Shown here: positions 1 to 64,000 of the stretch, one piece after another
How the letters are laid out: the number at the start of each line of letters is the position of its first letter
How positions within the stretch are numbered: position 1 is the stretch's first letter
Assembly: GCF_032854445.1 (NCBI RefSeq)
Contig: NC_088300.1
Coordinates: forward strand, 28,563,608-28,627,607
DNA length: 64,000 bases
Direction: 5' to 3'
Source: Liolophura sinensis
Lineage: Eukaryota; Mollusca; Polyplacophora; Chitonida; Chitonidae
The notes under the pieces: model-generated
What the model saw: the letters and a program-made list of their open reading frames with translations, nothing else
What the model was told of the DNA's origin: nothing
Databases searched by the model: none
Made by a program: the position numbers and the translations under genes

Positions 1-135
1 TTTCATATCCAAGGTTAAACAATGAGGTTGCATGCTTAATAAAAACAGCTCTGTGGGTTAGGGCCTTCAGGTACATAACATTTAAACACTACAGAGATAC
101 ATATATATATATTCCTTTAAACAATATGCACTTAC

Positions 136-3100
136 CATTTTCACTCATCACTTTGGACAAGGTATCTTGCTTTAAATTTCCACAAGGGTATAACAAAGGT
201 TTGGCTCCTCGATGAATACCTGTAGAAGAAAAACATTTAATATGGCAGTTAGTGTGTGCCCAAGTCCACATAACTTAATAAGAAAAAAAATTTCCACACA
301 TGTCCACATAAATCATTAAGTTAGTTATTTATATATTGATATTATTGGTACTTTACTCCATACTCAAGGATATTTCACTTATACGACGGCAGCCAATATT
401 AAGGTGGGAGGAAACCGGCAGACCCAGTAAGTAAATTTTTTGAAAAGTACAAAAATCTGAGATATAAAGTTTTGTGAAAAGAGCTACAGGTAATATAAAT
501 CAAACACAACCTGAAACCCAGGAAATCACAGTGTCTTACCAAGTACCTGACACACCTCCTGTTCTGCCTGAAGAACTGATAAAGGACTAGTACCCAACAA
601 GGACTTTGAGATGGTTTCCTTATCAATTATGTACGAACACTGTCACTGTAAACAAGTGTGTATAAGTTTAAATGTTCAGATAGAGTACATAAATGCTCAC
701 AAAGAGCCACAAGAAAAGTAGACTTTTACAATCATCTCACAGGTCTTCTGCATCATTTTGGATGTATCTTATCCTCAGCATTTAATCGGTCAACTGGCTT
801 ATCTTAAACATATGATACCTTATTTTGGTCAATATCAGGTGGAATGCTCATAGGGGTCACAGCTACGCTTATGGCCGACTTCCAGTTTGGAGACAGAGAT
901 TCCTGTACATTTGAACACCACTGCCACATCAACACAAGTTTGTTTTCTCACACATACATGGCCATAGCTATATTTACACACAATGTATATAAACATTCGT
1001 TGGAAAAGTTCTGATAACATATCAGTGGAGCTGGGACTATGTTGTAACAATGAACATTTCTAAATGAAAACATCAAGCTTACTGTCTAGTATAAATGTCG
1101 ATAGATTCCTCGCATTTCCTGTGTCCTCTCCTGTCACAGTAAAGCCCAGGTCTCTGGCTGGTAGAGAATATCAAACATGTCTGTCAGTGATAAACAATCA
1201 GTGATGTCCCCTAATCTAATCAACAATCAGATCAGATTCCCAAAATGTCTGTAAAATACACAGCAAACTGTATAAAATTCAGTAACTAATTGAAATGAGA
1301 GACAACAATAGACATTGGGCAATCTAACAGAATAAAAACAATAACATCATACCTATTTACACTATTGCATGGGTAAAGACAAAGAAATAATGATAATGGT
1401 TATGAGATAATTGGGGTAGCCAAAGAGTTTACCATGTTTGAAAATGCTGTGAAAAAAGTGCCACACATTCCTCGACATATGGAGTCGAGAGACCTGGGAT
1501 CAACAACTGAAAAAGTATGACGGAAAACCCTAAACATACATACTCATCATCTGCCTCTGACCTTGAACACAACAAGCAATGCAACAATATACATCAACAT
1601 TTGTATTTGTGAATCCAACCCAAGGTTTATTACAACATTGCGACAGACATCCATACTTTCACACATCATTACAATAACTTGAGAGTTGACCTACATGTAC
1701 TGCCTCATGACGAGCTAAACACGGATCCTGTAAATGATTACAGCTACATGTGTACAACTGTATTGCACCAACATGAACTAAGCTCAATATACGAGATATA
1801 GTCCCACAGCATTGTGCATACAACTAACACACACCCTCCTCAGCTATTAACACAAGTCCCATATATTGATCATTATAGATGAACAAGTACGGGCACATAG
1901 TCAGGTATAAGCAAAGATGATTACATATTTACCTTGATTACAAGTTGTCTTCCCAACAGCAAACGCTGGACGTTCCTTCCATTTTGTTTTCACCTCATCC
2001 CAAGCTGAAAGCATGACAAAATCACATATATGCATTTGCATCTTAATTCATATGACGGTAGTCCGTTATAAGTATGGATGCAGAAGGCTTCAATAGCTTT
2101 GAGGTCAGTCGGTGATGTTCCCATTAACTAAACGATTTTCCACATTTAGCCTAGAGCAGAAAATATCACAGATCTACAGGAAACCAATCAGAACAAGAAG
2201 AAAAAAGTCAGGGCAGCAGGAGGAAACTGCTCAGAACCAGCAGGAAACTGCTCTGCTTTTGAGGAATCTGCTCAAAACCAGGAGGAAACCATCACATCTA
2301 TCAAGGTAATACATAGCTCACAGTTTACATATCAAATTATAACGATTCATTTGCTTTTTCAGTTATACATTGGCGGCCAATTTAGTATGGGTGAAGGTAC
2401 CCATAGTAAACCAACAACCTTGACAAAGCATACTAGCCAGCTTTTCCATGTGTGACCTGTCATACTGGAGGCAAATGCTTTCCAGAAAATTCATGTAAGA
2501 CTAAACAAGAGAGCACGGGCAACCATTTAATGCCTTTAAAGCCCTGAGAATGAAAGCAGGGGAATCTAGAAATAAGTACACAGTTAATGTTCTCAGTACC
2601 TCCATTCTTTTGAATCGCGGTGTCCACCTTTACAATTACAAATGTTCCATACAAAGTATGCGATGCCTCTGATTGATCTCACCTGATATCATTGGTAGAA
2701 CTCTTTGGACTGCTTCCACAGCCCTGGGACTGGTGAAGACAATCCCGGAGTAGTCCTGTACATTGGTCACAGCCATGCTCAGATCCTCCAGGTTCTGAAA
2801 GTCAAACTCCAGCACGGGGATACTGGACACACAACACTCACTACTGGACAATAGCTGAAACAACCAACAAATATAGGACGTCAAACTTCAGCACAGGGAT
2901 TCTGGAAAAACAACTCACTGCTGGACAGCACCTTGAACAACCAACAAATACAGGAAGACAAACTCCAGAAAATGGATACTGGAAAAACAACACTCACTGC
3001 TGAATAGCACCTTGAACAACTAACAAATACAGGAAGACAAATTCCAGCACAGGGATACTGGAAAAACAACACTCAATGCTGGACAGCACCTTGAACAACC

Positions 3101-6100
3101 AACAAATACAGGAAGACAAACTCCAGCACAGGGATACTGGAAACACAACACTCACTGCTGGACAGCACCTTGAACAACCAACAAATACAGGAAGACAAAC
3201 TCAGCACATGGATACTGGATAAACAACACTCAATGCTGGACAGCACCTTGAACAACCAACAAATACAGGAAGACAAACTCCAGCACATGGATATTGGAAA
3301 AACAACACTCACTGCTGAATAGCACCCTGAACAACTAACAAATACAGGAAGACAAACTCCAGCACAGGGATACTGGAAAAACAACACTCACTGCTGGACA
3401 GCACCTTGAACAACCAACAAATACAGGAAGACAAAATCCAGCACAGGGATACTGGAAACACAACACTCACTGCTGGACAGCACCTTGAACAACCAACAAA
3501 TACAGGAAGACAAACTCCAGCACATGGATACTGGATAAACAACACTCACTGCTGGACAGCACCTTGAACAACCAACAAATACAGGAAGACAAACTCCAGC
3601 ACATGGATACTGGATAAACAACACTCACTGCTGGACAGCACCTTGAACAACCAACAAATACAGGAAGACAAACTCCAGCAAATGGATACTGGATAAACTC
3701 CAGCACATGGATACTGGATAAACAACACTCAATGCTGGACAGCACCTTGAACAACCAACAAATACAGGAAGACAAACTCAGCACATGGATACTGGATAAA
3801 CAACACTCACTGCTGGACAGCACCTTGAACAACCAACAAATACAGGAAGACAAACTCCAGCACCTGGATACTGGATAAACAACACTCAATGCTGGACAGC
3901 ACCTTGAACAACCAACAAATACAGGAAGACAAACTCCAGCACATGGATACTGGATAAACAACACTCAATGCTGGACAGCACCTTGAACAACCAACAAATA
4001 CAGGAAGACAAACTCCAGCACATGGATACTGGATAAACAACACTCACTGCTGGACAGCACCTTGAACAACCAACAAATACAGGAAGACAAACTCCAGCAC
4101 ATGGATACTGGATAAACTCCAGCACATGGATACTGGATAAACAACACTCAATGCTGGACAGCACCTTGAACAACCAACAAATACAGGAAGACAAACTCAG
4201 CACATGGATACTGGATAAACAACACTCACTGCTGGACAGCACCTTGAACAACCAACAAATACAGGAAGACAAACTCCAGCACCTGGATACTGGATAAACA
4301 ACACTCAATGCTGGACAGCACCTTGAATAACCAACAAATACATGAGGCCAAACTCCAGCACATGGATACTGGATAAACAACACTCAATGCTGGACAGCAC
4401 CTTGAACAACCAACAAATACAGGAAGACAAACTCCAGCACATGGATACTGGATAAACAACACTCACTGCTGGACAGCACCTTGAACAACCAACAAATACA
4501 GGAAGACAAACTCCAGCACATGGATACTGGATAAACAACACTCAATGCTGGACAGCACCTTGAACAACCAACAAATACACGAGGCCAAAGTCCAGCACAT
4601 GGATACTGGATAAACAACACTCACTGCTGGACAGCACCTTGAACAACCAACAAATACAGGAAGACAAACTCCAGCATATGGATACTGGATAAACGACACT
4701 CACCACTGGACAACACCTGGAACAACCCACAAATGAACAACCAACAAATACACAACCTCTATGGAATCTGAGCTAAAAATCAATATCGGGTAAGAACACC
4801 ACAGTGCCCCGAGAAAACCATTGCCCAACACCAGTGTAACTGAGAAACCCTTCTGACTTAAAGCCACCTTCAAACCAGCAAGAGTTGGATTTTATCCTCA
4901 AACATCATTGGTCGGAGGCATCTCAAACATAAACATGTTTTGTATGAAATAAGTAATTATACCTTTCTCAATGTCCGGTGTACATCAGATACTCTAGATA
5001 CATGTAATTATTTATTTATTTGCATAACTGGTCTCTATCAATATGCTCAAGTTTTTTTTTTACTCCTATAATAGAGGTCAAGTTCGTGGGTGGAGTAAAC
5101 CAGAGAGATTTCTGAGAAGTAAACCACCAACCTTTGACTGGTGCATGAAAAACCTCCTGACTTAAAGCTGGAGCTGATCTATTTAACTCATACATGCCCA
5201 TGGATGTATGACATTTGGCAGCATAGTGTTTTACACATAACACAACTATATGCAATTAATGGACTAAGACATACCTGAGTGACAGATCCAGAAAAAGGTG
5301 TACTGAAAACGCTGCATGACAGACTGATTGAAATGACATTCAATGTATCAATCGCAACTTAAAATAATCCAGATTTCAGCTGAGCCTACATCTTCAAGGC
5401 CTACAGTATCTGCAGCTTTGCTCATTGCAATATGTTTTTCATCCAAGACAATGAACACAGAAGTTCTTGAAGCAAACACTTTACCAGTCCAATCGTCCAT
5501 ACACGTATACATGAACCTGTAGCTGTCTTCAGTCTGTCTATTCTTAACCACACATCTGATGTGATCCATCCTGAAGCATGTGTCTATATACGCCCTTCCA
5601 TTGGCAAAGTCTGTTTTTCCATCAAGTATCTTTATCGCCACTCAAGATTGGTTCAATCTAAGAATAGCTCCAGAGGTATAAAAATAGCAGTGCTTAGGCA
5701 AATAATAGATAGAAGTATACAAGGAATTCTATCATTCCTCTCTGGAAGTCAAACATAAAGTTTTTGGATCGTTTTACACATTCAGCAGGCTTGCTATAAA
5801 AATTCCTAGAGTTGACCTACATTTCAAGTAAGGCAAACCTCAGAAACACATGCAGAAATGCATCCTAGAAGCTTATCTACACTGTAACAAGATGTATTAA
5901 AGCAACACACATGTAAGTGTAAGATTTGTTAGTTGTTACAGTATTTTTACATAAAAATGAAAGCTACCGACTATACAAACTAGAACTGCACACAATTTGT
6001 CTCCACCCCATTTATTTAAAAAAGGGCTACAATTCCTGGCCACCAGTCCTTTCATGTGGTAAGACGTAAGGCATACTACTGTCATACTGTACTGCTGACC

Positions 6101-7281
6101 AAACAGAAACATTATTAAAGTACTTCTTCTAAAGGACAGTAAAATCCAAAAAAATGATTTTAAAATATAAAAAAGAACACCAGTGCACTTGTAATACCAG
6201 TTCACACGTACATGTAAATGCATATAGTACGACAGTGTTTTCCTGCTGATAAGAAAACAAACACAAGGGGAAAGTTGACAGGCAATAACATGTTCCTGGT
6301 AAATTAATCTTGCATACAACTATATACATACACATTCACATGTACATGGAAATAAGAATGGCCATTCTATATGTACAGTATTATGAGTATACCCATAATA
6401 CACAGACAACATACATGTATATATGTATTGCACATGTAGGTAAGTTTTCAGAACAATGGGACAATAGTACAACAGTGGCAGCTGCCGGAGGTCAGGACAC
6501 ATAGCTTACATGTAGGCCCTACACATACTATTACATGTAGTCTCATAGTAACTCAATGGCAAGATACAGAAATATATGATGTCAGTGACCCTCATGTTAA
6601 GAGTTACAAGCAACACATATTTCCGTACCCTGTCACTAAGTAAACCATGTAACAAATTTATCCTGCGACAGACCTATCAATATGCACCTGTCAAACATCT
6701 GGCAGCAGGACCTTGACGGCATTTTATTGACATCAAACATTTCTTTCCCAGCTCATCATGATGACATCACATCAAAGACAGTACACCTTTGATGTAACAA
6801 CTGTTCAAGGTCGTGCTTTACACCAGTGCCACCTCACGGGATTAAAAGACATGCCGCCTCCCCATTCAGCATAGAAGACCAATGAATAGGCAAATCTCTT
6901 CAGCAATATGACCACTGTTTTCACATCTGATCGAAGGGAGATAACCTTGTCAACTCATACATGTGACATTGACTGCAGAATATGGGAATAATATGCCCGT
7001 CATGTGACCAATACTGTCCAATGAAATTCCAAGTATTTTATCTGATGCTGTATAAATGTATATGCTTCCATTCACTTATCCACTTCAACAATAACCAATT
7101 AAACCTAACAAGCCCATGTTACAGACTTGCAAAGCAGATTTTTTTAAGCAATATAATAATTTCTATCACACCTGAAAGACGTTAAATGGAAAACTGTTAC
7201 CTGTACCTTTTCGTAAGGATCTCTGTCGTCATCAACTTGACTAGGACAGCGGAATAGCACCACCTTCTTCTTGGACTCCAT
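136..7281 (-). CDS. UROS: Uroporphyrinogen-III synthase, five 5' coding exons (3' end beyond the window)
   Basis: Cyclises hydroxymethylbilane to uroporphyrinogen III, the fourth step of haem synthesis, in the cytosol. Exons on the minus strand: 7207-7281 (starts ATG, MESKKKVVLF), 2683-2854, 1933-2004, 1083-1157 and 136-219. All have GT-AG borders and codon phase is continuous across every junction. Signatures matching the animal enzyme in order: RDPYEK, then IPVLEF, IVFTSPRAVEAVQR (exon 2), KTKWKERPAFAVGKTT (exon 3), GEDTGNARNLSTFIL (exon 4) and KPLLYPCGNLKQDTL (exon 5). This is 478 coding nt, about 159 residues of a ~265-residue family; the C-terminal half lies left of position 1. A TTTAG acceptor four bases before the ATG suggests an upstream 5' UTR exon, which I did not locate. 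Intron 1 (4.3 kb) holds the 79-bp array. Family identity is from memory but rests on several independent motifs. Confidence 0.93.
315..430 (-). repeat. SINE family A, 3' fragment
   Basis: Carries the TACTCAAGGATATTTCACTT and ACGACGGC...GGTGGGAGGAAACCGG landmarks of the 3' half of the SINE seen full-length at 11.2 kb. Diverged and lacking the tRNA-like head. It lies in a UROS intron. Confidence 0.7.
2855..4735 (-). repeat. 79-bp tandem array built from the UROS exon-2 3' splice junction
   Basis: About 23 head-to-tail units of 79 bp (some 78 bp, two truncated) fill the end of UROS intron 1 and abut exon 2. On the minus strand each unit starts with an intronic TTTGTTGGTTGTTCAAG stretch, then a near copy of the first ~50 nt of exon 2 encoding LSSSECC...VLEF, and then returns to intron sequence. 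Exon 2 itself reads LLSSSECCVSSIPVLEFDF, so the unit is ~29 nt of intron plus ~50 nt of exon. Since 79 is not a multiple of 3, the units cycle through all frames and make long overlapping Cys-rich open frames that are not genes. Confidence 0.97.
5345..5641 (-). pseudogene. Unrecognised ~97-residue open frame inside UROS intron 1
   Basis: I do not recognise this with certainty. It is an uninterrupted frame on the minus strand with protein-like composition, including RFMYTCMDDWTGKVF and ASRTSVFIVLDEK. Alternating hydrophobic strands ending in VFIVLDE resemble the last strands of a hotdog-fold thioesterase, but that is only an impression. A stop codon sits immediately upstream of the first codon and there is no ATG start near it, so it is more likely a processed or decayed fragment, or a single exon of a nested gene, than a complete gene. 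Splice borders were not convincing. Confidence 0.3.
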
Positions 7282-7624
7282 TATCCTAAATGGAAATAGA
7301 TAAAATTTCTAAACAGATTAATTTCCTAAATTATTTCTAAGTGTTACGTATACCTTTAATGACTGAATACTGTATTGTACACCACATTGATTAAATTGTA
7401 TAACTTTCTCTTCATCTTGTAACTACAAGTGAGGAACAAATTGAAATGAATTTGAAAATACATCACACACATGTACATAGATAACTCTCACTATGTCATG
7501 ATTCTTTAGCTTTTCAGCATTACTGGTCATAAATTACCAGATGGTCAATGGGATACGCATTATCATCAGTGTAGACGTTAACTTCAGGTGAACAGCAAAG
7601 ATTTTTACTCAAAAACTGATTTTA

Positions 7625-7868
7625 TATATTTATTTGGCTTGTTTTTCACGCAGTACTCAACAATATTTCCCTTGTACTATGGTGGCCATATTTATGGTGG
7701 AGGGAAACCGGATAAAGCCCAAGGGAAACCCAAATTAGAAACTGAATTCATTTATTTATTACATTAGTGTTTTATGCCAAACTCAAGAATATTTCAACTA
7801 TAAGATGGCATCCAGAATTATGGTGGAAGGAAATTGGGCAGAGGCAGGGGGAAATCCAAATCAGAACT
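7625..7868 (-). repeat. Two adjacent diverged SINE family A fragments
   Basis: Two successive copies of the SINE 3' half (about 7625-7735 and 7748-7868). Each runs from a TTTATTT-rich tail through CTCAA.AATATTTC to GGTGGA.GGAAA. They sit just upstream of the first UROS coding exon, in the presumed 5' UTR intron or promoter region. Confidence 0.7.
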
Positions 7869-7869
7869 G

Positions 7870-9980
7870 AAAGTTATAAGAGTAGACACATTGTGATAAC
7901 TATAATAAACACATTTTTCTATTGTTTTGCACATGTGTATGCAAATTAAAGCTTCTCTTCGCCAAAAACAAAAAAATCTGAACAATCATTAATTTGGTCA
8001 AAATGCCATGGCCTGTTTCCCTTGGATTTTGAAACACTGTGTCGTCAAAGTGGCGTGATTCATTCATCAGACCCTCACCGTCAATAATGTCTCAAAAATT
8101 GTCACTTTTTTAACAGATGAACTACATGTATGTAGTCATAGCGACGATCTTCAAACAATGAGAGATTAGTAATTTTCAATACAGTTTTACATTGGTCAAC
8201 TGTGATTTAAAGATTTACATTATAAATACTTTCACACAGAAAAGTTCCACAGCAGAAGCTTTGCATTAGTACACTCACACAAGTATTAGAGTTCAATTTA
8301 TGATGTTTACAGTGAAAAGTGAAGTGAATTCATTAACAACAAATGTAAAACAGATTTTAGACATCAAAGGTAAATGCTAAACAGCACATGACTTAATTCA
8401 TTACAACATACATGTGTATTACGCTAAATGAGTCGTCAAACCTGCAGATACAAGCACGTACAGTTATATTTATTCCTATCCACATGACAACAAAGATCCA
8501 CAAAGATCACATAATCAAGGAGGTATTATGTGATATTAAATTGTAATATAAATTGACCTAATAAGACTTGCTTGTTCTTACTGATGCAAGTCCACACATG
8601 AGTACTTTAAAGTGGATACCGTTCATAGTTTTACAGTTCTCTTCATCTGCACAAAAATTACTCAAACTTCAGACTAAAGTTATGTATCTTTATCCTATAC
8701 ACAAAAAGGTGTATGCAAACTCTGTTGCAAACACATGCACATGTGTTAACTTGGCTGCTACAAGATATGTTTACATCTTTAACCCTTCTTAGTTTATAAG
8801 CTAATTATATGTATGACCTACCCCAGTACTGGTGGGCACAGCCCATGTTTTCACATAACTGTACATTCTGGCCCCCACCAGGCCACCATGTATTAACCTG
8901 TGGGTCCTGGAGCTATATGCTAAATCAGGAATTCCCAGAGCTAACAACCATGTGACATCACATGGGCTGGGGTCGATCAGGTCATCCCCATTGTTCCTTA
9001 TTGCTTTGGGTAAAGCTATTGTTTTACTTGTACTGCAAAAATAGGGGTGAGGGGGGGGGGGGGGGGGTAGGGGGGTAGGGTGTGGGTGGCAAGTAATGAC
9101 CATATACAGTACATAAACCTGCATGAACAACAAGCAAAAAGCAAGCAATAGGCAAAAATCCATTTCATATCGTTTTCACAACATATGTACATGTACAAGG
9201 TCACTTCACATATCAAAGTTGTTTTAACCGGATTAGCAAGAATGTCTACATAGACATAAACATATATATGTATATAGTAGACATTCATGAATGTGCAGTC
9301 TTAATATCCAGTTCCAACAACATATTACAGGTGACGAAAATCTAAGATTTCAAACATTAACAATCTTCAATTTTCATTCCATGTCAAGAGAATCACAAAA
9401 TTTAACTGACCCTAATAGTACTAAAGGCTTTCTTTCTGCATTTATGGCAGCCATAGTAAGACTTCTCTGAATGCTGCTGACAGATCTGGTTGCTCTACAT
9501 GTAGAATTAACATTGTTCACTTTAACTACATGTATTGCTTGAGTAAATATTTTGAATTGACACAGTGCGCATTTTAACTTCACTCCAGGTTGTACAGAAA
9601 ATGAGTACATGTACCTAAAATACCTAAGCAATCCAGAAACTAAATTTGTACCAACATGAGGTGGACTTTGAGGATAGATTTTCCTATTTGTCAAATGTGT
9701 GTGTTAGCTACACAGGATCCCAGAGCTTCCAGGGCTATCACATCATTTGTTTTCAAAACAACACCCTAAATTTTACAACTCCTTTCCTTTCTGTGTTGGA
9801 AATGGGTCACAAGAGTATTGTCAAGCAAAAGAATTCAGTTTTTTTAATTACAAACTTTGTGGTATTAAGAACTGTCCTGACAACACTTCAGAACAGCATT
9901 ATCATTACTCAGTGTGTGAGGAATAGATGGGGTGTATATTCCTTAGTGTGATGTATAGATGATGTGTGCCCCAAGATCAA
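7870..9980. other. Gene-poor stretch with a G-run
   Basis: No exon-like sequence was found. AT-rich DNA with scattered TACATGTA motifs. The one marked feature is a G-run at about 9047-9080 (over 15 consecutive Gs followed by further G4-G6 blocks), which could fold as a G-quadruplex or be an assembly-sensitive homopolymer. Confidence 0.6.
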
Positions 9981-10019
9981 CTCAGCCATATGCCTATACC
10001 TCAGATATACAGTACAACA

Positions 10020-11170
10020 AAAAAGTGACCACCATACTACCCGCCTTACTACCGCTGTATGTATCTCAGGAACTTATAGCACTTTGTGAATATGAGATAA
10101 TGTACCTCAGATACATCTCAGCAACTTTGAAAATCAACTCTATGCAGATATACGGGTATCTCAGGTACATCTCAGAAACATTGAAAGTTAAAATAGTGAA
10201 TGATATACCTCAGGTACACCTTCAAGAGACTTCAAGATTTTTTGAATAATTAAGTGGCAGGTACCTCAGTCATCTTAAAAGTTTTAAAACAAGAAATCAG
10301 ATTTAGATATCTTATTTCAAACAAAATGGTGATTACAAAATTACAAATGTTTGTGTGATAAAAAAAATGTTTACTGAGTAAATAAAAGCCTTTATTCAAA
10401 TACTGACCAATCAAAAAGCATGAATACATTGGCCCCTGATTATTCCAAGATGGTTGCCCCTAACAATGTGCATGTTCTATATATAGGCTATGGGAAGACA
10501 ACCCAATCATGCACTGATTGATGAATCCTGCTGCAGAATGTTTAACATGTTTAACATGGCACATTCATCAGCCCCCAGATGTTACAAATTCTGCCCAAGG
10601 AAGCATCAATCAGTGCATAAATGATTAGTTTCCCACAATGTGGAATGTGTACATTGTTAAGGGCAGCTATCATAGAATAATCAGGGGCAAAATATATTTG
10701 TGCTCTGTGATTGGTCAAAATCTGCATACTAATTGGCAAGAGAAAGGCTCATGCTTATTTAGTAAACATCTTTTTCTTTTATTCAATTTGTAATTTTGTA
10801 GTTACCATTTTGTTTGAAGACAATGTCTAAATCCACCGTCTCTTACTATAATGGAATACAGAATAGAATTTGCTTGGCTGATGTGAGAGATATGCAAGTC
10901 CAGGCTGAATTTTAGGTACGACAGATTTATTCAAGCATGACCAAGGCTTTAAGGTTTAACCCAGGTAACCCTATTTCCACTGTCAGCCAATCAGCGTTGA
11001 TCCTGTATTCCTTTAAAAGTTTCAAAGTGGCTATGTTGTACTTGAGGTACATGATCACTTAATTATTCAAAGACTTAAGGTGTACCTGAGGTATATCTTC
11101 TTACTGTTGATTTTGTTTTCATAGCTGCTAAGGTGTATCTGAGGTACATTATCTCATATTCAAAAAGTGT
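10020..11170. repeat. Long foldback (palindromic) element
   Basis: Left arm about 10020-10550 and right arm about 10570-11170 are imperfect reverse complements with a centre near 10555. Paired landmarks from outside to inside: GAATATGAGATAATGTACCT versus its complement near 11150; CCTCAGGTACACCTT near 10208 versus AAGGTGTACCTGAGGT near 11079; TTGAATAATTAAGTG versus CACTTAATTATTCAA; TTTCAAACAAAATGGT versus ACCATTTTGTTTGAA; GCCCCTGATTATTC versus GAATAATCAGGGGC; TGCACTGATTGATG versus CATCAATCAGTGCA. The right arm has ~150 bp of extra sequence. No coding capacity. Probably a non-autonomous foldback transposon or an inverted duplication. Confidence 0.88.
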
Positions 11171-11180
11171 TCGTGAAAGT

Positions 11181-11453
11181 ATATTTATTTATTTATTTAT
11201 TTGATTGGTGTTTAACGCCGAACTCAAGAATATTTCACTTATACGACGGCGGCCAGCATTAAGGTGGGATAAAACCGGGCAGAGCCCGGGGGAAACCCAC
11301 GACCATCTGCAGGTTGCCGCCAGACCTTCCCACTTACGACCGGTGAGGAAGCCAGCATAAGATGGACTTGAACTCACAGCGACCGCATTGGTGAGAGGCT
11401 CCTGGGTCATTACGCTGCAATAGCGCGCTAACCAACTAAGCCACGGAGGCCCC
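11181..11453 (-). mobile_element. Full-length tRNA-derived SINE (family A) with intact target-site duplication
   Basis: Read on the minus strand it begins GGGGCCTCCGTGGCTTAGTT (A-box-like), has a B-box-like GTTCAAGTCC, a central segment with CCCGGGCTCTGCCCGG-like sequence, and ends in tandem TAAA repeats. It is flanked by a perfect 14-bp direct repeat TCGTGAAAGTATAT at 11171-11184 and 11454-11467. The tRNA head, A-rich tail and long duplication mark LINE-mediated insertion. It is inserted beside the right arm of the foldback element. Confidence 0.93.
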
Positions 11454-11554
11454 TCGTGAAAGTATATCTGGGATAGCTACAGGCATGCGGCTGAGGTGCA
11501 CTTGTGGTACTGTACACCCTCGGGTAATATATATAAGGTGTAATACCTTATACT

Positions 11555-11722
11555 CCTCTCCGGCCGTACGTGGGAAGGTCTGTCAACAAAATGCGGATGG
11601 TCGTGGGTTTCCCCCGAGCTCTGCCCGGCTTCCTCCCACCATAATGCTGGCCGCAGTCTTATAAGTGAAACATTCTTGAGTACAGCGTAAAACACCAATC
11701 AAATAAATAAATAAATAAATAC
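11555..11722 (+). mobile_element. 5'-truncated SINE family A copy with target-site duplication
   Basis: Lacks the tRNA-like head and starts at the CTCTCCGGCCGTACGTGGG segment, then runs to an AATAAATAAATAAAT tail. Flanked by ATACCTTATACT on both sides (about 11543-11554 and 11719-11730). 5' truncation with a clean duplication indicates target-primed insertion. Opposite orientation to the neighbour at 11.2 kb. Confidence 0.9.
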
Positions 11723-11829
11723 CTTATACTAAGACGTACAAGAGGCATATACACATACACCTCAGCTATACCTGACAATGAGGCATACACCTCAGGTCTA
11801 TAAGGGAAATATTGTAAGAATGATGCAAC

Positions 11830-14800
11830 GTGGCAGAACTTTTTGAATTTCCGATTAAACTACTTGAGCGGCAAATTTATATGGCTTGTGCTCCTACATG
11901 TACATATATCTAATCTAATATAGCCACTCATCACTCATCACTGACAGCGATTCAAAAATAGGCCTTTTCCTATGCAATACTGTTGGGAGGACCGTTTTCT
12001 TCACCCACTCCGTTTCTTACTAAGGAGATCATATGGTCTCTAGCTTCTGATCTGCCTTACAGAATACAGATGCACAGTAATGCTATCTAGATAAAAGATG
12101 GTTTACTGATGCAGGCTTAATGTTTTGACATGTCTTACACTTCCAATTACAAAGGAAACAGTGTAAATCAAATATAATCTAGAGTTCAAGATTTAAAGGT
12201 TAGTGACATTTTTTTTCATAAAATAGACTGACAGCTGTCCTGAGCTCTACTTAAGGCGTGAGGAGAGCACTGTCCGACTAGGCTATTCTATATACCGGTA
12301 GTGTTATGCTTGAAAGTTAATGAAACTGTGTCCAGTCATATATTATAAAAGCAAAATCATATTTAAACCTACATCAGCTGTTCATCAAAGATATAATGAA
12401 CCACGGCACACAACACGCAACTGCTGTACATTTCAGTATGGAAGACAGCTATACAAACCTACAACCTGTAGCCCGTGTAAGCCTAGACTAGAGCACACGT
12501 AGTCTATCGTCTTTCCAACAACAACAACATAAACTTCACACAAAGCTCAGATCTTCATTATAAAGTCGCAAGTGTTACATACACTCGCAAAAGATAATGC
12601 TATACCGCTGTTGGGTTTCTTACCGGTGTTGGGTTTCACTCTAAGGGACACTAAACAATCGGCTTATTTCGTCTTCATCTACAACTCTGCATCACTGTTA
12701 ACATAACTTCTAAACTGATGTACAGGGGCAGATAACTCTAATGCACTTTTAGCTGGACATGAATACCAGCGCTAAGTCCTTTCATTCAATTCTTGTCAAT
12801 AAACGTTGCCTCATTTATGGTGCATAGTATTTTCCAGACGTTTTACCAGCATGTGCCAAACCTATATGTAGGCGTTGAATCCGTTTGCGGTGGGCGGTCG
12901 GAGATCCTATAGGACAAGCGTACCTATATGTTTTATGGTTCTAACGAAACACCTCTACCGAGCTCTAGTTAAAAATTGATTGGCAGCTGAATCAAGCGAT
13001 ATAATTTTCAGTTGTAATTTTCTCCTCGTCGGTAGAGTACGTCCATGTAGGCCTAGACATATTTGGTGCCGCAGGCTTACATTTCGGTCTACCCGTGCCG
13101 CTTGCAAGTGTAAACTCACTCATGCAGCCAATAAACTCACTCATGCAGCCAATAAACTGTCTACCTGGATCGCCCGCGAAGTCTTACACGAGTCATGTTC
13201 ACCAGTAGGTGTTTAAACGTTAGGTGTTAGTAGGTATATTTATCTTGAGATAAAAGACAAAACTGGTTTCCAAACAAAGCTCCTGTGGGGAGTAGACTTA
13301 TCAATCGATCACTACTCTTAAAGTGAATTCTTAATTGTGTACATGTATATACACGTCCATTTGTTATGAGATTGCAACATTGCAGGTTAACGGCTATATT
13401 TTATTCTTCATGTGATGCATGTAAGCAATTTCGTGAAAAATCCTGCCTTAAATTATGCATATAGATTTGAATGGTTTTCACCTCGGAGTGGGCCCTAATA
13501 AAGATTCTTAAAACTAGTCTGATGCACAAGACGTCTATGTAATACCACTTTGTGCCAATTCCTATTTAAATGGTCTATATATCCAGGTATAGACCGAGGT
13601 ATATATGAGAGACGTATGTTGGAAGCGAGGCAAAAGCTAGCGGTCAGCAAAGTTCTACATGTATGTCATAGATATCCAGGAGAAGGTCCAGCGGATCGAA
13701 ACGTTGCAGAAGCTCTGGGATCATAGGCCTACGTAGCTGTGCGTACGTGTTTGAGCGTGTTTTAAGAGAGAAAAATAAAAATAAATATGCATTTTAACTG
13801 TGTGTACATATTTTGGCATACACGAGAAAATTAATTAAGGGGTCGCTTTCAATGATTTATTTACATACTTTCCATATACTATAGGCGTATAACAATAGTT
13901 ACTGCCCCTGAAAAATCCTCTATAGAGATACCAAGTTCACAGGGAGTTATTACTTACTTCCGTGAAAAACGCCTTTAGGCTTCTTATAAATGGCTTTGTT
14001 TCCATGTTACCGGTAAATCTAATATTCTGCTATGTAAAATTCTCGTGCATGGTTTACAGAGGTCGATCCATAAATCGCTAAAGAGTGTTCTTAAACAAAT
14101 GTTCCGGCATTGTGATTCAAGCTGAACTCGGTACATATTTGACCATGCATGTCAGCATACAAGGTCACTTGATTTTCACAACCTGAGACACGGCATAATT
14201 TTCGGCAAATATCCAAATTCTTCGATTCTTTTACAGACAGATATAGAATCAACCACAAATCTTTAGTTTTTCCTTACGATATCACGCTTTACTGCTGTGT
14301 AGAACCACCTATATGTAAGTATTGTGTTAACTGATCGGGGCGCACAAATTTTTCCTTTCTGCCTACATGTCCACCATGTTCTCGGCCTATATTGGCTCAT
14401 CAGAGAATTACACAATGAAGTGCTATCATAATCTCCTATATACGTGTAACTGCAGACGTCTCTTCATCAATGCGGATATGACTAGTGCAATCGCCCACTT
14501 TTGCTTTTACTTTCACAGAATGGCTTCCAAATTTTATTTCAGAATAATTGTACTAGGCACGTTGTACTTTTACTTTCATCACACCTGTTCGTATGCAGCC
14601 TGTTTACGTTCTTATAGTTGCGTCAAGCACCTTTAAAAGTCACTCCGCCTATCTGTCCGTTGAAGCCAGGCGACAAGATATCTTACAGGTCAACTTTTGC
14701 GATCTTGCATTTGTTAACCATAGAATAAAATATAATTAAAGACGTATAGCATAAAGAGTAAAACCAGAGAAGCGAAGCATTTGATAGCTGGCAAATGGCC

Positions 14801-16376
14801 ACACGTAACCGATGAAATACAGCCTCTTGCCAATTTACCTGTCAGAGTTTTAGTCTAGCTGTTCATGTAAATGCATACATAGTAGAAATTCACACGTCCC
14901 CTATCGCACCATGGCTTAAGCAGAATTAGGTAAAAATAATGCAGTAATGATAAGTGCACTGGTCTACAATTATTCAAAATGCTTTGTTGTCATTACATTG
15001 AACTTAAAATCACTTTAAAACAATGCAATGCTTAGTCCACCAGCAGAATCCTGGTTTATGCAGGAATACAGCGTAATTAAAGAAGTACAGCATAGAAAGT
15101 AAATCCAGAGCAGCGACAACATATCACGGTAAAAAGAGGCGGTTATTTTGGGTGTTTTTATATACATATATATAAATAATGGGGAACTATTCCCCAATAA
15201 TTTGGGCCTAAGCTGTGAAGTCTATTGTTCATTCTTACCTAACGTTTAGTTGGCAAAATGGTAACGTAGTGCTCATGCATTACAACTGCACAATGGTCAA
15301 GCCAGCTTGGAATCGAGTCACCACATTCTCGTAACGAGATTTCTTGACCCAGACAACAAAAAATACTCGAAATTTACTCTTGTGCGGATAACAACAACAA
15401 GACTTCCTGAGTCTGAAACATTTGATCCATAGATGCAGTTTGTTTAATTTTGGCTCGGATTAGGATAGATATCTTAATCCCACCAAAAAATCCAGAAACA
15501 AATGAGCCGAACACAAGATGTCGCTCCTCTGCGGGCAGTCTGGATTAACTAATCAGTGTCCATGGAAATGTCATGTAAGTACCGGTACATTCAAAATGGA
15601 ACCTGCGACACAACATTTTGGGTCACATGACCTTGAACTTGTCATGTCTTTCGCCGCTGGAATCTTCAAAATGGACAACAAATGTTGCTCGTGTGTGGGT
15701 AACCGATATTCCGGATCATTTGACACCGGGATCTGAAAACCCGGTTTTCAACGACAAATGTTGTCCGTGTTCGCTAGGCTTTGCTTTTCATTCCATTCCT
15801 GGTGAAAGCTTACGTCACATAACAGTTGGACATTTTTAACCATTTGTAACTCCTTGCAACAATATCGATTATGATTGGTTAAATGAGTATTCTTGATTGA
15901 TAGTTCGGAAAGGTGTATTACGCCGGGAAAAGGTGACCCATTATACTGAATAAATTTCATCAAGGTAAGACTATATTTGTAAATATATGGCCTTTATTTG
16001 TACAGTTTTCCTGGAGTCAAAACTTGAGGCTAATACATTTTGTATAGAAAATAAAAAAAGGATTTAAGCATATAGATGTATGTAACAAAATGTGATGATC
16101 TGAAGTGGGTATTTACAAAACATTATTTTCCATTTTCATTTTATATCAAACAATTGATAAAGCTTTCACTAGGACCTTCAATACAACAAATAGGTCCATA
16201 TATTCAAATCAGTCTATAACCATCAATCAGTAAAATCACAGACGCAAAGAAGGGTCGAATGTCAGGCTGCTTTGCAAACTTGTACAAGAATTGACATTCA
16301 AAAAGTTTATGGGACAATCCAGCCCAGTTGTTGAGATATAAGGCATACAGTAGTGTACATATGAAATCATACTTTA
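11830..16376. other. Long stretch without recognised genes
   Basis: I found no exon with convincing borders or homology. It contains a perfect 21-bp direct duplication at about 13112-13153 (unit AAACTCACTCATGCAGCCAA+T) and the dispersed repeat at 14755-14945. A moderately CpG-containing segment with short direct repeats lies near 15500-15850. Some could be promoter or 5' UTR sequence of UROS, which lies on the minus strand to the left. Confidence 0.5.
14755..14945 (+). repeat. Dispersed repeat D, copy 1
   Basis: Shares a ~190-bp block with 30250-30435: both have GAGTAAAACCAGAG near the start, GTAAATGCATA in the middle and CCATGGCTTAAGCAGAATTA near the end. A shorter third piece (AAGTAAATCCAGAGCAGCGA) is at about 15095-15115. 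Not recognised; behaves as an interspersed repeat. Confidence 0.75.
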
Positions 16377-16792
16377 AGTCGGGGACACACCAGGCGGATT
16401 TTTTTTCGCTCGTAGGGATGAACTTAATCCCCCGCAAAATACGCCGACGGTATTCGCAGCATAGTTGCGGACACACTAGGCGGATTTTCCCATTGATCGT
16501 GGTGATTAGGTTATGTAATGTCACCTGTAGCAAACAATGCGACACAACAAAATCTCAACACGATTTGGTGTTGTTTGATTTGTCAGCTCAATCGTCTCGA
16601 TCACCGAAATTCGCTCGAGCGGACACACTTCGGAAATCGCCGGCGTATTTCCTCGCTATTATCTGACATGTTTGATACAAGTGAATTTCGGGGAGGGCAA
16701 CATCGCCTGCGAAATACACCGTCGCCAGCACGGACACACTAGGCGCATTTGCAGAAATTCAGAAAATTTCTGAATCCAGTGTGTCCCCGGCT
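16377..16792. mobile_element. Non-autonomous PIF/Harbinger-type MITE
   Basis: A 416-bp element with inverted ends AGTCGGGGACACAC and GTGTGTCCCCGGCT (one mismatch), flanked by TTA at 16374-16376 and 16793-16795. A TTA/TAA three-base duplication is the hallmark of the PIF/Harbinger superfamily. The interior repeats a CGGACACACTAGGCGGATTT motif several times, and more GGACACAC motifs occur along its length. It has no transposase frame, so it would need one in trans. Confidence 0.85.
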
Positions 16793-17038
16793 TTATGCAT
16801 GCAGAGAGCTGGCGTAAAAATTTAATCAGTGCTGATTTACTCTCCCTAGATCCACTAGAGGGTATAATTGTGTGATGAAGATCAGTGACCACAATGTCAG
16901 GGGATGACAATGAAACCCCGATGGATTTCTGTACAAGAATATAAATGCAAACTGTATGATAAAACTCAACCGTAAATAAAAATATGAAATAAGCATGTTG
17001 AAAGAAGATCAGTCAGAAACAATATGTCCCTTTGGTTA

Positions 17039-18562
17039 CTAGAGCTGATGATTCTTGAATGTCTCCCGGCCTGTGATTACCCGGAAGTCGTTGTGCCCCT
17101 GGAGAGCCTCCTCTTTAGGAGAATACTTCAGATCCGTACCCAGGATTAGGGCGTTTTGAGCCAATGATAATTGAGTATTGACGAATTTTACCCGACCGGT
17201 GACTGGAAGCGGAAACCCTTTGGCACCTAATTTGTTCAGCTGGGGCTTGACGTAGATCAAAATGGCGCCATTGAGGAGCTCCTGGAGGCGTTTGGCGTCA
17301 ATAGGACCGATCTTAGAATCCCCCATTTTTACTCCCAAAGCCATCTTTTCTATTTCCCCAAAGATCAGTTCGTCCTTCACAGACGCAGTTAATGTAGTGT
17401 TAAGGTCCACTCCAACAGAAAACATGAAGAACTGACTACTGTTAGCCGTTCTCGCAAAGAACGAGATATTGCCACCGAAACTGACGGCTATGGCCTGAGG
17501 GGAAATGGACATTTTGGGGGCTCTGGTGGACACCATGTTCAATTCTCCTTTACTGTTTGGGTACAGTTCTGCAACCTTGGGGATGAGCTTGCCCAGACAC
17601 AAAGTAAAGCCCTGGCATGTCGTATTAAGGAAACCTCGTTTGTCAGCAGGCAAGTCTTTGTCTGTTACATTCGTCTTCAGGACTCCATGTTTGTTGGCCA
17701 CATAAGCCATGGTGTTGACTAGATACTCAGAACCAAGGAAATAGATCATTCTGCTGACGTTAGTGATGGGTGGGATGGGTGGGGCCGGGAATGGGGCTTC
17801 CTGTACAGCGTCCGACCAGTAAACCTCACCCTTATGCATGATGTCCATAGCGGCAGAAGAGAAGACAGGGGCGGTCAAGAGGCGGTAGTCCAGCATAAAC
17901 TTGTGGTCAATCGTCACAGTCACAGGCAGCTTACTGAGTGAGGATTCAGCGTTCTTGTCCACGGCACCTTGGGCGGAGGAGCAGATGATCCTCTGTACCT
18001 GTCTCGTGATGTCCCCTTTAAACAGCCCTGTGAGCAGGTTGTACAGCCATGAAGCTCCTCCATGGAACTTTATGGAAAGGTGTCCTACGTCACATTTACA
18101 GCCTGTAGACTTGATAGAGGGTCGTCCGCCTGAGTCCTCACCCATGCCAACGGACAGGCTGAATGTCGTATCCCTAATAGACACATCCACACTTCCATGA
18201 CCGCTAATGGAGATGATCTTCTTGTACTTATACTTGAAATCGGCATGTATGGAGAGGCCGAGCCCTCGGGCAGACCAGGTTAATCCGGACCCGGGCCGAG
18301 GCACCACAGTACTCTGGGGTTTGTCGAATCCTGTGATTTTGATGTTACTGAGGGAGTACTTCAGGTTGTGTCCACTGCCATCTACGTCAGGGATTTTCTG
18401 CTTGGTGATAGTTGTGGACAGGACATCGACAGCTACCTGGGCAGCATAGTTAAATCCCTTACTCGTGACACGACTGTGAAACCCTGGGGGTACCGAGCCC
18501 TCGCAGTCGGGAATCACAACGGACAGGGCATAGAGGAAGAAAACACAGCATACACGCCTCAT
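17039..18562 (-). CDS. LBP/BPI: Intronless LBP/BPI family protein, copy A (intact)
   Basis: Predicted secreted lipopolysaccharide-binding / bactericidal permeability-increasing family protein of innate immunity: 507 residues in one uninterrupted frame. I use the ATG at 18562 because copy B shares sequence only from there; the frame is open a little upstream without an ATG. Residues 1-22 form a signal peptide (MRRVCCVFFLYALSVVIP, then DCEG). Family features: Cys155/Cys157 and Cys194 matching the conserved N-domain disulphide region, HGGASWLYNLLTG after it, the proline-rich linker APFPAPPIPPI, and MIYFLGSEYLVNTMAYV opening the C-terminal barrel. Several N-X-S/T sequons are present. Length fits the family (~480-500). 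Members usually have many introns, so a single-exon copy is odd. Ligand specificity is inferred from family only. Confidence 0.93.
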   Translation of the reverse strand: MRRVCCVFFLYALSVVIPDCEGSVPPGFHSRVTSKGFNYAAQVAVDVLSTTITKQKIPDVDGSGHNLKYSLSNIKITGFDKPQSTVVPRPGSGLTWSARGLGLSIHADFKYKYKKIISISGHGSVDVSIRDTTFSLSVGMGEDSGGRPSIKSTGCKCDVGHLSIKFHGGASWLYNLLTGLFKGDITRQVQRIICSSAQGAVDKNAESSLSKLPVTVTIDHKFMLDYRLLTAPVFSSAAMDIMHKGEVYWSDAVQEAPFPAPPIPPITNVSRMIYFLGSEYLVNTMAYVANKHGVLKTNVTDKDLPADKRGFLNTTCQGFTLCLGKLIPKVAELYPNSKGELNMVSTRAPKMSISPQAIAVSFGGNISFFARTANSSQFFMFSVGVDLNTTLTASVKDELIFGEIEKMALGVKMGDSKIGPIDAKRLQELLNGAILIYVKPQLNKLGAKGFPLPVTGRVKFVNTQLSLAQNALILGTDLKYSPKEEALQGHNDFRVITGRETFKNHQL

Positions 18563-19043
18563 CTTGTCACACCAGAAACTGGAATGGCATCGACAATCCC
18601 GACGCAATTAAAATAAAACCATGTATTATAGTGAAGCCGTAAAATCCCAGTGTTTACTTCCTTGATATGAGCTGTCTGTAGCTACGTCACAGGTTCACGA
18701 GGCACGCGGGAATACCCCTTTTGTAATATAGCACTACATGTAGGCCCAATGTAGGTCACACAGCTTTTACTAAATAGTGTTAGTCTCGCAAAGTATGTTT
18801 TTCCTCGCCTTATTGGCAGGCCCCCAGGTCTGGTAATGAATGCAAATTGTAATTTTAAAACAGCAAGAACAATAAGCTGTGACACAGATTCCTAGTGACT
18901 TACACACACTTAGCCTGAGCTCTGCCGTGCAGTCAACATAACGTGCAGACAAAAATAATTCCACTTCCCTGTCGCTATCAGACTGCCCTCCAGACGTCAG
19001 GCAACAGTATGGACTAAAACGAGACTACAACAGGGCTCCTTCA

Positions 19044-19702
19044 GACCCGTTTCACAAAAAGTCTTAATGTTAAGCTTAGAGGGCTAATTCAGTTGACTGT
19101 CAGTTTTGTCTGGCCCGTTTAGCTGGCTATGGACTATAGCTTTTTGTCGTAGAGTTTGAAAGATAGCGGAAAATGCTTAAATAGGCCTACGGGCCTAAGT
19201 GACATCCACAACCGTGGCTAAAAGAAAAACAAATTCGGCTTTAAAAGTATTATCCATCCAGTTATAAAGTTTGTTTATTGATTGGGAAAAATAGGGATAA
19301 ATCAGCTTTTGTCTACAAATGGAAGTCGTTTTAAAGCTCACAAACCACCAAACGTTGTTGCTGTTTCGCTTCGACCATCTGTTGATACAGTTGTCGCCCT
19401 TCCTTTACAAACTTTGTTAAAAAAGAAAATGAAAGAAATTATCTTATTTTTGTGTCAACGGTATTTATACATAATAATTTCATTTATTTGTATTTTGAGG
19501 CCTATTTAACAATTATCAACCAATCAACTTGACGCATAGCGACGATTATGGTGAGCCGGCTATAAGCTAAAATTAGACAGTTTTACTTTTTTGAAATGGC
19601 CTGGTCAGTTTTGTTCGTAGGCTGCTAACGGCAATTGTCTAAATGGATCTCAGCCAGCTAACAGGCGGCTTGAACGGCTACAAAAGTTTTGTGAAACGGG
19701 CT
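19044..19702. mobile_element. Terminal-inverted-repeat element in the LBP/BPI spacer
   Basis: Inverted ends CCCGTTTCACAAAA at about 19046-19059 and TTTTGTGAAACGGG at about 19687-19700 bracket ~650 bp without a coding frame. Both ends have GTCAGTTTTG-like and TTAGCTGGCT-like subterminal motifs. I could not see a convincing target-site duplication, so the superfamily is open. Confidence 0.65.
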
Positions 19703-19877
19703 CTTGTTCATCCAATCACACTCTCCCTTATAGCTACAGGTTAATAGACTGTATTGGTCCATTCGAGTTTATTGCTCTCAACCTAAACACCGACCGGGAG
19801 GTCATAAATACAAATGTTAATTACTGCTAACCTAACGGTCACCTCATTACGGTGACAAGTTTGTAGGCGTGTTCTTT

Positions 19878-19943
19878 TGTGTGTGTGTGTGTGTTTATTG
19901 TTGTTGTTTTTGGTTTTGTTGTTGTTGTTGTTGTTGTTGTTGG
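19878..19943. repeat. GT and TTG microsatellites
   Basis: About 8 GT units at 19878-19894 followed by about 10 TTG units at 19914-19943, in the spacer between the two LBP/BPI copies. Confidence 0.9.
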
Positions 19944-20654
19944 GGGCGGGCATTTAATTCAATCGGGGTAGGGCGAATTGTGTTATAGCACTACTGAGTT
20001 ACGGTGCTTCATTACAGGTTTGGCTCCGTATATGCATGTGTTTGATATTACACCCAGACCCATCGGTTTCTGCCTGTGTGCTTAGGCCTACGTTTTGACT
20101 ACAGGGCTAGCCTGTTTCTTAACTTGTCGCCTATTCTCAAATACATGTATCTCTAAAATCACTCACTACCACAATTGCTTTTCGTTAGCGAAACGTAACA
20201 CCATGAATTTTACACTATGATATGTTGAGCTTTTATTTCATTGCACAGACAATGCAGTTAGAATACTTTTTCTAATTCATAACGTTAAACTCCATAAGCC
20301 TGTTTTCTGGATGAAGACCTCAATATCTTGGTTGACGTCATAATTATTCCAAAACAAGTGGCATGCTGGGTAATGTGCCGAGTCCAGTATGTTTTGACGG
20401 AGAATGGCAGCAGTTACATATAAGCTGTGATCGACAGATCTAAACCTAGATCTGGGATCTGTTTCATTCTTTCCAGCTTAGCTTTCAGAATACAAAGTTA
20501 ATATGAAATCTAAGCTGGGAACCGGGGTAACCGATCTCAGAGCTATTCTAAATCTTGCTTCTGACACTAGCATGTTTGAAAATTGTTTTCAAGTTTTAGT
20601 AGGCCCTAAGCCTATGATATAACATAATAAATGAAATTAAGCTATTTTATCTCT

Positions 20655-20870
20655 TGCAGCTATATGTATATTTATATGTATGTCATATGACGACGAGTCA
20701 TTAGGTGTATCTACATATGTTGTGTCTGCTCGTAGCAAGGCGATTCCATGCCGCCAAAGTGCTGCCGCCACTGAAGTACCATGCAGAAGACACCATGCCT
20801 ACATGACACCCACCCAAGTCACATTATACTAACACCGGGCCAATCAGTTCCATTTCCTTGCTCTAACCTC
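20655..20870 (-). repeat. Dispersed repeat B, minus-strand copy
   Basis: Reverse complement of the repeat in the P450 introns. Landmarks on the minus strand: GGGTGTCATG, GGTGTCTTCTGCATG, GGCGGCAGCACTT, GAGCAGACAC, ATGACTCGTCGTCATATGAC. Probably a SINE or MITE; its ends are not certain. Confidence 0.75.
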
Positions 20871-20984
20871 TCTGGTACTTTAGTACTTGTAGCTATATAT
20901 AATATATTCTATAACTCAGCTTATTAAGGACGAAAGGTTTCATGTTCAGTACGGTTGACCTATATATGAAATTGTTCAATATTT

Positions 20985-21300
20985 GTGATATCATGATGGA
21001 TACAAAAATTCCATGGCTGATTCCATTCATTTACTTTGAAAAAGCATTTGACTCCGTATCATGTAATAGTATATAAAACAAACGCTTAAAAAAAGATGTA
21101 TACAGAGATAATCCATAAAATATTTCTGCTTCCTTTCTCCCGAATGGTAAAATGTCCTATTCATTAATAGTCAGTAGGGTCTGTAGACAAGGAGACACAA
21201 TGGACCTTGTACACTTGTACATATGCATTGAAATCTTCCGCGGAAAGTGTGAAACGAAATAATAAAAATGTATAAACTGTAGGCCTACACACGTAGGTAT
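20985..21300 (+). pseudogene. Non-LTR retrotransposon reverse-transcriptase relic
   Basis: In the plus frame starting near 20990 the sequence reads PFIYFEKAFDSVS, closely resembling reverse-transcriptase motif A (LIDFEKAFDSVS) with the first catalytic Asp changed to Tyr. A stop follows a few codons later. About 150 bp further, RVCRQGD matches the GCRQGDPLSP block that follows in LINE enzymes, and further stops come after it. A dead fragment lying between the LBP/BPI copies. Confidence 0.75.
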
Positions 21301-21795
21301 ATATTAAGTCAGAATCTGACGTTACACGAAACTGATTCTCTGTGGGTCCGAAGGCACCTAGGGATGAACCTAAAGGAGTTTACCAACGGTGAATTTAATC
21401 GAATACTGAGAATTAATTGTGGAGTTTGCATCACGTCCAGCGGACCGGAACTGTTACGTGAGCTGTTCAAAATACAACCAAATCACATGCAGTGCACTTC
21501 AAGACAACGTTTTCTGAACAACATCCACGTCAGTTAGAACAGGAATTAAGAGGTCTAAGCTCAGGTTAAGTGCTTGAACAATAGGGAGGCCAGGGGGAAC
21601 CTAGCAATAATTATTCACGTTGCTTGAGGTAGATATATTTAGTGATACCATAAATGGCGCATTTCGAGAACACTTCGTGAAATTGTAAAAACTCTGTATT
21701 TGTTATCAAGGCTGTACAGAGGTTGGGTGTTCTTCCGGTTTCGTTATTTTATACATGAGTTTTCAATATAAACCGCCAGTTTCAGAGGTGACAAG

Positions 21796-23319
21796 ATGAG
21801 GCGTGTATGCTGTGTTTTCTTCCTCTATGCCCTGTCCGTTGTGATTCCCGACTGCGAGGGCTCGCTATCCCCAGGGTTTCACAGTCGTGTCACGAGTAAG
21901 GGGTTAAATTACGCTGCCCAGGTAGCCGTCGATGTCCTGTCCACAACTATCACCAAGCAGAAAATCCCTGACGTAGATGGCAGTGGACACAACCTGAAGT
22001 ACTCCCTCAGTAACATCAAAATCACAGGATTCGACAAACCCCAGAGTTCCGTGGTGCCTCGGTCCGGGTCCGGGTTAACCTGGTCTGCCAAGGGGCTTGG
22101 CTTGTCCATGCGAACTGACTTTAGTTATAAGTACAAGACGTTCATCTCCATTAGCGGTCATGGAAGTGTGGATGTGTCTATTAGGGATACGACATTCAGC
22201 CTGTCCGTTGGCATGGGTGAGGACTCAGGCGGACGACCCTCTATCAAGTCTACAGGCTGTAAATGTGACATAGGACACCTTTCCATAAAGTTCCATGGAG
22301 GAGCTTCATGGCTGTACAACCTGCTCACAGGGCTGTTTAAAGGGGACATCACGAGACAGGTACAGAAGATCATCTGCTCCTCTGCCCAAGGTGCCGTGGA
22401 CAAGAACGCTGAATCCTCACTCAGTAAGTTACCTGTGACTGTGACGATTGACCACAAGTTTATGCTGGACTACCGCCTCTTGACCGCCCCCGTCTTCTCC
22501 TCTGTCGCTATGGACATCATGCATAAGGGCGAGGTTTACTGGTCGGACGCTGTACAGGAAGCCCCATTCCCGGCCCCACCCATCCCACCCATCACTAACG
22601 TCAGCAGAATGATCTATTTCCTTGGTTCTGAGTATCTAGTCAACACCATGGCTTATGTGGCCAACAAACATGGAATCCTGAAGACGAATGTAACAGACAA
22701 AGACTTGCCTGCTGACAAACGAGGTTTCCTCAATACGACATGCCAAGGATTTACTTTGTGTCTGGGCAAGCTCGTCCCGAAGGTTGCAGAACTGTACCCA
22801 AACAGTAAAGGAGAATTGAACGTGGTGTCCACCAGAGCCCCCCAAATGTCCATTTCCCCACAGGCCATAGCCGTCAGTTTCGGTGGCAATATCTCGTTCT
22901 TTGCGAGAACAGCAAGCACGGATCGGTTCTTCCTGTTCTCCATTGTAGCTGACCTAAACGCAACACTGACGGCGTGTGTGAAGGACGAAATGGTCTTTGG
23001 TAAGATAAAAAAGATGCAGTTAGGGGTTAAAATGTGGGACTCCAGGATTGGCCCTGTTGACGCCAAACGCCTCCAGCTGCTCCTCAACGGCGCCATTTCG
23101 TTCTACGTTAAGCCCCAGCTGAACAAATTAGTGCCAAGGGGTTTCCGCTCCCTGTCACGAGTCGGATAAAATTCGTCAATGCTCAATTATCATTGGCTCA
23201 AAACGCCCTAATCCTGGGTACGGATCTGACGTATTCTCCTAAAGAGGAGGCTCCACTGGGCCATAACGACTTCCGGGTAATCACAGGCCGGGAGACATTC
23301 AAGAATCATCAACTTTAGA
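21796..23319 (+). CDS. LBP/BPI: Intronless LBP/BPI family protein, copy B, with a C-terminal frameshift
   Basis: Paralogue of copy A in opposite orientation, starting at ATG 21796 with the same signal peptide, cysteines, HGGASWLYNLLTG and proline linker. As read, it stops at 23169 after 457 residues. Against copy A, one G is missing at about 23130-23131 (AAATTAGTGCC here, AAATTAGGTGCC in A). From there the protein ends in an unrelated 13-residue tail. The original frame downstream stays open and similar to copy A until a TAG at 23317-23319, so the break is recent or a sequence error. The lost ~50 residues are the final strands of the C-terminal barrel. Similarity to copy A begins about 25 bp before the ATG and stops at the stop codon. 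Confidence 0.9.
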
Positions 23320-24278
23320 AACTCAGTATCTGTGTAAGACTGGACATACACGTATTTTCCCTTGCTGAATTTCAGCATTCGTTTTATCAAAGCTATAGCA
23401 ATTATTGTTCTCAATAACATCCTTTGTTACCCTGACGTCTGCATATAGCTTCTTGGCCACTGAACATTCAGAGTTATCCAGAAAGTTAAAAATACTGTAT
23501 TTATCGCAAGTCCACTCCATGCGTGTATATTGTATTTCAGCAATTGTGCGAGATTTAAGTTCTTGACTTAAATTTTTCTCTAAGCATTATTTCATTGTGG
23601 CATTTCTTTCTTGGTCTTCATATCTGTGATTTTACTGATTTGGGATAATATACTGAAAGCAATATCTGTTATAAGTTAATTATGAATTAGGGAATAATCT
23701 ATGATAAATGTACCAATAGAAAAGATATCCACCAAAACCAAATGGAATTTTATATATAGGCAGATCTGGTCAGGTATCTTATTTTAATTTACTTATTTAT
23801 TCATATATCTATTGAATTGCTGTTTAACTCCACTTATAAGATGGCGGCCGTTGTTATGAGTGGAAGAAACTGGCAGGAGCACTTGTGGTCATTCGTATTT
23901 TACAGATATACTAATATTTCAGTTAAATGACGAGGGTCAGGTTAATCCGACAGTCTGAGCGGGGGAGATTGAGAAGCGGGGTCCCCTCAGCTCACCTGAT
24001 CAATCTCCAGACGTAATTCTGCAGCTAACCCAGTAATTTGAAGTTGGATCTGATCACATGATCTCACAGGTCAAGAGCTCTCAATCAGTCTAAAATACAC
24101 AAAACGCACAGGGTTTTGTGAAAATTAATTTGTGGAATTATATGAGTGGTTTTAAGGCCGTCCACAGAAACTTTACTCCTTCAGGAAACCGGAAAAAACA
24201 TACGGAGAAACCCAAGGGCTTTCGCCCGCTACCTCGCAAACCTCTTGAATCAGAGCCTCGAACGAATAAGCGAAAGGG
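23320..24278. other. Spacer downstream of LBP/BPI copy B
   Basis: No gene seen. Contains a SINE family A 3' fragment at about 23795-23880 (minus strand, landmarks TATAAGATGGCGGCC and GGAAGAAACTGGCAG). No similarity to the region downstream of copy A. Confidence 0.55.
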
Positions 24279-24530
24279 GGCCTCCATGGCCGAGGTGGTT
24301 AGCGTGTCAGCTATGGGTGATGACACTGGAGCCGCTCACCAATGTGTTTGCTGTGAGTTCAAGCCCAGCTCATGATTGCTTCGTCTCCGACCGTATGTAG
24401 GAAGGTATTCCAGCAACCTGTGGATGGTCGTGCTTTTTCCTCCTGGGCTCTGCCAGGTTTCCTCCTTCCATAATGCATTCGGGTGGCCGTCGTATAAGTG
24501 ATATATTCTTGAGTATTGATTTACTAATTT
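24279..24530 (+). mobile_element. Near full-length SINE family A, plus strand
   Basis: Starts GGGGGCCTCCATGGCCGAGG and TGGTTAGCG (A-box region), then GTGAGTTCAAGCCCAGC (B box), GGTCGTG, GGGCTCTGCCAGGTTTCCTC and GTATAAGTGATATATTCTTG. The tail is eroded, so this is an older copy than the one at 11.2 kb. Confidence 0.88.
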
Positions 24531-26312
24531 AGTGAATCAGATAAATGAATAAGAATAAGCCCAAGATAGATTCCAGCCTGCGACTTAATTGGTAAGGCTG
24601 TGTCGGAACTGTTTTTATAAGCTTTTGAGATCACAGGTCCAGCAGAAACGATAACAAGATACCGGGCTGAAATACCCTCCTGGCCCCGGTTTCAATGAAC
24701 TTCACTTAGCTATAGCCCTTAACTGTCATGATAGCGTATGTTTTAGAGATGGTGTGCACAGAGATGATGTGCACAGAGATAAGTTAGCACATATCTTGAT
24801 GACTTGCCAAAGTATAAGCCATATAACACATCATGAACTGAATAAGGACCTTCATGTATCTTTACCGAACACAAAAAAATGGAAGGGATACATGTAGACG
24901 TTGCAATGAATGTTAGCTACTTGTACGCACAACGAAGCTTTTTATTATATTGTTTGGAAAATAGGCTAAATTTTCAAATTGTATAGTTTTGATTATTACT
25001 GAGCGGAGGTGTATGTATTTGAGTAAGGAACTGGGGTGCTCGGAAGAAACCTGCATCCTTCGTCAGACACTCGAATAACCCCTTGACTCACAGCGGCTAT
25101 AAGGAAACAGTGCCAAGATAGGATTCGAATCTCATGCGTAGGCTATGGACCTGACATTCGCAGCGAGCATGCGCTTTAACCGTCAGATTTAACCTCACAG
25201 AAACAGAATGCGGATGTACTAAACATTCAATCTCTATACCTTGAGCAATCACTTGGCAACAATTTTCTCACTATGGCGGCACCCCAAATCTTGAAAACTT
25301 ATATAGGTGACTTCGATATTTGGACTAATTTGACTTAATTATCCTGCCTTTTTGTGTTGTTACTAACTGATAAAATACATACGACTGCATCGATCTAAGC
25401 ATGGCGCAAATAATTCTATGCCGCCATAATATGAGTCCGACATTCGTACGCCACTCGTAAACCACGTAGTTGATAAGCACAAGGCTCATTTCCAAAACAA
25501 CCTAAAGTTCCAGTTCACATGGCTGCTTAACATCTGATACATAATACATTTATTAAATGTAATGTATGAAATACGTAAAAGAACAAAATGGCCGACGCTA
25601 GTTTTAAAGGTACCAACCACGCATTCCCGGGCATTGTCGTCGCGTCGTATTAAATAACAGTAAACAGATTCATCGTAGAAGATAAAGGGAAATCGGCTCA
25701 TTGTTGGGAGATAAAAGGGTCACCACTAGGTCCTGCGTACATTCACCAAAGATACCAACGGTCAGCCATTGACGTCACTGGTTCAGATACCAGTGAGATA
25801 TCTGTTAGTTATATCAAACCTATCTTATCGTGCTGTTTATTCCGATTAGCATTAAACCATGCATGTGATCAGTGCTCTGCTTCAGTATATATCAAGCCCT
25901 ATTTCCCAGTCATGCTTTTCACCCTGTTCCCAGTCACTGTTATGTAAAGAATTAATAAGAAATTGAATTCGTCAATCACCCGTTTCTGCAATTTCCCCGA
26001 TATACCACTTTATATCGCCATGGATACAGTCAGACGATACATAGTGATTATCTATTTCAAAACCATTTTGCAAGAATGAAATAAGACTGGTGCGGTTGAG
26101 CAGTGTATAATGTATGGTTGGGATTGTACAGTATTTAGTGGGTAATATATCTCAAATTTCATTCCAGAACGGGTTTATGGTGTTAAATGAAGAACAGATG
26201 TCACAATGGGTCAAGGCAATAATGAGAAAATTTAATTAAGTGATATAATCTAAGCACTTGAAGAACATCAAAAAGCTTTTAGAGAGATAGATATAAACGA
26301 CATCTTCAATAT
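24531..26312. other. Gene-free stretch with old repeat remnants
   Basis: No exon found. About 24680-24790 resembles the left part of the hairpin MITE at 63.2 kb (CCGGTTTCAATGAACTTCAC) and includes two copies of a GATG.TGTGCACAGA motif. About 25030-25200 ends in a tRNA-like GGATTCGAATCTCATG segment on the minus strand, probably another SINE remnant. Confidence 0.45.
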
Positions 26313-26590
26313 GAGATGAAATCTATAATGTACAACCCAATAACGCCCAATCTATAATATACGACCCAATCACGCCCAATCCATAAATGTACGAACTGAT
26401 AATGTCCAATCTATAATATACAAGCCAACAACGCTCAATCTATAATGTGCAAACCAATAATGCCCAATCTTTAATGTACAAAACAACAACGCCCAATCTT
26501 TAATGTACAAACCAACAACGCCTAATCTATAATGTACAAACTAACAACGACTAATCTATAATGTACAAACCAACAACGCTCAATGTTAAA
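26313..26590. repeat. 29-bp minisatellite
   Basis: About nine imperfect units of 29 bp, each made of an ATCTATAATGTACAAACC-type half and an AACAACGCCCA half. Units differ by point changes, mainly C/T and A/C. Confidence 0.93.
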
Positions 26591-27770
26591 AAGTTTTTGA
26601 GACATGTTACATTAAGGCTATATGTGTTGCCTCCCCGTGCTTACGGTATGTTGAGATCTCATCCTAAATGCTACTACTGGAGTAAAGATCCTTTCAGAAG
26701 TATTTTTGAAATTATCATTCGTCTCGCTCCTCCCACTTTTCTCTGGCCCTATAATAAAAGTATCTATTTAATATCAGATTTGCTTTTTCAAACACAGGCA
26801 CACATTTCATGAATACATCTGAGGGGTTTTTATCTCCTAAACCTAAACGCATAGAAAGCACAGCATTATGAATATGGACCATGAATCTACAATGTAATCA
26901 TTTGACTTCATTCAATCAAGTGAAAAAAATGTAAAGTATAAAATATATGGTGATGGTGCTTTCGGATACAGTTTGTAATGGCATTTCTCGTGATGTTCAC
27001 TTCATTTGTACGTGGCCTTTTTCCTAACTAAATGTCTTGAAATCCTCATCATAAAACAGTAAACACTTTACGTCTGTTAAATAGCTCTAAAATGTGACCC
27101 TTGCAGTTTTACTAGTTAACAAGATCCAGAAGATCATTCATGGCAAGGCCATACTCCAAAAGCCTAAGTGCCATTCATTATAAGTTGACTTAACATCTCT
27201 GTCCTTGTTAATATTATATATGTGTCATCAAAAAGCAGGTTTTTTGTTTTTTTGCAATTACGCATCACTTTCTCAACACTCAACACGAACCTTTCAAACT
27301 GAGGTTCGATATGACTTGTAATGTCCTACATAATTTTGTTTACATTTTGCAACTTCGAAGAACAGACAATGACCCGGGTTTTGATAAGGGTCATAGATAA
27401 GTAGATATCTCAGGTGACCTACTGTTTGAGATACGCATCGGAATAAAAGAATCTGATCTGTCCCCATTCAACCCTCTCTCTTTCCTAACCCGCTCACACC
27501 AGAAGGTGAGAATCAATGTCTCGTTTTCCATTGGCTATCAAGATGCATTTTAAAAGACATCTTAATTTTTCATTGGTCAGCTAGTTTAAATATATCCATC
27601 GCGCAACCACATTGAAGTATTGTGATTATAGTGTCTCCTTATCGAATGCCGCATTCTGTACATGCCTGGTTCAGTATCGGCAATGCACGCATTCATCTCG
27701 AGTTTTGAAACACGGCTGTTTGAAGTGCCTAAGCAAGTCAACTGGTGAAGGAAATTACTACATAGCCAAA
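26591..27770. other. Region upstream of the P450 gene
   Basis: Presumed promoter and 5' UTR of the P450 that starts at 27771. No TATA box is assigned. The interval 27430-27560 includes two nearby CATTGG motifs (one is CCATTGG), which could be inverted CCAAT-type boxes. The open frame at 26561-26812 overlaps the minisatellite and shows no family motif. Confidence 0.4.
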
Positions 27771-30700
27771 ATGGTCACGGCATTCCTTTTTGGTGTTATG
27801 GGCGTTTTGGTTTTCCTTTTTTACTGGTAAGTGATCGAAAATCGAAGCTCGAGAAATCAAATTGCATCAAAGTACAGCTATTTCATGGTGAAAATATATG
27901 GATACAAATATCTCATCTGATATTTAGTAATACGGGAATGGGATAGTTTTGGAATTAGATTTTAGGAACCAGTCATTACCATGGGATGATTTCTTCATGC
28001 AGTATCGACAAGTACAACTAAACTAAAGCAGTTTATGGGGACCAGAAAACTAAGTATAATTTTTAATCAAATACAAATTTAATCCTCCAAATCTTCACTT
28101 GGTACAAACGCATCTCTCTCGGACCCAAGCTGTAGACCATTTTTCCCCACTTGCCATTGCATAATGTATGTACAGACCAGGATGACAGGAACATTTTCCT
28201 CTGATTTGTCATCTCCGGATTTGCTTTGGGAGAATTACAACGACCTATCTTCAACCACAAATATTTCCAATGCGTGAAGTGTCTAGATACAGTGTGGAAA
28301 CCGAAATATTTATGCCTTTGAAATCCGGTGATAATCACAACATATTCTCGTTTTCTGGTACCAAACTTATTTCTTGTAATTTCTTGTTTCCTGTTATATA
28401 ATAACAAATATTCTTTAAAAACTCACTGTATACATTATATTTCTTGCTGCTAATATAATTTTGTCTTATGTGTGTATTCAAGGTTACCGGTATGGTAAAT
28501 GTGTGTATGTTCTCAGAGTCCGAATTTAATCCTCAGTCAAATTGATCTTACTCAAGAAAAATAGGTTTAAAACAAACATATACATTGACATGGGTAAAAT
28601 GAACGTATGTAAGTGTTTGTAAATGAATGCTTATGGCTTAAAGCCATATTATATGGATATGTAACAACAGAGAAAAAACCGAGGTGGTCTTGACACCCTT
28701 TTCAGTTGCATCACCAATGCGGTATGTTTGTCCTGTGTATTTTCTATGGTGTGTAACACATTACTTTTCAACTGAACAACCCTGAAACCACAAATCTATT
28801 TCGCATAGATCTCAGCTAATGAAGAAGTCAACCATCGTTTCCTAGTACTCTTCAAGGCCTATGAATGCGTTTTTGTTTCTCCTGAAGGGCAAGACAGAAG
28901 CAGATGAATGTGTTTAGGCAGTTAGGCATTCCTGGTCCATCTCCGAACTTCCTCTTTGGAAACTTGCTGCATTTTGTTAGAACCGTGAGTAGCATTTATC
29001 TCCTAATACAAATATGGGACTATAAAACCGTCCGCATTACAATTCAACCTTAAGCTCTAAAGAACAGAACTTGCAAGCGGTCTAATGTCCTAATGTTAAA
29101 TGCATGTGGCAAATGTTCTAATTATTATTAATTAAAATCGCTTTCACTGCTTGCTGGGCCTTGGTGGCAATAAGAGGCCGTTTAACAAGCGTTGAAGGCC
29201 ACTTGTCTTCCTACACTGAGACGTTCCTATCTGTATGTCCCTCGTGGAAAAGTTCGTCAGAAAGTTGTCACAGGTCGGCGGCTCTCCGCTTTTTCTCCAC
29301 CCATATAATTGAAAAATCTGGACAAGAATATGTTTTTAACACGTTTTCAGACAGACTTTGTTTTGCAAATACACCCGTACGACCCTTAAATATTAGTGTC
29401 GTTGTATTTACATTGTTATTGTTACGCGATTCATTTTATCGACAGCCTGTGTATCAAGCCTACTTGGATTGGCAGCATAAATACGGAGACAACTTTGGGT
29501 AAGTTACCAATGATCTCGCAGTGAACTTAAAGTCCGTGCATGCGTGTATGTCAGATTTTTCATTATGTTTTATTATTTTTGGAAATACGGTTTATGGCTG
29601 TACAGCAATAGAAAAATATTGACTGCGTTATTTTTACCATCTATTTTCAGCAAACGGTGGCATTATGTCCCATGCATTGAAAGAATACATGTCTACCACA
29701 GATCCATATTAATACTTGGTGCATTTCTGCCATTCTGTAGATACTTTGAAGGGCCAACTCCCATCTTGGTAACTTCGGATTTGGAAATCTTGAAGCAGGT
29801 TTTTCTCACGAAATTTAACAAATTCAGTACACGAAAGGTGAGACCTGCGATATTATTTTGAGTTCACTTATTGTTTAACTGTCTATATTCTTTCTTTCCC
29901 ATTCCCATATTGAATCATTTTGCATTTATTGATGTTACTGTCTCGCTTGGCGCTCAGCACTGAGAGGTTATAGAGTAAGGAAACACGACTGGTTGGCCCG
30001 ACGTCAGTATAATGTGATTGGTGGGGTGTCATGCCTGGTGTTTTCTTCATGATACTTCAGTGCCCGCAGCACTTTTGGACTTCTGGACACTTCATGGACT
30101 CTCCTTGCCATAAGAAGAGACAGTATATGTACATACACACAATGACCCCTCGTCGTCATATGACTGGAAAATTGTTACGATGTTAAACCCCAAGCATTCA
30201 TCCATGCATGCATGTATCGAAAAACCATTCTTTAAAAAACAATTAAAGGCGTACATCATGGAGAGTAAAACCAGAGCAGTGATGAGTTTGATGCATGTAG
30301 CAGAACGACGGTCACACGTCAATCTACCTCAGCCATGGTGTTATTCTGACAGTTCGTGTAAATGCATAAATTGTAGCCACTTACACGTCCCCTACCACCA
30401 TGGCTTAAGCAGAATTAGGTAAAAAAAATGTGCAGTGACGTTACTTGCAATTTATTAGACGTCACTGGTACAGAAATACTCAAGTTGCTGTATTGTAATC
30501 TCATTTACCATATTTAATACATTAAAAGAATGTAATGGGACCTGGCCTCGGGGATGCTTGTCTGGCCAGATGTGTCACATAGGAACAAGTTATTATGGTA
30601 TCAGTAAGCTACTTAGTTTAGATTATTCCCTAAAAGAAAATAATTTTCCATTATTTCATTGAAAAATCATTCTTAAATCAAGAGTTTGCGACATTGGAAT

Positions 30701-33700
30701 ATTTCCCTATAGTATCTATTAAGTAACAAGAACTACTTGACATGACATTCACCATTTCTCCTTTTGCCTTCCAGCTGTTCCCAGTGCAGGTAGACCCAGA
30801 AAAAGATGACGATGTCCACATGTTTTTTGCGCAGGGAGAACGATGGAGGCGCCTTCGTGCCATCATTAATCCGGCTTTTAGTGGTGCTAAGTTGAAAAAG
30901 GTAAAACGATAGTTTATTTATGTGACCGGTGGAAAGCCATTGTACATTATTAATAATTATCTTTTATAGGTCTATACATATGAATTTCATTCTGGACGGA
31001 TTATATATTTGTGATTTTATTTTTTTAATTATTTGATGTTAAAAAAAAATCATTTTTTAATTATAAAATTTTTGATGCATGAATCAATACTAATGGTGTA
31101 TCGTTGGGACACAAAAGTAAGCAAGGATACCGTACCCCAAGTTGAACAAAAACGTGAGGGAGCGTGATAACACTGACAACTTGACATTCCCCCGGCCCCG
31201 ACTGACGTCAGTGGTGCAGAAATCACAGATATAATCCAATGATAGATGTCAATTATCGTGAAATGCGAACCGGATCATACAGGCTTATTCTCCAGTGCCC
31301 GTCAGAAAACCACGTGACTATGTACAGTAGCCACATGATGATTTTCTCTTTCTTGTAGCACTGCCTTAGCAGTTCTATGTTTTGCCCATATCATTTTAGC
31401 TTCCTTCACATTTACATTTAAGTCTTGGACACTTTTTTGATCAAACTGTTTAAACATATATATTCACTAAAATTCACTAGAAATAGTATCCAGTTTGACT
31501 GAAGATATATAGCTTTGTTTATTGACCACTCGTTCCCCATTTAAGTAACAATATATAACAAATATACCTATATACACACATATAGAAGAGGTGTAATCAT
31601 TCAATTGTAGTTTAAATACCAATTCTCTAACATTTTATATTTCAGTTATCACCTCGTATCAATGCACAATTAGACGTGTTGATACAACAGATGGACAAGT
31701 TAAAACAAACAGGCGAATCTTTTGACATACAACGGTAAGTAACTGTGAAATCGGTGATCATTTTAATTTGTCCAACTTTCAGTGGCTTTCCTTGTATCCT
31801 CAGGCCTGTGCACTGTCTGATGATGAAACGTTGAAGTATTGTTAATATCTAGTCAGTAAAATGTGTACTTGATTATCCAGCACAGATACGCACTGAAGTG
31901 TACATCCATGCACTTACTAAACTGACTGTAAATGAAAGTCTTGAACTGTTGTGCCAAACAAATGATGCTCTCTTTCATGGCATTTCCAGCAAAAAACTAA
32001 ACGGGGTTTTTTTTTAACGAAGTTGTGAATTAAGGATAAAGTTGTACAAATACTGCATAGTTTAAAAGAAGCTATCAAATTAAGAACTTTATTATCGATT
32101 TTGAACGGTAACACATACACATGCGAGACTGATGTTTTCTGAAAGTTAATTTATGTGTGTTTTTCTAATATAATAGCAAAAAAATTGATTGGATTTTCTC
32201 TGATAAATTTTTAGCCCAAAATCCCCGGTATAGCTTTGTCTTATTTCACGTATGCAGTTATAATTTCTGTCCCCATCAAGAAGACGTCCTTAATGGCACC
32301 CTCGTGATATGACTGAGATACTTCTTTAATTGTACGAATTTGAACTTTGATATGGAATTCATGCGTGAAATATTCATTGTCTGCCCGGCATCATTGAAAT
32401 CTGATGACCTCTTCTCTCTTGTGTGTTACCGGCTTTATTTCTTATTTGTATAATTTCTTACATACCTTTGTCTTTGGGAGTTAGTGTTTAACGTTGTTTT
32501 GGAAATGGATCTTGCGATTATCGACTTGGAACGCCTTTTACGGACTACGAATGGTATATGAATGTCGGACTTGACGCTTATATTTAAATAATATTGAAAA
32601 CAAGGAGGCAAACAATCAAGCATGTTAAAGCTCGCTGCCTATACTTACGGTATCTCTATGTATAATTGTAGGTTGTATGAACGCCTAACTCTAGACGTGA
32701 TCACGAACTGTGGGTTTGGTCTGGAGGCAGAGGCACTGAAGAACCCCAAGGACCCGTTCCTGGAACGCTGTAGAGGTGTACTGGAAAGTACCACTCGATT
32801 CTCTATACTCTTCCTCCTCGGATGTAAGCCTGTATTTGACACAATGCTTATATAGAATGTGCCAAAAAAGCAACGTATAGGTTGAATCTTCACCTTTAAA
32901 AAAAACTGTTTCGGTCAAACGTGGATGAACGTGGGCGCTCATTTTCGACATTGGTTACAGCCGGTGTCACCAACAATTTCTAAATTTACGTTTCTTCTTT
33001 GTGGGACTATATATATGTGTCTACAAATTAGTTACGTATCTGTAGCTCTGGCAACAAAGAGAAACGGTCGTAGTTTATTTTACGTTTTTCAGCCTCACTG
33101 ACCCAATCGAAGGCAATATATCTGTCAAGGAAGCATGGATGTTCAGTCGTTTGGTGAATGTTAAAGCATATTATAGGGTATATTTTGTGTTTTATGTTCA
33201 GATGTACAAATTTTGTGTTCCTGTTTTCTGTCGTACAGGCAGCCTAATCAAGCACCTCTTCCAATGAAAACATCTCAGGTGTAATTTTACAAATTTTGAC
33301 TTTATTTCATATGTTTGACAGTTACCTTCCCCACGTTGCACGCTGTCTGGATAGCCATTTACACGTACATTGGCAAGCTGTACGGAAACCCACTCTTCTG
33401 GCTAGAGGATAACCTGGCCAGAGTGATAGAGATGCGTAAAATACAACAAGTGGTGAGCAGCTGAGGTTAATGGAATCTTATCGGCTGATATATTCACCCT
33501 TTGGGGTTCTTTTAATTCCTTGTGGAAGCCATAATAGCTTTGTAAAAGGTACTGATGATAAAGGTCTATACTTGCAATGAAAATGCTATGGAAGGGTAAC
33601 AAATATAAGCTGGTTAGTGCAAGGAAACAGTGCAACGTGACCGGGTGGGGTGTCATATCTGGTGTCTTCGGCATGATACTGCGTGTTTTTTGAGAGCAGC

Positions 33701-36488
33701 ACTTTGGCGGCATAGACTCGTCCTGCCACAAGAAGACAAGTACATGTACACTCACTTAATGACTCATCGTTGTCATATGACAGAAAGTTGTTAAGTACGA
33801 CGTAAAACTTCAAGCATACATACATACACCCATACATACATATCTGCATACATACATACATGCGAACCGATGACTATAAGTATATTCTGTATATTGTGTC
33901 CTAAGGAATTAATTTTCATAGAGGCTTAAAAGGAGAACAGAGCTTTCAATGAACCTTGGAAACGCCCTTGGCGCTTAGCTAACTGGGTTAGGTCAACTTC
34001 CGGTCGGTCTGGTGTTCGAAGCATTCTTCGATTGGTTGTGGCATTATGTCTGGTGTCTTCAGCTGGGCGTTTCAGTGAGGTAGCACTATGAATAGTTAAA
34101 TGTCACCCATAGGCCTTCATCATCCTGATCTGACCGAAATTGTTTTTGAAAGACAAATAAATTAATTAAACCTTTGTCACCATGCAGAAACAGCGCGACT
34201 TATTGCAACTGATGTTAGATTCGGAATGCCAGACGGTCGGGGAGGCCAGGCGGAATTCTCACGACATCGGATTAAGTAGAATACCGGTCAGGCCTTATGT
34301 GGCCCACGACTGTCACGACGAGGTGCCCGACAGTGTACAACTCATGGACAAAAACCTCAACTATTACGCCCCTAAAAAGCCTCTAAAAGTCCTCTCTTCA
34401 GAGGTATGTTTCAGTGCTCTAACACATTGCATATCTGCGTGTTTTTTTTTGGTATATTTTTTTAATATCTTTTCTCTCGGTATTATAGAGGCTGTTGGCC
34501 CTAAAGTATGCATAACACAACAGAGCAGCAATCAGCAGATTTACAGGTCTAGGGATACTAGTATACAGGCATATATAGTAACATGCTTCTTCACCACAAC
34601 GTGAGCTCTCTGCAATATCACTAATATCAATAAAACAGTTGATTAGTTTCATCCGAATTAACAAGATCATTTGGCTGCCAGAATGACGCCCAATGGCATA
34701 TAATTCTGACTCGTCAACAGGAAGTGAAGGCCCAGTGTCTACTGTTTTTATTGGCTGGTTACGAGACGACAAGCACAGCGCTGTCGTACCTGACCTATGA
34801 ACTGAGCGTGAACCAGGACATACAAAGGCGGCTCCAACACGAGGTGGATGATTACTTCCCGGCTCAGGTTATTATATGCGTATCTATATTATATACACAT
34901 CACTGTATCAAAGCATCCTGACAACAGCCTATTCAGGACTACAATATTATGTTAGTCCGAAATTTATATAAAGTATTTGTGTAGCTTTGATTAATGTAAT
35001 GTCATTATATAACGCTAAGGTTTAGAACGTCAAAGGATAAAAACGGAACCAGTTTCCACGATGATATTCTCAAAAGAACGCAGTTCAAACATTAAAAGTA
35101 CAAGAAAGACTACAAAAAGTATAAGAATATCACTTATTACGATAATTACGAAAAGTTCCAAGTGTAAAGCTTGTTCAAGTCTAACATCCAAAACCTTTAA
35201 AGTTTATACTGTCAATTCAAATCTTAAAGTTATGGGAAACTTTATTTTTAAGAACTGAATATTACCTATACATTCAATCGTTTGTGATCTGTGGTTTTAG
35301 GAATCTCAGCCGTGCTTCACAACTGTACAAGAGTTACCGTTCTTGGAGATGGTTTGGTGTGAGACTCTCCGGAAGTACCCTGTGGCAGCAAAGTGAGTTG
35401 AGCGGGAAATCTAGTCGGACTGTTTCATTGTGTGTACATATGTATGAATAAATGTATTGGACACTGTGCTTAGATGTGGTCTCTAAGAGTACCGACCATA
35501 CAAAAATTATTTTTAAATGTCTTTTATTCCTTCTTTCTTTAAAGAATCTTTAATAATAACTCTTCACAACCTTTCGTATTAAGTTTGCATCATTTTTAAG
35601 TTTTCTCTTCCTTAAACAAGACTTCACCAAACTTAAACAAGACTTCACCAAACTCAAACAAGACTTCACCAAACTTAAACAAGACTTCAGTTTAGCAGCA
35701 GTGAATCGGGTTCAGTTGTCTCATATCTTGCAGTGTTATCGCCCGCCAGTGCTTAGAGACGTGTGTTGTGAACGGAGTCACGGTGTACAGGGACATGCTG
35801 GTCCAGGCCAATGTCTATGCCGTGCACAATAATGAGGAGATATGGGGAGAGAATACGCGCAAATTTGATCCGGACAGGTAAAGGTCACCTTTTATGCACC
35901 CATTCATACTTGTACTTTACACAACACGTTGTTTATTAACAAATAGCCAGTTGTGCTTTGTATTTTCTGTACATTACCAAATATCCTCTTAAATAAGAAT
36001 CCCTTATCAGTTCCTTGTAACTTGACAAATTCTGGCATTACACAAAATGGCTGAAGTATTGCCAACGGCGGCAAATCTCAACCATTCATTCTTTCAAACT
36101 TGCATCCCATGCTATTTGTCTTTGGAAAGACGATATACTTTGACAATTTTTCGATCTTGGCAACATTCAAACCGAATTCCCAGTAGGAAATTTCCTGCAA
36201 TATTCTTCTAGTTAATTCCTGATAATGATATATTTTCTGTTAACCAGGTTTTTGCCCGAGAGGAGAAAGGGTCGCCACTGCATGGCTTGGCTGCCATTTG
36301 GCGCCGGATACCGATCCTGTATTGGTGCTAGATTAGCTATCATGGAAGCCAAAATGGCAATGGTTAGAATCATGAAAAAATTCACCATCGTACCCACCGA
36401 GAAATCTCAGGTTCCCATAAAACTTGTGGAAGGCGCAACTCTCTCACCAGAAACTGTACACGTAAAGCTGATAGAAAGAACGAGATGA
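27771..36488 (+). CDS. Cytochrome P450, clan 3 (CYP3/CYP5-like), complete, 13 exons
   Basis: ER-membrane haem-thiolate monooxygenase. Exons: 27771-27826, 28888-28984, 29446-29498, 29741-29837, 30775-30900, 31646-31734, 32672-32823, 33322-33452, 34188-34403, 34721-34867, 35301-35392, 35734-35877, 36248-36488. All have GT-AG borders and phases agree throughout, giving 546 residues. Visible: N-terminal membrane anchor (residues 3-19), hinge LGIPGPSP (~31-38), helix C GERWRRLR, helix I AGYETTST (351-358), helix K ETLRKYP (409-415), FDPDRF (463-468) and haem loop FGAGYRSCIG (484-493) with axial Cys491. Clan 3 is suggested by YFEGPTPILVTSD, INPAFSGAKLKK and LLFLLAGYETTST. Exon 9 encodes an unusually long stretch between DLLQLMLDSE and helix I. 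An AATAAA at 37046-37051 could be the poly(A) signal. Substrate unknown. Confidence 0.95.
29990..30215 (+). repeat. Dispersed repeat B in P450 intron 4
   Basis: Landmarks: GGTGGGGTGTCATG, TGGTGTTTTCTTCATGATAC, GCAGCACTTT, GCCATAAGAAGAGACAG, GTCGTCATATGAC, GTTAAACCCCAAGCATTCAT and a CATGCATG tail. The same order recurs at 33.6 kb and, inverted, at 20.7 kb. Confidence 0.8.
30250..30435 (+). repeat. Dispersed repeat D, copy 2, in P450 intron 4
   Basis: Second copy of the block at 14.75 kb, directly downstream of repeat B: GAGTAAAACCAGAG, GTAAATGCATAA and CCATGGCTTAAGCAGAATTA. Transcribed only as intron. Confidence 0.75.
33620..33865 (+). repeat. Dispersed repeat B in P450 intron 8, plus a diverged relative
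   Basis: GGGTGGGGTGTCATATCTGG, TCTTCGGCATGATACTG, GCAGCACTTTGGCGGCATAG, CCACAAGAAGACAAG, GTTGTCATATGACAG, and a CATACATACATA tail. A more diverged piece (GGCATTATGTCTGGTGTCTT) follows at about 33955-34150. Confidence 0.8.
35610..35690. repeat. Short 21-bp tandem repeat before P450 exon 12
   Basis: Four imperfect copies of a TTAAACAAGACTTCACCAAA unit, ending about 45 bp upstream of the exon-12 acceptor at 35733. Confidence 0.88.
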
Positions 36489-37802
36489 AAGAACAATGAA
36501 GAACAAAAGGTTTTGTGAACTGAAGCCGTCTTGGCGTCGAGAAGTGTGCCGTGTGCACTGCCAGCCGTAACGGGTTGAACTCTTCCCAGACACCTGATCT
36601 ATACAGATTACGTGATGAACACGATACAAGAAAAACAAAATACAATACTGGCAGCCATATGATGGTCAACAGTATATAGAAAGGGCAAGCAAGTTGTGTG
36701 GTTTGATTTTCCGTCCCAGAATACATGCGTATGTGTTAATCACGACTGCCTGTGGCTATGTGGTAATATCTGGCATTACAGATAAACACAGTTAATCTGA
36801 ATGGATATGTAAATAGACTCCTTCACGTGGTTGCGCGTTCACGGTGCTATCGGTTGATTTTCGCTCCTCCCAAAGGGTTGACCTGTGGTACAGCTAGACT
36901 GTGAGACTGTGGAAAGGTTATGGCTTTTCCATGAGGACCATACTGAATTTTACTGACATTCCTTATCAGTGTTCATCAAGGTACTATCTAGTGCATGTTG
37001 CTACAAATGGTATTTAACAAAATGTTAAGAAACGTGTTATTGTGTAATAAATGGTTATCGTGATACCGATAACGAGTTCGTAAACAGGTTGTACACAGTC
37101 CGAAGTATCCAATCAGGACGTAATGCTTTCAACTGAAAGACAACATATGTTGTCTGCATACGTGATCGTTTCCCGTTTACTGTCAATAAACTCGTATATA
37201 CTGGTATTTAAATATCAACGTATGAAACGATCATAAAGAAATTAGTCGCTATTTAAAATACATGGTGGTGTAATGACACATGGAATTCAGTTCTAGCGCA
37301 ATTAGTACCGGTAATTGAACAAATGGGGAAAGAATTTGCTGTATCGTACAAGCGTGTAAATTATCCAGGCAATCACGACTGTCTAGGTCAATGTTCCTGA
37401 ACAACTTTTGCTTGGTTCAGATATAATGATCTGAGTAAACATCACATGCTGTGTTATACGTGTCGGTAAGTTACTGTGCAGATCTACTTCCTGTAAACAA
37501 GGAAGTAAGGGAGAATAAAACCCGCTTTTAAAGATAACTAGTTTGTACGAAGGTTTTCATTCGTGTGTTCAGATACTGCAGTAAAACACTTAATAGTTAT
37601 GAACATAGTAACTGGCGCATTAGGCTAGCACCTCTGCAGGTAATGCCGTCGGTAGTAAGAATAATTATCAATTCGTGTTTATACCAAGATATCATGGAGG
37701 TTCATATGATCTGGGACTAATATAGCAATTATATTAGTCACCAGATATAATGTATCCCACGATATTGCGCAAGCCTACATACACGCCCACATTACATACC
37801 AT
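36489..37802. other. P450 3' flank and intergenic DNA
   Basis: Presumed 3' UTR to about 37070 (AATAAA at 37046-37051), then intergenic DNA. No further gene seen. Confidence 0.5.
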
Positions 37803-37804
37803 TA

Positions 37805-37986
37805 AATCTTCAACCTTTTCAACCACTAAAGCATTTGAAATTCATGCATACAATTATTATGAAAATGATGCTTCAATGATTTGATGCAAGCTTCATAAAA
37901 CTATGCAAATTATTTCTCCACACCCCATTGTTCCCTCAGAATGTTTCAAAATATTGGTTGCAGAGGTGGTTGAAAAGGTTGAAGAT
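37805..37986. mobile_element. TA-flanked MITE, family M1 copy 1
   Basis: Inverted ends ATCTTCAACCTTTTCAACCA and GTGGTTGAAAAGGTTGAAGAT (near-perfect over ~20 bp), TA on both sides (37803-37804, 37987-37988), 182 bp, no coding frame. The TA duplication suggests Tc1/mariner-type mobilisation. Relatives at 54.0 and 62.4 kb. Confidence 0.85.
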
Positions 37987-39740
37987 TATTTAAGATTATA
38001 CAGAAACATTTTATAATTCCCATTTCAAGTCTATATTCATGTATACCACTTCGGCATATTCCACGCACCCCTCAAAACATTGGATATTCACTTGGGCAAC
38101 AAGACAGCCTTAGACAAAGAGATACGCGTATCAAGAATTGGGTCTGTGAAACTTAATACGGTTATGCTCGACCTACAGTGCTCCTTCGGTTACCCTTAAG
38201 GTTATATCTCGCCTACTTGGAAAATATATCAAATAACTCCGAGTAAGTCAATGTTCGCAAATACAAATCTTTCTTTAACCCTTTCTTTCTGTTAAGTTTA
38301 TTTCACCCTTCACATTTCCGTCCACGTTAAATATTTGTAATGCAACCTGCTCCAATTCCAAGTCGTTTCCTTAATTTCATATACACTGCTGTAGATTGTA
38401 GACAATACACACAATGGCAATCAGCTCTCTGAGTGGAAACCAGAATGCTTTGGGTAAATCACATATATATCACATGGTAAGCTACTGACAAACTTTCCAA
38501 TAGGTGACTTACAGAAATGCTTAACTTGGTGTGGGACAGGTGGGCTTCACTGAAAATTAGACTTTGGGGTGTTGTCACCAAAGTCCCACAAACTCAGAGT
38601 GGTAGAATCTACAACTTCCCCGTCCACGGTTGGTTTTAAACTCGAACTACGTGTCATAATGACTAAAGAGAAGTACAGATGAACACAAAGGTAATTTCTT
38701 TTAACAGAAACAGAAGCCTTTAATTTCTTTAACTAATAAAGCCTTGGACATACTGATAATTTGGTTCCAAAATGCTATAAATCAATCCTAATTACACAAA
38801 CAATGACATAACACATGAGTTTACACTGAGCAGTAAATGAGATTTTACTACAATTATGGCATACTATTTTTTTCATATTGATACTAAAAATATAATTACA
38901 GGACTTTTGACAGTGCAAGCCTCGAGAGCCTTCTTACTAATACTATAAAATATTAGATTTTTAAAAAATGTAATTCCTTCTTTGATGTAGTCTGACTTTT
39001 CTAACAAGCTGTGAAGTACTTCATTTTACAATTTTTTTTTTAATATCAAAATAAGAATTATAAAATATACACGAAGGGCAAGTAAAAATCATCTGTTATT
39101 TTGGCATGTATTTTAAAATTGTTTAAAAGAAACTTGCATTGAGCACAATAAGAGCAATCTGGATTTCGCAATTAAAAGAAAAAACAAGAAGTGCTAACAT
39201 TACAATCTCCATCTACAATTACAGCCAACCTCATCATGGGTCATCATAAACCCTAGCAACCCTAAAGAAGGAAACAAAAAACCAAAATGGATCACTGGGA
39301 TAAAAATTACTGAGCTCTGATTATTTATACTGAAAACTGCCTTTGATTCAGTAGACAAGGTATTCAGCCATAAAGGAAGTAACCACACAATGCTTTTCAT
39401 GTTAGCTGATAGATTCCGGTTCACCATACATGAAGTGAAATTAAATTCAAACTATGCACAGAATTGTTATGCTTTAGTCGATGTGATTATTATTCATATG
39501 ATATATGCAAACTACATGTAGAAGGCCTGTTTTTTTGCTTTTTTTTTTTTTTTTTTTTGCATATCTATCGGATCTATGTTCATGCTGCAAGTGCAATTGA
39601 GAGAATACAAGATGGGTGGATATCTATAGTGTATGGGATGAGTATTTATGATACCTACAATGGCAGCAGGTTTGCAGCAGACTATCCATAAAGATTTGCT
39701 TTCAAGTTCAATGTTCAAACGCAGACTACCTTGTAGGATG
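37987..39740. other. AT-rich intergenic DNA
   Basis: No exon recognised. A run of 20 or so Ts lies at about 39540-39558. Confidence 0.5.
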
Positions 39741-40200
39741 ATTTAAAATAATCCGGTATCTACAAAATATCTCTGCAAACTGCCCTGCAATGAATTCTAT
39801 CCAGTCAGCGCCTTTGAGATCTGTTCGAAGAATGACTAAGACTGGCAGAAAGAGATCTATAAATATACTGGTGATGAACCAAATATCAATGCGAACTTCC
39901 CCTTCAGTGAATCCTGTCCAGTCAGCATCCTTGAGAGAGATCTAAAATACTTTGTGTTAACTTTAGGTTTAATAGATTAGTTTGACCCTGATATCGACAA
40001 AATATCAATGCAAATTTCCACTACAATGAATCCTGTCCCGTCACCACCTTAAAGATTTGTTCACACATTGACTAAGACTGGCAATAAGAGATCTAAAATA
40101 CTCTGACGTCCACAAAAGCTCTCTGTAAACTTCCACTACAACGAATCCTATCCAGCTGACATCTTTGAGATCTGTTCAAACAGTAACTAAATGCAAACTT
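39740..40200. repeat. Degenerate ~120-bp tandem repeat downstream of the SRA gene
   Basis: Four decayed units, each with CAAAATATCT.TGCAAACT, CAATGAATCCTGTCCAGTCA, TTTGAGATCTGTTC and GACTAAGACTGGCA.AAGAGATCTA landmarks. Lies just past the SRA gene stop codon (minus strand), so it may be within its 3' UTR. Confidence 0.8.
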
Positions 40201-40288
40201 TGAAAGTGATAGCAGTTTAGGTTGATCTATATATATATATACATGAGATTTCTGTTTAAAACAGTGACAATGTCATCCTTGATTTTGT

Positions 40289-43200
40289 CTAGACATCTGA
40301 TTTGTCTTCGGACTGATTATCACTGGTTGTAGATCCGTCACTTATCACCGAGTTACTTCTGTGAAGACTGCCCACAGAACCTGAAACAAACAGTCCAAAG
40401 GGAAAAATGTACATACTGAAATCAGCTAGGTATATGGACAGATGCTCTCTCACAAATAACACACTATAAAATTCATTTGATTTATTTATTATTTCATCGT
40501 CATGCTCAAGAATATTTCACTTATACGACAGCAACCAGCATTATGGTGGGAGGAAACCAGGTAGAGCCCAGGGGAAATCCACGATCATCTGCAGGTGGCT
40601 GCATTCGGCTGGAGTGGAAACCAGTGTGACCTGGACTTGAACTCACTGGGACAGCAATAATGAGAGGCTAGTCTCAAACTAGATTTGTAAATGTGTTAAG
40701 TAACAGTATCACTGCTACACTTTCTTACACCTACCAGATATATTCAGCTGTGTTGTTTTTGAGTCATCAGAGGATACTGCTGACTCTTGTGGGTTTTTTG
40801 TTCAAAACTTGGGAGTATTCTGAGTCAATTTTCAACACAGTTGAAACATAACCCCAAATATCTATAATACTGTCATATATAGCAGAAGTAAGTCTCTAAA
40901 TACAATATCTGAACAATCATATTATACATATATATAAAGCAAGACTCAATGTTGACTACGTGTTCAGGAGTCTATCACGATATTGGGACACATTAAGCCA
41001 TACCTGAATCTGAGTCAATCCCAGAATCACTTTCACTTTTGGTTTCTGTGGCAGTGCTGTCCACTGGTGTTGTGGGACATTTATTGGAGGCTGTACTGTC
41101 AAAATCAGTCTTTTCAGTAGTCTCCTCTACCTTCACTGCAACAGGCTTTTCTGTCTTCTCTGATGAACAAAGCTCAGCTTCAGCATCCTCTGATGAGGAT
41201 GACACACCAGCAGCTTTGTCCTTATTCCCTGAGGGACTAGCCTTTGGACTTACAGCAGAATCTGCAGACTGACTGTCCTTGATAACAATTAAAAGAAACT
41301 TGTTGAAGACTATGACCAAGTACATGTACATCACCACCTTAGCTAAAATTATCCTTTTTTTTTTTTTTTTTTTTACTTCCTATACATGTAAACACAAAAC
41401 GTACATCCCAAATAACCTACTCTTGTATTTAGTAATTTCAGTTCTGTTTCACCTAGGATAATCTAGAAGAATTTCATAAATGCACTAATATTTAAAAAGG
41501 AACAATTCTCACCAAATTCAACCAGTAAAGCATTATTCAATGCGGAGAAAATAGTCAGTGCTTCAAAATGGGCACCTACTGCTTTTTCATTACCCTACCA
41601 GCTTGTTTCAAAAACAAACTTTCAGCCAGACTCTGTTCAATATGGCTAGCTTACCTGTACAATGTTCCATGGGGGCAGGGCCTGGTTTTCACACCTCCTC
41701 AAGGCAAACTTCCACACCCCAAAGCCAGACAGCCCCACCGTGAACCACGCCTTCTCTACCGTGTACAGACCTGAGGCAGAAACACACATCTCAGTCAAGT
41801 GGCTTGTACCATCATCATCAAGGAATAGGTCAATATAATGAGTTTTAAACACTGAAATAACTATAGTATTGCAAGACCAGTGAAAACACTAATAACCAAA
41901 CTCTGAACCTAGGGTATCTAGCCCCATCACTCTACCAATTTAGCTACCAAGCCAGGTGCCTCGTTTGTTGGTTGAGTCCCCTTTTAATACTGGCAGTGAA
42001 TAACTATTCACATAGGTACAGGTATGTAAGACCTTACTACTACAAAGTGCCATTTTTTCAGCCCAGTCAGTGCTTCAAATATTTTCAATAGTGTCGGAAA
42101 TTCAGTATACATGCACACGGATGATTTCACTTCACACAATAAAGGGGATATAGTAAACGGCTTGTCTGCATTACTTCAGGAGGTTATTTGGGCCATTTGT
42201 TACAAGCAGGCATCAGATGATAATTCAGACAACACTCATAATACTTATCCTACATGTTATACACAGTCGGCAGAATCAAGACTAAAGGTAATACCACGGT
42301 TAAGTCTTCTGAAGAACAGACTAGCTGCTAGGTACATGTAACTGGACAGTACAGATGAATTACAACAGGTCACTCCTTTCATCTATAAACAATCTGGTAC
42401 ATGAAATAAGGCTCTTATTAACGCTCAAGCTTGTGACCCTAATTAAAAAAAAAAGCAGTAAGGTGTTTGAAGTGCTTGGAATTTGACTTCTTCATTTATT
42501 TATTTGAATTGTATTTTTTCCACGCCCAGGAATATTTCGCTTACATGACAGCAGCAGGAAAGTGAGTGTAGCTTTGGGGAACCCACAATGTTTATTATGG
42601 TGAGAGGAAACAGAGAAGACAACAGCATGACAGCAGCAGGAAAGGAGTGGAGCGTTGGGGAAACCCACGATCCTATTTATTTCGACAACAGCGAGTATTA
42701 TGGTGGGAGGAAACCGAAAAGAGCCTGGGGAAAAATCCACTACCATCCGCAGGTTGTTGGCAGGCCTTTCCACAAAGAAGTTAACATGAGCTGGACTTGA
42801 TCTCACAGCGACTGCACTGATGGAAGGCTGCAGGGTCATTGCTATTTATTTATTAGATTGTTGTTTCACGCCATACACTTTTACGGGCAGAGGACCCTGG
42901 CGTGGCTTAGGTAAACCTTTGGCAAGTCCAGACATGATTGTGGTGAACCAAGAAAATAGCTGAAATTTACTATCATAGCCCAAAAAGGCCGGGGTCCAGG
43001 GGCTGCCTAGGCCCCGGAAGCTGGAAAAATCTGCGGAAAACAGGTAAATTAATCGAAACTGAACAAAGAAAAAGCGGAATTCCGCTAAAAAGCGGAAAAA
43101 AATCATGTCTGCAAGTCACTCACACACAAATATGCACACCAAGGTCCCACGCACAGTGAGGGTGGGAAATCCACAAAATCCGTCCAAGATTGGAACTGAA

Positions 43201-46200
43201 CCCACGCCTTGTGTTCTAGTGATTGCAAAACAAGTGCCTTAAGCATTTGGCTGATGAAAACTGAAATTAACCATGTATCCGTACCATCATATCTGTACCC
43301 ATCCTCTGGGGCGAAAGGGCTGCGGAGTTTGTAGCCCCTGATAACCCTGACAGGGTTGCCACTCTCAACATTACGGGATAGGGCCAGGTTCCCACGGGTC
43401 AGGGTCTGATCCTTAGACTGAGCAGCTGTCCTCAGGTTCTGACAAGGTCAAAGCATGAAGGTCAAGGTCAGTTAATGACCTAAATAAATTACCTAAATAA
43501 TAAATAATAAATAATAATAAATTTCTTCCACCTTGTTACTTCAAGGTGGAACCCAGTGAAGACTCTTTCAATTGCTGGCCCAAATCTGATCTAATGACTT
43601 CCACATAAAAAAAAAAATTGATATAATGGTAACATATCAGACATGACAAATGGCAAATTTTGTCAGGTTTAGCATATTTATACCATAATTTAGTAATGTG
43701 GCGTAACTTTAAGCAGATAAACTTGTAGTACAGTCCAATACCATGCTCGTAAACATTTCAATTAGACACTCTCAGTCTGTAAGTGAAACCACAGCAGTTT
43801 GGGAAAGTTTTTTTTCGCGAGCTCGTCCCTTTCCTGGGCGCCCAGGACTCGTCCATACAGGACCATACAATCCAATAACGTATTGATTATACACCCACTT
43901 GTCAAAAACGTAAGTAAATAAACTCGAACGCTAAACAAATTGGGTAAAACCGTGCTAATTATTTCATATCGCATAACAATAGCGGATAGCCGGTTGCGGA
44001 TGAATATGGAATACTGAATGGAACACTTTCATTGGCTGACAGAAACTAGGTCAGGCGCACGTGGCCAAAGCGGTATTTTACAAACAGAAGTGTTATGAAA
44101 AGGAATGCAGACGTTTCAGTGAAAATTAAAAGTGCAGTTATCGAACACTGCACCACCAAACAGACTACAGTAATCTTTACAAGATGAGGATGAAAGAGAT
44201 GTAGAGTTTGCTGACAAAGTTAGCTGATTATCCTTGGGATTCTGTGCGGAAGTTGATGGCATCGGATTCCTGAAAACTTCGTTTGTGTGGACTCGAGCTG
44301 ACTGGCCAGGGAGTGGAAGCGCAGGAGATGGTTGACTGAAGGCACGATTGCCCTGAATTAAACTTGACATTTGCTTCTGCTCTACGTGATCTAATTTAGA
44401 ATCATACTCCTGGATGCTAGCAAGGGATTTGTGTCTGGTGACCTGCATAATTTTATGTGGAGCGACGCCAGACTTTATAGAGTTTGGATGGTTGTTTTTC
44501 GGACCGAGTGATTAGTTTTCCGGCATTTCAGTCCAGCAGCCTCGGCTGCCCTCTTCATTAGCTCTCCCAAATGATGCTCTCCCATTGGAGTGGGGGTATA
44601 TGACACAGCTGCATCAGGTTTGAGGCGACATTCGGGAATTGGTGTGAGGTAGATGTCCAGCTCTGGGTCATCAAATGGATCAAGTAGTATGCAAATTTCA
44701 GCGTCGCTGAGATCAAAAGGTCAGAATCTGACTGATCGGCAGCCATGCTTCTTGTGGCGTCTGCTTGTTGACAAACAAAAAGTAGTCCGTACGTGTGACG
44801 TCACATTTACAACTGTCCAATATATTAAAAATGTTGGACAGTTGTGTTTACTACATAATATAGTAGGCGCTCAACACTTAGAGCAGTTACTGGAGTGCTA
44901 AAGTACATGAATGATATTACATATTGAATATAGCACAAAAAATACAACTTAAAGAGATAATCACCTGCTCAAGTCTTGTTTCTCGTTCAATAATTTAACA
45001 ATTACCTTTGGGTTAGACTTTGTTCCCTTTAAATCTCTTCCACCTTAACAAAAGAGAAGAACATTATATTGGAATGTTAATGATAAACCAAGTCTGCGGT
45101 GATTTTACACCAGGCACTGTAAGTTTGCTTCAACACCGGAATCATACATTAGCTGTTTTAACGCATCTCAAAAACTTGTCGCAAGCATCCTGTCTTCATT
45201 TACATATTTCAATGCTGTTTAATGCCATACTCAAGAAATTACCATTTATAAACAATGGCTGTCAGTTTTATGGGCAAGGGGATACCCTATTGTTGGTGGC
45301 AAGCCACCGGTCTACGAAAAGTTACTGATGAAATCTTCCACATGACTTGCAGATTTATTTATTTATTTGATTGGTGTTTTACATTGTACTCAAGAATATT
45401 TCACTTATATGACGGCGGCCAGCATTATGGTGGGAGGAAACCGGGCAGAGCCCGGGGAAAACTCACAACCATCCACAGGTTGCTGACAGACTTTCCCACG
45501 TAAATTGTATGAGCGGAATTGTATTAGCGGAATAACAGTGGTCATCAATGAACTTAAGACAACGCAAATGACCCCTATCAGCACTGTCAACCATTTCATG
45601 TCACCCAAAACCAACAAATAATGATATCAGGGGGTACAGACATTCCCTGTCCATAGCCTCTGACTGGACGCGCTTAAAATTTTGAGATTTCAGTAAACCG
45701 TGTTTAAGCCATGATGGCAATGCTTTATAAATAACTATGTATTTACACTCACCTTCTCCTGTGTAGGTAAAGCACTCTCCCAGGTCTATGTCATCCTCGT
45801 ACCCTCCTGACAGGGCAATGGAGTACGCCCCATCCTCTCCCCCATGGATCCCAGCTACTGTAGGTCTGGTACAAGTACGTATTCAAGGTTCAACCAATAA
45901 ATGTAGAGGTATATGTTAGTTAAATAAAAATTTATCATGTCGCACTCAATATGTGGATATATGGAGGGAACCACTTTAAATATCCAAGCTCTAGGTGTGG
46001 ATTATAACATCATGCATATATGGACAAACATGTAATACCGACAAATATGAATTCAGACCTTGTGATACAACACTAAAATGTCTTCCATTTGAATTCATTT
46101 TGTCGCTACTGAACAGGAATGACGCAATTTAATGACTTTTAGGAGGCTTCTCAGAATTAAAAAAAAAGGACAAGACAAGAATCAACAGAAATTAGACTCT

Positions 46201-49200
46201 GGTAGTAAATATTAGTGGATCTGGTTTGTGCCATACTACTGGAAAGCTATGGAATCTGTGGCAGCTTTCAATGTGAATAAAAAATGGGGTTCTGACTGGA
46301 AATAACTAGTTAAATGAGCAATATATATTCTACCAACAGAAAGTTTAATTTTTAATGAACAAAATTTAGTGAAATAAGTTGATTTTTATTGAAGCAGATC
46401 AGTAAAGGCAGCGTCATCTAATGGATTCTTACTTTCCACAACTGTCTTATTTTCTCATCTATACAATGCATTCGACACAGCCAGCCAATCGTTACAGGTC
46501 ATGGCTTGAGCCCCTGTAGTAAGTCCAAGAACCCATCACTTTCCACAGAACACTGGCTTGTCACCTTTATGAAATCTGATGAAGGGAGATAACCCAGGCT
46601 AATGTGTGTATGAGCTTACCTGTGAATTCCAGCATGACAGGCTTCCATTCTTGTTTTGCCACAATGTGCCGACTTCCACACTTGAACAGACAAGAATAGA
46701 ATGAGCTAATGTATTAACCATACTTAAAATACTGTCTGTGTTACTTATACAAAAAAATTTACATGCAAGGGAAATCATAAAAAACTTTTTAAAATGTTTA
46801 ACTAAATATTTGGTAGTTGACAAAACACACGTATTGATAGTCAAATGATGCACTTGTACAGATGGAACATCTATACAACAGACGGAAGCTGGAGTAAACT
46901 ATCCAGCAAGTAACTGGCCCTCATTTACAAACTTTCACCTGCAGTGTGAGCTCATTAGTGGAAAGCAAGTGATCTCCCATAAACTTTGTGTAAGACCCAC
47001 CTGGATGCACAGCTGACTGACTGCTGACAGCGGTGGAAGCACTGATGAAGTCACTGTACAGCTGAATCACTGGCGACTTGTATTCAAGCCCAACTTTTCT
47101 CTTGTAATGCACAAGTAATACGTTATCTCTTCACTCAAAAAATGCCATCACAAAGGCAGAACGACCAATACTCTTCAGTCTAGGTCCAAAATACATTAGG
47201 CAGGAACGGTCCTCCATCGCATCATGATTGAACCAACACATCTGACAATTCAAAGAGAATTATCTAAAAGACAGGTGAAACAAATCCACCTCTCGCAAAA
47301 AAGTGGATCTGAGATGGTTATGTCACAGAAATCCAAAATGCATACCTAACATCTTTCAATAAAATTAAATGTGATTGAAAATATACTAACTCCATTAAAT
47401 TTTACAAAAAAAAAAAAACATTTCGTATTATATTTGAAACACCTGGAAGAGAAGTCTCCACTGATATCTTATCTCCCCAGGTTTCTATCTTGTTCTTTAC
47501 TTTTCTTCATATCAGAATGGATACAGTTTTTTTTTTTAAAGGAAAAGACCTCTAAAAATTGAAGAAGGTATCATTAAATAGACCATTTTTGTGAAGAGAG
47601 ATAAAGGCATTCAAACATTTGAATTCTAAGGCGGGCTTCATGGGCCATACTATCTGAGTTTATAACTCCGACATCACATGAACACGACACACTGAATGTT
47701 GGAATAACTCTTTTTACCCATGAGTAAAAGATTACGGATAAAATATTCCCCAAAAATTCCTTTTCTTCTGGTGAACATCAGGAGAAAAAAGGGTGATATG
47801 ATGTCAAGAGTTCCTAGACACTGTCAGTATGGGCTCATAAAGTCCACCGGAGTATTCAAATATTTGAAATGTCTTTCAACACTCATAAAAATAATCTTTT
47901 ACTTTAACTTAAAGTTTTTCACACAGTTAAACAAATGGCATGCAGTGCACTACCAGGTATACAAAGCTACAAACACACCAATGTACACCATACACCTGAC
48001 AAACTAAACGAGATGCAATTACCTTCCACTGCTCCATAAAAGTTTGGTCTGTTCGGCTTGACCTTTAACCTCGAATTCTGCTCTTCTTCCACAAACCGGT
48101 CCACCTCATCCTTCAACTCTTCTGCATTAGGAGCTGCCTGGTAACAGGGAAATAACAAGGTAAACCTATACAGTCTAACTTATCTTAACACAACATAAAA
48201 ACATAGTATTGGAAGACTAAACAGCTATTTAGCTTAGTATGCTGCCCTGAAACCAGGGACAGCCTGCCCTCCTACAAAACAAAACCTAGACAACCTTCTG
48301 CACTTTCCCTGGATTAAATCCATACCTCTTAAAAATATTCATCACATTATTCATCCTTTCCCTAGATTCTGGATGACCATGTTTTGTGTTCCGAGGATGG
48401 ATCAATACCTTTGTCATTTCCATGACAAAACTCACCTTTCCCTCTATTTTCAATGACTTTCTGCATGTTCCATGGATACAATCTGTATCTCTTGTCTGCA
48501 TGACCAGGCTCACCTTTCACTGATTTCTGGATGACCACATCCTTCATCAACTCCATGACAAGATTCACCTTTCCCTGGATTTTGGATGACCTTCTGCATG
48601 TCCTGTGGATAGATCTGTATCCATGATCGAATCCAAGACAGATTCACCTTTTCCTGGATTTTGGATGACCTGCATGTCCTGTGGATGGATCTATATTCCT
48701 CATCATCTCCAGGACAGACTCACCTTTCCCTGGATTCTGGAGACCTTCTGCTGGATGGATCTATATCCATGATCTCCAGGACCAGACTCACCTTTCCCAG
48801 GACTCCCAGGATGGATCTATATTCCTCATCATCTCCAGGACCAGACTCACCTTTCCCTGGATTCTGGAGACCTTCTGCTGGATGGATCTATTATCCATGA
48901 TCTCCAGGACCAGGACTCACCTTTCCCAGGACTCCCAGGATGGATCTATATCCCTCATCATCTCCATGATCTGTATCCCTCATAACATCCATGACTAGAC
49001 TCACCTTTCCCTTGACTCTGGATGACTTCTCCATATCCAGTGGATGGATCTATATTCCTCATCATCTCCAGGACCAGACTCACCTTTCCCTGGATTCTGG
49101 AGACCTTCTGGCTGGATGGATCTATATCCATGATCTCCAGGACCAGGCTCACCTTTCCCAGGACTCTGGATGACTTCTGCAGATCCTGTGGATGGATCTA

Positions 49201-50209
49201 TATTCCTCATCATCTCCAGGACCAGACTCACCTTTCCCTGGATTCTGGAGACCTTCTGCTGGATGGATCTATATCCATGATCTCCAGGACCAGACTCACC
49301 TTTCCCAGGACTACCAGGATGGATCTATATCCCTCATCATCTCCATGATCCGTATCCCTCATAACATCCATGACCAGACTCACCTTTCCCTGGATTCTGG
49401 ATGATCTTCTGCATGTCCCCCGGATGGATCCATATCCCTCGTAGTCCTGATCAACCTCCACTGCTTGTTTTTTGGGCACCCATTCTCCTCCTGTACTGTG
49501 GCGTTTCCTCTTAACGGATTTCTTTACAACTTTTCCCAAGGGCTTGAACTGCATAGACAGTAATATCATTTCACATCATCAAACTTGTGTTATAGCAGGT
49601 GCTGTGCTCAAAAATTTGTTTTTATTTAGGAGCCATTTGGTGAGTAAATAAAAAACATCACTTACATCCCAATAAATAATAAAAAATTAAAATTAAATCC
49701 CCTCAATCTGCCAGGGAGGAATACTATCCTAGGGGAAATATATTTCTCAATGCAAGTGCAGACAGAATTCACTAAGGTAAAGGCTGAAAGTTACCTGTAG
49801 CTTAAATCTTTCTCTATCCACTGGCGACATATACATGTGGATCAACCTGTCTTTTCCAGTTTCAATCTGGTGAGAAACTTCACGCATGAAAGTACACTCC
49901 TGTCTTTACTTGCCAATGACGAGTTAAATCATGCGAGATATGAGTTGAGCTTAATTTTTAGACAACTCTGGCGTCTGTGATGATGTCCGAGTGAGTATTT
50001 GCATATCTTATCACTTGATGTTTACTTTCATGACATTTTTTCAATTGTTGTAACTCACTGTGTGAAAGAGAGCGGTGACGAAATGGTTCAGTCCTTCTCA
50101 GACTACTGGATAGGATCATTAGCAAGAGGGAGATAATCTTAATTTACTACCTTCAGTGATGATAATAACAACTCACTGTCACATTGCCGTCCTTGCCGCC
50201 GACAGCCAT
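40289..50209 (-). CDS. SRA/YDG-domain protein without RING (modified-cytosine reader), 11 exons
   Basis: Predicted nuclear protein binding methylated or hemimethylated CpG through an SRA domain. Exons, minus strand: 50177-50209 (ATG 50209), 49795-49866, 49384-49548, 48023-48137, 46620-46672, 45753-45865, 45006-45043 (38 nt), 43285-43438, 41655-41770, 41004-41277, 40289-40380 (stop). Phase is continuous except for one extra base in exon 5. About 407 residues: basic N-terminus with a nuclear-localisation-like [12 protein letters not shown] at ~127-290, then a long Ser/Glu-rich tail. SRA motifs: [96 protein letters not shown] and GVWKFALRR. It lacks the ubiquitin-like, Tudor, PHD and RING modules of UHRF1. 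An A-run at 46654-46657 appears one base too long. Intron 3 holds a minisatellite and intron 6 or 7 a Crypton relic. Confidence 0.9.
40478..40672 (-). repeat. SINE family A, diverged, in the last SRA intron
   Basis: CTCAAGAATATTTCACTTAT, CCAGCATTATGGTGGGAGG, ATCATCTGCAGGTGG and TGGACTTGAACTCAC landmarks; the tRNA head is eroded. Confidence 0.82.
42490..42860 (-). repeat. Rearranged SINE family A with an internal duplication
   Basis: The CATGACAGCAGCAGGAAA segment and following TTGGGGAAACCCAC occur twice (about 42546 and 42627), then the rest of the SINE 3' half and the TGGACTTGATCTCACAGCGA B-box region follow. Located in an SRA-gene intron. Confidence 0.75.
44116..44750 (-). pseudogene. Crypton-type tyrosine recombinase relic (DUF3504-like)
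   Basis: Cryptons move with a tyrosine recombinase. Minus-strand segments in order: start [10 protein letters not shown] at 44746; after a one-base shift near 44715, [18 protein letters not shown] and [34 protein letters not shown], with the catalytic His-x-x-Arg; a TAA and second frame change near 44478; then [20 protein letters not shown] and EYD, giving the second His and nucleophile Tyr. The C-terminal tail ends near [15 protein letters not shown], as in Crypton-derived animal proteins. Two frame disruptions make it a dead copy. It lies on the same strand as the host gene, in the intron between SRA exons 7 and 8. Identification is from memory of the ZMYM/QRICH1 DUF3504 domain. Confidence 0.8.
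44809..44845. other. Perfect 12-bp inverted repeat upstream of the Crypton relic
   Basis: ACAACTGTCCAA at 44809-44820 and TTGGACAGTTGT at 44834-44845 with a 13-nt AT-rich loop. A palindromic CRE-like GTGACGTCAC lies just before it (about 44796-44805). Both are upstream of the recombinase ATG, so they may be remnants of the element's own 5' region. Confidence 0.7.
45352..45505 (-). repeat. SINE family A 3' part
   Basis: TTTATTTATTTGATTGGTG, CTCAAGAATATTTCACTTAT, ATGACGGCGGCCAGCATTAT, ACCGGGCAGAGCCCGGGG, and CATCCACAGGTTGCTGACAG; the head is missing beyond CTTTCCCACGTA. It is well preserved, so fairly young. Confidence 0.9.
48290..49440 (-). repeat. ~70-bp tandem array carrying the SRA exon-3 5' splice junction
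   Basis: Fills the 5' part of SRA intron 3 and includes the end of exon 3. Read on the minus strand, each unit has GATATAGATCCATCC, then CCAGAATCCAGGGAAAG, then GTGAGTCTGGTCCTGGAGAT. The exon ends with that same AATCCAGGGAAAG at 49384, followed by GTGAGT. About 14 GGGAAAG/GTGAG-type junctions occur between about 48430 and 49400 at 60-90 bp spacing. Units alternate between an AGAATCC and a GAGTCC version, and the right-hand end near 48300-48500 is most decayed. Confidence 0.93.
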
Positions 50210-50564
50210 TTTGAAATTTCACGTTACCTAACTGTAACATTTCTAGCCTTAAAATCCTTAACAAAACTATGTCTGTAATTCTGGTTCTTTTCTGTGTCCG
50301 ATATGTCAGTTTATTAATATACTTCACCTTGCAAACTAAAACTTCTTTGTATTAGTGACCTACAAGCATCACTGACAGGTGTCTGAAATTTCCATATAAC
50401 CACTTGGCTATTCTCTGCGTTGCCCCATAGTTAGGCCGACTCAAATAAGCTTGAAGGTATAGCTGGCTGTCTAGAAGTACTGCCAATCGAACATCCAGGA
50501 TATTCAAACAAATGCTAAACCTGAAACATGGTTGCTGAAGTCTGTTAGCCATGGACATGGAGAA

Positions 50565-50720
50565 CTTTAAATCCAGTGTTTGTGTAATGATTGAAGGATT
50601 TAACTACATGGGTCACAACAGGATTTGAACCTTGATCTCAGTAGCTGAAGTTCAACGCTCTACAATCTGAGCTAAAGGAAAATTCACACTGCTAGTATAA
50701 TCATAGAAAAAGCTGCTCCC
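50565..50720 (-). repeat. tRNA-derived SINE family C, copy 1
   Basis: On the minus strand: TTTAGCTCAGATTGTAGAGC (A-box-like) and AAGGTTCAAATCCTGTTGTG (B-box-like), then GTGACCCATGTAGTTAAATC. Distinct from family A. A partial related tail lies at about 50820-50880. Not a functional tRNA: no CCA-end acceptor pairing was seen. Confidence 0.75.
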
Positions 50721-51469
50721 ACTATATTCCGACCCCTCTTAAATCCTTCTCCTCTCCCAAGACACACCCACGTTCACAGGCCCAGAGCCCCATGCTTCTT
50801 GGAACCTGTTTGGTCACAGCACCAGTGTAATGGTAGAAGGATTTCACTACGTGGGTCACACCTAGCCAAGGATCTCGGCTGTGATCTTTTAACTTGGGAT
50901 TAGGCCTAGATCAGAGCATGTGTAGTTGACCTTTCACTATGTCACTATGTTTCAATCAGCTGGCTGTCAGTTTTGACAGACAGAAAACCATGTGACTGCA
51001 GAGACACGAATTTGCAAATGACTGAAGGCTATAGAGCTGAATGACAGACCCCACAGTTTGTGTCAACTGTCAAGTTAAGTTTACAAAAGTTCAAAAAGGG
51101 TGATTATCTTTGGCATCCATTCCATTCAATTTCACCGAAAGGTCAACCACTGCTGCGCATAGGTGCCTCACTGAGCCAGATTTTAAAAGCATGGCAGCGC
51201 GTGGCGACCTGCTAAATATGAGCCTATTTTCGACTTTGGCTAAAATTACAGGAGAATGGTGAGGTAAAGACAAAGAGTGAATGTCGCAAAATGTGCGAAA
51301 ATATTTCAGCTTTCAGAATTTCTGTGCTTTATGTGTACTCGGGACAAATCTAACACGCATGCATTGGAATCGAAAGAGAACGGAGCTCTTTGTAAGCACA
51401 ATACCGGAATTGGGTCCACAAAGCTCTCAGGATAGTGGCCAGTGGTCCCCGTGTATCAGTATATATAAA

Positions 51470-51600
51470 CCACCTTTAGACACAGTCCCAGGCTAGGTCA
51501 CACCAGGATTCAAACTATGATTTCAGCAGCCTCTACCAACTGAGCTAAAGGGAAATTCCTACAAGCTATTGGTAGTATAAGCACTGAAAAGCTTCTCTCG
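51470..51600 (-). repeat. tRNA-derived SINE family C, copy 2
   Basis: On the minus strand: AGGAATTTCCCTTTAGCTCA, GTTGGTAGAGGCTGCTGAAA and ATAGTTTGAATCCTGGTGTG, matching copy 1 in order. Confidence 0.75.
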
Positions 51601-52709
51601 TCACACACATTTGCCTGGGGAAGCATGTGACTAACTTTAGTATTACATACATGGGACCCAGGAATGGACGTCACACAGCACACTACATCAGTGGTATGAT
51701 CAGTACGATGAGGGCAGCACACTGAGAACCGAGGAGTGCAGATAGCCCATATACATGTCGATGCTATTTTAAAATACTGACATTCATCACAACACAGTCC
51801 ACGGCCGCCTCACAAAATGCATAGCGCATATTTCAAACACACATCTCCTTCCGACATAAAAAAACCCAACTCCTCTACTGATTTATACGTTATTTTCCAT
51901 TGGAATCTCCTATTATCCTCAATATATGAAACTAATTAACTTGCTGCCTTAATCGACTGGTATAATTTTTGTGATAACAGGTGTCACATGACCTACTTTT
52001 AGGTTTGAAATGCATATTCAATCATCTTATTTCAACCCACACAGGTTTGTAAGTTTTGATGCCATCAGCCCGGACTTGACTGAGATCGGTCCCATTGAGT
52101 TGGAGTTCGGAAATGTACGGCAACTTTTTTGAGAGGCAGGGATGGAGTCAATGCTTGATATACATGTACATGTAGCCCCATAGCCCTGAAAGACTCCAAC
52201 TCCTTTTCATAAGCGTTGATGGAGTCGCAATGCTTACAACGTTAATTTCTTACTGAACAAAGGTCCAGGGCAATTGTGCAAATGAACAAAAAACCTGCTT
52301 TTATGGTGAATCGATGTCGCTGTTAAACGTTCATATCTGGCAAAGAGGGTTTTAATTTGGCTGTTATAAGCCATTGATCAACCTTCAGACTTCCGAAAAT
52401 GAAATCTGCAGGGCTTGAAAGGAACTGAAGACATCAGCACCACCTGATGTCAGGCGGAGGAAACCAGTAAGACTGAGTGTTCACATGCAGTCACTCGTGC
52501 TACGCTGTCCAAAAAAAAAAAAAAAAAGCCGAAGTAGGTCAAATTATTTGTGAGACCAAAGAAACTTGAAATATATAAAACTCAAATTGAAATATATATA
52601 TTCAAATATAGCCAGTTATTGAGTTTTTTATTCAATCGATGGACCAGCTCGTCCAGACGACTTCTATGAGCCTGTGTCTGTGTGCCACCATATGTCCCTA
52701 CTCGATTTA

Positions 52710-52865
52710 TAATAGATTTATTATAGCCATGAATGCTTCCACGGAATGCCGCCATCCTCCCACTGCTAAACTATGAAGCAGGATATGCATGGAGCTACTC
52801 AACATGGCGGCAGTCGCAGAGAAGTGTATAGAGCGGAAGCCTTCATGGCTACAATAAATCTATTA
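52710..52865. mobile_element. Small hairpin (foldback) MITE
   Basis: Inverted ends of ~31 bp: TAATAGATTTATTATAGCCA and TGAATGCTTCC at the left, GGAAGCCTTCATGGC and TACAATAAATCTATTA at the right. Inside, ATGCCGCCAT (52746) pairs with ATGGCGGCA (52804). The whole ~156-bp sequence could fold as a single stem. Confidence 0.8.
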
Positions 52866-53141
52866 TTGGTGGGGAAAGCAGGTCTTCATGTTGGTGTTTC
52901 ATATAAAGTTTGCGCAAGACTTGTTCGATAACAAATTGGCTTGGACTTTCGTTGAGTACGAACTTAACACTGTAAGCGCCCAGACTTTATATCTATGTTA
53001 TTTTGTAGTGTTGGTGAAACTGAATGAAGCTAGGCAACCCCACTGTGAGTTAATGTTGCACTCTTCCTTAAATCAGACATCAGAAGATATGTTTTTTTTT
53101 CCATATTCTTCATCAGATCGGCTGATGCCTGTTCTCTGATG

Positions 53142-53405
53142 TCAACAACAACACGTGGGCAGTCGCCGGATGCATTGTTGATCACGTTTGAAACGCTTTT
53201 CTTCATTGAGTCTGAAATTCAGGATACCCACCGGATTAAGTATGCCCAACTCCGCTAAAATACGCCGGTTATCCTCGATGTTTCGCTTTCTGATTTCTTC
53301 GTATTGGTTCACCATCTTTGCGTTCGCCACCGGCTTTCCCGCGGTTTCAGTCATGTGACCATGACGACTAGCGGGAGATGACTGTCTGAATGTTGGCAAA
53401 AACAT
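53142..53405 (-). CDS. Short exon-like open frame of unknown function
   Basis: 87 codons from ATG 53405. Residues ~31-53 read MVNQYEEIRKRNIEDNRRIL and AEL, a charged helix of the type that opens several nuclear proteins. A possible splice donor (CCG/GTGGGT, phase 0) follows AELGILNP near 53225. If used, this could be a first exon of another gene or an alternative first exon for the SRA gene 3 kb downstream on the same strand, whose own first intron is also phase 0. If not spliced, the frame ends after a Cys-rich RLPTCCC tail. I do not recognise the family. Confidence 0.4.
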   Translation of the reverse strand: MFLPTFRQSSPASRHGHMTETAGKPVANAKMVNQYEEIRKRNIEDNRRILAELGILNPVGILNFRLNEEKRFKRDQQCIRRLPTCCC

Positions 53406-54003
53406 TCCACGGTTATTGCCCTTTCCATAGGGTAAGCTCTATCATAGCTATGCTTCAAAATCGGCCAATAACGGCCTACAGGGCCACAATGAACACAGTG
53501 CTCTTTCCCTATTATTGAAGCAGAAGACGATTTTTTTTTAACATACCATCTTTTTGGTATGGTAGCTTACCGGTACAATAAAGCTCATACACCTAGTCAT
53601 TCATTTCGTAATTCACAGTAATCAACACACGCGCTGGGCATCAGCAATTGAACATCTCCATTGTGCTGTTTTGCTTTCCATGTGTGAAACATTTGAGCTC
53701 AGTCATGCAGTACTTTTTGAGACATCACCCTCAATATTTACATGAAGCTGACAAGAACATTTAACACTTTATTAAGTAAGCATGAAAATACACTTCAAAA
53801 ATTCAAATTACCAATCAAAACCCCTTCACCGAATGTTATAACTTGTTAATTCAAAGGTATGATTAGATCAGTGTACTAAAAATACATGCTCCAAGTGGTA
53901 ATGGATGCCAGCACCAGAGCTATGACATACGCTCCCACTGTAGGCCTACCTTGAAGAACTAAAAATTGTCAGAATAAGTATCATCACATAATACAGGACC
54001 CTA

Positions 54004-54213
54004 ATTCTTCAACCTTTTCAACCACCACTGATACCTATATATTGAAAAATTCGGAGAGAACTGTTGGGTGTAAAGGAATAATCTGCCCAGTTTTAGGAAG
54101 CTTGCATCTTTAATAACACAAATAAATCATTTTTGGAGTCATTTTCATAATAATAGTGGGAAAAAAATTACACTAAAAAAAGTACTTTAGTAGGTTGAAA
54201 AAGGTTGAATATT
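54004..54213. mobile_element. TA-flanked MITE, family M1 copy 2
   Basis: Ends ATTCTTCAACCTTTTCAACC and GGTTGAAAAAGGTTGAATAT, TA at 54002-54003 and 54214-54215; 210 bp, no coding frame. Its ends match the copy at 37.8 kb while the interior differs. Confidence 0.83.
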
Positions 54214-57200
54214 TACAGTAATACTCCTTCGTGATGTACTGCTTGATTGAAATTGAAAATAGACTTGTATTGTTCCTTTACAACAGAAAATAGACAACAG
54301 AAGTAAATGTGGTATTGCACTCTTCAAACTTTATTATATCCGATAAAATGAAATGTTTGAACAATGACCGAGAAAATAGTTGTATACAGCTAAATAAATA
54401 TCTGATATTGGTTAGCTTAATAAAGTAATACTCTGTTCTACATGAATATGTTTACTTCTGTACAAAAAAAATCACGCACAGGTACAATTCTACGGGATAC
54501 AACATCATTCGACATAACATAAAGTAGGGCTGCGCCGAAGCTAGTGCCAGTTACATGCAACTATAATTAATATGAGCAATTTCATTCTCCTCATTTTGCA
54601 TATTTAGAAGGCAGACAAAATTGTCCCCACCCCCTCCCCCCAAGATGTTAAAAACCTCTGACTGGGCAGAACCTGAATCTCATTAGGATGAGGAACGAGC
54701 CTCAGATCTTAAGAAGGTACGTAAAGTGTACTACTGTAAAACCAGCATCGTAACTGTCACGCTTGTGGTGCCATTAACTGTATCAACAATCAGCCTAGTG
54801 CCAGCATGTGATTACAGAGCTAATTTTTTGAGCTCATATTTCTAGAATCCAAATGGATTCTTATAACTTGGAAATCCAATTTTAGATTCCTATGTATTCA
54901 AGTTGCTCTTCAATCTCTTTTCTCAAAAGAAATATGAGATAAAATGAAAGCTGTAGCATACCTACTTAATTCTTCTGACAGGCATAGTTCTTACTAATTT
55001 TTAAATAATCAATTATTTTTCTGTATATTTTTTTGAATGTTCCATTTTGTGAATTCAGACAGATTCCCGTACCTTTGAACACTTTAGGGAAATATTTTAG
55101 GAATTGGACTACTGAATTCTCATTGAAGACTGAGAATTGAATTTTGTCAGTCACACCACTGTTTTTGCATAACTTAAAAAATACCCATTTTAAAGTATCT
55201 TGTTAACTAGTTTCACACTATTGCATAAATTAAGACACTGCATGAAAATGTACCGAGAATGAATTACACTTGTCTCGAATAGCCTATACACAAGCTCTTG
55301 CATCCTGCAAACTAACATGAACACTGAACCCTGCGGGAATTAAGCTCCCAATCAATACATAAAACAGATGTAAAATATACCAGATATACATGTATTGTAA
55401 CATTAAAATTTTTCTGTATGACTTGACCAGATTTAATTAGCTTCAATGGAGAAAGGCATCTTTCTAGAAAAAAAACCCCAACAAACTACAAATTACACAT
55501 GAAACTCATCACAGAACAAAATGACAATTTAGATCTGGCTAGATCAGATAGCAAAATGTCAATTACGGAAGAATATCATATCCCGGTAGCTGAAAATAAT
55601 AAATAAGTCTGCAGCTGTAGGAGTAGACAATTTGATCACTGCAGCTGCATCAGCAGGCAACATGCATTTAAGGGGCAGACACGGCACCTGTATTAAGGTC
55701 TGTAACACAGCACGGATTAAGTATTTAGCCTGTACACTCCATACAGGTGCTACTGGCCTACATCAAAGTATTACAAATCAGGCAATAAGCTGTCAGATAC
55801 AGATAACATGTTAACATGACCACATCTAAGTAAAAGAATGGGTGGTTTCTTGTGGAGAAAAACACAGACTGAGGGGGACAGTTTCCACGGTCTGGACACT
55901 TGACTGGTGTTGTGCAAGCATCAAGGCTTCACATAGACAAACTAGGTTTCATCTCCAATAATGTCAGTCTTGCTACGGAAATTACAAACGCCATGCACAG
56001 AATGTTCAATATAAAAACTGTACACAGCAAATAGACAAAACATCGTACCTGCAGAAAACATTGTTACTTGGGTTGTTTTTACTATCAGACTATGTCTGTC
56101 CCTTCAAGTCTGATGAGATGTATACAATTATGTGTAAGTGAAGGTGTTCGGAGGCTTCGCACATGTACACATAGTATGTGCACAGCTGAGCCATTCGTCA
56201 CACACACCAACAGCCTGGCAAAATACCAGGGCAACAGTTATCAAAATATGTACCAGGAAATGTTTCTGATAAAATTCATATTAGAGAAAATAATCCCATC
56301 TCTTTCTATAGTAAGAATGTATGTAAATCAAATGAAGTTTTTAGAATACAGATTATAAATTTGATCCACATGCGGCCATAAATGGAGCCATTCACTGTAC
56401 ATATTTACAAGGACCTTTATTAGTCTATATATACAATATTATACAGGGCTCTGAACAGCTATACTGACATGTGACCCAACCAGATATGTTAACACACAAA
56501 GTACAACTTAACAAAACGATATACTCATCAACATTGAGGACATAGTAAACATGTATGTATTCCATGCTACAGTACATGTAACAGAAAAAAAAAAAGAATC
56601 AATCAACGTGATGACAAAAACAGAACACTTAATATAAAGAGAGGAAACTTGGATATTCAACATAGTGATAAATCAGATTCAATTCTCACCACTTGATTGG
56701 CTTACCACAATTCTGCATCACAGTATATATTATCTTGCATTCTATTTTATGTTTAAAACAGTAAGCGATTTCATCAACGTTATGATCTAAGCCAGGAAAA
56801 GCCTTTCAAATACAGGCTGTGATAAAAGCTGGTCTGCATTATTACACACTATAGTTCTGGAGAGGTGTAACATACACAGGACTGTACGGGATATTATCTG
56901 AGGGTTACATGTCAAGCAGCACTATAAACCACACTAGAATGACATCGACAAGACGTATGATGTTTTGAACAAGATTTTTTTTTTCAGCCCAAGCGACAAA
57001 GATCACCATTTACATCTGTCTTGTCTTTGCTTAACCGCTGTAACCCCTGTCTCCATAAGCAGTCCTCAAACATTACTAGTTGTTACTGACCACACCGGCT
57101 ATAAGCTGCATGTACATGTACTAGGGTGGGCACTTCAGCATGCTGTTGGAATGTATGGCCTCTACCTTATCTGAGCTCAACACCCAGGCTGGATAATTTT

Positions 57201-57507
57201 CTGCAAGTCCCGCATGAAGTTCTCTCCTTCCTTCAAATCCGCCACTTTTGCAATGCAGATCTGCAAACAGTAAATCTTTCTTTACGATATCTGTCCCAGG
57301 CAAAATTCGAAAGTCCAGAACACCTTTTAAGGCATATCGTTACCAAGTAAATTATGACGGTGCTAGTGGGCAGGGCAGGGCTTGGTGGGTCAGCACGGCT
57401 CCGTCACATGGCAGCTTCCCGCTCAGGTCATCGTGACATCACAACCCAGAGTTCTGAGATCACAGATACATGGTATTAACATATTTCAGTTTTACACTCT
57501 ACGGTTG
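54214..57507. other. Intergenic and 3' flank of the TBC gene
   Basis: Nothing recognised as coding. AT-rich with several homopolymer A runs (about 56585) and many TACATGTA motifs. The right-hand part is probably 3' UTR of the minus-strand TBC gene; no poly(A) signal is assigned. Confidence 0.45.
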
Positions 57508-60500
57508 TCAAGATTCTTTGGAATCCCGGAAACTGGACAAAACCTGGGTGAATCTCTTCTTGTCAATTGTCATTTTGATGCAGTCTATACACTTGAACAG
57601 AGTCTCTCCAGAGATCATCTCTGGTAACTTGGTCATGAACTGAGCCAAGTGGATGAAGTCCATCTGTAACAGTATGTCTTCATACATCTTCAATATGCCT
57701 GCAAAATTAAAGAATACTCATCAGTAATGGAATAATATATTTGATTTTACGGCATACTCAAGAATTTTTCACTTCATATATAGTGGTGGTCAGTTTTATG
57801 GGTGTAGAAAAGCACCCAGGTACACCACTTATCTCTGACAAACTACTGATGGACTTTCCCACATGTGACCTGCACTCTACTGCTGACATGTGATCTTCAA
57901 CAAACAGACTATACAACGACCACATGTCAACCACTTATTGCCACCATGAACAATTGGCGGCGAAATCCAAAAAAATTGCACAAGGCCTGAATTAATTATT
58001 TATTTATTGATTTGATTGGTGTTTTATGCAGTACTCAAGAATATTTCCAGCATTATGGTGGGAGGAAACTGGGCCCGGGGTAGCCCACAACCATTTGCAG
58101 GCGGACCTTTTTATGTGTGACCTGAAAGACAGCATGAGCTGGACTTGAATTCACAGCAACCGCATTGTTGAGAAGGTCCTGGGTCATTTCACAGCGCTGG
58201 TGTACTAACCACCTAGGCCACGAAGGCCCCAAGCCTGAATTGACAATGATGTGTAACAAATGTTGGCTAAGATACCTTATTACATGGAATACTTTGATTC
58301 ATACAATTAATGAATTCAAGAAGAAAAAAAGTGTAATTTTTGTTGGGCTCTACACTAGATTTGGCAAATTCCAGAGTACATACTTTTCATTTGCCAGTGG
58401 TGAAAAATATAAAGAATGATGACTGCATTAGTATCAAATGAAATAAGTTCTAATTTTTCAATTCTATTTGTGTATTCATTGAGGACTTCAAGATTAATAT
58501 ATGTACATAATATCTATGTCAAAACACATCAGGTGAAGAGACATTAAGACCAAAGGTCATCTTGACTCTGACTGAGTGCAAGTGCTCTCAGCGGAAATAA
58601 CAGCCTCCACAGGAATGTCTGGCTGGGGTGCATGTCCGTGAGGGAAAAACAATAGGCTTACCTAGAGCAGTCCTGAACAGGAACTCCTCCCCATCCCTGC
58701 AGAAGACATCCCACACACGACAGGCCACATCCAGGGGCAGAGACTTGCTGAACAGGGTGAACATCCTGCCAGGAAATAATAACACAACATGAGTATGAAC
58801 CTGGACAGTAGGTCTGGCTACACATGCACACAGTCTTAAGTGTTATAACCAAGGGTTAGCCAGGAATGACTGTAATTCCAGGATTACAGTAAACCAGGGT
58901 GTCCTCATGAACTGTTATCACCATTATCACCATTAACCACTTAACTTTGACGTTTGTCTAGCAACAGAAAATCTTCATGGAAATTCATCCTTTACAGAAA
59001 ACTTTTAAATTAATACGGATTTATCTTCAGCTAATAGCTATCAGATCTCTGTCTTAACAGTATACACTAGCTTTTGAAACCCAGGTCTGCAGATCACAAA
59101 GCTGTCTTGGACTTCAGTCCGACTTAACATATGGCATTATTCCTGAACTTAGGGCTTGAATTTAATTCCTAATTTTTTATTTTGTCGTGAAAAACTAGGA
59201 AAACTCTGAGTATTAGCGTAATAATTACTAAGCTAAATCACCATTTAAGTGCAGTAAACTATTCTCAAGTTGAAACTAAGCTTATCTAAAGTCTAAGACA
59301 TCTTCATGATCCTGAGAACTGGAGACAATGCCTGATTCAACACGCCATTTTTGACTAAAGGCTTTGATGACTTTGACAAACCTTGATTTTATACACCCTT
59401 TGGGGTTAACCTTTTATAACATTTGCCTTACATAATAATAATACATAAAATTTAATTTAAAGTTTAACTCCTATATTCTGAAGTAAGGGTTTAAATCACA
59501 TTTCAAATTTTGACCCAACAACCTGCGGATGGTCGTGGGTTTCCCCTGAGTTCTGCCTGGTTTCCCCCACCACAATGCTGGCCGCCGTCGTATAAGTGAA
59601 ATATTCTTGAGTACAGCATAAAACACCAATAAAATAAATAAATAAACAAATCAAATTTTGACACCTTGCTGTGTGGAATATGTCCCATGGTGCCAGGTTT
59701 ATCAGGCAATGTTGTCACTCTGGTTACAAGTATTCCAAGTCTAAAATCCTCCATGAGGAGGACCTTTTTCAGAAGTGCCAAGATATTCCCAAGCACAGAT
59801 GTACATCTCATACATACCAGTCAATGACGTATACCTCCGGCGTCAGAGAGAGTTGAACAAAATGCTGATGTAACCTTGGCATGTTCTCCTTGAAAAATTC
59901 TTCAAATGTTTGAAAGTAAGACTTCATCTGAAAACCAAAATAAAAAAATCTTTTTCATTACACAGTCATCATAATGCAATCTTAAACATAACACAAGCCT
60001 GGAAGCAAACATCTAATCAACTTTAAACCAGACATGATATTGTATTCCCAAAGAGGAGCCCTCATCCCACTTTTCATTAGGTTAATTTGCCATGTTTTAA
60101 CTTTGTTGTTCAGATATTTTGAAAGAAAATATTTGTTTGCAGCATTACCAAATCTGTGGCCCCCCAAAACATGGAATATGACAAATAGAAGGAAACCAAT
60201 TTGAATTTACCATTGTGAGAGAAAAAAAAGCTTTCACTGTCTGTACACAGGTTAGTGGGTGAGAAGAACTCATAAATTCAACTGCACTTCTTTAAATTAA
60301 AAAAAAAACAAAAAACACTTCAATACAATTCGTCAACAATGACTATCTAAATTCAAGCTGCCTATACAGTATTTGGAATAAAAAAAAGGCTCAGTCAGAA
60401 TAATCTGACTGGAGAAGACAGATGAATAATGGGTAGGCCAACTGTAGAAAAAAAAAAACAAGACAGATGCAGATTCCATAATTTTCCTGAATCTGAACTG

Positions 60501-63500
60501 TAGACACAGGAGAAGACTTTAAGCCTGATGTGCAAATGGAAGTCTGTGAATCCCAAGCTGAAGCCGCAGAGGCAGAAATCAAATGAAGACTCCATCTGGT
60601 CCATACCCAATAATCAAACCTTTGCTTTTTTGTCACAAGCAATCCAATGTAATTTAAGCAGCCATAAGGGCCCCAATGAAGTCTGCCTAGATTGGATGAG
60701 AGGAAAAATCCTAGCAGCCACAATATTCCTGAATTGTTTCCCTTTCTGTTAGAAAGAAAGGACGCAACAGTTGTTCAAGGCAATCTCTCACTTGATAGCT
60801 GCCAAATTTTTTTTTGGGAGGCTTAGGAGTTTCACTCACCAAACTCTCATCCATTCTGAAGAAAGCCACTTGGCAAGGTTTGTTCAGTAAATTGGCGAAA
60901 CAAATGAAGGCATCAGCAACGTCCATATTCAAAAGTAAGACAGCTGCTATGAAAGACATACCCTGGACCTGTAGAAAGAAAGCAACAAAAAAAATCACAA
61001 TGTGTACCGAGACCAGGTGATGATGGCAATTTATAAATTAAATATCAGGAACTCCTAGTGAAATTACTGAACAACCAGATGAATTCTATGGGCAATGGCA
61101 TGCTTCACCTGACCAAATAATGACAATTCCTGCATTAAGCAGGGACATGTCGTAGTAGGATATTCAGCCAATTTACATGTTAAGCATTTACATCAACAAC
61201 AGCAACAGCCTATACTGAAGGACAACCCCAAACTGGTGCTCTGCCAGGGTGCTGACGTAAAGCTGCAGCTGAAGGAGTTAGATCTGGATAAGAATACACA
61301 ACTTCACTGATCAAAGGCGTGGCAGTCACTATAAGCATAGGCGCCAGCAAAGGGCCCTAGCGTGTGGTTTAAGCTATGTCTCAATAACATTATTAATAAA
61401 CTCAGTCTATCAGTTTAAAGTAATGAAGACTTAAATGTATAAATCAATACTGGTTTAGTACTGGCATCAACTAAGAACAAGAGGCCATGAAATTTTCATA
61501 TAATGATGTGATCTGTGAAGAGATATTACTATTGGTAAATAAAGACAACTTACATAACCAACATCGGGGCGGTAGCACGCATATGCCCCTAGGAGACTAT
61601 GAAGGAGTTCAGAGTAAGGTCCACCCTGCAAACACGATGAAATGAATGAATGAATGATTATTGTTATACAGTGACATAGAAACATGAAATATCTCGGTGA
61701 CAAGGAAAATTAAAAATGACAAGATATGATCATAAACCTATACACTCATTATTATTTTTTTTTCTCACCACTTATCCTATGACATAAAAATTATGATACC
61801 AGAAATAAAACTCAAGCACACTGTTTATGCATATTTAAAGCCTTGTAACTTTAGAATAGACAGGATATCGAATAGGGATGTAGTTCATGTAACGCAAAAT
61901 CCTTCATCTCAACTTCAATTCGGATTGACTGTTGAGCACAAGTCTACTTGTCAATCTGGCTCTGAACATGTTTTCCCCATACATGAATTTCACACCTAGG
62001 ACAGAGACACACTTATTCGACATAAAAAAGACTCACCTTCTGGAATATACACAGCTGTGGGAATGTTCTGGCTACATCCAGTTTGATCAATTCTACACTG
62101 GCCTCTTTACTGGACGGAGGTTCAGACGAACCTGACAGACAGACAATAACAGTAAGAAAACCGTGAGGCACATCACATGCTGCTTTGTTTGTTGGTGGAA
62201 AAGATGTTAGTTATTCCTTGGTAGAGTGTAGCAATAATATACTCCAACAATACAATATGAGTTTCTGTATTATCAGTGACTGGATCTCTTCCTTGTCTCA
62301 TGGAGTGACAAAAATGTTTGTGACTAACCAAACTTAGTCTTTCCAAGTAAACTACTGTAATTCTTCACCCTTTCCGCATGTTTGCAAGGTGTTTATTCAA
62401 GCATATGCGGAGGGGATTATAGAGTGTAGAGTGATAAAGTTTCACTTGTTGAGTAACCCTCAAAGTGGCAAACCCCACCATTTTAGTTTTGTCTCCAAAA
62501 TCCAAGTGAAAAGGTGCACAAATCATGCTGAAAGTTGCTCTTTCATATGCAAAAAGGTTGAAGAATTAGGGTGGTAGAAGTGTTTTTCTCAAGAGTGAAA
62601 CATTCTATCACTTTTAATAATCACACAAGCATGTTTCAAGTTGTGTGAAATCTTATGACTGTCAGCTGAATGTATAGCTCACTCTCTGATGGTCCGCTGG
62701 GCTCTCCTGGCTCCACATCAAATAGATTCATTTTGTCTTTGGCTCGGCTTAGACAGATCTCATACAATTCTGAAACATGATGGAATGAATGAGGCATATT
62801 GCACATGAATACTTTCAGGGCAATAGCTTAAACATCATAGAACAACACAACAGCTTATTTTATTGAAAATGATGGAAACATATTGCATAATGAAGTTTGA
62901 ACACCATGAATACTTTCAGAGCGATAGCTTAAACACAGAATATCATGGAACAACAAAAGAGTTAAACTGACTGAAAATAATGGAAACATATTGCACAATG
63001 AATTTTGAATGCCATCAAAGAAAAAAATAACTGAACTTATTGGAAATTGCCAATTTTGTAAGTACATGTAACTTGTTCTTGGTTGAAAGGTGTACAAGTT
63101 TGATCATATTTATTTATTTCTTATCTGACTAGATCTTTTACACCAGATTCCTAAATATTTCACTACTATGACAGGAATGAGGTTTGCAGATGTAAAAAAT
63201 TGGGCATAGCCAGGGGCCAGTTTCATGAAGCTCACTTAGCTAAGTTTGCCCTTGACTACCATGACAACATAGAGATGTTGTAGAGATATAAAGTACACTT
63301 CGCAAGGAGCAACTTAACACTAAGTATGCTTCATGAAACCGGCCTCATGAGGCATACACCACAATTCAGCTGGCACGCAATAAATTTAGCTATGTAATGT
63401 ACAAGGCTAGAGGTTTTATGTGCATCCACATGGTAACACTTGCTGTATTACAGTCACATTTTGGTCAGATCATAAAACCCCCACAGGACCCCAACAGACA

Positions 63501-63819
63501 GTGGACCATATACCTGATGTAATGTTGAGGTCATTCCCTATGGCTAACTTCCACACTTTGCCCCGAACATTAGGAGGTAACCCTAACCACCATAGATCAC
63601 GCGTCTTCTTATTGTTATGCCTGCAAAAAAGGCAAAGACAGAACATCATAGCATGACCATATTACATACAGAGAAATGCAGAAGAAACAAAATCAATATA
63701 TGGACGGTAATTGACCTAAAATCTTGTCCATGACTAAACTGCTCGTTACCTAATCTCGAGTGTTTTATCGTCACCGTACAAGGGATTTATGAGGTTTGGT
63801 TGGATGGAAGGATGATGCC
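57508..63819 (-). CDS. TBC1D14: TBC1D12/TBC1D14-like Rab GTPase-activating protein, 3' ten exons (N-terminus beyond the window)
   Basis: Stimulates GTP hydrolysis on Rab GTPases in membrane and autophagosome traffic. Exons, minus strand: 63750-63819, 63514-63620, 62683-62769, 62037-62131, 61554-61625, 60840-60968, 59818-59927, 58662-58765, 57508-57698 (stop TGA). That is nine visible exons with agreeing phases; earlier exons lie right of the window. TBC order: [31 protein letters not shown], then [10 protein letters not shown] with the arginine finger, [20 protein letters not shown] with the glutamine finger (split between two exons after GY), [40 protein letters not shown], and the C-terminal [20 protein letters not shown]. 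These match the TBC1D12/14 pair more than other TBC proteins; I cannot tell the two apart without the N-terminus, so the symbol is tentative. Both catalytic fingers are intact. Confidence 0.93.
57985..58241 (-). mobile_element. Near full-length SINE family A in the last TBC intron
   Basis: Body 57994-58232, minus strand: starts GGGGCCTTCGTGGCCTAGGT, contains GTGAATTCAAGTCCAGCTCA and ends in an AATAAATAAT tail, with an internal deletion around the TATACGACGGCGGCC segment. Flanking duplication GCCTGAATT at 57985-57993 and 58233-58241. Confidence 0.88.
59514..59650 (+). mobile_element. 5'-truncated SINE family A in a TBC intron with target-site duplication
   Basis: Starts at CCAACAACCTGCGGATGGTC and ends AATAAATAAATAAACAAA. 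Flanked by TCAAATTTTGAC at 59502-59513 and 59651-59662. Opposite orientation to the host gene. Confidence 0.9.
62360..62566. mobile_element. TA-flanked MITE, family M1 copy 3, in a TBC intron
   Basis: Ends ATTCTTCACCCTTTCCGCAT and ATGCAAAAAGGTTGAAGAAT, TA at 62358-62359 and 62567-62568; 207 bp. More diverged than the other two, but with the same TTCAACCTTTT core at the right end. Confidence 0.8.
63214..63344. mobile_element. Small hairpin MITE with GGCC-rich ends in a TBC intron
   Basis: Inverted ends GGGCCAGTTTCATGAAGC and GCTTCATGAAACCGGCC (one mismatch), about 130 bp, inner CACTTAGCTAAG and CTTAACACTAAG also related. A decayed relative lies near 24.68 kb. Confidence 0.8.
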
Positions 63820-64000
63820 CTAGTGGAAAAACTTTGTTTCATAACACAAGAAAATATTTTGTGACATGTACATGTATCTGCCTGTAAAAATAAACTTTGT
63901 CTTGTGCAAAAGTTATTGCCATTTGCCATAATATTATCTTTAATATCTTCAGATTCCACAGCAAAGTACATGTACAAATACACTCAAACATTCAAAACAA

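Follow-up and report, generated by a model that had tools for sequence, protein, structure and literature searches.

A probable mirage-type minisatellite derived from a 3′ splice junction in a molluscan UROS gene

A 79-bp array ending in UROS exon 2

Intron 1 of the UROS gene in our 64-kb window (the whole stretch of DNA analysed) ends in a tandem array whose units resemble the junction between that intron and the exon that follows. How did such an array come to lie against a coding exon, and does it affect the gene? The preliminary description named the gene UROS from its letters, and protein comparisons agree: the local protein matches the HEM4 profile (E = 1.3e-9) and human UROS (1jr2; E = 2.7e-10), in the latter case over 74 residues without a gap across the join of exons 1 and 2. 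All parts of the gene discussed here lie on the minus strand. The coding part of exon 1 (MESKKKVVLFRCPSQVDDDRDPYEK; 7207–7281), read from the sequence and included with exon 2 in the HEM4 match, ends at a phase 0 donor, GTACAG. Intron 1 (2855–7206) has GT...AG ends, the human alignment running gap-free across their join. Its position is probably the same as in human UROS, where an intron presumably follows codon 21 (splice variant c.63+1). Exon 2 (2683–2854; 172 nt), placed by sequence and protein match, begins at the true acceptor, ...TTGTTTCAG/CTATTG (the slash marks the splice site), and is the terminal copy of the array.

The array occupies 2855–4749 (minus strand), at the 3′ end of intron 1. 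Tandem Repeats Finder called it over 2799–4734, and motif anchoring resolved 23 full units, besides the copy in exon 2 and a stub of 15 nt at 4749–4735. Each unit consists of the end of intron 1 and ~50 nt from the start of exon 2. The composition first described, about 23 units of 79 bp joining intron end to exon start, is thus borne out; the extent first given, 2683–4735, is not, because 2683–2854 is exon 2 proper. Unit length is 79 bp in 17 cases, 78 bp in three, 77 bp in one and 104 bp in two, both of the longest units containing an internal duplication of 25 bp. The units match the true border (79 nt from 2872 down) at identities of 0.76 to 0.85. Divergence from the consensus is greatest in the outermost and exon-proximal units, and the centre is near-uniform: there, two 419-bp blocks of five units each (4339–3921 and 3920–3502, together 3502–4339, minus strand) are identical at 416 of 419 positions and appear to be the product of a recent block duplication.

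The array is confined to this place. When one unit was compared by BLAST with the whole 609 Mb genome, all 25 matches fell within the UROS array, among them the exon-2 border itself (85%, E = 4.8e-17). Alignment of unit and border scored 51, compared to at most 18.5 in 5000 shuffles. Two findings had been named beforehand as telling against a junction origin, dispersal of the array away from UROS and a match between unit and exon 2 no better than chance; these numbers point the other way on both counts. The assembly covers one haplotype and contains one UROS array locus. A dispersed repeat, introner or transposable element was considered as well and is ruled out by the genome BLAST: the UROS unit, like that of a second array in the window (in an SRA-domain gene, see below), matches one array only.

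Decoy acceptors in the repeated units

The preliminary description also placed an AAG in the acceptor position of every unit and took it for the unit's decoy acceptor. Such an AAG is indeed present in 21 of the 23 units. The exceptions are the outermost unit, which has CAG, and the unit at 3343, in which the site is shifted (CAGG). It is neither the sole nor the best decoy, however, as each unit holds a further two to four YAG trinucleotides. Pyrimidine content of the units is unchanged at 0.65, and GTGAGT is kept in 14 of 23. The exon-adjacent unit (2873–2949, minus strand) is distinctive in sequence: it alone carries TTGAC, which fits yUnAy, lies ~26 nt upstream of the true acceptor and may serve as its branch point. 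Most other units have TTGTC there. The same exon-adjacent unit contains a TGA (2888–2890) in the frame of exon 2.

We followed the consequences of using each of 21 AAG and 67 YAG decoys. All would meet a stop within exon 2 or earlier, and a functional enzyme would therefore be expected from none of them.

One possible reading of these results is that the array is a regulatory device, in which decoy acceptors or non-productive splicing adjust the output of UROS. Many decoys leading to premature stops are what a poison-splicing switch requires, and every decoy followed here leads to one; the two to four YAGs of each unit, and the GTGAGT kept in most, fit such a device too. On the other hand, the acceptor of the repeated unit is degraded to AAG, and TTGAC is missing except beside the exon. 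The recent 419-bp copy and the unevenness of the units suggest drift, and similar structures sit on unrelated genes (the SRA gene and ankyrin, BTAF1-type and fucosidase genes, described below). We consider regulation very improbable. The earlier suggestion that the array could tune UROS output is not supported by the decoy stops, the AAG in 21 of 23 units or the confinement of TTGAC to the exon-adjacent unit, and the sequence evidence as a whole does not support a regulatory role.

Donor-side arrays in the window and across the genome

The second array in the window is the mirror image of the first. An exon at 49384–49548 (minus strand) ends in ...CCAGGGAAAG/GTGAGT, and this end is the first copy of the second array, in which a further 13 copies of the exon's end and 5′ donor follow it (48400–49383, minus strand). 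The next exon, with splice sites read from the sequence, lies at 48023–48137 (minus strand), and an exon with approximate ends at 45740–45882 (minus strand) encodes an SAD_SRA domain (PF02182, E = 2e-10). Strand, order and the preceding exon suggest that the SAD_SRA exon and the array belong to one gene. Units of this array are 72–88% identical to the real junction and are unique in the genome. Decoy donors run from 49300 to 48436, and in most of them the core donor, AAAG/GTGAGT, is identical to the real one. Use of the first would add 28 codons in phase, with no stop. The second keeps the frame open but is out of phase, and later decoys meet stops.

Two other features of the window may be recorded here. 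Downstream of the SRA-gene exons, ORFs at 44119–44720 (minus strand), judged by eye to resemble the C-terminal part of tyrosine recombinases, are possibly a Crypton-type element. Two near-identical genes of the LBP/BPI/CETP family (17042–18607, minus strand, and 21772–23166, plus strand) stand in inverted orientation ~3 kb apart, each a long single ORF; the N-terminal domain was matched at E = 1.6e-9.

To gauge how common donor-bearing arrays are, we counted donor triplets, defined as three perfect MAGGTRAGT motifs at set spacing, with reversed and permuted motifs as controls. Genome-wide, 1466 triplets were found at 49–79 bp spacing versus 352 for the reversed control, and 2151 versus 398 at 80–110 bp; since matches overlap within arrays, these counts exceed the number of distinct arrays. 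The excess over the reversed control is thus 4.2- to 5.4-fold, compared to 1.4-fold for the single motif (33605 versus 24368). Permuted motifs gave 226 and 639 triplets. Distinct arrays, counted by hand in the first 85.3 Mb of C1, numbered 29 for the donor motif, 12 for the reversed motif and 5 for the permuted one, the difference between 29 and 12 having P = 0.006 against equality and P = 0.065 against the single-motif baseline. Many minisatellites on C1 have a perfect 5′ donor in each unit (e.g. L025, L030, L048, L028, L043). The acceptor-type motif (TTTNYAGG) behaved differently, with 2898 matches versus 2416 in the control genome-wide (1.20-fold, compared to 1.005-fold for the single motif). 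As acceptor arrays are at most slightly enriched, the acceptor side of the class, to which the UROS array belongs, is either rarer or harder to detect.

We inspected the edges of the first eight donor arrays; edges of donor arrays only were viewed in this way. Five begin at an exon's donor, the exon being coding or apparently so. They lie at an ankyrin-repeat exon (Ank_2, E = 2.2e-10), where the exon end is identical to the unit at 30 of 31 positions; at a DUF3535 exon (BTAF1/Mot1-type domain, E = 6.6e-6; 55 of 66 identical); at an alpha-L-fucosidase exon (E = 3e-4), where mainly the intronic side is repeated; at a weakly matched polycystin-like exon (E = 0.04), with only the donor side repeated and a suspected GC donor; and at an unidentified ORF (40 of 51 identical). 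In one of the eight, a 31-bp array with donors in its units (L045, ~1330–1710, reversed strand), the repeats start ~55 nt into the intron, past a coding-looking exon, and copies of the exon end are absent. At two of the eight, a search of the edges found no coding exon.

These surveys bear on a simpler explanation, that an ordinary intronic minisatellite touches the exon by chance and that the donor excess is an effect of composition. The genome is rich in minisatellites, reversed and permuted motifs yield arrays too, and the two sampled arrays lacking a coding exon are what such a view would expect. It does not readily account for units that match coding sequence in UROS, the SRA gene, the ankyrin exon and the BTAF1-type exon, with the exon as terminal copy, nor for a four- to fivefold excess of triplets where the single motif shows 1.4-fold. 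Chance is therefore a very unlikely explanation. Instead, the UROS array appears to be part of a genome-wide phenomenon made up mostly of donor-type arrays.

Some incidental features of the genome were also noted. Eight molluscan haemocyanin units stand in a row, and mitochondrial genes can be read with the invertebrate code, as fits a mollusc. Amphioxus was considered as the host and rejected, given this haemocyanin and a search for the GFP family that gave no match, the latter carrying little weight by itself since the control genomes gave none either. Contig C99 carries seven copies of COX1 spaced ~15.5 kb apart, and C632 carries one; the head-to-tail mitochondrial copies of C99 are probably an assembly concatemer.

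Origin of the array and its relation to mirages

Which came first, the exon or the repeats? The motif IPVLEF, conserved in UROS, lies inside the repeated segment, and the distance from exon start to IPVLEF is the same as in the human protein. The gap-free human alignment across the join indicates that repeats have added nothing to the length of exon 2. Together with the absence of the repeat from the rest of the genome, conserved motif and conserved length argue that the exon is older than the array, which on this evidence derives from an ancestral exon border and not the reverse, as had been proposed from the letters. That an exon start was instead made out of a pre-existing array is hardly credible on these same grounds, even though the 11 residues preceding IPVLEF (LLSSSECCVSS) are hardly identical to human UROS.

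We favor, with a probability of roughly 0.85, the view that the UROS array is a mirage-type junction minisatellite, a tolerated duplication that expanded on the intron side. A tandem duplication across the 3′ junction would have left a second copy on the upstream side of the real exon, the real acceptor and its branch-point-like TTGAC staying beside exon 2. Because the real acceptor kept that place, the second copy would have been removed with the intron and hardly exposed to selection. Growth may then have proceeded by unequal exchange, including the recent 419-bp duplication. The amplified unit lost its CAG (now AAG) and TTGAC, so the decoys are probably weak; any decoy used would give a frameshift or a stop. 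Expansion towards the exon would be blocked because the protein would change. A similar process may operate at 5′ donors elsewhere in the genome; the decoys there remain perfect, presumably since the donor nearest the exon prevails. That donor decoys stay intact whereas acceptor decoys are disarmed we put forward as a hypothesis drawn from two arrays and a weak acceptor signal.

A broader proposal, to which we give somewhat less than even odds, is that minisatellites in this genome arise preferentially at splice junctions, especially at donors, with hundreds of genes having arrays built from the ends of their own exons. Some process linked to transcription or splicing would be what seeds the repeats at junctions; donor decoys would remain perfect with the exon-proximal donor winning, and acceptor arrays would persist only if their decoys lose the AG or the branch point.

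The name 'mirages' was given to tandemly repeated exon-intron borders in Adh3 of amphioxus, and further cases are known there from the globins BflGb6 and BflGb9, troponin C and PGBD5 (PMC3087553, PMC3902484). Either border may be affected, units are 10–160 bp long with middle units homogenised and edges diverged, and splice signals are present in many but not all units; RT-PCR showed normal splicing, and copy number varies between haplotypes (PMC3087553, PMC3902484). The UROS array has a unit within this range (79 bp, 23 copies), diverged edges and a homogenised centre. Both at UROS (76–85%) and at the SRA exon end, the unit spans the border and the real exon forms the terminal copy. With every testable structural feature of mirages present, we assign the UROS array to this kind, in a phylum that is, as far as could be seen, new for it. 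Differences exist as well. Copies number 23, compared to 3–6 in BflGb6, and in this genome two arrays share one 64-kb window and donor arrays show a genome-wide excess. In amphioxus, splicing and length variation were assayed, whereas the mollusc arrays are known from the genome sequence of a single haplotype. Mirage hosts in the literature searched are cephalochordates, although this is not part of the definition, and the host here is a mollusc; a partial literature search found no report of junction-spanning minisatellites outside lancelets.

Two other systems invite comparison. According to its title, Turri et al. 1995 reportedly describes a minisatellite in human IFI6 (6-16) that provides multiple splice donor sites. 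The likeness, judged by title, lies in minisatellite units that carry splice donor sites within a gene. By that title several of the IFI6 donors are used in the transcript, whereas the UROS units carry acceptors and are read from genomic DNA. In the model of Rogers, introns are created via tandem duplication of AG/GT proto-splice sites (discussed in PMC3087553). Here too tandem duplication copies splice sites, the UROS unit having AAG/GT and the SRA unit AAAG/GTGAGT; in contrast to that model, the flanks of the UROS intron join in gap-free alignment to human UROS, and no new intron is seen. Arrays of this type offer a large natural set for asking how the spliceosome chooses one of many closely similar sites and whether tandem repeats originate at splice junctions. 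Junction minisatellites have been described in lancelets and suggested as a source of new introns; the mollusc cases, occurring twice in 64 kb and with a donor excess genome-wide, suggest that animal genomes produce them more generally.
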